A stretch of DNA of 40,737 nt, from positions 1 to 40,737 of the IMG/VR virus record IMGVR_UViG_3300030104_006429, one strand, 5' to 3'. Positions 1 to 40,737 of this stretch are shown here, piece after piece. The stretch comes from a virus. The notes below the pieces were generated by a model. That model was not told where the DNA came from and searched no databases. It worked only from the letters and a program-made list of their open reading frames with translations. Position numbers and translations under genes: made by a program. Within the stretch, counting starts at the first letter, position 1, and the number at the start of each line of letters is the position of its first letter.

Positions 1-48
1 TTCGCGGATTTTCAGGGCTGGAAGGATTCAGACCGCCCCTCCCCTTGA

Positions 49-417
49 TCATGAGCGAACCTTACGACCGATCCTGTTGTGGCAGTCGTGGCAGAGAGCA
101 CGCAGGTTCTTCCACTCCCAGAACAAAGACAGATCTTCTTTAGCCGGAACGATGTGGTCAACAATCTCAGTCGGACGAGTCAGTCCGTTGCGCTCGCATT
201 CCGAACAGCATGGATGACGACGCTTAAACGCAACACTCAACTTGCGCCAGCGCTGCGTACCATACAGCGAGTCAGAATCAGAACGACGCTGGTTATAATC
301 CCGCTGCCCAGCCAGACGATCAGCACGCTCAGCAGGCTTATGCGTATCGCAATAACCTGAGCGAACCAACTCCCCACAACCCGGATGACGACAGAATGTC
401 GGAGCACGCGCCGCCAT
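49..417 (-). CDS. HNH endonuclease (phage packaging-associated)
   Basis: A 122-residue protein with a C-terminal HNH nuclease fold. A CxxC pair at about 71-74 and the C109/C112 pair form the zinc knuckle. D87-H88, N104 and the CHDCHN stretch (109-114) supply the beta-beta-alpha metal catalytic residues. An N-terminal C9/C14/C23/H26 cluster could bind a further zinc. In HK97-like phages an HNH protein next to the terminase assists TerL in cutting cos DNA. Here it is the last gene before the window end, and the terminase small subunit gene is the next minus-strand gene if the molecule is circular. The ATG overlaps the holin stop as TGATG. The family call is firm; the packaging role is inferred from position. 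Confidence 0.9.
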   Translation of the reverse strand: MAARAPTFCRHPGCGELVRSGYCDTHKPAERADRLAGQRDYNQRRSDSDSLYGTQRWRKLSVAFKRRHPCCSECERNGLTRPTEIVDHIVPAKEDLSLFWEWKNLRALCHDCHNRIGRKVRS

Positions 418-665
418 CAGTTAACATCATCGCGCCGCCGCGCCATCGAAGTCCACTCTTTCCGGGCCTGCTCACGCTCAGCGATATTGAGATGACGCTG
501 CTTGTAATACCAATTCACAGCGAACGTGGCACCCGCCAGGGCAACACCTATAAATCCAAACGCTTCCTGCATAGTAAAACCCGTTGCTGCAACTACACCG
601 CTCGCACCATAAGAGGCGACCGAGGCAGCACGCTCCGCAATCGCGTCAGTTACTGGATGGCTCAT
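417..665 (-). CDS. Small holin-like membrane protein
   Basis: An 82-residue protein with a hydrophobic hairpin (about 20-36 and 37-53), a WYYKQRH boundary and a highly charged C-terminal tail. This is the usual organisation of class II phage holins. It overlaps the upstream 3TM holin gene by ATGA and the HNH gene by one base, so it sits in the lysis operon. Holins permeabilise the inner membrane at lysis time so that cytoplasmic endolysin reaches peptidoglycan. With two membrane proteins in this cassette, one may be the holin and the other an antiholin or accessory; the sequence does not tell which. No spanin gene was recognised. Confidence 0.7.
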   Translation of the reverse strand: MSHPVTDAIAERAASVASYGASGVVAATGFTMQEAFGFIGVALAGATFAVNWYYKQRHLNIAEREQARKEWTSMARRRDDVN

Positions 666-1084
666 TTGAAACGCTCCGTCGATACACCCTTGCGCTTGTC
701 ATGCGAACGCATTGCGCCAATGCCCAACATACCCGACACAATCACCCAGAGTGCATCGGTAGGCAGTACCGGTGGTGCAGATACCTCAGCAGGCACAACA
801 CCCGTCGCCTGAAGCAACGACCAACCCCACACCAGTAACGGGTACACGATAAACTGATAAGCCAACGCCAACGCACCAACCCAACCAATCGCAGGACGCC
901 AGCCAGCCACCAATACAGACTTATGCTGCGCTTCTGCCTTATTCACTTCCATCTGACCCAGAAGCAGACTCGCGTCTATCTGTTTCTCTTTCAGCGCAAC
1001 CTTCAGGCGCTCTTCATCAGACGTAACCAGATCATCAATGACACCACCAACCGCACTGACTAACTGACCAAAGCCACGCATCAT
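662..1084 (-). CDS. 3TM-type phage holin
   Basis: A 140-residue protein with an N-terminal amphipathic charged region (DEERLKVALKEKQ) followed by a conserved GWRPAIGW motif near residues 61-68. Hydrophobic segments lie at about 65-90 and 108-125, and the tail is basic. The WRP motif and layout match the GTA/phage holin 3TM superfamily. It lies between the endolysin and the small holin, with stop/start overlaps on both sides, so the three are probably translated from one late mRNA. It likely forms or regulates the membrane lesion at lysis. Confidence 0.8.
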   Translation of the reverse strand: MMRGFGQLVSAVGGVIDDLVTSDEERLKVALKEKQIDASLLLGQMEVNKAEAQHKSVLVAGWRPAIGWVGALALAYQFIVYPLLVWGWSLLQATGVVPAEVSAPPVLPTDALWVIVSGMLGIGAMRSHDKRKGVSTERFK

Positions 1085-1596
1085 TGCACCCCGTTGATAG
1101 TTCGATTAACCCAGCCCAGTAAGAACTTACCCTGCGAACGGTCGCGGGTAACGATCTGGGCATAACGCGTGATCTTTGCCAGGGCAAAGCGGTATTCAAA
1201 CAATTCAGCATCACAGGTATTCAACGCCTTCTGCGTTTGCGGCCCCATGATGCCATCGGCAGATTCATTCACTGCCAACTGCGCCAGCCTCACGGACGTT
1301 TTAACGCCAGCGTTCACAGCAAAATCAAATACCGAGAACGCGACCACATCACTGTGCAAACCATTGCCGCCGATGCGATCCCAGAAATTAACGCGATAAA
1401 AACTCTTCACCAGATCAGCAAGCCGAGGATCGTTAGCACCGGCAGTATCGATAATTACCCAGCCACCCCATGACGGGTGAAACTTTCGAGCAATACCACC
1501 GAACGTCATACCGCCCCGATCCCCCGGCACAGCATGCAAAACAAGACCACCTTCGTTCAGCAGCATTCTCTCGAACGCGCGATCAAAGTCAGCCAT
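1081..1596 (-). CDS. Endolysin, glycoside hydrolase family 108
   Basis: The start chosen is the ATG at 1596. It follows GAGG with good spacing and gives the family N-terminus MADFDRAFERMLLNEGG; the longer reading to 1668 runs through a terminator hairpin and has no RBS. The 171-residue product has the GH108 N-terminal domain with the catalytic Glu of the NEGG motif (E15), the GGMTFGGIA segment and an FDFAVNAG motif. A C-terminal peptidoglycan-binding-like DGIMGPQTQKAL segment follows. It hydrolyses the glycan backbone of peptidoglycan. No signal peptide is seen, so it depends on the adjacent holins for export. Confidence 0.9.
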   Translation of the reverse strand: MADFDRAFERMLLNEGGLVLHAVPGDRGGMTFGGIARKFHPSWGGWVIIDTAGANDPRLADLVKSFYRVNFWDRIGGNGLHSDVVAFSVFDFAVNAGVKTSVRLAQLAVNESADGIMGPQTQKALNTCDAELFEYRFALAKITRYAQIVTRDRSQGKFLLGWVNRTINGVQ

Positions 1597-1611
1597 ACAA
1601 ACCTCAAAAAT

Positions 1612-1637
1612 AAAAAAGCCCCGACGAAAGCCGGGGC
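1612..1637 (-). terminator. Rho-independent terminator in endolysin leader
   Basis: On the minus strand GCCCCG and CGGGGC pair around an 8-nt loop (1618-1637) and are followed by six T. It ends only about 10 nt before the endolysin RBS, so the late transcript must pass it before any lysis gene is made. This fits a terminator read through by a Q-type antiterminator. Confidence 0.8.
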
Positions 1638-1690
1638 AATGCTGGTACATCTCACAACATCTGGACACTCAGACGGTAATGCGCAAAACC

Positions 1691-1724
1691 AAAAAAGGCC
1701 CGACATTTCTGTCGAGCCTTTTTT
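1691..1724. terminator. Bidirectional intrinsic terminator (tR'-like)
   Basis: A nine-pair stem with one mismatch (1697-1705 with 1710-1718) and a TTTC loop is flanked by six A on one side and six T on the other, so it can terminate both strands. It lies a few tens of bases downstream of the candidate late promoter at 1753-1780, matching the pR'-tR' arrangement of lambdoid phages. Confidence 0.85.
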
Positions 1725-1752
1725 CTGAGTCAGGTTTCACAACCTAGAAGCG

Positions 1753-1780
1753 ATAGTACTAATTATTCCCGCGTTTGCAA
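1753..1780 (-). promoter_or_regulatory. Candidate late promoter (pR'-like)
   Basis: On the minus strand TTGCAA (1775-1780) and TACTAT (1753-1758) are separated by 16 bp. The expected start is near 1746, directly after the Q-like gene and just before two terminators. Both hexamers are imperfect, so the position is the main argument. Confidence 0.45.
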
Positions 1781-1803
1781 ATATTTTTTTTAAACGTTGC
1801 TAA

Positions 1804-2175
1804 TTAAAAATTAACGACACGCTTTTTATTCGACTCAAACCGCAAATAAATCAATGCAATAGCAGTATCACGACGTCGGTAGTACTCACTGGACGAAATA
1901 CCCAGATGACGACAGGACTGAGCAACCGTTGCATCCATGCGCAGATAATGCTCTTTAATCACATCACGCTCAGGATCGCCCAACCCGCGCACCGCCTGTT
2001 CAACTTCTTCCACTTCAGGTGACCACAAATCACGAGTACCAAACTCATTAGGCTCGCCAGCCATCATAGAGGCATTACCGAGCGTACCCACCACGCCAGG
2101 GCCACCTGACACAGCACGCGCCCATAACCAGAGGCGTCCATCAACTAATTCTTTCTGATCTTTTCTCAGCTGCAT
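1804..2175 (-). CDS. Q-like late transcription regulator / antiterminator
   Basis: A 123-residue protein. The C-terminal half (about 58-115) resembles a sigma70-region-4-type helix-turn-helix: EVEQAVRGLGDPERDVIKEHYL, then DATVAQSCRHLGISSSEYYRR. Phage antitermination Q and ArpU/RinA-type late activators share this design. The location supports the role: last early gene after replication, followed by a candidate promoter, two terminators and then lysis genes. It probably lets RNA polymerase read through the late terminators, including one before terS and one within the tail genes. The ATG follows AAGGTG. Family membership is judged from HTH pattern and context, so either an antiterminator or a conventional activator is possible. 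Confidence 0.65.
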   Translation of the reverse strand: MQLRKDQKELVDGRLWLWARAVSGGPGVVGTLGNASMMAGEPNEFGTRDLWSPEVEEVEQAVRGLGDPERDVIKEHYLRMDATVAQSCRHLGISSSEYYRRRDTAIALIYLRFESNKKRVVNF

Positions 2176-2193
2176 AAATCACCTTATTAACGA

Positions 2194-2470
2194 GGCCTAT
2201 AGTGGCCTAGGGTATGTTTTTAAACTCAAGGTCTCTGAAACCCGCATGAATACTGGAAAGGCCTAGAGGCCTAGGGGGCCTAGGGGTATTTCTCTCACGC
2301 GAGAGAAAAAATAAACCCCGGTTAAATTGCTTAGCGTTACACGCATACGCGCGCGGGCGCGTGAACCCTAGGCCTCTGGGCCTTTTCCCCGGAAGCCAGA
2401 AAACACGGGGCCTGCAAAGGCCTAGGGGTACAACCGCGAACCCTAGGCCACCCCTAGGCCCCATGGGCCT
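2194..2470. repeat. GGCCTAGGGG repeat cluster, possible origin or control region
   Basis: This ~280-bp non-coding stretch lies between the helicase and Q-like genes. About eight copies of GGCCTAGGGG or near variants occur in it: forward at 2204, 2260 (weak), 2268, 2277 and 2419; inverted at 2366, 2441 and 2451. Truncated copies sit at both edges. It also contains a perfect 8-bp hairpin (TTTCTCTC/GAGAGAAA, 2289-2308), an AT-rich stretch at about 2305-2335 and an alternating GC block at 2348-2361. Iteron-like repeats near replication genes suggest an origin or a replication/partition protein binding region. The function is inferred, not shown. Confidence 0.6.
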
Positions 2471-4139
2471 ATTCACCCAGCTCACCAGTCAGCCCGGCCT
2501 GCTTCCGGAACTCAACAACGCAGTCTGTCAGCCACTCCTTCTGAGTCTTACTGTCAGGCTTCTTGTGGATAATAAAGAACGTCCCCTTACGATCCTTACG
2601 CATCGTCTTACCAGCTCCACCAGGGTCATCGTATTTAATCGAAGAGCGCCGCTTTAAACGCACCGCCATTGCGTTACTGAACTTCTCCCGGCTCATCGTT
2701 CGCTCATGACCTGCCCTACACCAGGCGTCATACACCAAAAACAAATCATCACTCAGGCAACTGAAGTACGGCGCATCCAAATTGCCAGCCGTCCACTCAC
2801 GATAGAAAATCTCCCAACTGGGCAAGCCGAACTCGATCAGCCGCTCTTTGGCTTTCGTCATCGGCGCTTCGGTGTATGGATCAAAATCACCCAGATCGAC
2901 CCGCAACAACCAATCATAAAAGGCCTCAATACCACCGTGCTTTAATTCATAACTAACGCGGGCTTTTAACTCAGGATCGATTTTTTTATCTGGCCAGATC
3001 ACCAGAAAACGACGGTCGGTAGTTTCAACCGGGAACGGCTGCAACTCATTAGAAAGGAACACTGCATTCATATGGTTGGCTTCTTCCCAACCGCTCATAA
3101 ACTTCTTTTCAATACGGGTTTTTTCGCCCGTAATCATCTGCTTAATGGTACCCATCTGGCTGTACTTATTAGAGCGGCTGAATATTTCTTCAAACACCCC
3201 ATACAACAAATTACTCTGCCAGTCGGTATATTGTGACTCCATCTGATGCTGACCCAGTGTCGCACCATAACGGCCATACACCTGACGCATCACACCATCG
3301 AAAAACAGAGACTTACCACTGCCCTGCATTTCAGAATGCATTAGCACCGCAGTACGCAGCTTCGCACCTACATACTGCAACGGATACGCCAGCCACCGCT
3401 GAATCCATATCCAGATCTCATCATCCTCATTGCATAACGACCACAACAGCGCCCGAATACCACTGCACGCATCGTCATTGCGCTCAGGCTGCAACGGCAA
3501 CCCCTGAAACATATTGATATACGTATCCGGGTCCACCTTCTGAGAAGGATCAAACACCACGTTCTTACGCAACACCATCTTGCGGTCAGGTGACGTATTC
3601 CAGAAATCAAACGCCCCCGGAATAATGCACCGCACCTGGTCCATCGTAATGACTTCACGTAGCTCACGATCCCAACATTCTTTACTAGGTTCCAGATACA
3701 CAAACCGATCAAGGGCACGGTCTAACCCCTGCACCCCCCTCTTTTTGGCGGCGAGCACCGCAGCAGAAATATCATCCTCATGCACCTCACGCTTACCAGC
3801 GGCATCAATCCACTCTTGCCCCACCTGCTTACCGACGATGCGCTTAAACGCAGTGACCTTCAGCTTGCACTGACGATGCGTATCCCACACATCACCAGTG
3901 GGAAAAATCAGAGCGAACCGCTTTAACGCATCATCCAGCGTAATCTCATCAGGCTTCGACACCTCAACATTATCCGGCTCACCAGCGTCAGCCGCAGCTT
4001 CACATTCCGCGTCGCCGAGCGAAGGGGGTACGGGGGAATCATCAACACGAAACGCCGTAGCAATCGCCGCATCAATCTGAGCTTTAACAGCATCCAGACC
4101 CTCAGCAACATGCAGATCATTAAAATCGACACCTGCCAT
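2469..4139 (-). CDS. SF3-type replicative helicase (DUF5906 family)
   Basis: The ATG at 4139 overlaps the primase stop (TGATG) and follows GGAGG; a TTG one codon earlier is not needed. The 556-residue product has Walker A GSGKS at about 273-277 and an acidic Walker B-like LLYGVFEEIF ending in E317-E318. Motif C-like FLSNE lies near 361-365 and an arginine-finger candidate in TTDRRFLV near 373-380. This matches phage/plasmid P4-type superfamily 3 helicases of the DUF5906 group. The N-terminal 60 residues are acidic and low in conserved features. It should unwind DNA at the phage origin with the primase encoded just upstream. Confidence 0.85.
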   Translation of the reverse strand: MAGVDFNDLHVAEGLDAVKAQIDAAIATAFRVDDSPVPPSLGDAECEAAADAGEPDNVEVSKPDEITLDDALKRFALIFPTGDVWDTHRQCKLKVTAFKRIVGKQVGQEWIDAAGKREVHEDDISAAVLAAKKRGVQGLDRALDRFVYLEPSKECWDRELREVITMDQVRCIIPGAFDFWNTSPDRKMVLRKNVVFDPSQKVDPDTYINMFQGLPLQPERNDDACSGIRALLWSLCNEDDEIWIWIQRWLAYPLQYVGAKLRTAVLMHSEMQGSGKSLFFDGVMRQVYGRYGATLGQHQMESQYTDWQSNLLYGVFEEIFSRSNKYSQMGTIKQMITGEKTRIEKKFMSGWEEANHMNAVFLSNELQPFPVETTDRRFLVIWPDKKIDPELKARVSYELKHGGIEAFYDWLLRVDLGDFDPYTEAPMTKAKERLIEFGLPSWEIFYREWTAGNLDAPYFSCLSDDLFLVYDAWCRAGHERTMSREKFSNAMAVRLKRRSSIKYDDPGGAGKTMRKDRKGTFFIIHKKPDSKTQKEWLTDCVVEFRKQAGLTGELGE

Positions 4140-5173
4140 CAAGCCACCTCCGCAGAAAACTGAGGCACCACAACATCTGCACCACAGGCCGCAGCAGCAC
4201 GCTGCGCGTACTTCAGGCCCGCGTTCTCTTCAGTGGCAGAATCATCATCAGCACAGATTAAAAAACTCGAACCGAACCCACGCTCAACAAACGTCGGTAA
4301 CACATTCGGAATATTCCCTGCATCAACAGCGACAACACAACAGTAACCCGTTGCCATATGAATACTGGCCGCCGTGGCATACCCCTCGGCAACACAAACC
4401 ACCGACCGATCGCCAGGTATCACATGAAAACAACCCGACTTGCGACCATGCCGGAAAAACGACTTCTTACCCGACGGGAAAATAATCTGCACCGACCATA
4501 ACGCCTGATCGCCATCTACCAACGGCACTAATAACGACCCACGCTTAATATTACGAACAGACAAATACTCAGGCTTGCCCGCCGCCGCGTAATCCGCGAA
4601 AAACTGAGAAATATCAGCCTCACCCGTCAACACCCGAAACGACTCTGTCTGATCATCAACAACCACCAGAACAGAACGCGGCACCAGATACACACCAAAC
4701 GCAGCAACCTGCTTCTGATTCAGATACGGACAATCGACCGGGCCATAATCACCAGCGCACACAGCATCAATCAGAGCACGACTGGCCTGAGCAACAATCA
4801 GCTGCATACGCTGCCGCCAGGCCCGCTCACGCTCGTCTTCCGCCTTGCGCTTGGCCTTTGCCTCTTCCGTTTTACGGCGATACTCAGCACGCTCCTGCTC
4901 AGACCACTGCTTATCAGCAGGCCGCCAACCGGCCTCTTTCGCCATCTTAATCAGCGTACCGATCCCCACACCCGACTTACTTAAGCTACGCCACACCGAA
5001 CGGCAATCGGCCGCCTTGTAGCTCTCAGCGGACTGAGACCAACTGTCGAACATATCAAACGCCGCATCACCAAACTCAGAGCGCAACGCCATACCCACCT
5101 GCAACCACTCTTCACGGCTATCAGACGACAGACACAGCAGCGCCTGCTCAGCATCTTGTAAAGTAAATTCCAT
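4139..5173 (-). CDS. DNA primase, PriCT-2 plus Toprim domains
   Basis: The ATG at 5173 has a GGTGGGG RBS and is preferred over the TTG at 5203. The 344-residue protein begins with a PriCT-2-like segment (about 5-82, including EEWLQVGMALRSEFG and FDSWSQSA). A charged helical linker follows (about 90-125). The C-terminal Toprim domain has the conserved Glu in CVAEGYATAAS (E263) and an acidic ICADDD motif (309-311). It resembles plasmid/phage TraC-type primases that prime DNA synthesis. It is translationally coupled to the helicase, giving a primase-helicase pair on two polypeptides. Confidence 0.85.
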   Translation of the reverse strand: MEFTLQDAEQALLCLSSDSREEWLQVGMALRSEFGDAAFDMFDSWSQSAESYKAADCRSVWRSLSKSGVGIGTLIKMAKEAGWRPADKQWSEQERAEYRRKTEEAKAKRKAEDERERAWRQRMQLIVAQASRALIDAVCAGDYGPVDCPYLNQKQVAAFGVYLVPRSVLVVVDDQTESFRVLTGEADISQFFADYAAAGKPEYLSVRNIKRGSLLVPLVDGDQALWSVQIIFPSGKKSFFRHGRKSGCFHVIPGDRSVVCVAEGYATAASIHMATGYCCVVAVDAGNIPNVLPTFVERGFGSSFLICADDDSATEENAGLKYAQRAAAACGADVVVPQFSAEVA

Positions 5174-5175
5174 GA

Positions 5176-5382
5176 TCAACCCCACCGATATAAACACGCG
5201 CAAAGAAATAAAATGCCAATTACGAAGCCGACTAGACGCACCCGATCACAGACAAAACCACGCCCATGTAGTTGGGGCCGCATCTCAGACGTCCGCAGGC
5301 CGCAACCGCAGGGTTGATATCCATTACCACGCGTACCGTCAAACCCATTGCGGCATGATCTGCACTTATAGACGCGCTTCAC
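5176..5382 (-). CDS. Small Cys-rich protein with C-terminal membrane helix
   Basis: A 68-residue product using a GTG start that overlaps the CII-like gene stop as GTGA; it ends two bases before the primase start. That tight packing is the main support for a real gene. CRSC near residues 8-11 and CGC near 26-28 could form a small zinc ribbon. A hydrophobic segment near the C-terminus (LVGFVIGILFLCACLY) suggests membrane anchoring. No family was recognised. Confidence 0.55.
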   Translation of the reverse strand: MKRVYKCRSCRNGFDGTRGNGYQPCGCGLRTSEMRPQLHGRGFVCDRVRLVGFVIGILFLCACLYRWG

Positions 5383-5855
5383 CCCGGCATCCCCGCAGCG
5401 ATACTCACCAACGTATTGATCTCAGTCGCTAACTGAGTACGCACGCGCTTAATGCGATCCATTTCAGACGGCGTCACGCGCCGATCTGCAATTGCCTCAC
5501 TGATCGTCTGAGCCAGCTCACTGACCTGTGCCAACGAATTACTCAGTTGCTCAAACAGATCAACGCCCTGCACCGGATCAACGCCAGGCACAAAAAAACC
5601 GCCCGCAATCTCAGCAACTGCATGAGCGGTGTATTGCGCGTCCGTCCACTCAAGGAGCGCCTCAAACTGTTTCAGGCTCATATCATGGGTGTCACGCTTG
5701 GTATCACAGGTGTAATTCAGCACCGTCTGAGGGTGACCGACACCCATAATTGTTGCCGCCACCGCCGTGGTGCCCCTCTGTCGCTTAATATCCTCACGGA
5801 TCGCCGCCCTCAGAGACATGCCCGGCAGCGGCATCGCAGTCATAATGCTATTCAT
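5379..5855 (-). CDS. CII-like phage regulatory protein (CP76 family)
   Basis: A 158-residue protein with an N-terminal HTH-like part (AAIREDIKRQRGTTAVAATIMGVGHPQTVLNYTCD). The C-terminal helical segment, containing DLFEQLSNSLAQVSELAQTI and then DRRVTPSEMDRIKR, is typical of the phage CII/CP76 family. It is second in the cro-proximal operon, the position of cII in lambdoid phages, where the protein activates lysogenic promoters. The ATG follows AAGGA. Targets cannot be read from the sequence. It overlaps the downstream small gene by four bases. Confidence 0.8.
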   Translation of the reverse strand: MNSIMTAMPLPGMSLRAAIREDIKRQRGTTAVAATIMGVGHPQTVLNYTCDTKRDTHDMSLKQFEALLEWTDAQYTAHAVAEIAGGFFVPGVDPVQGVDLFEQLSNSLAQVSELAQTISEAIADRRVTPSEMDRIKRVRTQLATEINTLVSIAAGMPG

Positions 5856-5885
5856 CGCGTCTTTTCCTTAATTTAGAAAACGTAG

Positions 5886-6146
5886 TCAGGCTGCGCTGTC
5901 CGATACATCATTAGAATCAGCAGGCCGTTCACCATAGACATCAGGCCGCAGGTCATAACGATCAATCGACGACCCTTTTTCTTTCAACAGGCGCTCAACA
6001 TGCAGAACATGACCGACAGGGACCACACCCTTTTTAGAAATCCATTGACTCACAGCTTGCTGGCTAATACCGAGACCACTTGCCACAGCCTCCTGCCCCC
6101 CAATGGCCTTGACGGCGCGCTTCGTAAGCTCTTTTTGGCTAATCAT
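5886..6146 (-). CDS. Cro/YdaS-like helix-turn-helix regulator
   Basis: The start chosen is the ATG at 6146, preceded by a strong GGAGG, instead of an upstream start at 6170. The 86-residue protein carries a YdaS/Cro-type HTH (KRAVKAIGGQEAVASGLGIS, then QQAVSQWISKKG) in its first 45 residues and an acidic C-terminus. It is transcribed divergently from the CI-like repressor across a large operator dyad, the position of cro, and heads the replication operon. It probably represses the repressor promoter when the phage turns lytic. Confidence 0.85.
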   Translation of the reverse strand: MISQKELTKRAVKAIGGQEAVASGLGISQQAVSQWISKKGVVPVGHVLHVERLLKEKGSSIDRYDLRPDVYGERPADSNDVSDSAA

Positions 6147-6174
6147 AATTGCCTCCGTAGTAACAACCACTCAA

Positions 6175-6218
6175 AAGATACTAGTTTTAATTGTATCGAG
6201 TCAACAACTAAAACTAGT
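6175..6218 (-). promoter_or_regulatory. cro-side promoter with long operator dyad
   Basis: Two 15-bp inverted arms (6180-6194 and 6204-6218, one mismatch, ACTAGTTTTARTTGT) flank a 9-bp centre. A minus-strand promoter overlaps it: TTGACT at 6199-6204 and TATCTT at 6175-6180 with an 18-bp spacer. A repressor bound to the dyad would cover the -35 and block cro transcription. A weaker plus-strand -10 (TAAAAT, 6242-6247) may serve the CI-like gene. Confidence 0.7.
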
Positions 6219-6278
6219 TCGATTGATAAAAGCAACGCTTGTAAAATCTCGCAATACAAAACAAACAGGCACGCAACA

Positions 6279-6905
6279 ATGGATAGTCTTGGCAGTCGAC
6301 TGAAAAAGGCGCTGGAAGATAGCGGAGTAACGCAAGCAGAATTGGCCGAACACATAGGCATCAGCCAGCAGGCCGTTCAATTCATTTGCTCAGGCAAGAC
6401 GAAACACACCAAGCATCTAGGCAAAATCGCGGAAAGACTTGGCGTAACTCAGGAGTGGCTGGCATTCGGCAGTGCCAACCAAGTAAACGAAGCACAAAGC
6501 GAATACAACGCACAAACCCAGAGCGTACCACTACTTACAATGCGCGACCTGGACAACGACAGCGTAAGTACACTGGCAATCACCTGCCCATTTGAGCACA
6601 GCCCCAAGGCGTTTGCGTTAAAGATCGAAGGCGACCCGGCATCAGCAAACCCAATGCACCCTCAATATGGCAGAGCCTATCCAGTAGGAAGCATCGTCTT
6701 TGCAGATCCAGCATTAGCAGACACGTGTGAAAATAACGATATAGTTATTGCAGAACTGACCGAACGGCCAAACAAAGTCACTGCCTTCAGGCAGCTATAC
6801 AAAGAGGCAGGCACAGAGGCACTAAGACCCCTGAACCCTCAATTTCCAATGACAACTGAACCCTTTAGGATCGTAGCGAAGGTGATTGGGGCGATACTAC
6901 CCTAA
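6279..6905 (+). CDS. CI-like phage repressor with degenerate S24 domain
   Basis: The ATG at 6279 starts a 208-residue protein; the RBS is weak, as for many repressor genes. Residues 8-60 form an Xre-type HTH (TQAELAEHIGISQQAVQFICSGK). Residues ~110-208 form an S24/LexA-like C-terminal domain (GSIVFADP, NNDIVIAEL, LRPLNPQFP). The usual GDSM catalytic Ser region reads GDPASANPM (118-126), the catalytic Lys position appears to be Arg (AFRQLYKEAG, R171), and no Ala-Gly or Cys-Gly cleavage site is seen in the linker. It should maintain lysogeny by binding the 6180-6218 dyad and perhaps the 7791-7851 sites, but may not self-cleave. Confidence 0.88.
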   Translation: MDSLGSRLKKALEDSGVTQAELAEHIGISQQAVQFICSGKTKHTKHLGKIAERLGVTQEWLAFGSANQVNEAQSEYNAQTQSVPLLTMRDLDNDSVSTLAITCPFEHSPKAFALKIEGDPASANPMHPQYGRAYPVGSIVFADPALADTCENNDIVIAELTERPNKVTAFRQLYKEAGTEALRPLNPQFPMTTEPFRIVAKVIGAILP

Positions 6906-7090
6906 TCACATTTCGAGCACCGCCAACCACCTACTTTAGTATTTAATATCTTCCAGATGACCACCAAAGCCAACCACATACCAAACGTCGCCAATGTTAA
7001 CACCAGGTGAACGAGCAGCATGAAACCGCTAGATTCAGTATTGTTGCGATAGTGCCTTGTAACCCCCTTACACTTCTTACACTTCATCAT
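6902..7090 (-). CDS. Small membrane protein with split zinc-ribbon cysteines
   Basis: About 62 residues. MKCKKCKG at the N-terminus and CSKC at the C-terminus could form a four-Cys zinc site. They flank a long hydrophobic stretch (SGFMLLVHLVLTLATFGMWLALVVIW) able to span the membrane once or twice. A GTG start at 7111, with GAGGGGG upstream and a 14-base overlap with the preceding gene, is equally possible. It is convergent with the CI-like gene and overlaps its 3' end. No family was recognised. Location beside the repressor suggests expression in the lysogen. Confidence 0.6.
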   Translation of the reverse strand: MMKCKKCKGVTRHYRNNTESSGFMLLVHLVLTLATFGMWLALVVIWKILNTKVGGWRCSKCD

Positions 7091-7097
7091 TTGTTCT

Positions 7098-7733
7098 TCA
7101 ATAACCCGCACTCACCACCCCCTCACAAGCCATAAGCTTTGAATAAGCAGACTCAAACCCAGAGTACGAAACATTAAAGTCATATTGATTTTCATAAGGG
7201 AAAAATTTTGCTCGATACATAATCTCAGGCGAGCCCTTCGACAACATCTCGCGCACTATGCGCTGGGAATCATTAGCTGAGAACATTGCGACATTGGTCT
7301 GCATGTCAATTGCCCTGACCGCCGACAGACCGCCGACCTTCAATAAGGGATAATAGTCATACATAAAGGACTTAGGCACTTCTGAAAACGTCGGACTAGA
7401 ATACAGCCCAACAACGGGAGAGCCATTGATCATGATTACCGTCAACTGAACCCCCGCAAACGACTTATGAGGCAAGCCCTTGATGGACTTGCCAGAACGA
7501 ATCAGGCAAATCGCCTCACCAGTAATCGCGTCGTCCTTTTCATAGAAAGACCACCCATCAGAAGCCACCCGCTTATCTGACGACCGATACTCCCGAACCT
7601 CCGATCTCTCAGCATCATCGCACGGCTTGTCCTGGAATGACTTCTTCCCATCCGTACCAACGCAGACGTGATACTGCCCGCCAAGCGCGAGAGACGAGAA
7701 AAACCAAAGAAATAGCAAAGTAACCGAACGCAT
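7098..7733 (-). CDS. Secreted protein with DUF4124-like N-terminus
   Basis: A 211-residue protein with a clear signal peptide (MRSVTLLFLWFFSSLALGG), then YHVCVGTDGKKSFQDKPCDD. This tyrosine/Lys-Ser-phe-x-Asp-x-pro-Cys pattern is typical of DUF4124 periplasmic proteins. The remainder is beta-rich with no recognised domain. GGAGGG lies seven bases before the ATG. With the following small membrane protein it forms a two-gene minus-strand unit between the repressor and the early-left promoter, a common site for lysogenic conversion genes that alter the host envelope. That role is inferred from position only. Confidence 0.7.
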   Translation of the reverse strand: MRSVTLLFLWFFSSLALGGQYHVCVGTDGKKSFQDKPCDDAERSEVREYRSSDKRVASDGWSFYEKDDAITGEAICLIRSGKSIKGLPHKSFAGVQLTVIMINGSPVVGLYSSPTFSEVPKSFMYDYYPLLKVGGLSAVRAIDMQTNVAMFSANDSQRIVREMLSKGSPEIMYRAKFFPYENQYDFNVSYSGFESAYSKLMACEGVVSAGY

Positions 7734-7790
7734 ATAACACCCTCCATTGGCAGCATAATCAGTTTACCTGCCCCTCCGAAAACAGAAAAA

Positions 7791-7851
7791 CAACAATTAC
7801 TTGTTGACTTGCTAAGTTTTAGTTGTAAAGTAAAACAACTATTACTTGTTG
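7791..7851 (+). promoter_or_regulatory. Early-left promoter with clustered operators
   Basis: TTGACT (7804-7809), a 16-bp spacer and TAAAGT (7826-7831) form a plus-strand promoter for the 7863-14236 operon. Two 16-bp palindromic sites surround it: CAACAATTACTTGTTG at 7791-7806 (perfect 6-bp arms) and CAACTATTACTTGTTG at 7836-7851. A third dyad, GTTGT-8-ACAAC, lies at 7822-7839. The half-site TTTTAGTTGT (7817-7826) also occurs inverted in the switch dyad at 6204-6213, so the same repressor probably controls both. Confidence 0.75.
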
Positions 7852-7862
7852 AGGCAAACGTC

Positions 7863-8039
7863 ATGCAAACAGCAAAAGCCGACATCGTGATCCATCCATC
7901 CGTGTTCAACCGCCCAGACATGCTGGACGTACTGGACGCTATCGAAGCTGAAACCGGCGCTCGCATCGTGGCCAGCCACAACGGCCTGTTTGCAGAGATC
8001 AACCGGGCAGACGACTTCGACCCGGAGCCAGCAGCATGA
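7863..8039 (+). CDS. Small hypothetical protein, first gene of early-left operon
   Basis: The ATG at 7863 follows GAGG and gives a 58-residue acidic protein. An upstream start at 7809 lies inside the promoter and is rejected. It is the promoter-proximal gene of the early operon and overlaps the next start as ATGA. The sequence has one predicted helix (MLDVLDAIEAETG) and a short beta element (ARIVASHNG). No family was recognised. Confidence 0.7.
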   Translation: MQTAKADIVIHPSVFNRPDMLDVLDAIEAETGARIVASHNGLFAEINRADDFDPEPAA

Positions 8040-8323
8040 AAACCCCAGCCTACGAACAAGCACTGCAAGACATGCGCCTGCGCTTCTGGGGCTGTGCCCA
8101 CGCAATGCAGCGTGCAACCGAGCAGAACAAACCAGAACGCCAACTGGCCGAGCTGAAAACAGCAGAGTTCTTCTGGTCAGGCTTTAAAGCCCGCCGCCGC
8201 GATGCGCTGGCGCTGGCCCCAGACTCAGCACTGGATCACGTAGGCCAGGCCATAGACGAACTGCCAGCGCTCGAAAGCCCAAAAACCATGATCATTCGCG
8301 TAATGACAGGAGAAGCCGCATGA
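8036..8323 (+). CDS. Hypothetical early protein
   Basis: A 95-residue mostly helical protein (AYEQALQDMRLRFWGCAHAMQRA, FFWSGFKARRRDAL), coupled by ATGA overlaps to both neighbours. No domain was recognised. Codon use is GC-rich in third positions like the rest of the early operon. Confidence 0.7.
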   Translation: MKTPAYEQALQDMRLRFWGCAHAMQRATEQNKPERQLAELKTAEFFWSGFKARRRDALALAPDSALDHVGQAIDELPALESPKTMIIRVMTGEAA

Positions 8324-8667
8324 CACTCAGCATTGACCACCGAGACATAGCCGTGCAACTCAACACCACCGGCCCAGAGCTACTAAAGCGCCTGCGCACC
8401 GAAGGGATGCTGTACAGCGATGCGTTACGCCGCAACATGCCACGCCCCGAAGCCGCGCACCTGTTCGACACAGAACACCACAGCTACCAGGTCGGCAAAG
8501 TCGCCAGGCTGCACACCATGCTGACCGTACGGCCCGCCGGCATCACGTACCTGAGAGCGCTCTACAGCGGCGACACCAAAACCACAGAGCGGTTATCCGT
8601 CGCAGCCATTACACCGGCAGAGATCGCCCATCAGCGCATCGAAGAAATGAAGGCACAGCTTCAATAA
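8320..8667 (+). CDS. Possible KilAC-type antirepressor domain protein
   Basis: A 115-residue protein. LNTTGPELLKRLRTEGMLYSD near the N-terminus, then a middle containing HSYQVGKVARLHTMLTVRPAGITYLRALY, resembles the C-terminal KilA-C domain of phage antirepressors (winged-helix recognition of a short peptide or DNA). It lacks the N-terminal BRO/Rha part. If it is an antirepressor it could inactivate the CI-like protein, which appears unable to self-cleave. It is third gene of the early operon, coupled to its upstream neighbour. The family assignment is by pattern only. Confidence 0.5.
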   Translation: MTLSIDHRDIAVQLNTTGPELLKRLRTEGMLYSDALRRNMPRPEAAHLFDTEHHSYQVGKVARLHTMLTVRPAGITYLRALYSGDTKTTERLSVAAITPAEIAHQRIEEMKAQLQ

Positions 8668-8674
8668 CGAATCA

Positions 8675-8712
8675 CTCAGCACCCTGAGCGATGGCGGTCA
8701 GGACGACCGCCA
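8675..8712 (+). promoter_or_regulatory. Tandem hairpins in intergenic leader
   Basis: CTCAG/CTGAG (8675-8688) is followed by a perfect 8-bp stem TGGCGGTC/GACCGCCA with a 5-nt loop (8692-8712). No T-run follows, so these are not ordinary terminators. They fill the 108-bp gap before the gene at 8776 and may be mRNA processing, stability or binding elements. Confidence 0.45.
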
Positions 8713-8775
8713 AACCTACAACAACGGGACGCCGCCCGGCAGTAACGGCAACTCACAAACTACTGGAGAAAGACC

Positions 8776-9120
8776 ATGACCAAACCAACTGACGTAACCA
8801 CGTTTATCGGCGACCTGAACGCCGGAATCGTTGAAGAAACCGTTTCAAAAATCCTGAGTGAAGCGGCAATGAGCACAGTAAACCACAGCAAAGCCTCAAA
8901 GGTTTCACTGACGTTCGACATCAAGCGCATCGCCCAGAGCCACCAGGTTCAGGTAGCCGCAGAACTGAAGTTCAAGATGCCAACCGATACCGGCTCTGTT
9001 AGCGAAGACAGCACCACCACAACACCATTCCATGTGAATGCCGGTGGCCGCATGACGCTATTCCCAGAAAATCAAACGGACATGTTCTCCACGTCTCAAG
9101 AAAAAGCCCGCGCCGAATAA
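8776..9120 (+). CDS. Conserved phage early protein, partner of DUF2303 gene
   Basis: A 114-residue protein with GGAG before the ATG. A beta-rich core (KASKVSLTFDIKRIAQSHQVQVAAELKF) is followed by HVNAGGRMTLFPENQ. Proteins of this pattern usually precede DUF2303/YfdQ genes in temperate phages, as here. Their role is unknown; they may act with recombination or DNA-protection functions. The stop codon sits inside a terminator-like hairpin (9110-9127). Confidence 0.7.
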   Translation: MTKPTDVTTFIGDLNAGIVEETVSKILSEAAMSTVNHSKASKVSLTFDIKRIAQSHQVQVAAELKFKMPTDTGSVSEDSTTTTPFHVNAGGRMTLFPENQTDMFSTSQEKARAE

Positions 9121-9132
9121 TCGGCGCTCTTT
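9110..9132 (+). terminator. Weak terminator-like hairpin at gene end
   Basis: GCGCCGA and TCGGCGC (9110-9116, 9121-9127) form a perfect 7-bp stem with loop ATAA that includes the preceding gene's stop codon; TCTTTA follows. The T-run is short, so it may attenuate rather than stop transcription inside the early operon. Confidence 0.5.
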
Positions 9133-9159
9133 AACTCACTCCTAATCGAGGAACAACCA

Positions 9160-9987
9160 ATGTCAATGGACGCCACAGCCATCACAAAAATTCAAGAAAC
9201 CGCCGTTGCGGAAGTACTGAACAAAGTCAAAACCGATACGCCCGCCGTAATCGCTCCTGAGAACTTTCAGGTTATCGATCTCGAACACCTTCAGGCGGGC
9301 CGTAGCTACTTCCGAGGCACATTCACGACCGAAAGCATCAAGTCGCTCGAAGAGTACTGCACTCAACAGGCAATGGATGCCGAGTGCTATGTCAGCCGCG
9401 AAAATATGAGCGCTGAAGTAATTTTCGACATTGGCGATACAGTCGATCCGGGGCACTGCATGCACAAGGCTAAAATCGCGCTGCGCAAAACCGCCGATTT
9501 CAAAGAACTGCTTAAACTGAATGGAAACAGAATCGGCCAACAGGGCCTGGCTGAATTCCTTGAGGATTTCCGCGATCAGATCGTCGCCCATAAAGATGGC
9601 GAAGATGAAACCATGGATATCCGTAAGGCACTGGCCAGCATCCGCAACCTCAAGATCACCGCCAGCGTCGACGACGAACACACCACCGAAGAATTCAGCG
9701 CCAGCAGCTCGCGCATGGCATCCGTAAAAGCGACAGCCACCCACGGCAACGTTGCCGGATTCAGCTTTACCTGCACGCCCTACCACGAACTGCTGGAGTA
9801 CACCTTCTACGTTCGCCTCAGCCTTCTGACAGGCCGTGAAAAACCAGAGTGGATACCGCGCATCGTCCAGCTCGAAAAACGCGAACAGGAAATGTCGGAA
9901 GAATTCCAGCAATCAGTCCGCGACGCCGTTGACGGCCAACCTATTGACGTATTCCTGGGCGAATTCAACGCGAACCCACCGCGCTAA
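9160..9987 (+). CDS. DUF2303 / YfdQ family protein
   Basis: A 275-residue protein matching the DUF2303 (YfdQ) prophage family: FQVIDLEHLQAGRSYFRGTF near the N-terminus, the middle segment with LAEFLEDF and KALASIRNLKI, and the C-terminal FSFTCTPYHELLEYTFYVRL. The biochemical function is unknown. It occurs in early or recombination regions of many temperate phages, often with a small upstream partner like the gene at 8776. The start follows GAGGAAC. Confidence 0.85.
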   Translation: MSMDATAITKIQETAVAEVLNKVKTDTPAVIAPENFQVIDLEHLQAGRSYFRGTFTTESIKSLEEYCTQQAMDAECYVSRENMSAEVIFDIGDTVDPGHCMHKAKIALRKTADFKELLKLNGNRIGQQGLAEFLEDFRDQIVAHKDGEDETMDIRKALASIRNLKITASVDDEHTTEEFSASSSRMASVKATATHGNVAGFSFTCTPYHELLEYTFYVRLSLLTGREKPEWIPRIVQLEKREQEMSEEFQQSVRDAVDGQPIDVFLGEFNANPPR

Positions 9988-10007
9988 GCGCCAACCCACA
10001 CCAAACC

Positions 10008-10030
10008 AAGCCCCTTAACTGGGGCTTTCG
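10008..10030 (+). terminator. Weak terminator-like hairpin between early genes
   Basis: AAGCCCC and GGGGCTT (10008-10014, 10021-10027) pair around a 6-nt loop, with only three T at the 3' side. It lies between the DUF2303 and exonuclease genes and may reduce read-through in the early operon. Confidence 0.4.
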
Positions 10031-10058
10031 CAGTAGAAAACCAGCAAAGGACAACGCA

Positions 10059-10664
10059 ATGATCACAGCAACCACTCACGCAGACCTGATACAACAGGCC
10101 CGCCGCATCTTATCTGAGTGCGTCATCGTCGATACCGAAACCACCGGCTTTGAAGATAACGACACCATCATTGAACTGGCCGCCGTTGACGGTATGACCT
10201 GCGAAGTGGTCGAAGACGCTCTGACGCTGACCAAAAACGAAGTACGCCAGGAGATCACCGATCTGACCGGCATTACACAAGCGATGCTAGATGAAGACGG
10301 CTGCGACCCAGAGGACGTAATTAGCAACCTGTTTTTCAACCTCGAGAATGACGGCCTGAACATCGCAGCCTACAACCTCACGTTCGACAGCCGCATGATC
10401 CGCCAGACCATGGCCGCACGCGAAATGACCGCGGAAAACGAACCAGCCTACCGCCAGAGCAACTGCATCATGGAGCTGGCCAACCGCTACTTTGCTGAAT
10501 ACCTCGAATGGGATGCAGAACAGAGCAGGTTCAAGCGCCTTTCATTGGCGAAGTGCCTTGAAATTACCGGCATTGAACGAACCGGCAACGCCCACCGCGC
10601 ACTGAGCGACGCCATCGCCGCCCGCGATCTGCTGGTGTACATCGCAGAGGGTAACCGACCATGA
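10059..10664 (+). CDS. DnaQ-like 3'-5' exonuclease
   Basis: A 201-residue DEDDh exonuclease. ExoI motif DTETTG (D25, E27), ExoII in NLTFDSRMI (D110) and ExoIII in GNAHRALSDA (H179, D184) are all present, so the active site looks intact. Length equals a free-standing epsilon-type domain. It probably trims 3' ends during phage recombination or replication. AAGGACA precedes the ATG, and the stop overlaps the next start as ATGA. Confidence 0.9.
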   Translation: MITATTHADLIQQARRILSECVIVDTETTGFEDNDTIIELAAVDGMTCEVVEDALTLTKNEVRQEITDLTGITQAMLDEDGCDPEDVISNLFFNLENDGLNIAAYNLTFDSRMIRQTMAAREMTAENEPAYRQSNCIMELANRYFAEYLEWDAEQSRFKRLSLAKCLEITGIERTGNAHRALSDAIAARDLLVYIAEGNRP

Positions 10665-10867
10665 GCTGCACAGACATCCCCCTGAAAAACTACCGGCCAG
10701 GTGAGCAATTTATCGCGCGCCAACTGGCCCCCGATGAAATCGTGACACCCGGCTGCAAACGCCTGATCGAAGGCGACTTTATCGGTGTATTCACGTACGG
10801 AATCCCCGCGGCTGAATTCAGCAGCCCGGTCTATCAATTTGTTGAACTCGAAGGAGCCGCCGCATGA
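10661..10867 (+). CDS. Small hypothetical protein
   Basis: A 68-residue protein coupled to both neighbours through ATGA overlaps. No domain was recognised; the sequence is predicted to be mostly beta and loop (FIGVFTYGIPAAEF, VYQFVELEG). Confidence 0.65.
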   Translation: MSCTDIPLKNYRPGEQFIARQLAPDEIVTPGCKRLIEGDFIGVFTYGIPAAEFSSPVYQFVELEGAAA

Positions 10868-11145
10868 CCACCATGACGATCACCAACGAACACGCCGCCC
10901 GTCGCGAACAAATCGCCGCCGATACCGCCGCATTTATCGCCGCCGGAGGCCAGATCCAGCAACTGCCGTACGGCCCGGACGAATACAGCGAAACCGCCAC
11001 GGTAGACCTGAACGCCCTGAAAAAAGAAAAATCCCGAAAGCGCGGCCAGGCCGCCCCCGGCTGGAAAGGCCAGGCACCAATGCAGCTGAGCGTTAACGGG
11101 AATAAAAACAGAATGAAATCAGGCTACCAGGAGAACGCAGCATGA
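10864..11145 (+). CDS. Small hypothetical protein, possible DNA-binding
   Basis: A 93-residue protein. The N-terminal half (REQIAADTAAFIAAGGQIQQLPYGPDEY) has the feel of small phage regulatory proteins carrying an AAGGxIxxLP segment. The C-terminal half is strongly basic (LKKEKSRKRGQAAPGWKG), suggesting nucleic acid contact. No family is assigned with confidence. ATGA overlaps occur at both ends. Confidence 0.65.
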   Translation: MTTMTITNEHAARREQIAADTAAFIAAGGQIQQLPYGPDEYSETATVDLNALKKEKSRKRGQAAPGWKGQAPMQLSVNGNKNRMKSGYQENAA

Positions 11146-11210
11146 CGCCCAACTTCACCGGATTTCTAATCCTACTCATCATCGCCGCCATCATCGGCTG
11201 CGCAGGATAA
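11142..11210 (+). CDS. 22-residue membrane micropeptide
   Basis: ATG at 11142 overlaps the preceding stop as ATGA, with a GGAG RBS inside the preceding gene. The peptide starts MTPNFTGF, has a continuous hydrophobic core (LILLIIAAIIG) and ends CAG. The overlap, RBS and single perfect transmembrane segment support a real gene despite its size. The next gene follows after 12 bases. Confidence 0.55.
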   Translation: MTPNFTGFLILLIIAAIIGCAG

Positions 11211-11222
11211 CAGGAGCAGATC

Positions 11223-11486
11223 ATGAAAATACTATTGATACTGATCGGCTGCATACTCGCAGCGGTCGCCGCAGGCTTTGTTATCAGCGCCTACATAATC
11301 GCCCATCGGCTCGCTAACGGCCTGAATTACTGGAAACTGCCAGCAAATTCAGAGAGCAACGTCGTACCAATCAGAAAAGAGAAAACGCACTGCAATTATC
11401 CTGAGTGTTACTGCCCTCTGGACGCACCATACGATCCGGATGGCACCTGGTGCGCAATCGGTCTGCCAAAGGAGCACCGCTCATGA
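11223..11486 (+). CDS. Small membrane-anchored Cys-containing protein
   Basis: An 87-residue protein with an N-terminal transmembrane segment (ILLILIGCILAAVAAGFVISAYIIAHRL). A cytoplasmic or periplasmic tail contains CNYPECYCPLDAPYDPDGTWC, whose four cysteines might bind metal or form disulfides. CAGGAGC precedes the ATG. No family was recognised. It follows a second tiny membrane peptide, suggesting a pair. Confidence 0.65.
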   Translation: MKILLILIGCILAAVAAGFVISAYIIAHRLANGLNYWKLPANSESNVVPIRKEKTHCNYPECYCPLDAPYDPDGTWCAIGLPKEHRS

Positions 11487-11908
11487 ACCAAGCAATGGGA
11501 AAACTCGCAGAAAAACTGGGCATCGACCACGCCAAACTTCCGCGTGAAAAACTCGCAGAAATCGTGTGCGAGAACGCGCTGAAGCATATCGAGCGCACTA
11601 GGCCACATCCGAACACTCCCTGGACAAAAGTCAGCGACCAACTCCCACCAAGCGGGAGAACGGTACTGCTGAAACAACAACACGACGGATGCGACCCGTT
11701 CGTGATTGTCGGCCAATACGCTGAGAAGCACACCATTGAAAGCCACGGAGACGACGATGAAGTCGATTACAGCGAGGAAACGGACATCCACTACTGCCCA
11801 GAGGGTTTTTACGAGCAGCAAATGAACTGGGACGAATACCGCTGGATTGCAATCGATTCATGCATGCCCGTCATTGAGTGGGCACCAATCCCAGGAGAAC
11901 AGCAATGA
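11483..11908 (+). CDS. DUF551-like protein
   Basis: The ATG at 11483 is chosen because GGAG lies upstream and it overlaps the previous stop as ATGA. The 141-residue product contains PWTKVSDQLPPSGRTVLL and ends with VIEWAPIPGEQ. This is the pattern of the DUF551 domain of phage proteins (Trp-x-x-Val near the start and a final W-x-P-hydrophobic-P). The function of that domain is unknown. The N-terminal 40 residues are an extra helical region. Confidence 0.7.
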   Translation: MNQAMGKLAEKLGIDHAKLPREKLAEIVCENALKHIERTRPHPNTPWTKVSDQLPPSGRTVLLKQQHDGCDPFVIVGQYAEKHTIESHGDDDEVDYSEETDIHYCPEGFYEQQMNWDEYRWIAIDSCMPVIEWAPIPGEQQ

Positions 11909-12468
11909 CATTCGCACGACAGCTTGCCGTAGAAGAACTGGCTGAAAAACTCAGCATCAGTGCCGAAGGCCACAGCCAACGGAGCCTTGGCGAAGCATGC
12001 GCAGTTCGCGTTCTTCACAACATACACCTTGCCGAAGGCGAACCAACCGATGCCATGCACTGGAATCACGGCATGACCTACCTGGGCATAGGCCATGGCA
12101 AAATAGAAACTGAAGTTGAACGCGTAATCGAATCTGGCATGGCTACGGCAGACGATCTATTAAGCGTCTGCGATCGCATGGACGAAATGCTCAAAGCCTC
12201 TGAAAAACTGTACGCAGAGATTGAGCGGTTTATGCCATCGGCAACCATCTACACCGAGCACGACAAGGTTCTAAGCAGCTGGCGCGGAGGCTTTGGCAGC
12301 GCCTGTATTAGCCTATACGAAACCCATCTGACATTCCGCGGAGGCTGCAAAGCAACCACCGCCCGGATCAGAGCAGTCATAAAACGCCGCGACGCCATTG
12401 CAGCAACAGCCGCCAAAGACGCAGCAGAAAAATCCGGCATGCACGAACAGATCGGGATGGGTGTCTGA
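11905..12468 (+). CDS. Hypothetical early protein
   Basis: A 187-residue mostly helical protein with the start fixed by CCAGGAGA and an ATGA overlap. The N-terminus (RQLAVEELAEKLSI) resembles the extra N-terminal helix of the DUF551-like neighbour (KLAEKLGIDHAKLPREKLAE). This suggests a shared interaction motif or partial duplication. A central DRMDEMLKASEKLYAEIERFM helix is predicted. No family was recognised. Confidence 0.65.
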   Translation: MTFARQLAVEELAEKLSISAEGHSQRSLGEACAVRVLHNIHLAEGEPTDAMHWNHGMTYLGIGHGKIETEVERVIESGMATADDLLSVCDRMDEMLKASEKLYAEIERFMPSATIYTEHDKVLSSWRGGFGSACISLYETHLTFRGGCKATTARIRAVIKRRDAIAATAAKDAAEKSGMHEQIGMGV

Positions 12469-13358
12469 TGAACATCATTGCCAACAGCTACTTCAGCGGC
12501 GCTGGCTTGCTCGATATCGGCCTGCAAAACGCCGGCATCCATATCGGCCAAGCATACGAGATCGATAAAGACGCTTGCGCCACCTATCGGAAAAACCACA
12601 ACCACCAATTAGTTGAGGGCGACATCAGCCATCAGCTAGTTCTGGAGCAAGACAGCTGCGATCTGATGGCGTTTACCTACCCGTGCACCAAGTACAGCCG
12701 GATAGCCGATATTCACGACACTCGCACTGGCGATGAACTGTTCTTGCACGCCCTTCGCCACCTTGCTATTGCACGCCCCGAAGCGTACCTGGTTGAGAAT
12801 GTACCGGGCATGCGAGCGTTCCCGATAGTCATGGAAGCCATGACCAGAATGCCAGACTACTACGTACAAGTATTCTGTCCAGTAAAAGCAGAGACATGGC
12901 TACCGCAGCGCCGCCATCGACTGATCATTATCGGCACACGCAAGCACTTCAAAATTCGCCCACCCGAGAACACCCGAGCGATATCCCTGACCGACATTCT
13001 GGAAAAAAACCCAGATGTAACCCTCCCGTCAGCGATAAAGAATCGAATGACAGGAGCATACCGCGACTTGCCAATTATTAGTGACCCCGAGCGTGGAGAC
13101 ATCGCACCTACATGCGTTGCACATTACGCCAAAGATAAAAGCACTCGACTGGTAAAAGACAAGCGCTTTCCAATGGGAGTACGCCCCTACAGCGTACGAG
13201 AATACGCCCGACTCCAAGGCATACCAGACAGCTTCACATTCCCCGGATCTAACACCGCCGCATACCGACAGATCGGAAACGGCGTACCAGTACAAATGGC
13301 CGAGTGGGCTGGCCGAGAACTAACAAGATATTTCAAGCAGCAGAGGCAAGCAGCATGA
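12468..13358 (+). CDS. C5 cytosine DNA methyltransferase (orphan)
   Basis: A 296-residue protein with ordered DNMT motifs: I FSGAGLLDIG (9-18), II acidic E31, IV YPC with catalytic C73, VI VENV (109-112), VIII QRRHRL (147-152) and X GNGVP near the C-terminus. The variable target-recognition region is short. The usual PPC of motif IV is replaced by YPC, as seen in some divergent phage enzymes. It transfers methyl from SAM to cytosine C5. No restriction enzyme is nearby, so protection of phage DNA from host restriction is the likely use. The ATG overlaps the preceding stop as TGATG. Confidence 0.92.
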   Translation: MNIIANSYFSGAGLLDIGLQNAGIHIGQAYEIDKDACATYRKNHNHQLVEGDISHQLVLEQDSCDLMAFTYPCTKYSRIADIHDTRTGDELFLHALRHLAIARPEAYLVENVPGMRAFPIVMEAMTRMPDYYVQVFCPVKAETWLPQRRHRLIIIGTRKHFKIRPPENTRAISLTDILEKNPDVTLPSAIKNRMTGAYRDLPIISDPERGDIAPTCVAHYAKDKSTRLVKDKRFPMGVRPYSVREYARLQGIPDSFTFPGSNTAAYRQIGNGVPVQMAEWAGRELTRYFKQQRQAA

Positions 13359-13855
13359 AAAAATCAACCCGCGCCCGACAGGGCAAAAACGCCCAACGAC
13401 TGCGTGACGACATCCGCCGTAACACGTTTTACATGCACGGCACCATGATGGCCAGCCAGGGTGCTGATGTCGGCAACCCCAAACACACCATCACCAGAGA
13501 TGATGCCGTGGCGATCCTCAACCGCCGCAACACCTGGGCAATTATGATCGTTGTGTTTCTGGATAACGGCATTGAGCCATTCGCAAAGACGGATCACCGC
13601 ACCATCACCGAACACAAAAGCCGCAGCGACATCAACGCACAGATCGATCAGCTGCACTGGGATTTTGTCGGCGAGCAAAACCTCAACCACGTCTGCAGCT
13701 CAGGCTTCTTTCTAGTGCCAGATCACACCGTTGACCTACAGCAGTCAGAGCGCGACGCGATCCGGCTGTTTTCATTGCACAAACCATGGGACCGCGACCA
13801 CACCGAAGCGGCAACCATGATCAGACAACTGGAACGCATCACGGAGGCGGCGTGA
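13355..13855 (+). CDS. Hypothetical early protein
   Basis: The ATG at 13355 overlaps the methyltransferase stop (ATGA) and gives 166 residues. The protein has a basic N-terminus (KKSTRARQGKNAQRLRDDIRRN), a central WAIMIVVFLDNGIEPF segment and an acidic-basic C-terminal helix. No domain was recognised. Coupling to the methyltransferase could indicate a shared role, but nothing in the sequence proves it. Confidence 0.65.
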   Translation: MKKSTRARQGKNAQRLRDDIRRNTFYMHGTMMASQGADVGNPKHTITRDDAVAILNRRNTWAIMIVVFLDNGIEPFAKTDHRTITEHKSRSDINAQIDQLHWDFVGEQNLNHVCSSGFFLVPDHTVDLQQSERDAIRLFSLHKPWDRDHTEAATMIRQLERITEAA

Positions 13856-14049
13856 CCGAGAACCTGACCCGTACCGAGCTCATTGCAGAAATAAGACGAG
13901 TTGCCAGCGAAATGGAAACACTAGGCACCGCGATGGACTACTACGGCGGATTTAACAGCACTATTTCTGACCACGGCAAAGAAATGATCGGCGCAGCCCA
14001 AATAGCTCGCGGCTGGGCCACCGGAATGGAGGAACAGGAAAATGATTAA
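13852..14049 (+). CDS. Small helical protein with GTG start
   Basis: GTG at 13852 overlaps the previous stop as GTGA and follows a near-perfect GGAGG, giving a 65-residue helical protein (TRTELIAEIRRVASEMETLGTAM). No family was recognised. Confidence 0.65.
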   Translation: MTENLTRTELIAEIRRVASEMETLGTAMDYYGGFNSTISDHGKEMIGAAQIARGWATGMEEQEND

Positions 14050-14236
14050 AGCAACCCAACACGGATATGAACTACCCGACGGCTGCACCATCGCCATCGT
14101 AAAAGACGGCCAGGTGATCGAATCCGGCACGGAGTTAGCGCTGGCACTATTCGAAGCCGCCGGCGATGTGTATCTGGATGAAATGGACCGATTTATAGAC
14201 CGCAACCAGCTGAAACAGCCAGCGGCGACGGTTTAA
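14042..14236 (+). CDS. Small hypothetical protein, last native early gene
   Basis: A 64-residue protein overlapping its upstream neighbour by eight bases, with GGAGG upstream. Its stop codon TAA forms part of the first attC-like R'' box (GTTTAAC, 14231-14237), so it is the junction between the native early operon and the cassette array. Base usage matches the upstream operon, not the cassettes. Confidence 0.65.
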   Translation: MIKATQHGYELPDGCTIAIVKDGQVIESGTELALALFEAAGDVYLDEMDRFIDRNQLKQPAATV

Positions 14237-14278
14237 CCCCCACAAGCAGGCGAGGCGCGCTGCCTTTGATTGTTATGT
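14231..14278 (+). repeat. attC-like site 1 (upstream border)
   Basis: R'' GTTTAAC at 14231-14237 and R' GTTATGT at 14272-14278. The inner arms GCAGGCG and CGCTGC pair with one unpaired G, resembling the extrahelical base of attC. At 48 bp it is at the short end for attC. Confidence 0.65.
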
Positions 14279-14299
14279 GCAACTAACGGAGTGAGATTG

Positions 14300-14554
14300 A
14301 TGGAAACGAAAACAGTAATGATGCCCAGAGAATTGACAGCGGAGAATGGAGCCAAGGCGTTGCTCTTAGGGGAGTTTAGCGTTGGTGACTTTATCGAGTG
14401 CGGACGGTGTGATGGTGGAGATGCATCATCCGATGATGAATACGAAGAGTGTGAATTTTGCGAAGGCCAAGGCGGCCACCACGTAAACTTCGCTGTCGAC
14501 TGGCCTACGATCAAAGCGATTTACGCTAAAGCCGTCGAACACTTAGGCACATAA
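14300..14554 (+). CDS. Cassette 1: DnaJ-type zinc-finger-like protein
   Basis: The ATG at 14300 follows GGAG and gives 84 residues. Two CxxC pairs (CGRCDGG and CEFCEGQGG) separated by an acidic stretch resemble a DnaJ/anti-TRAP-type zinc-binding module. The rest is short helices. It is the first cassette gene; its TAA is embedded in the following ACATAAC box. The function is unknown; a small zinc-binding adaptor or regulator is possible. Confidence 0.65.
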   Translation: METKTVMMPRELTAENGAKALLLGEFSVGDFIECGRCDGGDASSDDEYEECEFCEGQGGHHVNFAVDWPTIKAIYAKAVEHLGT

Positions 14555-14597
14555 CCACGCTATTCAGCGGTTTATCCGCTGCAATGCATTGTTATAT
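14549..14597 (+). repeat. attC-like site 2
   Basis: R'' ACATAAC 14549-14555 and R' GTTATAT 14591-14597. The inner arms GCTATT and AATGC pair with an unpaired T, followed by the CAGCGG/CCGCTG stem with loop TTTAT. Spacers of three bases separate the boxes on both sides. This is the clearest attC-like fold of the six. Confidence 0.75.
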
Positions 14598-14609
14598 CTG
14601 GAGGATTTT

Positions 14610-14786
14610 ATGAATATTTTAGATGCGCACGTTGTTGAAGTGATTGGTGAGCCTGAGTTTAAGTATGGCAAGTGGTTTGTCAGGGTAAAAGTGGACTGCT
14701 ACGGCTGTGTTAGTGAAACACAGCCGATGTTCAGCACAAAAGAAGCTGCCGAATCGCTAAAGGTTGGAGACGTGGTTCAGATATAA
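14610..14786 (+). CDS. Cassette 2: small hypothetical protein
   Basis: ATG at 14610 with a strong TGGAGG directly after the R' box; 58 residues. The product is beta-rich (HVVEVIGEPEFKYGKWFVRVKV), with single CYGC and a final LKVGDVVQI that looks like an SH3/OB-type small barrel end. No family was recognised. TAA forms part of ATATAAC. Confidence 0.65.
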   Translation: MNILDAHVVEVIGEPEFKYGKWFVRVKVDCYGCVSETQPMFSTKEAAESLKVGDVVQI

Positions 14787-14840
14787 CCCAGAGATTTACT
14801 GCCGAGCGCAGCGATGTCTGACAAAAGTAAATTGTTATTT
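14781..14840 (+). repeat. attC-like site 3
   Basis: R'' ATATAAC 14781-14787 and R' GTTATTT 14834-14840. A 7-bp inverted pair ATTTACT/AGTAAAT lies inside, with a small CTGC/GCAG stem at the centre. 60 bp. Confidence 0.65.
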
Positions 14841-14852
14841 TGCAGGTTAAAT

Positions 14853-15020
14853 ATGAAAAAAGGCAAATGGGTGAAGCTATTTAAACGCGAAGGTAAGCGA
14901 CTGGGAATTAAGCAGCGGACGTTGCCAGTTTGGGCGGAGCAGTGCTGGCTTGAGTCTATTGGTGCTGATGTTGACGGAGCTTGCGCCGCTCGGAGCTTGT
15001 TCTATTGGATGTCAAAATAA
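14853..15020 (+). CDS. Cassette 3: small basic hypothetical protein
   Basis: The ATG at 14853 (AGG upstream) is preferred over one at 14814, which lies inside the attC-like site. The 55-residue product is basic at the N-terminus (MKKGKWVKLFKREGKRLGIK) with a Trp/Cys-containing C-terminal half. No family was recognised. Its TAA lies in the following AAATAAC box. Confidence 0.6.
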   Translation: MKKGKWVKLFKREGKRLGIKQRTLPVWAEQCWLESIGADVDGACAARSLFYWMSK

Positions 15021-15068
15021 CCCGGCGTTAATGGGCGCGCAGCGTCCAAATTTCACGGCTTGTTATTT
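15015..15068 (+). repeat. attC-like site 4
   Basis: R'' AAATAAC 15015-15021 and R' GTTATTT 15062-15068. Central stem GGGCGC/GCGTCC with a 3-nt loop. Its left 23 bp are identical to those of site 5. Confidence 0.7.
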
Positions 15069-15085
15069 CACCGATTGGAGCGTGT

Positions 15086-15262
15086 ATGTTTGAGAGCTTT
15101 TTGATTGTGCTGGCATTTGCTTTTGTCTGCTTTATGGCTGGCTATGGAATGGTTGACTTGTTATTCCGCTGGCTGTTTGGAATCAGAATTACGATAAACG
15201 ATCAGAACGGTCATCCGCGAAAGTACAGACTGAAGAATGGAATTCTTAGAAGGTTGAAATAA
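15086..15262 (+). CDS. Cassette 4: 58-residue membrane protein
   Basis: ATG at 15086 follows GGAG and the frame stays open to TAA at 15262. The product begins with a long hydrophobic segment (LIVLAFAFVCFMAGYGM), then DLLFRWLFG and a basic tail (HPRKYRLKNGILRRLK), so it should sit in the inner membrane with a cytoplasmic basic end. No family was recognised. It is complete and bounded by attC-like sites 4 and 5. Confidence 0.6.
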   Translation: MFESFLIVLAFAFVCFMAGYGMVDLLFRWLFGIRITINDQNGHPRKYRLKNGILRRLK

Positions 15263-15317
15263 CCCGGCGTTAATGGGCGAGAGCCTGCGAACGTCACAAT
15301 TAAACGCATTGTTATAA
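15257..15317 (+). repeat. attC-like site 5
   Basis: R'' AAATAAC 15257-15263 and R' GTTATAA 15311-15317. The inner arms GCGTTAAT and ATTAAACGC pair with one unpaired base. The left 23 bp match site 4 exactly. 61 bp. Confidence 0.75.
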
Positions 15318-15333
15318 ATCTAGGAGTTTATTT

Positions 15334-15591
15334 ATGGAGAAGGTCTCACGAAAAGAAGATATGTCTCCCCGCGGTCAGTTAAGGGTTTTTACAGACGATG
15401 ATGGCGACATTCATGTGACTGTATTTTCTGATGATGGGAGCGGCAGGATTGAAACGATGGCGTCAGTAGAATTCTGCACGAGTGTTACAGGTGGCGGGCG
15501 CAGCCCGGCAACACGAAAAGCTCTGATCGAGCTTGCTAGGGCCATGAGGGAGGACAATGAGAGTCACCCTGAGCGGGCTGGTGATTTATAA
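15334..15591 (+). CDS. Cassette 5: small hypothetical protein
   Basis: ATG at 15334 with TAGGAG seven bases upstream; 85 residues. A predicted beta hairpin (GQLRVFTDDDGDIHVTVFSDDG) is followed by a Gly-rich turn (TGGGRSPATRKAL) and a C-terminal helix (LIELARAMREDNESHP). No family was recognised. The TAA is part of TTATAAC. Confidence 0.65.
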   Translation: MEKVSRKEDMSPRGQLRVFTDDDGDIHVTVFSDDGSGRIETMASVEFCTSVTGGGRSPATRKALIELARAMREDNESHPERAGDL

Positions 15592-15643
15592 CAGAGAGGA
15601 CGCGCGTCGAGGTACGAGATCGCCGCGCTCCGAGGTGTTATTT
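15586..15643 (+). repeat. attC-like site 6 (downstream border)
   Basis: R'' TTATAAC 15586-15592 and R' GTTATTT 15637-15643. The inner GGACGCG pairs with CGCGCTCC with one unpaired C. It ends three bases before the stop codon of the convergent serine recombinase. Confidence 0.65.
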
Positions 15644-15645
15644 TT

Positions 15646-17307
15646 TCAGAAATCAGCGGCACTGACATATCCTTTGCCCAGCCGATCAATCCGCAGCAAC
15701 CGCACCGCACCAGAGCGGAACTTCAGCCGTATATCAATGACGCCTTTGCCGGGCAACAACCTCTGAGCCAAACGCTCTGCCACCCTCGCCCTCGCCCCGG
15801 TAAAACCCTCAGCAGTAAAACCCTTTCCGTACACATCGATTCGTTCAAATGTCGCCATAAACAACTGCCGGGCCTTCATCCGCGCATCTTTATCCAGCGT
15901 CATCACTGCGTCTGTCAGCGTCTGCCATTCATCCAGCAATCCACCGACCACCGCGCCCGCGTACACTTTTAAATCATTCTCAGCCGCCGCCAGGGCATCA
16001 CGAGCAGCAGCCTGATCTTTCTCAAGTTCGCGCATTTTACGGATCAGCACCAACGGCACTTCATCCGTTTCCAGCAACGCCGCTGCCAATTTATCTAATT
16101 TCACCGCGATATCATCGAGCGCCACCCGCCGATCTGCCACCGTCGCGGCCAACTTCGCGCGGGTATCGTCCTGCTCAGTAAATTCAGCAACGCCCAATTC
16201 AGACCGGCAATACGTCAGCAATGCACGCTCGACCACCGCCAGCGACACCCCGCCGCCAACAGGGCAGCGCCCACCGCCATCCAGACCATCTGCGCATTGC
16301 AATCGCCGGTGTCCATCAGCCAGAGATCCATCAGCCCGCGCACGGTTCGCGTAATTCACACCCTGCATCGATGCACCACAGTAACCGCAAAAGCAGATAC
16401 CAACGCCAGTAAAAATGCCGGGAATGCCTGCACCAGGTGCACGCGGCCGCGAGCGCCCAGCCGCCTGAAGCCGCGCATAATCACTGTCAGAAATTGCCGC
16501 CGGATAGTAATCATCCAACGTGTATTCAACCCCAGCAACCCGCAGCACCTTAGCGCCAATCATCATCGGGTTTTTAAATATGCGATACAGATTCTTCCCA
16601 GAGACAGGACCATTGCTGATCCTCATGCCCTCAGAGTTCAACCGCTTAGCAATAGCCGTCCCGCCCTCACCAGACAAGTACAGCTTTACCGCCAACCTCA
16701 ATGCCTCAACGCGTTCAGGGATGAATTCATACAGCGGCGGCACATCAGATCCCGTCTCACGCACCCAGCCCGGCGGCTTACCGTTACGGATATGAGTACG
16801 CCTCTTTTCGGATATCCAGTCTTCACACGCAATCCGGATCGCCGCATTAACACGACTGCTTTTCGTCTCGCTTTCCTCATGCGCACGAATCATCACAAGC
16901 ACCGAGTAAACCAGATCCATCGGGTTCGCCCTCAGCGACTCACGATCATAGCGCTTACCGTCTGACGCAGTGACGACAGCAATACCCGCATTAATGATCT
17001 GATACAGAATGGCCTGAGCCTCAATCGGCTCAGCACGAGACAGACGATCAAGCGCTTCAATAATCAACGTTGAGCCTGCCGGCACCTTGCCAGCCTCAAC
17101 GGCCTGCAGAAACACGCCCAGCGCACCTTTCTTAATATGCGCCTGGTGATAGGCCGACAGCCCCTCATCTTTCATGCTCAGAGAGGTATCCAGCTGCAGA
17201 CCATTCTCAGCAGCGTAACGCTCAGCGTACTCAGACTGACGATCAGACGACGAGCCCTGCGCCTGTTCAGGTGTAGAGAATCGGATATAGCTGTATAATC
17301 GCGCCAT
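15646..17307 (-). CDS. int: Large serine recombinase (phage integrase)
   Basis: A 553-residue protein. The N-terminal resolvase domain holds catalytic Ser11 (YIRFSTPEQ) and the DRLSR arginine motif (87-91). The recombinase domain follows (about 180-290). A zinc-ribbon with C305/C307/C310 and C338/C348 and a long coiled coil (about 385-460) are typical of large serine integrases. It joins short attP and attB sites without supercoiling. The start is the ATG at 17307, 23 bases from the divergent rimO start, so attP lies directly upstream. It is convergent with the cassette array. It should integrate the phage into rimO; a recombination directionality factor was not recognised. Confidence 0.93.
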   Translation of the reverse strand: MARLYSYIRFSTPEQAQGSSSDRQSEYAERYAAENGLQLDTSLSMKDEGLSAYHQAHIKKGALGVFLQAVEAGKVPAGSTLIIEALDRLSRAEPIEAQAILYQIINAGIAVVTASDGKRYDRESLRANPMDLVYSVLVMIRAHEESETKSSRVNAAIRIACEDWISEKRRTHIRNGKPPGWVRETGSDVPPLYEFIPERVEALRLAVKLYLSGEGGTAIAKRLNSEGMRISNGPVSGKNLYRIFKNPMMIGAKVLRVAGVEYTLDDYYPAAISDSDYARLQAAGRSRPRAPGAGIPGIFTGVGICFCGYCGASMQGVNYANRARADGSLADGHRRLQCADGLDGGGRCPVGGGVSLAVVERALLTYCRSELGVAEFTEQDDTRAKLAATVADRRVALDDIAVKLDKLAAALLETDEVPLVLIRKMRELEKDQAAARDALAAAENDLKVYAGAVVGGLLDEWQTLTDAVMTLDKDARMKARQLFMATFERIDVYGKGFTAEGFTGARARVAERLAQRLLPGKGVIDIRLKFRSGAVRLLRIDRLGKGYVSAADF

Positions 17308-17330
17308 TTTTAAAGCCCGGAGCCATTAAA

Positions 17331-17420
17331 ATGAGCGATTCTACAGAACAACCCTCAAAACGTATAGGAATGGTGTCTCTCGGCTGCCCGAAGGATACGC
17401 CATATAGCCTCTATTCATGA
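17331..17420 (+). pseudogene. rimO: 5' fragment of rimO carried in attP
   Basis: ATG at 17331 (RBS GGAG) starts MSDSTEQPSKRIGMVSLGCPK, which matches the N-terminus of RimO, the radical-SAM methylthiotransferase for ribosomal protein S12. Its UPF0004 domain opens with the conserved VSLGCPK. After codon 21 the sequence diverges (DTPYSLYS) and stops at 17420. A possible -10 TATAAT lies at 17294-17299 inside the integrase gene; a good -35 is lacking. The phage therefore carries the host gene start up to the recombination point, so that integration restores an intact rimO. The identity rests on a short but very conserved stretch. Confidence 0.8.
17361..17412. other. attP: Predicted attP of the serine recombinase
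   Basis: Imperfect inverted arms ATGGTGTCTC (17370-17379) and GATACGCCAT (17394-17403) match at 8 of 10 positions and flank TCGGCTGCCCGAAG. The centre falls in the conserved RimO codons Gly-Cys-Pro-Lys, and homology to RimO ends just after it. The size and symmetry suit a large serine integrase site. The exact crossover dinucleotide is not determined. Confidence 0.6.
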
Positions 17421-17602
17421 GCTTGAGCGATCAGTCTAGCGACCGAATCACGCGCCATGTCAGAATGACTATAGATTGAGCCAGGCTGAATAAGCAAAAG
17501 TAGAGACAGTAAAAGCCGCACTCCCTTACCAGTTAGATTCAACTCCATCCCCAAAGTGAAGCCGTCGTTAATTTTCTTACAAATCAGTTTGATAATAATC
17601 AA
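17411..17602 (-). CDS. Possible small exported protein next to attP
   Basis: A 63-residue reading frame using a TTG start preceded by GGAG. It has a hydrophobic stretch (VRLLLSLLLLIQPGSIYS) that could be a signal peptide, and ends inside the rimO fragment. Support is limited to the RBS and hydrophobic segment; it may be chance. Confidence 0.3.
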   Translation of the reverse strand: MIIIKLICKKINDGFTLGMELNLTGKGVRLLLSLLLLIQPGSIYSHSDMARDSVARLIAQAHE

Positions 17603-17640
17603 TCGAAATACTCCATTGTCACTTCAAAAGTATTTCTGCC

Positions 17641-17669
17641 TTGACTCAAACCCATAACATCACTACATT
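17641..17669 (+). promoter_or_regulatory. Promoter for candidate small RNA
   Basis: TTGACT (17641-17646), a 17-bp spacer and TACATT (17664-17669). No gene follows before the strong terminator at 17715-17750, so it would make a short RNA of about 75 nt. Confidence 0.5.
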
Positions 17670-17676
17670 CAGGGCT

Positions 17677-17750
17677 CACGACTGGAATCAGGACAGAAAC
17701 TTGTTTCCAACAAAAGGCCTACCGGGCTAGCAGCCGGTGGGCCTTTTTTT
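17677..17750 (+). ncRNA. Candidate phage small RNA near attP
   Basis: The predicted transcript from the 17641 promoter starts near 17677 and ends at the T-run of 17744-17750. It contains a small GAAA-CTTG-TTTC hairpin (about 17696-17708) and the large terminator stem. There is no reading frame of note. The size, private promoter and terminator fit a regulatory sRNA; no known family was recognised. Confidence 0.4.
17715..17750 (+). terminator. Strong intrinsic terminator
   Basis: AGGCCTACCGG (17715-17725) pairs over 11 positions, one a G-T wobble, with CCGGTGGGCCT (17734-17744), followed by seven T. In the integrated state it would also stop transcription of the truncated host rimO start from entering the phage. 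Confidence 0.88.
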
Positions 17751-17899
17751 ATTGGATGACGGTTGAGTACGAAGGCAAGATTCTGCCGCCGGAAACCTGT
17801 ATATAAACACAGATGTTCAACCTTGAAATCAAGGCTAACACAGCGACAAATAAACACAAAACAATTTGCTTGATGGCTCATTATGTCCTTGACACAACA

Positions 17900-17925
17900 A
17901 AGCCCTTTATTAAAGGGGCCTTTTT
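17900..17925 (+). terminator. Second plus-strand terminator
   Basis: AGCCC and GGGGC, with inner TTTA/TAAA pairing, form a hairpin at 17900-17920 followed by five T. The 150 bp between the two terminators (17751-17899) holds no gene I can support; it might encode a second short RNA, but no clear promoter was seen. Confidence 0.6.
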
Positions 17926-17954
17926 AGAACATTACCACAGAAACACATTTCCTC

Positions 17955-18212
17955 TTAGTATCCCCTACCAGAGAACCTACAAACCAGAGATTCATGCACA
18001 GCCTCTGCGCAATGATCTGAAACGATAAGCCGGTCAGATATAAGGCCCGGAATGTCCGAAGGATGGATGACGATATGCTCTGGGCCGATCTTTTGAACAT
18101 GCCGCACCACACCGTCAGGAGTGATTTCAGTGATCCAGCGTTGAGGGAGTTGCGGTGAGATTGTGAGTTTATTATTCATTTGATGATCCATCCATTCCAT
18201 ATCGAGCGTCAT
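17955..18212 (-). CDS. Hypothetical protein between attP and tail module
   Basis: An 85-residue protein from the ATG at 18212 (AGG upstream); a longer form from 18311 is possible. It contains PQRWITEITPDGVVRHVQKIGPEHIVIHPSDIPG. This compact alpha/beta pattern does not match a family I recognise. It is divergent from the HTH gene at 18324, so the two may share a control region (18213-18323). Confidence 0.5.
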   Translation of the reverse strand: MTLDMEWMDHQMNNKLTISPQLPQRWITEITPDGVVRHVQKIGPEHIVIHPSDIPGLISDRLIVSDHCAEAVHESLVCRFSGRGY

Positions 18213-18323
18213 TGCCTGTCTGTTGATAAATCTAACGACAAGGGACAAACGGCGCAATTCCTTGCGGGCTGGCTTTTGCCGTCTACAGTTAATCTGAGGT
18301 AAATTTGTCATCGGTTCGCAAAA

Positions 18324-18773
18324 ATGTCGCAACAAGACACCTTCGGGCCTCGACTCAGGTCAGCCCGCACAGCAGCAGGGTTTTCATCTGTCGACAGCAT
18401 CGTGACGGAGATAAACAAGCATCTGGAAGTAATGGACAAGGAGCCCATTACTCAGAGCGCCTATCGGGAATGGGAGAAACTGGGCACGCCGCTTGAGAAC
18501 AGAAAGTTCAGAACACACATGCCCTATTACGTTTACCCGATATTCTGCGGCCTCACAGGCATAACCGGATACTGGTTGTTTTATGGTGACGCTGGCGGAG
18601 TCATCAGAAACATTACCGACCTACCGAACCAGAATCAGACGTGGTTTGAGGAGCAACTACAAGCCATCAAATGCCCACACCGCCAAAGCCTGGTGCGAGA
18701 GTTCCTGCGGCTAATCAGCAAGATATCTGAAACGCAGCGCCATGCACTGCATAACTTACTGAGGCTTTTTTAA
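18324..18773 (+). CDS. Xre-like helix-turn-helix regulator
   Basis: A 149-residue protein. The N-terminal ~65 residues (GPRLRSARTAAGFSSVDSIVTEINKHL, then ITQSAYREWEKLG) resemble an Xre-type DNA-binding domain with an enlarged loop. ITGYWLFYGDAGG follows, as in repressors that measure their domain end, and the C-terminus is helical. It is transcribed against the tail genes and overlaps the end of the last tail gene by four bases. It may be a second regulator expressed in the lysogen. A possible promoter (TTGCGG, TACAGT) lies in 18262-18290. The RBS is weak. Confidence 0.65.
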   Translation: MSQQDTFGPRLRSARTAAGFSSVDSIVTEINKHLEVMDKEPITQSAYREWEKLGTPLENRKFRTHMPYYVYPIFCGLTGITGYWLFYGDAGGVIRNITDLPNQNQTWFEEQLQAIKCPHRQSLVREFLRLISKISETQRHALHNLLRLF

Positions 18774-18997
18774 ACCTCAATCGTCACGGCAGGCAGATCA
18801 GGGGCTTTACCCTTGATCTCACCGCCCTGAATGATGGCCTTCTGGCCCGCACCTACTGAATCGCCACGCACGCGAATAGCATCACCCGATCTGAGGGTTA
18901 CACTACTCGTACCATCAGAATTGACCACATCAATAGTCACAACAGACCGACCACCCTGATCAAGCAGCCCATCAAGCTGCGCCCACGGATTACTCAT
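18770..18997 (-). CDS. Small tail-tip-associated protein
   Basis: A 75-residue beta-rich protein (RSVVTIDVVNSDGTSSVTLRSGDAIRVRG), coupled to the upstream hub-like gene by ATGA. It is the last gene of the structural operon. The sequence looks like a small OB or beta-sandwich structural element. No family was recognised. Confidence 0.65.
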   Translation of the reverse strand: MSNPWAQLDGLLDQGGRSVVTIDVVNSDGTSSVTLRSGDAIRVRGDSVGAGQKAIIQGGEIKGKAPDLPAVTIEV

Positions 18998-20757
18998 AGC
19001 ATCTCCCAGCCAACAGGCTGTTCAATTGTAACAGTTTGACGCACCATCGCCTGACCGCGCCCCGGCACAGTGACAGACACCCCCGTCACATAACCGCGAT
19101 ACGTCTGATCTGGATCATCATAAACAACTGCAACAGCAAGCCCCGGCACAAGCAAGCCCGGCTGACCAGCACCCTCCGGTATTGCCAACTCCAGAGTATG
19201 AATAACCCTATCACCAGACGCCGCTATCTCTTGCCGCCCACGACTCTGGTTTGCCGCCAACTCAGTACACCACGCTTCGATGACATCAGGCCCCGACTTA
19301 TCCCCCGCAGTACCCAAGCGACTCACACTAGCAGCAACCCCTTCAGACTCACCCGAGACAAATACAGCATTAATCAACTCGCGATACTCTAACTGACCAC
19401 CCTCAGATAAAATCTGGCTTTCATGAACCGTACGATCCATTTCCGAAGCCTCTAAATCCCAAGGCGCCGGAAAGTAACGCGGCCTAACCGTCAGCACATC
19501 TTCATCAAGCGACGGCTGCACAACCGCACCCGCCGCACCCGCCAGGCGCTTTATAACCTGAAGCGCTGACTGCCCCTGATAGCTGAAACTGGCATTAGGC
19601 AAGGTCCAGTCTGGCAGATCCGTGACATTCCAATCGACAGAAAACCCAGTACCCGTCAGCTCATTTGTCACAGCCTGAACCGCCGATGTAGAGCCAATAC
19701 TCCTAGTACGCAGAGGCGCGTACGGGCGCCCTAAATACTGACTACGACTATAGCCAGTAATAGCAAAGCGCTTATTTAGCTGAGTACCACTTACGGATCT
19801 GCCGCGCCCATAGGAAGCCACAAAGAAAACCCAGCGATGGCCGTTAATAGTAATCGCGACTTCTTTATTGCCAGCCGGTCCCGGCTTCACCAGGGCAATA
19901 GAGGCATCATTAAGAACATCACAACTCAGACGCCAACTCACGCTATCAATATCAAGATCTAACTGAACATCAGCAACAGCCAACGGCGTATTGTCTGGCA
20001 GCGATACCACATCAACAGAATTCACAATCAGATGCACCTTTTGATCATTAGGGTCAGGGATATATCCACCATCAATCAGCGGAGGCTCCACAAGGTAAGG
20101 AAGGCCAGGCGCATAATGGAGCGACTCACCAACCCCCCACAGCAGCTCTGTACCATCATCTTTCGGAGGCGGCGTCCGGGCAGAAATACTTACCGAACCA
20201 ATAAGGGGCTGAGCGGGAAGATCCGCCTGTCGATACGTACCAAACTCAAACAAACCAGACGGGAGGTAAGGGCCAGATACCAGATTAAAATCACCACTGC
20301 CCGACGAAAACAACTCCGACTGCCGAAGCTCATACTCTGATGGCCGCAAGCTATAGCGCGCCACCCCAAGCTGCGGGCAAACTGAACCTTTATCATTTGC
20401 CCGAGGCTGATGCACCTCTATCGACCAGCACTGCTGAAGTTCCTGCCCCGACAAAGCGACACTGAGCGCCGCCAAATCTTCAAGAGCCACAGGCTTACCC
20501 CAAAAAACCGATGACGCACCAGCCAGAGCAGCCCCCGAGACCGATACCAGTTCGCGACAGAGCGCACTCACCGGCACAGTACCTGACCAAAACAACACCC
20601 CAAGCCCAGACACGCCACTGGATACCCCCGAATGAGAAGCCACTGCCACGTCAACAGGGTCAGCCAACTGTGCCGCCACAGATACTGACGACAGAGGACG
20701 AACCGACGACGCTGCCAACTGCACCGCAGCCGCAGCGCGAAAAGTAGGCAAAGTCAT
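18994..20757 (-). CDS. Tail hub / baseplate-like protein
   Basis: A 587-residue protein. The central and C-terminal parts (WRLSCDVLNDASIALVKPG, ITGYSRSQYLG, QSALQVIKRLAGAAGAVVQPSL) have the flavour of phage hub proteins of the gp27/gpD class that cap the tail tube. The first ~100 residues are rich in Ser, Ala and Val. It is coupled to both neighbours and lies at the distal end of the tail operon, where the baseplate or tip genes are expected. Assignment to a specific hub family is not certain. Confidence 0.6.
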   Translation of the reverse strand: MTLPTFRAAAAVQLAASSVRPLSSVSVAAQLADPVDVAVASHSGVSSGVSGLGVLFWSGTVPVSALCRELVSVSGAALAGASSVFWGKPVALEDLAALSVALSGQELQQCWSIEVHQPRANDKGSVCPQLGVARYSLRPSEYELRQSELFSSGSGDFNLVSGPYLPSGLFEFGTYRQADLPAQPLIGSVSISARTPPPKDDGTELLWGVGESLHYAPGLPYLVEPPLIDGGYIPDPNDQKVHLIVNSVDVVSLPDNTPLAVADVQLDLDIDSVSWRLSCDVLNDASIALVKPGPAGNKEVAITINGHRWVFFVASYGRGRSVSGTQLNKRFAITGYSRSQYLGRPYAPLRTRSIGSTSAVQAVTNELTGTGFSVDWNVTDLPDWTLPNASFSYQGQSALQVIKRLAGAAGAVVQPSLDEDVLTVRPRYFPAPWDLEASEMDRTVHESQILSEGGQLEYRELINAVFVSGESEGVAASVSRLGTAGDKSGPDVIEAWCTELAANQSRGRQEIAASGDRVIHTLELAIPEGAGQPGLLVPGLAVAVVYDDPDQTYRGYVTGVSVTVPGRGQAMVRQTVTIEQPVGWEML

Positions 20758-21485
20758 ACCGTGAATGGCCCCTGAGACTGAGGTTTATAGAAAGGCACCG
20801 CCACCATTTGCACCGTGCCTGAGGTGACCTGAGCGCCGTCACTGGCTGGCCACGCTGGCTCTGCACCCAATTCACCTGGCGCAGATACGTCATACACATA
20901 ACCATTCGGCACCGTAGGATGAATGCGCTCGCCCGACCCACGCACATCGCCAGGCACATGCGCGACACCGTAATCATCTATGACGGTAATCAAGATCTGG
21001 CCTGAATACCCAGACCATTCAAGCGTATACTGCCCTGATATTTCATCCGAAACAGCCTGCGCCAACAGAAACGGAACATCTGCATCAATCGCCGTCGCGA
21101 ACACCGTGCGCTGAGCAGGCTCGCCAGCAACAAGCACCGACCCCGAAAAATTGCCCAGATCACCATCACCCACCCCCTGACCAGCCGAAGTGAACTCGAT
21201 ATTGACCTGAAGAGGGTCATACACATATCGATCAACCCACCACACGCCCTCAGAAAAGCCATCACCAACCTGAAGGGCAACCACCTTGTATGCCAGCGAA
21301 GTATTTAACTCCTGAAGCCAAACCTGAATCGTGGGGCCGGGCACAAAAACAACCAAGTCAGGCAACACTGAGCCAGAATAGAACTGAACAACGTAACGCC
21401 CATCCGGCAGATTATGATTGAGAGTAAAAGCATCAGCCACCGGGCCAGCCATTGTCAGCTCCAATGTTTTTCCTAAAGGAAGCAT
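20754..21485 (-). CDS. Tail-tip protein, beta-rich
   Basis: The ATG at 21485 overlaps the preceding stop (TGATG) and is preferred over TTG at 21491. The 243-residue product is beta-strand rich (RYVVQFYSGSVLPDLVVFVPG, GQILITVIDDYGVAHVPGDVRG). It lies within a run of coupled tail genes. No domain was named; a tail-tip structural role is inferred from position. Confidence 0.6.
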   Translation of the reverse strand: MLPLGKTLELTMAGPVADAFTLNHNLPDGRYVVQFYSGSVLPDLVVFVPGPTIQVWLQELNTSLAYKVVALQVGDGFSEGVWWVDRYVYDPLQVNIEFTSAGQGVGDGDLGNFSGSVLVAGEPAQRTVFATAIDADVPFLLAQAVSDEISGQYTLEWSGYSGQILITVIDDYGVAHVPGDVRGSGERIHPTVPNGYVYDVSAPGELGAEPAWPASDGAQVTSGTVQMVAVPFYKPQSQGPFTV

Positions 21486-22510
21486 CACCAATCACTCGCA
21501 GCCAAAGAAATAAATACGTTATTACTGTACCCAATAGTTCCGTATATAAACGGTGTGCCAGCAACGTCAACAACACCCTCCCACGCATCGACGCCAGGGC
21601 TAAACGCATCACAGTCAGTCTGATTCAAATATCGGCCAACGTCGCAATAAGAATGCAACCCGGGCACAGTGCAATACTGAACTTTACCAGCCAGGTTTGT
21701 ACCAGACGAAGAGCTGGCACCAGAATACATAAGCCACGGACGAATATTGACCTGGTAAACAGAATCAGCCGGACCATCACAAGCACGAAGCGGCGCAAAC
21801 CCACTATATCGAGCGCCTACCGACACAGATCCATCTGTATCACGAATAAAAGACGACGGGATGTACTCGTCATGCCAATTGTTTGCATAGGTCCCACCGT
21901 GACTTCTGGAACCACCACAAACAACAAAATTCCCCAACACCGGAGCAGCAGAAGACCCACCCCCCCAAAGCGTATTTACAGAACCAAAAAAAATCATATC
22001 CGGCGCATACGTTGTCTCAAACCACGGCTGCGGATTGCCGGACATCTTCCCTGACGATCCTGACGAATGCATATCTGCTATGAGTATTGCGAAATTTTCG
22101 TTGGCCACAACAACCCAGTCGCGACCATCTGATGTCAAACGATACGCGGCATAATGCAAGTCACTACCACCGTACGACAGTGCCGCCGTATCAGTAACAA
22201 CCACTGAATGAGACCGGCCATTGACAGGAGCACTGGCCGACAACATACCCTCTGCGGAATACACCACAGGGCCATACTGAGCGTAAGAATCCAGAGGATG
22301 CCATAAGCCAAGAATGCCAGACTGAGCCGCATTAGTTAGGCTGAAATTACCATTCGCCCAATCATCGTAAACAACCGACCATCCCGCCGCCGACTTGTCG
22401 CCGTAGCCGTTGACCAGGCAACCCAGTAACACATCCCTCATTCCATGAGGGCCAGCGGTAAATACTGGTGCGCCAGGATCATCCCAACGGTAAACAATAG
22501 GTGCACCCAT
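21485..22510 (-). CDS. Tail-tip protein, possible host-contact component
   Basis: A 341-residue protein rich in Gly, Ser, Tyr and Trp (SGILGLWHPLDSYAQYGPVVY, LWGGGSSAAPVLGNFVVCGGS). This composition is typical of exposed phage tip or receptor-contact proteins, with repeating short beta motifs. It is coupled at both ends in the tail operon. No family was recognised. Confidence 0.55.
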   Translation of the reverse strand: MGAPIVYRWDDPGAPVFTAGPHGMRDVLLGCLVNGYGDKSAAGWSVVYDDWANGNFSLTNAAQSGILGLWHPLDSYAQYGPVVYSAEGMLSASAPVNGRSHSVVVTDTAALSYGGSDLHYAAYRLTSDGRDWVVVANENFAILIADMHSSGSSGKMSGNPQPWFETTYAPDMIFFGSVNTLWGGGSSAAPVLGNFVVCGGSRSHGGTYANNWHDEYIPSSFIRDTDGSVSVGARYSGFAPLRACDGPADSVYQVNIRPWLMYSGASSSSGTNLAGKVQYCTVPGLHSYCDVGRYLNQTDCDAFSPGVDAWEGVVDVAGTPFIYGTIGYSNNVFISLAASDW

Positions 22511-25500
22511 CAGTCAGCATCCCCCCGGAATTCAACGGTAATCGAATCATCGGCAATATCACCACTATCCGGTAAAACCGTGCGGATTGCCCATACAGGG
22601 GCAGCCGCCGCAGTGGTATTAAATCGAAGTACATTCGAGGTAAGCCATCCTGACCCCCAACCCTCCTGCGGCACAGTGAAATACGGCGTACCAGTCATGG
22701 GATTAACTGGAGAGAAATCAGCATTAACGCTGCCAGTTGCAACCACGCCCCGCTGCTCACCAATCAACTCGTAACCAGTAGAGCTGGTGAAACGTAGCTT
22801 CCAACGCTCTTCAACCGCCCCTAGATTATCAATGGCAATTGGATAGGCGACGTCATTAAAGCTTGCGGTTGCGCCACCACCCTGACGACTATCAGCCCAA
22901 CCCATATCTGTCTGCTCATCAAACAGATTGGTCACACGCGCTTGAAGAGTGCCGAACTCAACAGCCGCACTCACATAACTATCACCAACAGCATAATCAT
23001 GAGTCAGGTCAGTCAATAGCGACAGCGTGCCGCCAATATCAACACCCCCAAGCACTGCCATATCCTCAATGCGATGACTGATCGTTAAAGGCAGCGTTAA
23101 GCTGTCACCACCCTCATCCACAGCATCAAACGGATCAGCCAGCGTCACAGAGCCCGCCGCCAGATCAACAACATACTGATCAGCAGCCAGTAAAGCGCCG
23201 CCAGCACCACTGATCACTACCTGAGCGAGATCACCCCGCCCGCAGCTAATCACCTGCCCCGCCACCGGGCTGGCCTCAGTGATCGTTGCTGTATTGTGAA
23301 TAACAGTGAGATACCCCGGCTGAAATACCGGCACACGACCATTAGTGGGCAACCGTACAGGATTCAAACCCAGCAAATCAGGGTCCTGCGGTACGGTCGT
23401 GTACGCCACAGCGTTATATGTCAGAGAACTGAGGATCACCGGTTGAGAGAACGTAATCTGAACAACGCCAGAACTGTAATCAACATCCCCCGACGCTGTA
23501 CCCGCTCCTGCACCTTCAGGAACGATCGGCAGGGAATACCGGTTGGCCAGAGTGCCCGTTTCCAGATAACTAACCCCCGGCTGAGGCAACTCCGTGACAG
23601 TATCAGCCTGATCAAAATCACCGGAAATCACACCATCATTGTCAGACTCAGCACGAATCAGAGCCCCGTCAGACGCACGGCGAGCAATAAACTGCAAGCC
23701 ACTTGGCCGCAGCGGTGATGCATTAGTGCGAAATGTCACAGACACCACAGATACTGCGGCACCAACGCCAACCACCCCAGAAACCACAGAACCCGACAAC
23801 GAATCAATCGCCCCTGAAACTGCAGAATAATTTATCTCAACCTTACCACCAGGGTAATCAATACTGCCCGCCGTCAGCCCCGCACCTGTAGTCATGCTGT
23901 AATTGCGATAGAGAACACCATCACCGCCATCGACAAGCTCATCACCATCGAGATCAAACACCAGCGCACCCGGAACCAAAGGTTCCTCTGCAATCTGACT
24001 CCCGACCGACAAGTCAGAGAGCAAAAAGACATCAGTAGCAGGGTCAGTTGCCGTCGTACTACGATAATCAACCGACACCGTCTGGGCCTCTACACGGAGC
24101 GTCTTGGTAGTAGTCTGCTGAGACCAGCCGCCCAACACGCCTGAATTCTCTACATACTCAGTCACTGTTCGAGTGAACGAATCACAATCAACAGACACAG
24201 TACCCGCAACCGAGTCTATTGAGCCAACAACGCGACTACCGACACCGCCAACAACAAGATCACCACCCGCGACGCCCTGCAGCGCTACTTCAGTACTAAA
24301 TCGTGTATCAACGACCGTCCCTCCGACTAACTGCCCGATGGTATATGTCATCGCCAACACGAACTCAACCGAACCATCCACGAGGTTGGCCTGGCCGGTA
24401 TCTAAGACCAATGTACCGCCTGTACGCTGAGAGACCGATACCGCAGACGTCAACACCGATGAGTTAAGGGCTCCGTAACTCACAGAAACATCACCAGACG
24501 GCAAGCTGGTAGGAGTAAAGCGGAGAAGCGTGCCCTCAATAAAACCCGCACCGCCAGATAAAGAATTACTCGAATCTGCAGAGGCCGTATAATCAACACC
24601 CCCACGCGACCAACTCACAGTTGCCGACCCAGCGGCAGGATTACCCGATAAACGCAGATCAAAACACACCGATCGGCCGCCCGATTCAGCCGCCCGAAAC
24701 GGAGACTGAGCCCACGTATAAATCATACGGGACCCAGTATCAGGCTCGCCCGGCAACGTCACTGACACAGAGCCGGTTGTGTAATTCACAGAACCAGCAG
24801 CACCCGCACCCGACAGACCACCCGTACCGTCATCGTTTACCGAATACCAGCGACCAAGATACGAAAAATCAATACGGAGCGACCCCGGCAAAGGCGCAGG
24901 TGACAGCTGCTCTGTATACGTTAGCTGCCTGTTTCCCGCACCAATCAACACGCTGTCTGTGTATGGCGTCAGCTCAACCGCAACACCAGGCGTATACGTC
25001 AACACACACGATCGGGAGCCAGATACAGTAAACTGCAACCGGCCAGCAGAGGGCTCAATCGTGACATCAGTGAGGTAGCCAGAACCAGACACCAGGCGCA
25101 GCGTGCCCGAGCGCTCATCATAAACAGAATCACCAACGGTTAACCGCAACGTGCCAGGCACCCAAGCGGTCGGCAATGTTCGCCCAATCGCACCACTCAA
25201 ACTGCCCAGCGACTTAGTAACCGACGCTCCTGCAACCTGAACAACCTTCTGAGATATACCCGGTGTTTGATCGAGCAACGCCGCCTCTGTCGTGGTAGCA
25301 GGAATAATACTCTGGAAAACAGAATCCACAGTAACCGACCGCTCTCCAGCGGTTGCAGGCTCCGCAAGCGGCCTCATACCGTAATATTTCGCCGCGCTGT
25401 TGCTCTGCGTTTTAAACACCTCAGTATCATGAGCCGCCACTGGCGCAGGATCTTCACCAGCGAAGTCAGCAATCAGCGGCTGACTGATGCGCAGCGTAAA

Positions 25501-26064
25501 CTGATAAGCCGAAAAAACCGCATACTCATCAGACGGCGTCAGGTAGGTAAACTCCTCAGCCTGAACAGCGACATCAGTGATCTTAACCGGTTGCGAGTCA
25601 TACGAACTGATCAGATAAATAACTTCGCCAACCTCTGGCGCATCAGCCTCGCGACCCGAATACATAACCAAACTGGTCTGACCCTCTCGCTGAGTACCTA
25701 CAGGCCGCAGCGGAGAACGCGTACCCAGCACCACATACTGCTCAATTTTATCCTGTGCATCTGCCCGCTGGTCATAGTGATCATCTGTACTGAAAAGCAG
25801 CGTACTGACATTATCTGCCGCAGCGTCTTTCACTAACGCCGCATGCGACCCCAAGAATTTATCTGCATTAGCAGAACGAACGGCACAATACAGTTTCCGC
25901 AGCGACACACCACCCCGCGCTGTCGTGGCGCGCGGGATATCGTCCCACAACCCGTTGATATCGCCAGACACCAACGCATATTGAGACATAGCGCCACCGC
26001 CGTCTGCTTCGTCTGTCGTCCGCTCTGGGCGCATCAATTTAATATCTGTCGCATTAATAGCCAT
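22510..26064 (-). CDS. Large central tail / tip protein (1184 aa)
   Basis: The largest gene of the phage. The N-terminal ~250 residues (KLMRPERTTDEADGGG, VSLRKLYCAVRSANADKFLGS, SPLRPVGTQREGQTSLVMYSGRE) form a distinct domain. The remaining ~900 residues carry many Ig-like beta segments with recurrent GSVNYTTGSVSVTLPG, GSIDYPGGKVEINYS and GDVDYSSGVVQITFS motifs. These are internal repeats of the form G-S/D-V/I-x-Y-x-x-G-x-V-x-I. Such repeats suit a long structural fibre or central tip protein. It lies between the small tail gene 26064-26438 and the tip genes. The precise role is inferred from position. Confidence 0.65.
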   Translation of the reverse strand: MAINATDIKLMRPERTTDEADGGGAMSQYALVSGDINGLWDDIPRATTARGGVSLRKLYCAVRSANADKFLGSHAALVKDAAADNVSTLLFSTDDHYDQRADAQDKIEQYVVLGTRSPLRPVGTQREGQTSLVMYSGREADAPEVGEVIYLISSYDSQPVKITDVAVQAEEFTYLTPSDEYAVFSAYQFTLRISQPLIADFAGEDPAPVAAHDTEVFKTQSNSAAKYYGMRPLAEPATAGERSVTVDSVFQSIIPATTTEAALLDQTPGISQKVVQVAGASVTKSLGSLSGAIGRTLPTAWVPGTLRLTVGDSVYDERSGTLRLVSGSGYLTDVTIEPSAGRLQFTVSGSRSCVLTYTPGVAVELTPYTDSVLIGAGNRQLTYTEQLSPAPLPGSLRIDFSYLGRWYSVNDDGTGGLSGAGAAGSVNYTTGSVSVTLPGEPDTGSRMIYTWAQSPFRAAESGGRSVCFDLRLSGNPAAGSATVSWSRGGVDYTASADSSNSLSGGAGFIEGTLLRFTPTSLPSGDVSVSYGALNSSVLTSAVSVSQRTGGTLVLDTGQANLVDGSVEFVLAMTYTIGQLVGGTVVDTRFSTEVALQGVAGGDLVVGGVGSRVVGSIDSVAGTVSVDCDSFTRTVTEYVENSGVLGGWSQQTTTKTLRVEAQTVSVDYRSTTATDPATDVFLLSDLSVGSQIAEEPLVPGALVFDLDGDELVDGGDGVLYRNYSMTTGAGLTAGSIDYPGGKVEINYSAVSGAIDSLSGSVVSGVVGVGAAVSVVSVTFRTNASPLRPSGLQFIARRASDGALIRAESDNDGVISGDFDQADTVTELPQPGVSYLETGTLANRYSLPIVPEGAGAGTASGDVDYSSGVVQITFSQPVILSSLTYNAVAYTTVPQDPDLLGLNPVRLPTNGRVPVFQPGYLTVIHNTATITEASPVAGQVISCGRGDLAQVVISGAGGALLAADQYVVDLAAGSVTLADPFDAVDEGGDSLTLPLTISHRIEDMAVLGGVDIGGTLSLLTDLTHDYAVGDSYVSAAVEFGTLQARVTNLFDEQTDMGWADSRQGGGATASFNDVAYPIAIDNLGAVEERWKLRFTSSTGYELIGEQRGVVATGSVNADFSPVNPMTGTPYFTVPQEGWGSGWLTSNVLRFNTTAAAAPVWAIRTVLPDSGDIADDSITVEFRGDAD

Positions 26065-26438
26065 TAATCAGGCTCCACTGTCAGTAGGTGCAAAGTGATT
26101 TCATAAATTGTCTCTACGGTCGGGTTTAACTCAGGCGACAAAGCCACCGCCTGAACACCCCCAGCCTCAACATCAAATACGACGGCGTGAGTCGTACCAT
26201 CATTAAGAGTCAGCACGCGCTTAGCCGAAACATCAGCCGCCATCGAGCGCAACAGATCGACAACATCGCGCCGCGCCCACGCCCCAGTAAGCGTCACAGA
26301 CTGGCCATAACTAAGCAGTACAGACTCCACAACAACGCCACCAGAGACCGTACGCTGCTTACTCTGTGCAACCCCTTGAAAGTCGAACTCATTTGACCAG
26401 TACAAATTCTCCGGCAGCTCCGTACTATCCAGTTGCAT
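26064..26438 (-). CDS. Small tail protein downstream of tape measure
   Basis: A 124-residue protein with a conserved-looking N-terminus (ELPENLYWSNEFDFQGVAQSKQRTVSGGVVVE), then VTLTGAWARRDVVDLLRSMA. The pattern resembles short tail-completion or distal tail proteins found directly after tape measure genes. It overlaps the next start by one base. No family name is assigned. Confidence 0.6.
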   Translation of the reverse strand: MQLDSTELPENLYWSNEFDFQGVAQSKQRTVSGGVVVESVLLSYGQSVTLTGAWARRDVVDLLRSMAADVSAKRVLTLNDGTTHAVVFDVEAGGVQAVALSPELNPTVETIYEITLHLLTVEPD

Positions 26439-26440
26439 AA

Positions 26441-29140
26441 TTAGGCTCCTGAGCGGTTTTTAGATTCCTGAAGTACAGAGACCAGACGATTCACATCCTG
26501 CCTCTCACCCTGAACAGGAATGGTTTCATTGCCAAAATTGAGATTCACATTCACAGTATCTACAACACGAGGCGACTGCGCTGGCTCGCTACGAGCGGTT
26601 GAACGACGGCCAGAGCCTGAACTCCCAGCATCCGATCTCGACTGATCAACCTGCTCTTTGCGAACTTCATTTAAAAGCCGCAATGCCTCTGAATACTTCC
26701 GGATCGCTTCGTTGTCACCATACGCCTTAGCGCGATCAAGCTCCGCCTGAAGCTCAGCCCGCTTACTTTCGTAATCACGCTGCGCAATCGCATCTGTATT
26801 GCCCCTCAGCCGATCCAGCTGATCCTGCAAACTAGAAACAGCATCAGCGGCAGAATCTCGTATCTGCTGAAGCTCATTATTAGCCGCCGCCAACGCACTG
26901 CGCAGGGTCGACAGATCCTGACTGCCGAGCATATCCATCGTCTGCAGGCTGCGTTCTGCGTTGGTTAAAAACGCCTGGTTAACGCCCTCACCAGATTGCA
27001 GCGCCTGCAGGTATTCCAGCGCTTTGAGCTTTTGTTCGTTATAAGCCGCCACCGTCTCGTTTTTGGCTTCCAGCACGCTGTTCTTCCAGCGGTTGATACC
27101 GGTAACGTCAAACACCTGCAGGTTATCGCGACCTATCGCTGCCAGCTCATCACGCGCCGCCTGAAGGGATGCCTTAACGGCTTCAATCTCTGTTACCGGT
27201 CCAGCGCTATCTATACCCAGACGATTCTCAAAAGCGGCCTGTGCTGTTTCACTGAGCGCACCGACTTCAGAGCGCACAGACTGAAACCAGCCAGCCAGAT
27301 CGCCCGTGATCTGGTTTAGTTTCTCTGACGCTTGCTCAACAGAGATAACAAGCCGACCCGTTTCATCTGCCGTGCCTTTTACGCTGTCGGCAGCACGGTC
27401 ACCTTCACCAGCTGTGTCGCTTAACGTCGATGCCAGATTAGTCAACGCCTCTGCGCCCGACTCACCCGCCCGCACCGCTGCATCCGCTGTCTGTTTTACT
27501 GCCTCTGTGGTTTGCTCTGCTTTTTCAGTGGCGGTCACCGCTGAAGATGTCAGCTCTGTGAATGATTTATCGAGTTTGCCCGTTGCATCTGCAATGCCCT
27601 GAAGATTGGCACGCACATCAGCTGATGAGCTTTCAAAGGCATCAGCAAAGCCCGTAGAAATAGCCCGTGCCTTATTCGCAAACTCATCAAACCCAGCGAA
27701 GTCAGCCAACTCTGCAACAGCACGCGATACCGCAGCCACCGCGCCAGTCACACCCGCGCGCAGTCCGTTGAACACCACCCCGATTGAGTTAGCAAATATC
27801 TGAGCAGACCCGACCAGCTTGCCGAAGTTGTCGTTTAATGCCGTTGCCGCGTCTGCACTCCAGCGGATCGCAGAGCTGAACAGGTTCGCCAGGCCCGTGG
27901 CGATTTTATCCAGCCGACCATCATCAGCCATGAGCTGGATCTGCTCACGGATATCGCGGATCGCCTGCTTAAAACTATCGAGCGCGCCGTTCTGGCTCAC
28001 GCGCAGGTAAAACGCGGTAATGTCGTCCTTCAGGTTGGACACCAGCCCCGAGAGCGAATCCATCGCCTCAGCGGCTTTGCCGTCGTTGGCTTTCGCGATC
28101 TCTGCCAGCAGCAGAGTCATCTCTTTACGGCCCAGCTCACCGGCTGAACTCATCTTTTGCAGCTCTACGGTGTTTTTACCCGTGGCCTCAGCGAGCAGAT
28201 CCCAAACAGGCACGCCGCGCTCAACAAGCTGCAGGATCTCTTCACCCTGCAGCTTCTGTTTTGCCCACGCCTGACCGATACCATTTACCAACCCGGTCAG
28301 GGTCTCATAGCTTCCACCCAGCGCCGCGTTCTGGTCTACTAATGCACGCAGGCTGCCGTTCATCGGGTCAACACCAAACGCCCGCAACTTAGCGAACGAC
28401 TCCGCCACCTGATCGAGTTGCAGCGGCGTAGACCGCGCAAACTCAGTGACGTAACCCAGCTGCTCTGGCGTCAGCCGCTTGCCTAAATTCTCAAACTGGC
28501 TGGCCACCTCAAAGGTGCTTTCGGCCAGGTTAAAAAATGCATCTTTTAATTTATCGACGATCACCAGCGAGCCAACAAACGCCCCGACTTTCGCAATGGT
28601 GCCACCGATGCTGGATGTGGTTTTTACTGCCTGTTCGCCTGCGCCCTTTAAGCTGCGCCGCACCTGATTAACGCGCTCAACGTGCGATTTTAATTTACCG
28701 TTGGCAAACTCCACTTCGTTCGCGAATTTCTTTTCTGTTGCTGCCAGATCGGTGAGATCACCACCGGCGCTGGTAACGACTTTTTCAAGTTTCTGAACAG
28801 CACGGACCGAGCCCTGCCATTCTTTTTTGGCTTCGCGCGCGGCTACCTTAGCCTTCTCGAGCGCAACGCCTAATTCTGGGGTTTTTTCTGACTTAAACGC
28901 CTGCTTCAGTTTTTCAGCCTGCAGCTGCGCATCGTCGAATTGTTTTTCAGCCTCTTTGGCAGCTTCGCCAACAGAATCTAGCGACTGCACTGCATCCAGT
29001 GCTGTATCGAATTTATTTAAACTGGATTCGAGTTCTGTGGTGCGGTTGTTTAAATCACGTAGATCGTCAGACGCTTCTTTTACGCCCGGAGAAATTGCGT
29101 TTTTCACTTGCAGCAGCAGGGAAACGATTTTATTAGCCAT
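26441..29140 (-). CDS. Tape measure protein
   Basis: An 899-residue protein with a long N-terminal coiled coil (about 15-170). The conserved tape measure domain (about 215-360: TPLQLDQVAESFAKLRAFG, LVNGIGQAWAKQKLQGEEI, LVERGVPVWDLLAEATG) and hydrophobic segments follow. The helical C-terminus ends with a Ser/Arg-rich region. It sets tail length and is ejected with DNA. By length it predicts a tail of roughly 130 nm by the usual rule of thumb. It follows the major tail protein after a terminator, with no chaperone genes between them. Confidence 0.9.
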   Translation of the reverse strand: MANKIVSLLLQVKNAISPGVKEASDDLRDLNNRTTELESSLNKFDTALDAVQSLDSVGEAAKEAEKQFDDAQLQAEKLKQAFKSEKTPELGVALEKAKVAAREAKKEWQGSVRAVQKLEKVVTSAGGDLTDLAATEKKFANEVEFANGKLKSHVERVNQVRRSLKGAGEQAVKTTSSIGGTIAKVGAFVGSLVIVDKLKDAFFNLAESTFEVASQFENLGKRLTPEQLGYVTEFARSTPLQLDQVAESFAKLRAFGVDPMNGSLRALVDQNAALGGSYETLTGLVNGIGQAWAKQKLQGEEILQLVERGVPVWDLLAEATGKNTVELQKMSSAGELGRKEMTLLLAEIAKANDGKAAEAMDSLSGLVSNLKDDITAFYLRVSQNGALDSFKQAIRDIREQIQLMADDGRLDKIATGLANLFSSAIRWSADAATALNDNFGKLVGSAQIFANSIGVVFNGLRAGVTGAVAAVSRAVAELADFAGFDEFANKARAISTGFADAFESSSADVRANLQGIADATGKLDKSFTELTSSAVTATEKAEQTTEAVKQTADAAVRAGESGAEALTNLASTLSDTAGEGDRAADSVKGTADETGRLVISVEQASEKLNQITGDLAGWFQSVRSEVGALSETAQAAFENRLGIDSAGPVTEIEAVKASLQAARDELAAIGRDNLQVFDVTGINRWKNSVLEAKNETVAAYNEQKLKALEYLQALQSGEGVNQAFLTNAERSLQTMDMLGSQDLSTLRSALAAANNELQQIRDSAADAVSSLQDQLDRLRGNTDAIAQRDYESKRAELQAELDRAKAYGDNEAIRKYSEALRLLNEVRKEQVDQSRSDAGSSGSGRRSTARSEPAQSPRVVDTVNVNLNFGNETIPVQGERQDVNRLVSVLQESKNRSGA

Positions 29141-29177
29141 GAATTAAATCACTCAGAACACGATAAAAAAGAGGAAT

Positions 29178-29205
29178 AAAAAACCCGCCGAAGCGGGTTT
29201 TTGTG
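29178..29205. terminator. Bidirectional terminator between MTP and tape measure
   Basis: AAACCCGC and GCGGGTTT (29181-29188, 29193-29200) pair around CGAA, with A- and T-runs on the two sides. On the minus strand it would lower expression of tape measure and tip genes relative to the abundant major tail protein, unless antiterminated. Confidence 0.8.
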
Positions 29206-29233
29206 GTGCAGTTGTCAAGGATTAGTTGACAGC

Positions 29234-29980
29234 TCAGACCATTTCGACTTTGGCGAACTTACTGAGGCCAGCCGCCGTGATCGACGGATCTTTCAGCACG
29301 TCGCCTGCCAGCGACAAGCTGCCGAAGTCGTCAGAAATAAACCCAAGGCCAGATGTCGGCTCGAATTTACAGCGGTGCATTGTCACCAGTACGGGGTCGT
29401 CAGATGAGGCTTCGTTCAAACCCTCGAACACCAGGCGATACTCGTCACCCGAGTTGGTCAGCATCTCAACAGCGTTATGCGCCTTGCTGACGTAGCTCAC
29501 TTCAATATCCGTTGACGCGCTGATTGAACCTGCGGTAAGGATACGAATACCCGCCGGGCTGAGAGTGTAGTCAGTATCCGCGACGTACGTTGGCGTACCG
29601 CCATCACCCGTGACAGTGATCGTCTCAGACAGATCAGGCACCTTGTTGAATTTAACCAGCGCGCCAGGGTACGCGGTATGAGCTTCATCAGTGACGGTTG
29701 CCGACGCAATCAGCGACGCATCACCACGCAGCGCAATGGCGATATTTTCAGGCGAAAGCGAGTTGACGTTCATCGTCATCGTCACACCAGAAATACGCGC
29801 CACCGAGTCAGCCAGACCGCCGCCCGTCTGCGACGACGACGGCAGCTCTTTCTTGTCGGTATCTACTGAGATTTCAAGTTCCGACACTTCACCAATGGGC
29901 AGTAGCCCCTTATCAGTGCCAGTGCGATTTTGCAAAAATACCTGCCCTGCACCCAGGTATGAGTACACAGAATTAGCCAT
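29234..29980 (-). CDS. Major tail protein (tail tube)
   Basis: A 248-residue protein with the phage tail tube pattern: YLGAGQVFLQNRTGTDKGLLPIGEVSELEISVDTDKKE at the N-terminus, an inserted Ig-like segment (ETITVTGDGGTPTYVADTDYTLS), and VTMHRCKFEPTSGLGFISDDFGSLSLAGDVL at the C-terminus. It precedes the tape measure gene. GGAG lies before the ATG. It forms the stacked hexamer tube. Confidence 0.85.
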   Translation of the reverse strand: MANSVYSYLGAGQVFLQNRTGTDKGLLPIGEVSELEISVDTDKKELPSSSQTGGGLADSVARISGVTMTMNVNSLSPENIAIALRGDASLIASATVTDEAHTAYPGALVKFNKVPDLSETITVTGDGGTPTYVADTDYTLSPAGIRILTAGSISASTDIEVSYVSKAHNAVEMLTNSGDEYRLVFEGLNEASSDDPVLVTMHRCKFEPTSGLGFISDDFGSLSLAGDVLKDPSITAAGLSKFAKVEMV

Positions 29981-30035
29981 GTTATTACTCCGTTACGGTT
30001 TTGGTTTTGCCCGAGTGGGCGGGTTTGAAATGTGA

Positions 30036-30452
30036 TTAAGAGAGTTTTTCGCGCACGGTTAATGTCAGCTCACAGCTGACAACCGCTTTACCGTTACCAC
30101 GATCAGGGTACGCAATGCTGACGGTGCTCAGCTCTGCCTTCTGCACGACACCGGCAGACCACGACCGCAGCAGCGCCGAAGCCACTTTTAAACGAAAATC
30201 ATTGAGGTAGGCCGTCATGTCTTCGGCCACTTCCCAATCAATCGCGATATCAATGCCATACGGCTGCGTCCAGATAATCGCACCGCCGTCTGATCGTGTA
30301 GTCGCTTCCAGCGCCCAGACAACGACGATGTGCCCCATTTCTGGCTGCACACCCGGGTTGCGAGCCTCTACCGGATCAACAACCGCACCGACCTGATCGA
30401 CAGCCTCAAGGCGCGCGATCAGCTCAGCATGAGCCGTGTTGAGCTTAGTCAT
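30036..30452 (-). CDS. Tail terminator / tail completion-like protein
   Basis: The ATG at 30452 follows GAGG and overlaps the upstream gene by eight bases. The 138-residue product (AHAELIARLEAVDQVGAVVDP, IWTQPYGIDIAIDWEVAED) has the size and position of the lambda gpU/HK97 tail terminator class, between the gpZ-like protein and the major tail protein. The fold assignment is inferred from pattern and order. Confidence 0.65.
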   Translation of the reverse strand: MTKLNTAHAELIARLEAVDQVGAVVDPVEARNPGVQPEMGHIVVVWALEATTRSDGGAIIWTQPYGIDIAIDWEVAEDMTAYLNDFRLKVASALLRSWSAGVVQKAELSTVSIAYPDRGNGKAVVSCELTLTVREKLS

Positions 30453-31032
30453 TGAATACCTCATCCAGTAGTTCGTTAAGCGCCGCACTCAGGGTTTCTT
30501 GAGCCTCTGACGACACCCGCCCCTCTGGCAGTGCCTGGTACAGAGTCGCCAGTGACGGGCCCATTGCATCCATCAGCTTGCCCTGCCGGTACGTGTAGGT
30601 TTTGCCGCGCCTGGTGGTTTTGCTGTTGCGAGTCGATAGCGCTGCCTTACGCTGACTACGGGCGTTGATAAAACCCGCCGCGACTTTGGTACCGCCCACC
30701 CAGTCAACAAGGATCTGCGCACGCGTACCACCTGCACCACCAACAACCCGGTGCCTGTAGCTGTAGTCTTTAACCAGGATGCCCGCACCCGAGAAATTAA
30801 CCCGTGCTGCAGGGTATTTCTTATCGGCTGGCTTGGCGACCATGTTGCGCAGCACAACACTCTGTTTTATGCCTGATTCACGGCTGAGCGCCCCGACCAG
30901 ATACGACGCCCGCAGAGTACGGGCGGCCGTGGTCGCAGCAGATCGGGCGATAGCGTCACCACGCGCCCCGAGCTTATCGAGCAGCGCGAGCGCATCCGTC
31001 ATGCCACTGAGGTTTGCTGATTGCACTGCCAT
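30445..31032 (-). CDS. Minor tail protein Z-like (tail completion)
   Basis: A 195-residue basic protein. AVQSANLSGMTDALALLDKLGARGDAIARSAATTAARTLRASY and the KTTRRGKTYTYRQGKLMDAMGPSLA region match the prophage minor tail protein Z / HK97 gp10-like group. Members join the tail to the head completion ring. It is adjacent to the tail terminator as expected. Confidence 0.7.
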   Translation of the reverse strand: MAVQSANLSGMTDALALLDKLGARGDAIARSAATTAARTLRASYLVGALSRESGIKQSVVLRNMVAKPADKKYPAARVNFSGAGILVKDYSYRHRVVGGAGGTRAQILVDWVGGTKVAAGFINARSQRKAALSTRNSKTTRRGKTYTYRQGKLMDAMGPSLATLYQALPEGRVSSEAQETLSAALNELLDEVFND

Positions 31033-31466
31033 CAGACCGGATCCGACCAGCGGACGCGGTGCCAGTCTTTACCGCGCCCCACCGACCAGTCGATGGATTT
31101 AAAGCAGTGGTCTGGATCAACCTTGTCCAGCGCCCACGACACCGCGGCATCGATCCAGAGCCAATTAAAAACCGCCGGGTGATGCCAGTACAGCGCCTTA
31201 CCTAACCGACTTGAGAGCGTCTCGCGACTGTCGTGCCACAACAGCGCATTCACCAGGCGATCAAACGCAATCCAGATGTGATACGCCTTTTTACCGACGA
31301 ATCGCCGCCAGCGAGGCACTGCCAACATCAGCGCCAGCGGGATACCCGTGAGCGGCAGCATCACCGGAACCAACACCAGCGCCAGTACGACACCGAGGCA
31401 TAAAAAAACCGCCGAGATGGCGGTTTGAATGATGTTGATATAACACCAACTGACCCTGAATTTCAT
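31032..31466 (-). CDS. Membrane protein inserted in the head-tail module
   Basis: The ATG at 31466 overlaps the previous stop (ATGA); 144 residues. A long hydrophobic region (IQTAISAVFLCLGVVLALVLVPVMLPLTGIPLALML) is followed by AFDRLVNALLWHDSRETLSSRLGKALYWHHPAVFNWL and DPDHCFKS. The ALLxxDxxETLSSRxGK and DHCxxS patterns recur in phage-encoded small membrane proteins. A membrane protein amid virion genes may act in lysis, exclusion or host modulation. The function is unknown. Confidence 0.6.
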   Translation of the reverse strand: MKFRVSWCYINIIQTAISAVFLCLGVVLALVLVPVMLPLTGIPLALMLAVPRWRRFVGKKAYHIWIAFDRLVNALLWHDSRETLSSRLGKALYWHHPAVFNWLWIDAAVSWALDKVDPDHCFKSIDWSVGRGKDWHRVRWSDPV

Positions 31467-31960
31467 AATGACTCCTGATCGTTTCGCGGTTGCTCCGCTG
31501 AATATTCGCTCAAATTGTCGAGCGACCAATCCGCACCAAGCACAAGCTCAATCGCCAGGTTTGCAGCGTCTGTCATTTCCTCAGGCACAGATGCAGCAAG
31601 GGTCGCGTTATCGAACTCGCTGCTCTGGAGCTTGCGCATAAACGTGATAGTAAAATCGATCTTTTCCCACTCAGTGAATAATCGGCGCGAGATCTCGTTA
31701 CCGGATTCATCAACTCCGCCGAGCAGCGGCTTAAATAACTGATACTCACGAAGAGTTAAATACCCCAGCGGGGTAAACGACTCGCCATCGTCATCGTGAA
31801 ACAGTTTCCCGCGATAGATATGCATTTCAAACGTCTGCCCGTTTTGAGATACATCCAGCACAGATAGCGGCGAGTGGTTTGCGTAATCAGAATGGATACC
31901 GGGAATAACAACAGAGACCATTTGATGATCGGGCAGATCTGCTGCTGTAATCAGGCTCAT
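31463..31960 (-). CDS. Hypothetical protein in head-tail module
   Basis: A 165-residue acidic protein, coupled to both neighbours. The segments MVSVVIPGIHSDYANHSPLSVLDVSQNGQTFEMH and the C-terminal EEMTDAANLAIELVLGADWSLD do not match a family I recognise. A structural or assembly role is possible from position. Confidence 0.55.
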   Translation of the reverse strand: MSLITAADLPDHQMVSVVIPGIHSDYANHSPLSVLDVSQNGQTFEMHIYRGKLFHDDDGESFTPLGYLTLREYQLFKPLLGGVDESGNEISRRLFTEWEKIDFTITFMRKLQSSEFDNATLAASVPEEMTDAANLAIELVLGADWSLDNLSEYSAEQPRNDQESL

Positions 31961-32739
31961 AGCGCGCCCTCTGCGTACTCAATAACTCTATCTCCGTCAC
32001 CTACCCAGAAATCATCGCCCGCTTTTCGGGTTATCGTCTCCCAATCACCGGGGAGTACGTTTTCGAGAATTGCGCCTGACCAGTCAGGATCATTCTCGTC
32101 AGCAATCGGGGACGCATAATTCCGCTGATAAATAGTATCGGGTTCGTCGAATCTCAGATCAGTGACTAACTCGCCTGTGTTGCGGTCACCGTTTTTCCAA
32201 ACTTTAAAGCTAAGGACATTTCCAGACATAGTACGAAAAGCTGTGGTGTCCCTCGCCCCTACTACACCGAGACCTACGGCACTAGACAGGTTCCAAGTGT
32301 CCGTGAGAAGTATATTTCCATCAACGTACAGGCTAACGACACCACCGGAATATACTACGCGAACATTGTGAAGCTTCCCGTCCGTAAATTTGGAAGTGTC
32401 AAAGGCAGACGCCTCCAAGACTGGCGTTACAAAACCAGAAGAGTCATACGCAAACAGCCGGAGTCCAGGGTTCACGTCAACAACTATAGCGGTCTGCTTT
32501 TCCAAGACACCCCCAAAGAGTGTTCCTGTACTAGAATCAAATTTTGCGCCCACCCACTCAATCTCAAAATCACTATCAAGCACTTCCGGCTCACTCAACG
32601 TCGCAAACTGAGTGCTGTTCATGTTCATAATTGCGCGGGTAATAGCACTCACTCGTCGATAGAACCGATCCGATGGATCTAACGGATTGCGCCAGGGCGA
32701 CAGGATGCCGCTTTTCTGAATTGCTTTTTGAATCGCCAT
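31957..32739 (-). CDS. LamG/concanavalin-like domain virion protein
   Basis: The ATG at 32739 overlaps the preceding stop; 260 residues. The central region (LFGGVLEKQTAIVVDVNPGLRL, KFTDGKLHNVRVVYSGGVVSLYVDGNILLTDTWNLS) has the signature of LamG-type jelly rolls, with GxxHxVxVxY followed by VxLYVDG. The domain usually binds sugars. The N-terminal 45 residues look like a virion-attachment part. It may decorate the head-tail region or contact host surface glycans. Confidence 0.65.
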   Translation of the reverse strand: MAIQKAIQKSGILSPWRNPLDPSDRFYRRVSAITRAIMNMNSTQFATLSEPEVLDSDFEIEWVGAKFDSSTGTLFGGVLEKQTAIVVDVNPGLRLFAYDSSGFVTPVLEASAFDTSKFTDGKLHNVRVVYSGGVVSLYVDGNILLTDTWNLSSAVGLGVVGARDTTAFRTMSGNVLSFKVWKNGDRNTGELVTDLRFDEPDTIYQRNYASPIADENDPDWSGAILENVLPGDWETITRKAGDDFWVGDGDRVIEYAEGAL

Positions 32740-33038
32740 CAGTACTGGTTCCAACTCACAGTAAATTCAGTACCGGTATCGGCTGGAGTGATGACGACAC
32801 TCTGCAGTGGCAAATTCGCATCAATCATCAGAATGCCGTTTTCTGGAATGACGTTTTCGCCATCGGCACCCGGATTGCGGGCAGTAGTACAACCCACCGG
32901 AACAACAGTAACGGTACATTCGCCCACGGAGCCCTCTGTCGCCAGGGCGATGCCAGTGTAACCGCCGTTAATGTCATCAGCGCTCAACGTGATCGCGCCG
33001 GTGTCCGTTTTGCTGCCTGAGAAATTCGTGACTTTCAT
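32739..33038 (-). CDS. Small virion-associated protein
   Basis: A 99-residue beta-rich protein (TGAITLSADDINGGYTGIAL, NGILMIDANLPLQSVVITPADTG). It lies between the head closure and LamG genes, overlapping the latter by one base. It resembles a small Ig-like decoration element. No family was recognised. Confidence 0.55.
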   Translation of the reverse strand: MKVTNFSGSKTDTGAITLSADDINGGYTGIALATEGSVGECTVTVVPVGCTTARNPGADGENVIPENGILMIDANLPLQSVVITPADTGTEFTVSWNQY

Positions 33039-33053
33039 CGTCGTTATCCGTTG

Positions 33054-33611
33054 TTAGTTTGATGGGTCGTGTTGCAAAAATGAGATCCAGCAGCGCGTCA
33101 GTACGCCGGTACTACGCTCTGGATCAAGTTGTTCTATTCGCCACAGGCTGCCTGCGGCGGTAAATTCGTGATTCACTTTCGGGAAGTAGTGGGCATTAAA
33201 GAACTCCGCCTGGCGCCGGGGCTCTGTTGCCTCAAGGTAGCCCTGTTCGCCTTCGGCTTCGGGTATGTAACCCAGCAACGCTACGCGGGTTTCTACTTCG
33301 CCACTGGTAGTGGTTACCGTGCACGCGTGCCCACGCAAGGCGTTGGCATTGATGAGCGAATCCATCTTTTTACCGTCGGGATTCGCTGCACTGTTGATGA
33401 TGTAAACTTCATCACCATTCACTACCGCCAGGCTATGGCCGTTTTTAAAATCTGGTGACCAGCGCGCCCGGATGGTGACGGCATGGCCGATCAGGCCCGG
33501 CTCTTTCGGGCCGTCGACTTTGTCTGCCACTACGCCAATCAGGGGCGTTGCGAGCACGTTACCGTCACTGTCACTCAGTGTCGCAGCGGTGTTCAATCTG
33601 CCTGCTCGCAT
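33054..33611 (-). CDS. Head closure / head-tail joining-like protein
   Basis: A 185-residue protein beginning MRAGRLNTAATLSDSDG, the usual opening of phage head-tail joining (stopper) proteins, with VTIRARWSP and SLWRIEQLDP later in the chain. An inserted segment (KMDSLINANALRGHACTVTTTS) makes it longer than typical ~110-residue stoppers. It lies directly downstream of the connector gene. Confidence 0.7.
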   Translation of the reverse strand: MRAGRLNTAATLSDSDGNVLATPLIGVVADKVDGPKEPGLIGHAVTIRARWSPDFKNGHSLAVVNGDEVYIINSAANPDGKKMDSLINANALRGHACTVTTTSGEVETRVALLGYIPEAEGEQGYLEATEPRRQAEFFNAHYFPKVNHEFTAAGSLWRIEQLDPERSTGVLTRCWISFLQHDPSN

Positions 33612-33613
33612 GG

Positions 33614-34162
33614 TTATCGCACCCGGTATGGTTGTATGAGTGAATCAACGTATTTGAGCTTGTTGGTTGCTACACCAACGACCTCAGATTCACGGTGTTC
33701 GTACATGGCGCCGATTTGCATCAGCATCCATTTTTTAAGTGGTGACGGCACGGCGGCCGCATCGGTGTAGCCCGCGTTGTATTGCACAATAACGCGCTTG
33801 CCGTAAAACAGCGGGCTGATGAGCAGCGCCTGGTCGCCTTTCCACAATTCGAGGTCGCCGCTCGCTACCAGAGCGGCGATGTCTTGTTCTTCGCCGTCGA
33901 TAGTGACACTGACCAGATCACCCACCGGCCACCGGATGAGATCAAGCTCTGCGGTGGCTTTGGTGTGCAGTTGCTGCCAGACCTGTGGCATGAGTGCCCG
34001 GCCCGTGGCGTTTTCTGCACGTTCACGCGCGGCGGCGATCAGCTGCGTCAGCAGGTCGTCGTGCTCGCTGTGGTTGATGCCGCCCCGGTCGGTTTTTACC
34101 TGCTCAAGGGTGAGCGGCTCTTCCGACGGCGCGGTAATCAGGGTGATGTGGTCAGGTGTCAT
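33614..34162 (-). CDS. Head-tail connector (gp6-like)
   Basis: A 182-residue protein matching the phage connector gp6/QLRG family: EPLTLEQVKTDRGGINHSEHDDLLTQLIAAARERAENATGRALMP at the N-terminus and IVQYNAGYTDAAAVPSPLKKWMLMQIGAMYEHRE near the C-terminus. It forms the ring below the portal. Confidence 0.85.
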   Translation of the reverse strand: MTPDHITLITAPSEEPLTLEQVKTDRGGINHSEHDDLLTQLIAAARERAENATGRALMPQVWQQLHTKATAELDLIRWPVGDLVSVTIDGEEQDIAALVASGDLELWKGDQALLISPLFYGKRVIVQYNAGYTDAAAVPSPLKKWMLMQIGAMYEHRESEVVGVATNKLKYVDSLIQPYRVR

Positions 34163-34175
34163 GGTCGCGGCCTTA

Positions 34176-34598
34176 TCAGTCGACGATGGTGCCGGTCAGT
34201 GGCGTAAACGGCTGGTCTTTGGCGTCTGCGCTCAGCACCAGTATGCCGGTTTTTACGCTACCACCTACGGTGGTGAGCTTGGCGCGCACGTAGCGGAAGC
34301 CGTTGTTAACGTCCAGCTCGTTGGCTTTCAGGTTGAGCTGCACTGGTGATTCAGCCACCAGGTCTACAGCGGTACGGCCTTCGATGGCTTTGGCATCGCT
34401 GAACGCATCAGTGGTGGCCTGTTCAAACTCAACCGTGCCAGAACCGGTAATGGCGCCAACAGCCAGCACGGCCATGATGTTGATGTGGGCACCCATATCG
34501 ACCGCGCCCGTTGGATAGGTGCTGTCGGCTGCATGGGTATCGGATTTGAGAGCCGCGATCACTGGCATACGCAGCGATGGTTTGAGATTCGGGTTCAT
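34176..34598 (-). CDS. Head protein downstream of capsid
   Basis: The ATG at 34598 follows AGGAGC; 140 residues. NPNLKPSLRMPVIAALKSDTHAADSTYPTGAVDMGAHINIM, with a central beta-rich segment VEFEQATTDAFSDAK, suggests a small decoration or head-stabilising protein. It lies between the capsid and connector genes. No family was recognised. Confidence 0.6.
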   Translation of the reverse strand: MNPNLKPSLRMPVIAALKSDTHAADSTYPTGAVDMGAHINIMAVLAVGAITGSGTVEFEQATTDAFSDAKAIEGRTAVDLVAESPVQLNLKANELDVNNGFRYVRAKLTTVGGSVKTGILVLSADAKDQPFTPLTGTIVD

Positions 34599-34673
34599 TG
34601 TATTGCTCCTGTGCAATAGTGTTTACCGGCACAGCTGGACCGGCAGAGATACTGTTAAACGTTCGGATCAGGG

Positions 34674-34696
34674 CAGCGGCTCAGGGTGAGCCGCTG
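34674..34696. other. Strong hairpin after capsid gene
   Basis: CAGCGGCTCA and TGAGCCGCTG are perfect 10-bp arms with a 3-nt loop, lying just downstream of the capsid stop. No T-run follows on either strand. It may protect the 3' end of capsid mRNA or mark an RNA processing point. Confidence 0.55.
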
Positions 34697-34705
34697 GGGT
34701 TAGGA

Positions 34706-35989
34706 TTAGGCGCGGGCACCAAGCTGGATGAAGTGAGTCCGCTTGTTCTGTGACTTAGCCGCCGCGTAAGGCTTGTCGAGGAAGGTGTCACCACCCACAC
34801 GCCAGCGCCAGCGGAACGCCTGTGCCGCCTGGTCAAAATCAACGTGCATTGACTGGGCAAAATCAGGGCCAGACTTGCGGTAACCGAAGTAGTAACCCTC
34901 CGGCACGATCAGCTGAACGTCACCTTCCGTTCCCGCTTCTTCTGCGTGCTCATCCCAGATCACCGGGCGACCCTTCAAAAGGGCATCTGTACCTTTGGTC
35001 ATTGACTGGTCGCGGCTGGAGAAGATCAGCGCATTGTCAGGGCCTTTCATCATTGCCAGCTGCTCTTCGAGGTCCGGGTTGATCAGCCAGACAGCCCGCT
35101 TACGAGCAGCTGGACTGAGGTGGCGCAGCATTGCGAAAATGTTAGCAGCCGTGACAGTACCCGCAGTCTGGCCAGTTTCTTTCGCAACCGTGATCATTGC
35201 GCCGCTCTTACGATAGCCACGGAGCTTACCCGCACCATCGCCATTGCGGATTGCTTCATTCACCGTCCAGCGCAGCAGCTCAGGTGCTTTAGACAGCAAG
35301 CGGTTACCCAAGCGCGGCGCATCTTCCAGCAGATCATCACTGACTGAAACGCGAATCTGAAGCGGGTTAACTTCAACCAGTTTTGAGTTAGTCGCATTCA
35401 GCTGGCTCTTTGGCACTTCGCCGCCACCGTTTTCCCAGTAGGCAACCAAACCCTGTGAATTCCACGGGGTGTCGATATTTTTGGGAATGCGAATTGCCTG
35501 CGCACCGGTTGGTTCAGAATCAACCATCGACAACAGGTCGCCGTGATCTTCTTCAAATACGTTGATCACCTTATTGCGGATCGCTACCGGGATTTCAAAG
35601 CCGTATTCACCGTTGTTGGTCATGTTGTCGCCAGCTACCAGCGTAAGGCGCTCATCAATCGCACCTGTGGCGGCCTTTTTTACAGCCATGAAGTATTCGC
35701 CTTCAGACTCAAAGCCGCCCATTGCTTCCAGCTTTTCGTCTTTCGGCTGAGCGTTGCCACCGATCGGTGCAGGCGTAGTTTTGCGACCTTGCAGGGTGCT
35801 AGTTTCGGCTTCGAGCGCATCGAACTGTTTTGCCTGGTCGATCTGCTTTTTCAGCTTGCCGCAATCAGCCGCCAGGGTTTCCAGCTCAGTCTCTTCAGCT
35901 TCGGTGAATTCACGGCCTGCCGCTTCAGCGCTTTCGCGAATCTCTTTGGCGCGGGCCAGTTTCTTTTGCAGTTTTTCGTGCAGGTTCAT
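34706..35989 (-). CDS. Major capsid protein, HK97 fold
   Basis: A 427-residue protein. The first ~65 residues are a charged coiled coil (LQKKLARAKEIRESAEAAGREFTEAEETELETLA), the delta or scaffolding region removed by the head protease. The rest carries HK97 capsid motifs (DLLSMVDSEPTGAQAIRIPK, EVNPLQIRVSVSDDLLEDA, FGYRKSGPDFAQSMHVDF). GGAG lies before the ATG. The 36000-36067 gap upstream shows no gene. Confidence 0.92.
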   Translation of the reverse strand: MNLHEKLQKKLARAKEIRESAEAAGREFTEAEETELETLAADCGKLKKQIDQAKQFDALEAETSTLQGRKTTPAPIGGNAQPKDEKLEAMGGFESEGEYFMAVKKAATGAIDERLTLVAGDNMTNNGEYGFEIPVAIRNKVINVFEEDHGDLLSMVDSEPTGAQAIRIPKNIDTPWNSQGLVAYWENGGGEVPKSQLNATNSKLVEVNPLQIRVSVSDDLLEDAPRLGNRLLSKAPELLRWTVNEAIRNGDGAGKLRGYRKSGAMITVAKETGQTAGTVTAANIFAMLRHLSPAARKRAVWLINPDLEEQLAMMKGPDNALIFSSRDQSMTKGTDALLKGRPVIWDEHAEEAGTEGDVQLIVPEGYYFGYRKSGPDFAQSMHVDFDQAAQAFRWRWRVGGDTFLDKPYAAAKSQNKRTHFIQLGARA

Positions 35990-36067
35990 AAGAACTCCTT
36001 TTACAGGTAATGGTTAGCCCCACCGGCCCGGATGGCAGTGTTGCTGGTTGGTGAAAATCGGGTTTAG

Positions 36068-36970
36068 TTAGCTGATGTTATGTTCGTATCTGGCGAACAT
36101 TTCAGCGGCCTGAGCGCGGGTCATGCCGTTACGTGGCTGGCTGCGTTTGGTCAGGCTGTTGAGGGTTGTTTCCAGTGACTGAATGCCATCGATCAGGCCG
36201 AAGCCTTCTGCTTCGTGTGCGAACCAGCTGCGGCCATCAGCCAGCGGCTTGAGGTTTTTTTCATCCATGCTACGACCAGTGATGATGACGGCCAGAAATT
36301 CTGAATACAGCTGATCTACCACGCGCTGCACTTCTGCCTGTTGGGCCTCAGTGACGGGCACGCCTTCAAGCCCGGTTGACTTGTGTTCACCGGTATCGAC
36401 CTTGATGACTTTGATGCCAGCGTTGTCGTACATTTTGCTGGAATCCCACAGCACAGTACGCACGCCAATGGAGCCAATAGTATTCATGCGGTGACTGGCG
36501 TAGATGGCAGTGGCTGGCGCGGCGATGTGGTAGCCCGCGCTGGCCAGGGTGCCTTCAATCTGCACCGTAACGGTTTTGTCTTGCACCGCTGCGGTAATTT
36601 CGTCGGTCAGCTCGTGCATTCCGCGCACGTCACCACCCGGCGTGTCCGACAGGATCACGATGTGATCAATACTGGCATCCAGTCGTGCCGCCCGCACCGC
36701 AGCACGCACATGCGCTGTGCTGCTGACGTAGCTGGATGGCCACGGGTACGATTTGAGCATGATGCCACGCACAGGGATGATGGCGACGTTGTCACGCACC
36801 ATGACGGGCAGGCCGTCGCGCTCTGCATCGGCCACTGGCCCGGCGCTGATCGCTGCGTATGGCTGCGCTTCAGGGTTGGCTTGACGCTCTGCCGCCAGCA
36901 GGCCCGCCAGCGAGTGGAGCTGACATTCACCCATGGCGCTGATGCCCCAGACTGCTGTTTGTTCAATCAT
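36068..36970 (-). CDS. Prohead protease, S49/SppA-ClpP-like
   Basis: The ATG at 36970 follows AGGAA and overlaps the portal gene by eight bases; 300 residues. The S49 domain shows the catalytic Ser in GTLASAGYHIA (S144), an SppA-like lysine in TGEHKSTG (K197) and the DTPGGDV oxyanion-type loop (109-115). It processes the capsid delta domain and scaffold during head maturation. The C-terminal RSQPRNGMTRAQAAEMFARYEHNIS tail may bind capsid. Confidence 0.88.
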   Translation of the reverse strand: MIEQTAVWGISAMGECQLHSLAGLLAAERQANPEAQPYAAISAGPVADAERDGLPVMVRDNVAIIPVRGIMLKSYPWPSSYVSSTAHVRAAVRAARLDASIDHIVILSDTPGGDVRGMHELTDEITAAVQDKTVTVQIEGTLASAGYHIAAPATAIYASHRMNTIGSIGVRTVLWDSSKMYDNAGIKVIKVDTGEHKSTGLEGVPVTEAQQAEVQRVVDQLYSEFLAVIITGRSMDEKNLKPLADGRSWFAHEAEGFGLIDGIQSLETTLNSLTKRSQPRNGMTRAQAAEMFARYEHNIS

Positions 36971-38231
36971 TGCCGGTTCCTGTTTTCTGTTGGATGGTGT
37001 TGCCGTTTTTGACGGCTTGTTCAAGGCTGACCATGTTGAGCGGGACCATTCGCAGGTCGCCACCCTCAACCTTGTTGCGATCTTCAAGGCTCAACACATC
37101 GTTAATGGAGTACACCCCACGATCCAGCATGGTTTTGTAATACTCCTGCCGTGTTTTCATATCGCCGCGCAGCAGGCTGTTGAAGTTGATTTTGTTGTAG
37201 AAGTTGCCACGCAGCAGTTTGGCGTTAACTTCCATTTCAAGGCGCACCGCCCACCGCATCAGGCAGTCGGTGACGTATTCAATGTTCTGCGCTTCGATAT
37301 TACTGTTGGTGCTGCGCTCAAGGTCTGCCAGCTTGTGTGGTGGCACACCGTACCAGCGACAAATTTCAGTAACACCGAACTTGCGCGACTCAAGAAACTG
37401 GCTGGCCTCTGGCGGAATGCCGATGGCCTTAAAGGTCTGGCCAGGCTCCATGATTTCAATGCCGCCATGATTGGCCGCACCACGGTGCGATTTAGCCCAC
37501 GTCTTTTTCTGGTTGCGCGCGGCGTCCGGGCCCCATTCTTCTGGCTGCTGAGCTTCGTCTTTCCACTCAATAACCCCACCAGGGATGGCGCCGTTACCGA
37601 AAAATGCCGCTGCGAATTGCTCCATTGCCAAGCCAAGGCTGATGCATTGTTTTGCAAACATGATCGGGCTGAGACCCACGACACCATCAACGCTGAAGCC
37701 TTTCAGGTGCAGCACGTCTTGAGGACGCAAATAGGTATTTGCAGCCCCGCCGTTGCTGATTTCGTACACTAACCGGCCTGCAGAATCACGGGTTGGGTTA
37801 ACGCGATCCCATTCAATTTGCCAGAGCGCACCGGGCTCACCACTGCGGACACGATCAATCTCTGCCAGGCCGTTACCGCCAAGCAATGCAGCCGCGATGA
37901 GCGACTGTTTAAAATCGAATGCATTGGTCTCTGGATTCGCCTGACGGTACAGCAGATGATCAACCGCGTGGCCTGAAGCAACTTCGCGCTTTTCACCTTT
38001 CTGCTCATGCACACGGTGCGGCATCATCGCGATGTGCTCACTGACCAATCGCACACAACCCCACACTGCGGAGTACGTCAGTGCGCTTTCTTCATTGACC
38101 GCCACGCCCGCAATCGGCTTGCGAAACGTAAAACCGAACAATCCACGGCCCGCAGGGGATCCAATAGGATCAACACCCGTCTTCCGGGCATCGAAATTCA
38201 GGCCAGCGCCGATTCCCTCGAAGAGGCTCAT
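36963..38231 (-). CDS. Portal protein (HK97 family)
   Basis: A 422-residue protein with the HK97 portal pattern: NEESALTYSAVWGCVRLVSEHIAMMP, DHLLYRQANPETNAFDFKQSLIAAALLGGNGLAEI, SNSNIEAQNIEYVTDCLMRWAVRLEMEVNAKLL. It forms the dodecameric channel for DNA packaging and head-tail attachment. ATGA overlaps the upstream small gene. Confidence 0.92.
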   Translation of the reverse strand: MSLFEGIGAGLNFDARKTGVDPIGSPAGRGLFGFTFRKPIAGVAVNEESALTYSAVWGCVRLVSEHIAMMPHRVHEQKGEKREVASGHAVDHLLYRQANPETNAFDFKQSLIAAALLGGNGLAEIDRVRSGEPGALWQIEWDRVNPTRDSAGRLVYEISNGGAANTYLRPQDVLHLKGFSVDGVVGLSPIMFAKQCISLGLAMEQFAAAFFGNGAIPGGVIEWKDEAQQPEEWGPDAARNQKKTWAKSHRGAANHGGIEIMEPGQTFKAIGIPPEASQFLESRKFGVTEICRWYGVPPHKLADLERSTNSNIEAQNIEYVTDCLMRWAVRLEMEVNAKLLRGNFYNKINFNSLLRGDMKTRQEYYKTMLDRGVYSINDVLSLEDRNKVEGGDLRMVPLNMVSLEQAVKNGNTIQQKTGTGND

Positions 38232-38410
38232 TCAGCACCCCCGCGAGCCATCAGCAGACCGAGCAACAACAGCAGAATGCCGACAGCCAGCATCGCAGGA
38301 CCAGAACCCAGAATCTGATACACACCGCCGCCGATCAGGCCCAGTGAGACCAGTAGAATGAGGTCCACTTTCTTGAGCGGGATACGGATTTTCGGGAGTT
38401 TCAGGTTCAT
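38228..38410 (-). CDS. Small membrane protein between TerL and portal
   Basis: A 60-residue protein with two hydrophobic stretches (VDLILLVSLGLIGGGVYQIL, AMLAVGILLLLLGLLMA) and basic N-terminus. ATGA overlaps on both sides leave no doubt about its operon membership. Small membrane proteins at this place are common but their role is unknown. Confidence 0.7.
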   Translation of the reverse strand: MNLKLPKIRIPLKKVDLILLVSLGLIGGGVYQILGSGPAMLAVGILLLLLGLLMARGGAE

Positions 38411-40128
38411 AGTTCACCGTCTGCGTAAATCGACCGCCGCCGCTTTTTCGCTGGCAGTTTGATCATTACGCCAAGCGCCATGATCAGTGCCACTGCGGGG
38501 TCAATTTTCTCTTTAATTTTGGATTTATCCGGCTTGATGTCAGCCGCCGGGTTGATTTCGGCAACCAGGTTACCCATCGCCCAATACAGCAGCGGGTTGC
38601 TGTATTCGATGGTGCCGTTCAGTACGCGCACCATGAGTTCCTTCATTGGCGTAGACATGGAGGCAAAGCCCTGACCGAATTCGATCATTGGCGCACCATC
38701 GTTCAGCATGTCGTTGACCAACTGGTTGGAGTTCCAGCGGTCGAAGCCAACGCCCGAGACGTTGAAATAATCCAGTGCCGTTTTAAGATCTCGCTTTATG
38801 TACTCATAGTCGACGGTCTCACCCGGCACCACTTGCAGGTGTCCAGTGAGAACGAACTTTTCCAGCGACTTATCACCCTTTGCCAGACGCCGATCCAGAG
38901 CACCCTGAGGCAACCACGCCCGGACAAATGTACGGGTTTTCTTCTTATGGGTGATGGTGAATGACAACGCAGTGATGTCTTCCACCGCTGATAGATCAAG
39001 ACCACCCCAAGCATCTGCGCCTTTAAATTCGTCGTTGCCATTCCACGGCGCCTGGTCGTCGTAATCGACCTCGCAGAGTTTGAACTTTTCGAGGTTCATC
39101 CACTTAGCTTCACCGCGCACGCGGATATTCAGCTTCTTCGTCAGAAACTCAATGCGTTCCGTCGGTATCTCTTTAGCCATACGGCACTGCTGACGCATAT
39201 CGTCAGGATCAACCGACACACCCCAGTTCGGGTTTGCCTTAATCCACTCTGATTCGTCGTCCCATATTTCAGGATCATCCAGTGTGTAGATGATGGCGAA
39301 ATAATCGTCATCCTCAACAGCACCTTCCAACACTCGCTGAGCGTAGTCCTGCTGATCACTGTCTACGCCGTCGGGGATATAGCCCTCTGTAGTAATTGCC
39401 CAGATCAACGGCTGCTTTCGAGCACCGCGCGCGGATTTGATCACATCCCATACGGCTGACGTTGGGTGTGCATGCAGTTCGTCGATGACGCCGTAATGGA
39501 CGTTGAGGCCGTCCATCGATTTACTGTCTTTACTCAGAGCTTGCAACCGGCCCCGGTTTTTAGGACACACAACCCGGTCCGCGTAAGCACGTATCATGCT
39601 GCTGAGTTTCGGACTCTGCTCCAGCATGGCCAGAGCAGCGTCATACAGCTCTTTCGCCTGATCGCGCTTGGTCGCTGCAGAGTAAACACGCGGACCACCT
39701 TCGCCATCTGCCAGCAGGCCATAGTTCGCTATAAACGCGAGCTTGGTCGACTTCCCGTTTTTCCGGGCCACCTTCTCGTATACGATCCGGAACCGACGAC
39801 GACCATCAGAACGCATCCAGCCGAACACATTGGCGACGATAAAACACTGCCAGCCTTCCAGTTCCAGCGGCAGGCCAGCATACTCACCTTCGTACTGACG
39901 ACAGTAACCAGAAAACCGAAATACCCGAGCCGCGGCGTTTTCGTCGAAATACAGGCCGCGATCACCGCCGGTTTCCAGATCTGAATACCAGCGCTTAACC
40001 GCCAGCTTCACCCACTTGCAAGCGGGTATCTTTTCATCCCGAATATCAGCAGCGTACTGGTACGCCATGTCGAGATACTTGCGGCCCAGATCAACGGCAG
40101 GCACTGCCTTGACCGTTGCGGCTGTCAT
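38407..40128 (-). CDS. terL: Terminase large subunit
   Basis: A 573-residue protein with Walker A RKNGKST at 122-128 and Walker B VIDELH (about 214-219, D216/E217). The C-terminal RNaseH-like nuclease has acidic residues near GGLDLSAVED (D378, D384). The motor pumps DNA into the prohead and cuts at the packaging site. It is coupled to TerS by ATGA. Confidence 0.94.
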   Translation of the reverse strand: MTAATVKAVPAVDLGRKYLDMAYQYAADIRDEKIPACKWVKLAVKRWYSDLETGGDRGLYFDENAAARVFRFSGYCRQYEGEYAGLPLELEGWQCFIVANVFGWMRSDGRRRFRIVYEKVARKNGKSTKLAFIANYGLLADGEGGPRVYSAATKRDQAKELYDAALAMLEQSPKLSSMIRAYADRVVCPKNRGRLQALSKDSKSMDGLNVHYGVIDELHAHPTSAVWDVIKSARGARKQPLIWAITTEGYIPDGVDSDQQDYAQRVLEGAVEDDDYFAIIYTLDDPEIWDDESEWIKANPNWGVSVDPDDMRQQCRMAKEIPTERIEFLTKKLNIRVRGEAKWMNLEKFKLCEVDYDDQAPWNGNDEFKGADAWGGLDLSAVEDITALSFTITHKKKTRTFVRAWLPQGALDRRLAKGDKSLEKFVLTGHLQVVPGETVDYEYIKRDLKTALDYFNVSGVGFDRWNSNQLVNDMLNDGAPMIEFGQGFASMSTPMKELMVRVLNGTIEYSNPLLYWAMGNLVAEINPAADIKPDKSKIKEKIDPAVALIMALGVMIKLPAKKRRRSIYADGEL

Positions 40129-40598
40129 AGATCAAGCATCCCTTGATTCGGGTTTTCTATCTTGATCGCCTGACGCGCACGAGGGGTCAGGCCAAGCTGA
40201 CCTTCAAGTTTCAGCAACTGTTCAGCGGCCTGCTTGCGCATAATTGCCTCTACCGACATCTGGCGGGCACCCGTGGAAAAGGTCTGAATAGAAGCCTCAC
40301 CACCACCCTTCTGACATTTGGTATTCCAGTGCTGCCACTCAATGTACGTCACCACGTAGCGGTGAAATACAGAGAGATCAATTTCAGACAGAACACCCAT
40401 ATCAACGAGCTTCTGACCGAACTCATCCCAGAATTGAGATTCCTTAGCGCGTAGCCCTTTAGGCTTATCAGGGAGACCAGACACAACACCCTGATACAAC
40501 TCTTCACCGCCAGCCTGCTGAGAGCCTGCAGCGTTTTGAGTTGTAGCGGATTTTTTAGGCTCCAGCGGCACGACGGCTGCTTTTTTACTGTCAGCCAT
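40125..40598 (-). CDS. terS: Terminase small subunit, P27-like
   Basis: A 157-residue protein. The core (FWDEFGQKLVDMGVLSEIDLSVFHRYVVTYIEWQHW) and the C-terminal LLKLEGQLGLTPRARQAIK match the P27 family of small terminases that recognise the packaging site. The N-terminal ~40 residues are low-complexity. GAGG precedes the ATG. A terminator hairpin lies just upstream in its leader. Confidence 0.9.
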   Translation of the reverse strand: MADSKKAAVVPLEPKKSATTQNAAGSQQAGGEELYQGVVSGLPDKPKGLRAKESQFWDEFGQKLVDMGVLSEIDLSVFHRYVVTYIEWQHWNTKCQKGGGEASIQTFSTGARQMSVEAIMRKQAAEQLLKLEGQLGLTPRARQAIKIENPNQGMLDL

Positions 40599-40613
40599 AC
40601 ATACCTCACATAC

Positions 40614-40638
40614 AAAAAAGCCCGGCGATAAGCCAGGC
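40614..40638 (-). terminator. Terminator in terS leader
   Basis: On the minus strand GCCTGGC and GCCGGGC (one U-G pair) flank TTATC (40620-40638), followed by six T. As at the endolysin, it stands immediately upstream of the RBS of the first gene of a late block. Confidence 0.75.
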
Positions 40639-40737
40639 CATTACGTCACTGATTCATCAGCAACTTAAACAGAGAGAGGTCACGACATACTGACGTTTAA
40701 CCCCCCCCCTCAAAATTAGAAATATCACACGGTGCCT
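40639..40737. other. Packaging-site (cos) candidate region, with 1-48
   Basis: Between the terS terminator and the HNH gene, across the window ends, there is no gene. A nine-C tract lies at 40701-40709 and a C-rich stretch (CGCCCCTCCCC) at about 34-44. G/C-rich overhangs are typical of HK97-like cos sites, and HNH-terS spacing is their usual location. No terminal repeat was seen, so the cut point and any overhang are undetermined. Confidence 0.45.

Follow-up and report, generated by a model that had tools for sequence, protein, structure and literature searches.

By computation, the phage genome analysed here carries an integron-type gene-cassette array, without an integron integrase gene (intI), in which the first five of six attC-like sites and the cassette genes are mutually inverted; a cassette gene recurs in different phage contexts, and intI is found in relatives. 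We consider it quite probable that this array belongs to a temperate phage, is read by the phage's own operon, and has its cassettes exchanged by an integrase acting in trans.

An integron-type array at the end of a phage early operon

The window, i.e., the whole stretch of DNA analysed, is 40,737 bases long and covers an entire IMG/VR virus record. It comes from a tailed phage, and phage genes flank the array on both sides, with primase genes on one flank and terminase, portal, major head, tape measure and tail genes on the other; the phage is probably temperate, given its large serine integrase. The array (14231-15643) is set between the final early-operon gene and the serine integrase gene, whose 3' end faces it, and consists of six attC-like sites framing five small plus-strand open reading frames (ORFs). 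The features are as follows (the held-out covariance model and the strand classifier are described below):

12468-13358, plus strand: early-operon gene encoding a C5-cytosine DNA methyltransferase, upstream of the array (Pfam DNA_methylase, E 1e-39; PHROG DNA methyltransferase)
14042-14236, plus strand: final resident gene of the operon (64 aa), whose TAA stop serves as the box of site 1
14231-14279, minus strand: site 1, weak, attC body of unit 1 (background in the held-out model, 8.7 bits and E 8.2; classifier antisense, -1.88)
14237-14554, plus strand: inverted cassette 1, attC body and then gene 14300-14554 (84 aa, with two CxxC pairs seen by eye); own-end pairing 9 bp
14549-14598, minus strand: site 2, attC (held-out model E 1.6e-5; folding z -4.3 and -4.0 vs. 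shuffles on the two strands)
14555-14786, plus strand: inverted cassette 2, attC body and then gene 14610-14786 (58 aa, phrog_8110 family, PHROG E 7e-16); own-end pairing 10 bp
14781-14841, minus strand: site 3, attC (held-out model E 1.2e-7)
14787-15020, plus strand: inverted cassette 3, attC body and then gene 14853-15020 (55 aa, common to G001); own-end pairing 9 bp
15015-15069, minus strand: site 4, attC (held-out model E 3.7e-6)
15021-15262, plus strand: inverted cassette 4, attC body and then gene 15086-15262 (58 aa, N-terminal half hydrophobic by eye); own-end pairing 9 bp
15257-15318, minus strand: site 5, attC (held-out model E 2.9e-11)
15263-15591, plus strand: inverted cassette 5, attC body and then gene 15334-15591 (85 aa); own-end pairing 10 bp
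15585-15643, plus strand: site 6, terminal attC-like site, oriented opposite to sites 1-5 (classifier +1.15; model match on the plus strand only, 8.4 bits, E 9.8, i.e., background)
15646-17307, minus strand: large serine integrase, convergent with the array (Resolvase and Recombinase Pfam domains; phrog_95 integrase, E 1e-67)

An earlier, sequence-only reading of this DNA had described six boxed sites around five plus-strand genes, and all boxes are at the positions it claimed (TAAC at 14234, 14552, 14784, 15018, 15260 and 15589; GTTAT at 14272, 14591, 14834, 15062, 15311 and 15637), with the ATG starts of the five ORFs 12-21 bases 3' of GTTATnn (read by eye). The sites are about 49-62 nt long, and the stop codon of all five ORFs is the TAA of the next box; in the wider lineage described below, an ORF of at least 45 codons stops at the box for only 33 of 60 sites.

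The strongest sign that the array is of integron type, and one that the earlier reading had not used, is the pairing of each cassette's own ends. This pairing reaches 9, 10, 9, 9 and 10 bp in the five successive cassettes, as opposed to 4-8 bp for other box pairings, and the true assignment of ends is the best of 120 permutations (sum 47; runner-up 43), while chains of at least three such cassettes arose in none of 200 mononucleotide shuffles of the window. The available text of PMC2727003 gives 9-11 nt of self-pairing for the ends of most gene cassettes. In addition, a covariance model trained on 17 sites taken from other phages, the window being excluded, detected four of the six sites (sites 2-5; E 2.9e-11 to 1.6e-5) and left sites 1 and 6 at background, so that the model supports the earlier attC assignment for the four inner sites and not for the two outer ones.

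The window sites have the architecture of attC, that is, an imperfect inverted repeat with L boxes, bracketed by R'' and R' boxes, and in the model alignment the R boxes are conserved and the L arms vary on both sides. For the L helix, which was drawn by hand, 21 cells of this alignment are changed on both sides vs. 7.8 in shuffles and 1-6 in slid controls; two of five covariation measures did not clearly exceed the shuffles (both-side-changed pairs were reached by 59 and further pair types by 254 of 500). Folding of the bottom strand, which the earlier reading had proposed as a check, was stable (z below -3) at sites 2 and 6 only, and plus-strand folding at site 2 only, with three other sites near z -2; both strands of the sites fold, and folding by itself gives no choice of strand. 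A search of Rfam gave no lead, and a model termed R1, run as a weak control on one Alteromonas plasmid and two phages with annotated integrons, returned six matches (E at least 0.26), all in the phages and on the gene strand.

With four sites at E 2e-5 or better and the IntI profile TIGR02249 unmatched in the record, as expected from the earlier statement that IntI is absent, the array falls within the definition of a CALIN (at least two attC sites and no neighbouring intI). Taken together, these results confirm an integron-type gene-cassette array in the window.

Arrays in related phages and the inversion of their genes

Relatives were sought in IMG/VR from the methyltransferase, the attC core pattern and the terminase, and such sites were found in twelve further records (G001 to G010, G411 and G421; G007 repeats G006 and is counted once among distinct sites). 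Chains of at least two end-paired cassettes are present in ten of these records (including G007), or 11 with the window; there is no chain in G004, which has a few sites beside intI, or in G008, which has three scattered sites. Chains of two cassettes appeared by chance in 2 of 45 shuffled loci. Sites occur at more than one place in G003, G005, G006, G009 and G421, and a methyltransferase lies upstream of the array also in G002, G003 and G004.

The window forms a genus-level group with G001, G002, G411 and G421 (terminase identity 74-98%), and array content is almost entirely different across this group, with one window cassette reappearing in a new context; for G411 and G421, the sequence comparison of cassettes covered four window genes, as the fifth (15086-15262, 58 aa) fell below the length limit. 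The sequence-only reading had pointed to related phages as the place to look for such variation, and it is pronounced even at close range: G001 is 90-100% identical to the window in many proteins, yet just one of its six cassettes is common to the window. The position of the array varies as well, since it precedes the homologue of gene 13304-13855 in G002 and G421 and follows it in the window, G001 and G411; arrays are present in all five of these group members, whose contigs extend past this homologue. In G409, another group member whose contig reaches this far, no site was detected by the model, and a 48% identical homologue of the 64-aa gene ends without a site (by eye).

Searches beyond these records returned little. 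The model matched none of 23 methyltransferase-relative loci outside the fetched array records, including that of G004 (L006), the attC sites of which are of another type. No relatives of the serine integrase were confirmed, and none of cassette 2 in IMG/VR, the distant ones being mostly in Aeromonas phages. The array DNA had no match among known phages, and no credible array was seen by eye within 50 of the 132 kb of PH101.

The sequence-only reading had taken the gene strand to be the top strand of attC; sites 1-5 point the opposite way. In annotated Vibrio and Shewanella phage integrons, the gene strand reads TAACAA...GTTA at all 23 sites listed, and at window sites 2-5 it is the minus strand that is nearer to this pattern. 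A first score based on site ends called 58 of 60 distinct phage sites antisense to the genes. Because this score misjudges two chromosomal integrons (L246 and L256), we rejected it as sole proof of inversion and trained a classifier on sites oriented by intI, i.e., 100 sites of 20 integrons whose orientation was set by intI position alone. With each locus left out in turn, the classifier was right at 99 sites out of 100 and at every one of the 20 loci, and it handles L246 and L256 correctly. It likewise placed 58 of the 60 phage sites antisense, and window sites 1-5 are among them (-1.6 to -3.3); the exceptions are window site 6 (sense, +1.15) and a tie at position 23295 of G008 (+0.04). The motif GGA[CT] near L'' lies on the canonical strand at 57 of the 100 training sites and on the reverse strand at 4; among the 60 phage sites it is antisense at 25 and sense at 2.

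At the level of genes, 29 of 38 phage cassette genes in ten genomes are inverted, none is normal and nine are undecided (a cassette without a clearly longer ORF), with the site strand for the 29 of 29 taken from the end-based score that misjudged L246 and L256; G004, G007 and G008 are outside this count, G004 and G008 having no chain of two. For chromosomal integrons, with the strand set from intI, the corresponding numbers are 67 normal, 5 inverted and 12 undecided of 84 cassettes at 16 loci, after four of the 20 fetched loci were dropped, here as in the classifier analysis (L245, L247 and L254 with fewer than two chained cassettes; L261 with an array far from intI). That is, the normal integron arrangement, with the gene running along attC and away from attI, is seen in none of the 29 decidable phage cassettes. 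The classifier result, together with the junctions described next, leads us to reject the gene-sense reading of the sites; window sites 1-5 and the cassette genes are mutually inverted.

Since sites 1-5 are antisense, the predicted cut lies at gene-sense TAA^C and the predicted unit is the preceding attC body plus the following gene. Two shared units bear on this. The window and G001 carry identical copies of the cassette 3 gene; identity stops at TAACCC, and the attC bodies after it differ, while the bodies preceding the gene belong to one subtype but show differences at 4 positions out of about 50. L178 and L207, a separate pair of phages, also share an identical gene, which joins at its 3' end the intI leader (putative attI) in L178 and another attC in L207; the bodies preceding it are unlike at 10 positions out of 99 and have a mosaic look. 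The sharp right-hand cut at gene-sense TAA^C in both units is what inversion, and not normal orientation, would predict. The preceding bodies differ in both units, so the units were not simply passed on as body plus gene; this mosaicism is not accounted for by inversion, and gene conversion between similar bodies is our guess at its origin.

Integrases, transcription and alternative explanations

No IntI was found with TIGR02249 in the window record, nor in nine of the ten array records tested alongside it, apart from a weak match in G003. G004, which has a methyltransferase (73% identity) and a primase in common with the window, encodes a full-length IntI (408 bits; cut-off 265) with the residues conserved in the alignment. 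Its intI lies directly 3' of the cassette genes, which point at it, and array and intI are located between the phage primase and serine recombinase and tail genes, the recombinase being only distantly related to that of the window. The junction of the last cassette with the intI leader resembles attI, an assignment based on the junction sequence alone. The three G004 sites given to the classifier were all antisense, and model R1 detected none. With intI above the curated cut-off, a putative attI and attC sites, all inside phage genes, G004 qualifies as a complete phage integron; its IntI is at most 51% identical to the IntIs among the matches listed from 398 sampled genomes.

IMG/VR yielded 215 IntI relatives in a profile scan; 80 of them were kept, and 15 of these loci have at least two chained cassettes. 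Decidable genes run only toward intI at six loci (L165, L174, L178, L185, L192 and L207), only away from it at three (L167, L196 and L200) and in both directions at three (L166, L171 and L195), and are undecided at L179-L181. L178 is the cleanest intI-ward locus, given that two-cassette chains can be chance and that L207 has just a fragment of intI (residues 150-320). Genes for phage replication, head or packaging are present in L207 and L192, and a tail gene in L171.

Under the model that we favor, the mobile unit would be an attC body followed by a gene, and the integron integrase would cut at antisense G^TTAT, i.e., gene-sense TAA^C, within the box that ends all five window genes. The phage early operon most likely transcribes straight through the array; with genes read from the phage operon and ending next to the phage integrase, an integron promoter would be unnecessary. 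The attI side would be the 3' end, beside the phage integrase, where incoming cassettes would enter and become the last genes of the operon. Site 6, which shares 85% identity over 55 bases with the last site of G002, is possibly the fixed recipient end of the array. The integrase recombining the sites would come in trans, from the host or another phage; some phages encode their own. No promoter excess was found in 13300-15800.

The cargo was examined in 39 cassette proteins. Each of 16 PHROG families, a DNA methyltransferase among them, matched one protein, and at most 15 different proteins are represented because window cassette 2 accounts for two of the matches. Pfam matches include Dam, P22 NinX, the Lar restriction-alleviation family and an Elf1-like zinc ribbon, and PADLOC returned orphan methyltransferases plus a single, marginal Cas12a-model match. 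The cassettes probably encode small accessory early functions such as anti-restriction.

Alternatively, the array could be an ordinary CALIN, in which each gene is followed by its own attC, taken by a host IntI from a host chromosomal integron and carried as payload, much as the sequence-only reading had proposed. The gene strand, TAACCC...GTTA, does superficially resemble some chromosomal attCs (L256), and two inspected sites of the published phage CALIN TJE1 look gene-sense (by eye against the consensus). The antisense calls at 58 of 60 sites, the different bodies following the cassette 3 gene in two phages, and the genes running toward intI in G004, L178 and L207 (the last with its intI fragment) all argue against this explanation. 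A host-integron source is further disfavored by a pattern scan of 84,980 species genomes, whose single match (Pseudovibrio) had no model match and which thus revealed no chromosome with this type of attC, and by the intI genes that G004 and other phages themselves carry; a covariance-model search of 398 genomes, in which 13 candidates per genome were scored among the matches listed, is too weak to count here. Hence, we regard the ordinary CALIN as unlikely.

The sites might also be hairpin-forming intergenic repeats (terminator- or REP-like) without site-specific recombination, with gene differences due to ordinary mosaicism. This would agree with the stable hairpins at sites 2 and 6, with the mosaic-looking bodies, and with seven terminator-like matches against a shuffle mean of 3.5 (sd 1.9). 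It does not fit the fact that just two of these seven (14248-14266) fall within a site, nor the cassette-specific own-end pairing, the conserved R boxes with L arms changing on both sides, the sharp junctions at boxes and the IntI of G004, and we judge it very improbable. Least credible of all is a host chromosomal integron misjoined or misbinned with a prophage. Some IMG/VR contigs do extend into host DNA (tRNA genes in G421; a host-like transporter gene in G409, by eye), but phage genes lie on both sides of the window array, G001, from a different metagenome, repeats its left flank at 91% (the contig stops soon past the array), and other records hold the same kind of array.

Significance and comparison with known systems

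In integron theory, gene orientation is tied to the choice of attC strand, which lets the integron promoter read captured genes. Inversion relative to attC could let the phage's own operon read the cassette genes instead, and the inversion of all decidable cassettes in this lineage suggests that the orientation rule follows from the source of transcription and not from recombination. If true, phages would be users, and not mere carriers, of integron recombination; this would help explain the swapping of tiny accessory genes among close phage relatives, and it would point to a cassette pool that bacteria-oriented searches might read in the wrong direction. A still broader proposal is that phages maintain a cassette economy of their own, i.e., an inverted class of cassettes appended downstream in a phage operon, with no need of an integron promoter, drawn from a pool largely separate from that of bacteria, and served by phage-encoded or borrowed IntI; we see the chances of this as about even.

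Several known systems share elements of this organization. Sedentary chromosomal integrons have attC boxes, 9-11 nt of own-end pairing, small genes and array turnover as in the window lineage; according to the available text of PMC3607928 and PMC11551772, their genes normally run away from attI and intI and depend on an integron promoter, whereas those of the phage arrays run toward the attI side. In Treponema-type atypical integrons, as far as PMC3607928 is available, intI and cassette genes are on the same strand, as in G004, L178 and L207, but intI is transcribed toward attI with the cassettes beyond, as opposed to the order cassettes, putative attI and intI in these three loci. The variable islands of cryoconite phages (MGIs, PMC7468147) are likewise variable regions of phage genes, and 'Integron gene cassette' (5) is among their annotations; unlike for the window, an attC array is not described in the available part of that paper.

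The closest counterparts are the CALINs and integrons of phages, which also comprise attC arrays without intI and some complete integrons. Such arrays had been called rare by the sequence-only reading, in agreement with the 17 CALINs, three complete integrons and one In0 reported among 10,705 genomes in the available text of Qi et al. 2023 (PMC9892861), so that phage CALINs as such are already published. Among the matches listed by literature searches, judged by title and abstract opening and with few subscription journals covered, no report described arrays with all genes inverted. The window lineage differs from the published phage CALINs in its chained arrays, which recur in 11 records including the window (G007 repeating G006), and, above all, in orientation: in Shewanella M16-3 and Vibrio p16 the genes run with attC (18 of 19 decidable), as they appear to do in TJE1 by eye, whereas in the window lineage they are inverted, which is the main new point of this work.

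Terminal sites and flanking integrases

By eye, the last site of the window's array (15585-15643) and the last sites of four other IMG/VR virus records, G002, G003, G411 and G421, share GTGTTA and a GC-rich hairpin, and on that same visual comparison these terminal sites look like a separate class. According to the end score, our first measure of attC orientation, which was later followed by a classifier, 4 of the 6 terminal sites lean in the gene sense (those of the window, G002, G003 and G411), while both terminal sites of G421 lean antisense.

In the record G009 (locus L069), a cassette array is flanked on both sides by tyrosine integrases (7482-8609 and 10333-11460), each of 375 aa and 97% identical to one another. 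Each integrase gene terminates at the TAAC of an attC body, with a different body for each copy.

Neighboring genes and contig ends

The window's primase is divided between two overlapping ORFs (2469-4142 and 4139-5203, minus strand), each matching one half of a single PHROG family. The same two ORFs are separate in G004, a relative with its own intI, as in the window, and the primase matches are adjacent in G002. A C5-type DNA methyltransferase lies 5' of the array in different phages (window, 12468-13358; L207, a phage locus with an intI fragment, 1291-2220).

Positions 1-1300 of G409 (L157), a relative without the array, hold the end of the phage operon followed by sequence resembling, by eye, a bacterial dicarboxylate-type symporter; this is probably a prophage-host junction. 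One contig end of G421 (L148, 25-307), adjoining a second array locus, carries tRNA-Pro, Arg and His genes and is likely the host side of an attachment site.

Phage-encoded IntI

About 45 of the 80 rows kept from the IMG/VR IntI profile scan (loci L163-L208) are matches to phage IntI at 34-53% identity, several of them partial only. IntI encoded by phages may be commoner than published counts suggest.

Follow-up and report, generated by a model that had tools for sequence, protein, structure and literature searches.

The closest described system is Burkholderia phage JC1, reported in 2022, whose integration in the 5′ end of rimO was mapped by sequencing with an 18-bp overlap (PMC9144972). JC1 supplies an ATG that precedes the attP overlap by 15 bp, RimO stays in frame with its length unchanged, and active, stable lysogeny was demonstrated by experiment (PMC9144972). 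RimO is also given as the insertion site of a serine-recombinase prophage, prophage 2 of Variovorax boronicumulans J1, in Table 2 of PMC9658991. In the dusA-associated integrases and islands, a conserved RNA-modification gene exchanges its 5′ end for one supplied by the element, and putative promoters lie upstream of the new gene start (PMC4482086); these differ from the locus described here, which targets rimO rather than dusA and uses another integrase family. SpyCI elements likewise integrate at the 5′ end of a gene, mutL (PMC3430984, PMC4689407). The original prediction for our locus had set it against large serine integrases in general, which were said usually to disrupt their targets. 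That contrast overlooked JC1, in which the arrangement was already published (PMC9144972), and the principle of rebuilding the gene is therefore not new.

The window, the whole stretch of DNA analysed here, is a 40,737-bp virus record. Apart from the locus under study it is an ordinary tailed phage, with genes for terminase, portal, major head, tail, primase, repressor, and DNA methyltransferase. End repeats were looked for in the window and none was found. Since phage genes flank the attachment site on both sides, the attP of the window is in its unintegrated form. RimO itself is a radical-SAM enzyme that methylthiolates ribosomal protein S12. The features of the locus are as follows.

15646-17307, minus strand: large serine integrase of 553 aa (Pfam Resolvase, Recombinase, and zinc beta ribbon domains; PHROG 95 integrase).
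17294-17299, plus strand: TATAAT, a putative -10 for the rebuilt rimO, antisense within int codons 3-5 (read from the sequence).
17319-17322, plus strand: GGAG, Shine-Dalgarno-like, 8 nt upstream of the ATG (read from the sequence).
17331-17420, plus strand: phage-borne rimO start, with 21 codons that keep the rimO frame, then 8 codons of phage sequence and a stop (from translation).
17362-17409, no strand assigned: attP, a 48-bp interval defined by inverted-repeat symmetry, the left half of which opens with the conserved GTATAGG (17362-17368).
17385-17386, plus strand: predicted crossover dinucleotide TG, at the symmetry centre; attL/attR pairs have only TGCCC in common.
17418-17420, plus strand: TGA that would end the host-started truncated RimO peptide after integration (read from the sequence).

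As had been noted at the outset, the integrase lies on the minus strand and starts at 17307, divergent to the phage ATG across a gap of 23 bp (17308-17330). It showed 45% identity over the full length to the serine recombinase of JC1 by tblastn. Its best phage relatives were Burkholderia JC1 and Bcep176, Xanthomonas Rb1, and Pseudomonas LPPA36 (41-45% identity), and the nearest integrase located was just 58% identical. No NCBIfam integrase family was matched above the cut-off, and a search of viral contigs with this integrase alone gave no matches. The locus shares with JC1 the integrase family (about 45-49% identity), the rimO target, a matching core (GTATCCCTCGGGTGCCCG in JC1), a phage-supplied in-frame ATG, and a divergent int adjoining attP; the attP core consists of the rimO SLGCP codons and lies near the int start. 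The two differ in that the phage-supplied N-terminus is longer in the window. In addition, JC1 is a Bcep22-like podovirus of Burkholderia, whereas the nearest collinear relative of the window is a prophage of the Thalassolituus family.

The ATG at 17331 opens the frame MSDSTEQPSKRIGMVSLGCPKDTPYSLYS, which ends at the stop codon 17418-17420. This stretch comprises an in-frame rimO start, MSDSTEQPSKRIGMVSLGCPK, followed by DTPYSLYS-stop. All 21 codons had been described as closely matching RimO. The ATG and the frame were as described, but close resemblance to the RimO N-terminus was limited to RIGMVSLGCPK, the last 11 of the first 21 residues, and the first ten residues are phage-specific and differ among phages. 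The 29-aa peptide gave no RimO match in NCBIfam. The same kind of rimO-start frame was found in phages JC1 (MSKKYSIGIVSLGCPR...) and Rb1 (MAVESWLRSAGKNPSIAMISLGCPKKIVGKL-stop), in both beside int, and in contig L109, and in lysogens it is fused to full rimO. The ribosome-binding site that had been claimed is present as the GGAG; a 4-nt Shine-Dalgarno match occurred in only 8 of 50 related junctions, and GGAG is thus not a conserved feature.

The orientation of recombination by serine integrases is set by a non-palindromic central dinucleotide. Over 17 complete attP sites, inverted-repeat matching was 0.565 when centred on the TG, and 0.33 or lower at the other centres tested. With the TG begins the codon for the invariant Cys in SLGCPK, a residue that in the RimO family binds the auxiliary iron-sulfur cluster. 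On the phage arm, 23 bp ahead of the crossover, GTATAGG was nearly invariant among 50 non-redundant junctions; it was present in free phages and lysogens and missing from empty host sites. The P′ half-site of the window fitted the family consensus less well, with ATAGCC instead of GTATAC. The 17331-17420 segment is the part of the phage attP that lies towards rimO.

We are highly confident that attP and attB recombine at the TG, attL truncating the host rimO and attR rebuilding it with a phage start. The serine integrase would recombine attP with the 5′ end of host rimO (attB), with the crossover at the TG in the codon of the first, invariant Cys of SLGCPK. The predicted attL would carry the host promoter, host ATG, and first host codons, and would then run into phage DNA in which a stop soon follows. 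In the predicted attR, the phage ATG and first codons would be joined in frame to the remainder of rimO, so that the conserved residues of RimO would be retained and only its variable N-terminus altered. Transcription of the restored gene would begin in phage DNA, probably at an antisense promoter lying in the first part of int, and the resulting RimO would be expected to stay functional. The phage of the window presumably behaves as its relatives do.

Genome contigs were scanned with an alignment of four integrases, which gave 80 loci of integrase relatives. In 57 of them an intact rimO flanked int in head-to-head orientation, and the int and rimO starts were less than 100 bp apart in most of these. 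At six loci (L008, L013, L015, L023, L067, and L073), a phage leader of 137-1507 bp separated int from the rebuilt rimO; the attachment arm was still recognisable and the rimO frame was kept. In the first six genomes we looked for the opposite junction, and four of them contained it; attL read MSQLNPKVGFVSLGCPKVSSSKL-stop in Xanthomonas hortorum, MSTSSTPKVGFVSLGCP-stop in Azotobacter, MSSTSTPKVGFVSLGCPSDHISIPL-stop in Pseudomonas flexibilis, and MSGHKIGFVSLGCP-stop in a gammaproteobacterial MAG. Within the stretches read, attL was not found in Bordetella petrii (G007) and Thalassolituus marinus (G001). A second batch of 19 genomes yielded truncated rimO starts in ten, with clear attL at L009, L016, L017, L030, L046, L033, L069, L040, and L058; attL was not found in the stretches read of nine. 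Truncated rimO starts were thus present in 14 genomes besides G029, and the lysogens include Comamonas and Delftia. At the far end of the prophage in Comamonas sp. BIGb0124 (L033, G057 contig C1), two truncated rimO starts were observed 686 bp apart, at 1048070 and 1048756, as if two elements had integrated successively at the same site.

G029, a genome of the same family as T. marinus, contains a prophage that is collinear with the window and circularly permuted exactly at the window attP. Positions 17.4-40.7 kb of the window correspond to 1.65-23.8 kb of the contig, and positions 1-17.3 kb to 23.9-40.5 kb; this collinearity indicates that the two ends of the window adjoin in the prophage. 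At attL (contig 1634), the truncated host rimO start read MTDHSDTTPSVTPSTGSGTAGRSGKVGFVSLGCPKAA-stop (...VSLGCPKAA-stop), and at attR (contig 40553), an intact rimO had the phage-made beginning MKENNHLKKSSGRIGLVSLGCPKALVDSER. No lysogen of exactly the window's phage turned up, nor any named host; the G029 prophage, its collinear relative, sits in rimO. The junction pair that had been proposed as a check, one with intact and the other with truncated rimO, was accordingly present in natural lysogens of relatives, G029 being one example. Together with the reading frame and the symmetry of the site, the attL/attR structure in these lysogens bore out the prediction that integration rebuilds rimO with phage 5′ sequence, and the interpretation is supported as far as the rebuilding of the gene is concerned; the suggested change in rimO expression or S12 methylthiolation is a hypothesis.

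Empty sites were read in prophage-free sisters of T. marinus. Their DNA homology with the occupied rimO begins at the core, not before, and the first codons differ; the sisters read, for example, MSDGKLSSGKVGFVSLGCPK, and the phage arm of T. marinus reads MAENISGSDRKRIGMISLGCPK. In T. marinus (L180 14400-18200; G001 contig C60 80.4-84.2 kb), an intact int and a phage-made rimO start were observed, with most of the prophage gone. With host genes resuming only about 2 kb beyond int, the prophage is a remnant.

Reading frames were compared over 50 non-redundant junctions from phages and prophages related to the window. A start codon and an open frame in the rimO register were present on the phage-side arm in 50/50, compared with 1/50 and 0/50 in the other registers, in a set consisting mostly of lysogens, in which selection may act on rimO itself once integration has taken place. 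Given these counts, chance similarity to rimO was rejected. Another possibility is that the similarity reflects mere identity between attP and attB, with the upstream ATG and open frame incidental. Some likeness between attP and attB around the crossover is indeed required, and the core here is a coding motif of high conservation. The start and frame lie outside this shared core, yet they hold the rimO register throughout, including in the four unintegrated forms among the 50 (the window, JC1, Rb1, and L109), and we therefore regard this explanation as very improbable. Even less credible is the idea that the segment is a scrap of host rimO left by imprecise excision with no role in integration. 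The segment does resemble the start of a host gene, but its phage arm is unlike host rimO (GTATAGG versus, for example, AAAGTCGGTTTT) and makes a symmetric site with the phage P′ arm. Moreover, the collinear prophage of G029 was opened exactly at this segment, and the idea was rejected as contradicted by the G029 junctions. On the other arm, a stop in the rimO frame occurred within 15 codons in all 19 P′ arms, which indicates that the host-started peptide is ended early; it followed directly after Cys-Pro in seven (binomial P about 2e-5, indicative only, as these stop and junction sequences are related to each other).

Two divergent promoters would not fit between int and the phage ATG, and transcription of rimO in a lysogen would therefore have to start inside int or beyond. 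The best -10-like site of each gene in this stretch was compared with those obtained by synonymous recoding, in which every gene kept its own codon usage, and a site was taken as unusually good at P below 0.05. The TATAAT of the window exceeded this expectation (P=0.001). Antisense -10-like sites above expectation were detected in 28 of 43 rimO-type integrases versus 1 of 15 without adjoining rimO (Fisher P about 2e-4), and the -10 was mostly absent in nine of the 43, the GLVYSY group. No good -35 was found within 16-18 nt of TATAAT in the window, which is why the consensus promoter scan did not list it. The -10 that had been suggested inside int therefore exists as a sequence with statistical and circumstantial support, but it is not accompanied by a good -35. 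A precedent for a promoter within int is strain Manfredo, where one inside the decayed int of SpyCIM5 restores mutL expression (PMC3430984). That promoter is a rescue after decay of an element that silences mutL when intact, whereas the antisense -10 of the window type is present in intact phages. We tentatively propose, at somewhat less than an even chance, that the first codons of int double as the promoter of the rebuilt rimO and that selection keeps the antisense -10 so that lysogens express phage-started RimO. If this is true, a host gene would depend on the int sequence. Such dependence would explain why T. marinus retains an intact int and the phage-made rimO start; the retention fits it and is no proof.

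The evidence on expression also bears on an alternative that we consider unlikely, in which the frame is rebuilt but rimO is cut off from its promoter, and the prophage serves as a switch, silencing or altering rimO in the manner of SpyCI at mutL. Transcription of mutL is blocked when SpyCI occupies its 5′ end (PMC4689407), and in G029 about 39 kb of prophage come to separate the host promoter from rimO. In most relatives, moreover, the phage ATG is not preceded by a strong Shine-Dalgarno sequence, which counts against our preferred explanation. A silencing switch sits poorly with the retention of a start codon and open frame in every junction, with the enrichment of -10-like sequences just upstream on the correct strand, and with the leader variants of 137-1507 bp, which retain both the phage arm and the rimO frame. 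Streptomycin resistance was unchanged in JC1 lysogens, but it was also unchanged in rimO knockouts (PMC9144972).

In a tree of the integrases (n=83), those targeting rimO did not form a single clade, and at least 12 changes were required, counting a class without rimO that includes loci cut by contig ends. Integrase relatives without adjoining rimO (L038, L044, L047, L053, L061, L065, L066, L076-L079, L081, and L084) were interleaved with rimO-type integrases on the tree. One contig, L041, was binned as Opitutaceae (Verrucomicrobiota), and its integrase grouped with those of Betaproteobacteria; it is possibly misbinned.

Just downstream of int, window positions 14230-15645 contain six ATAACC...TTGTTAT palindromic elements (at 14233, 14551, 14783, 15017, 15259, and 15588) that separate five small ORFs, in the manner of an attC-like gene-cassette array. 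The number of such matches expected in whole-window shuffles was 0.36. Related attC-like arrays were observed in other IMG/VR contigs (L268-L272), and no match of this type was found in the collinear G029 prophage. Cassette arrays carried by phages have been described as a class (PMC9892861).

Beyond what was established for JC1, the new elements are the breadth of the arrangement, which is common in related prophages, the location of the crossover, and statistical hints that a promoter and a stop have been selected. For widespread proteobacterial prophages, the finding means a rule, in which the serine integrase is aimed at a codon that cannot change, that of the cluster-binding Cys of RimO, and the price of targeting this invariant codon is that the prophage carries a replacement gene start. 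It also provides predicted attB/attP pairs for the integrase family and makes an effect of lysogeny on ribosomal protein modification testable.
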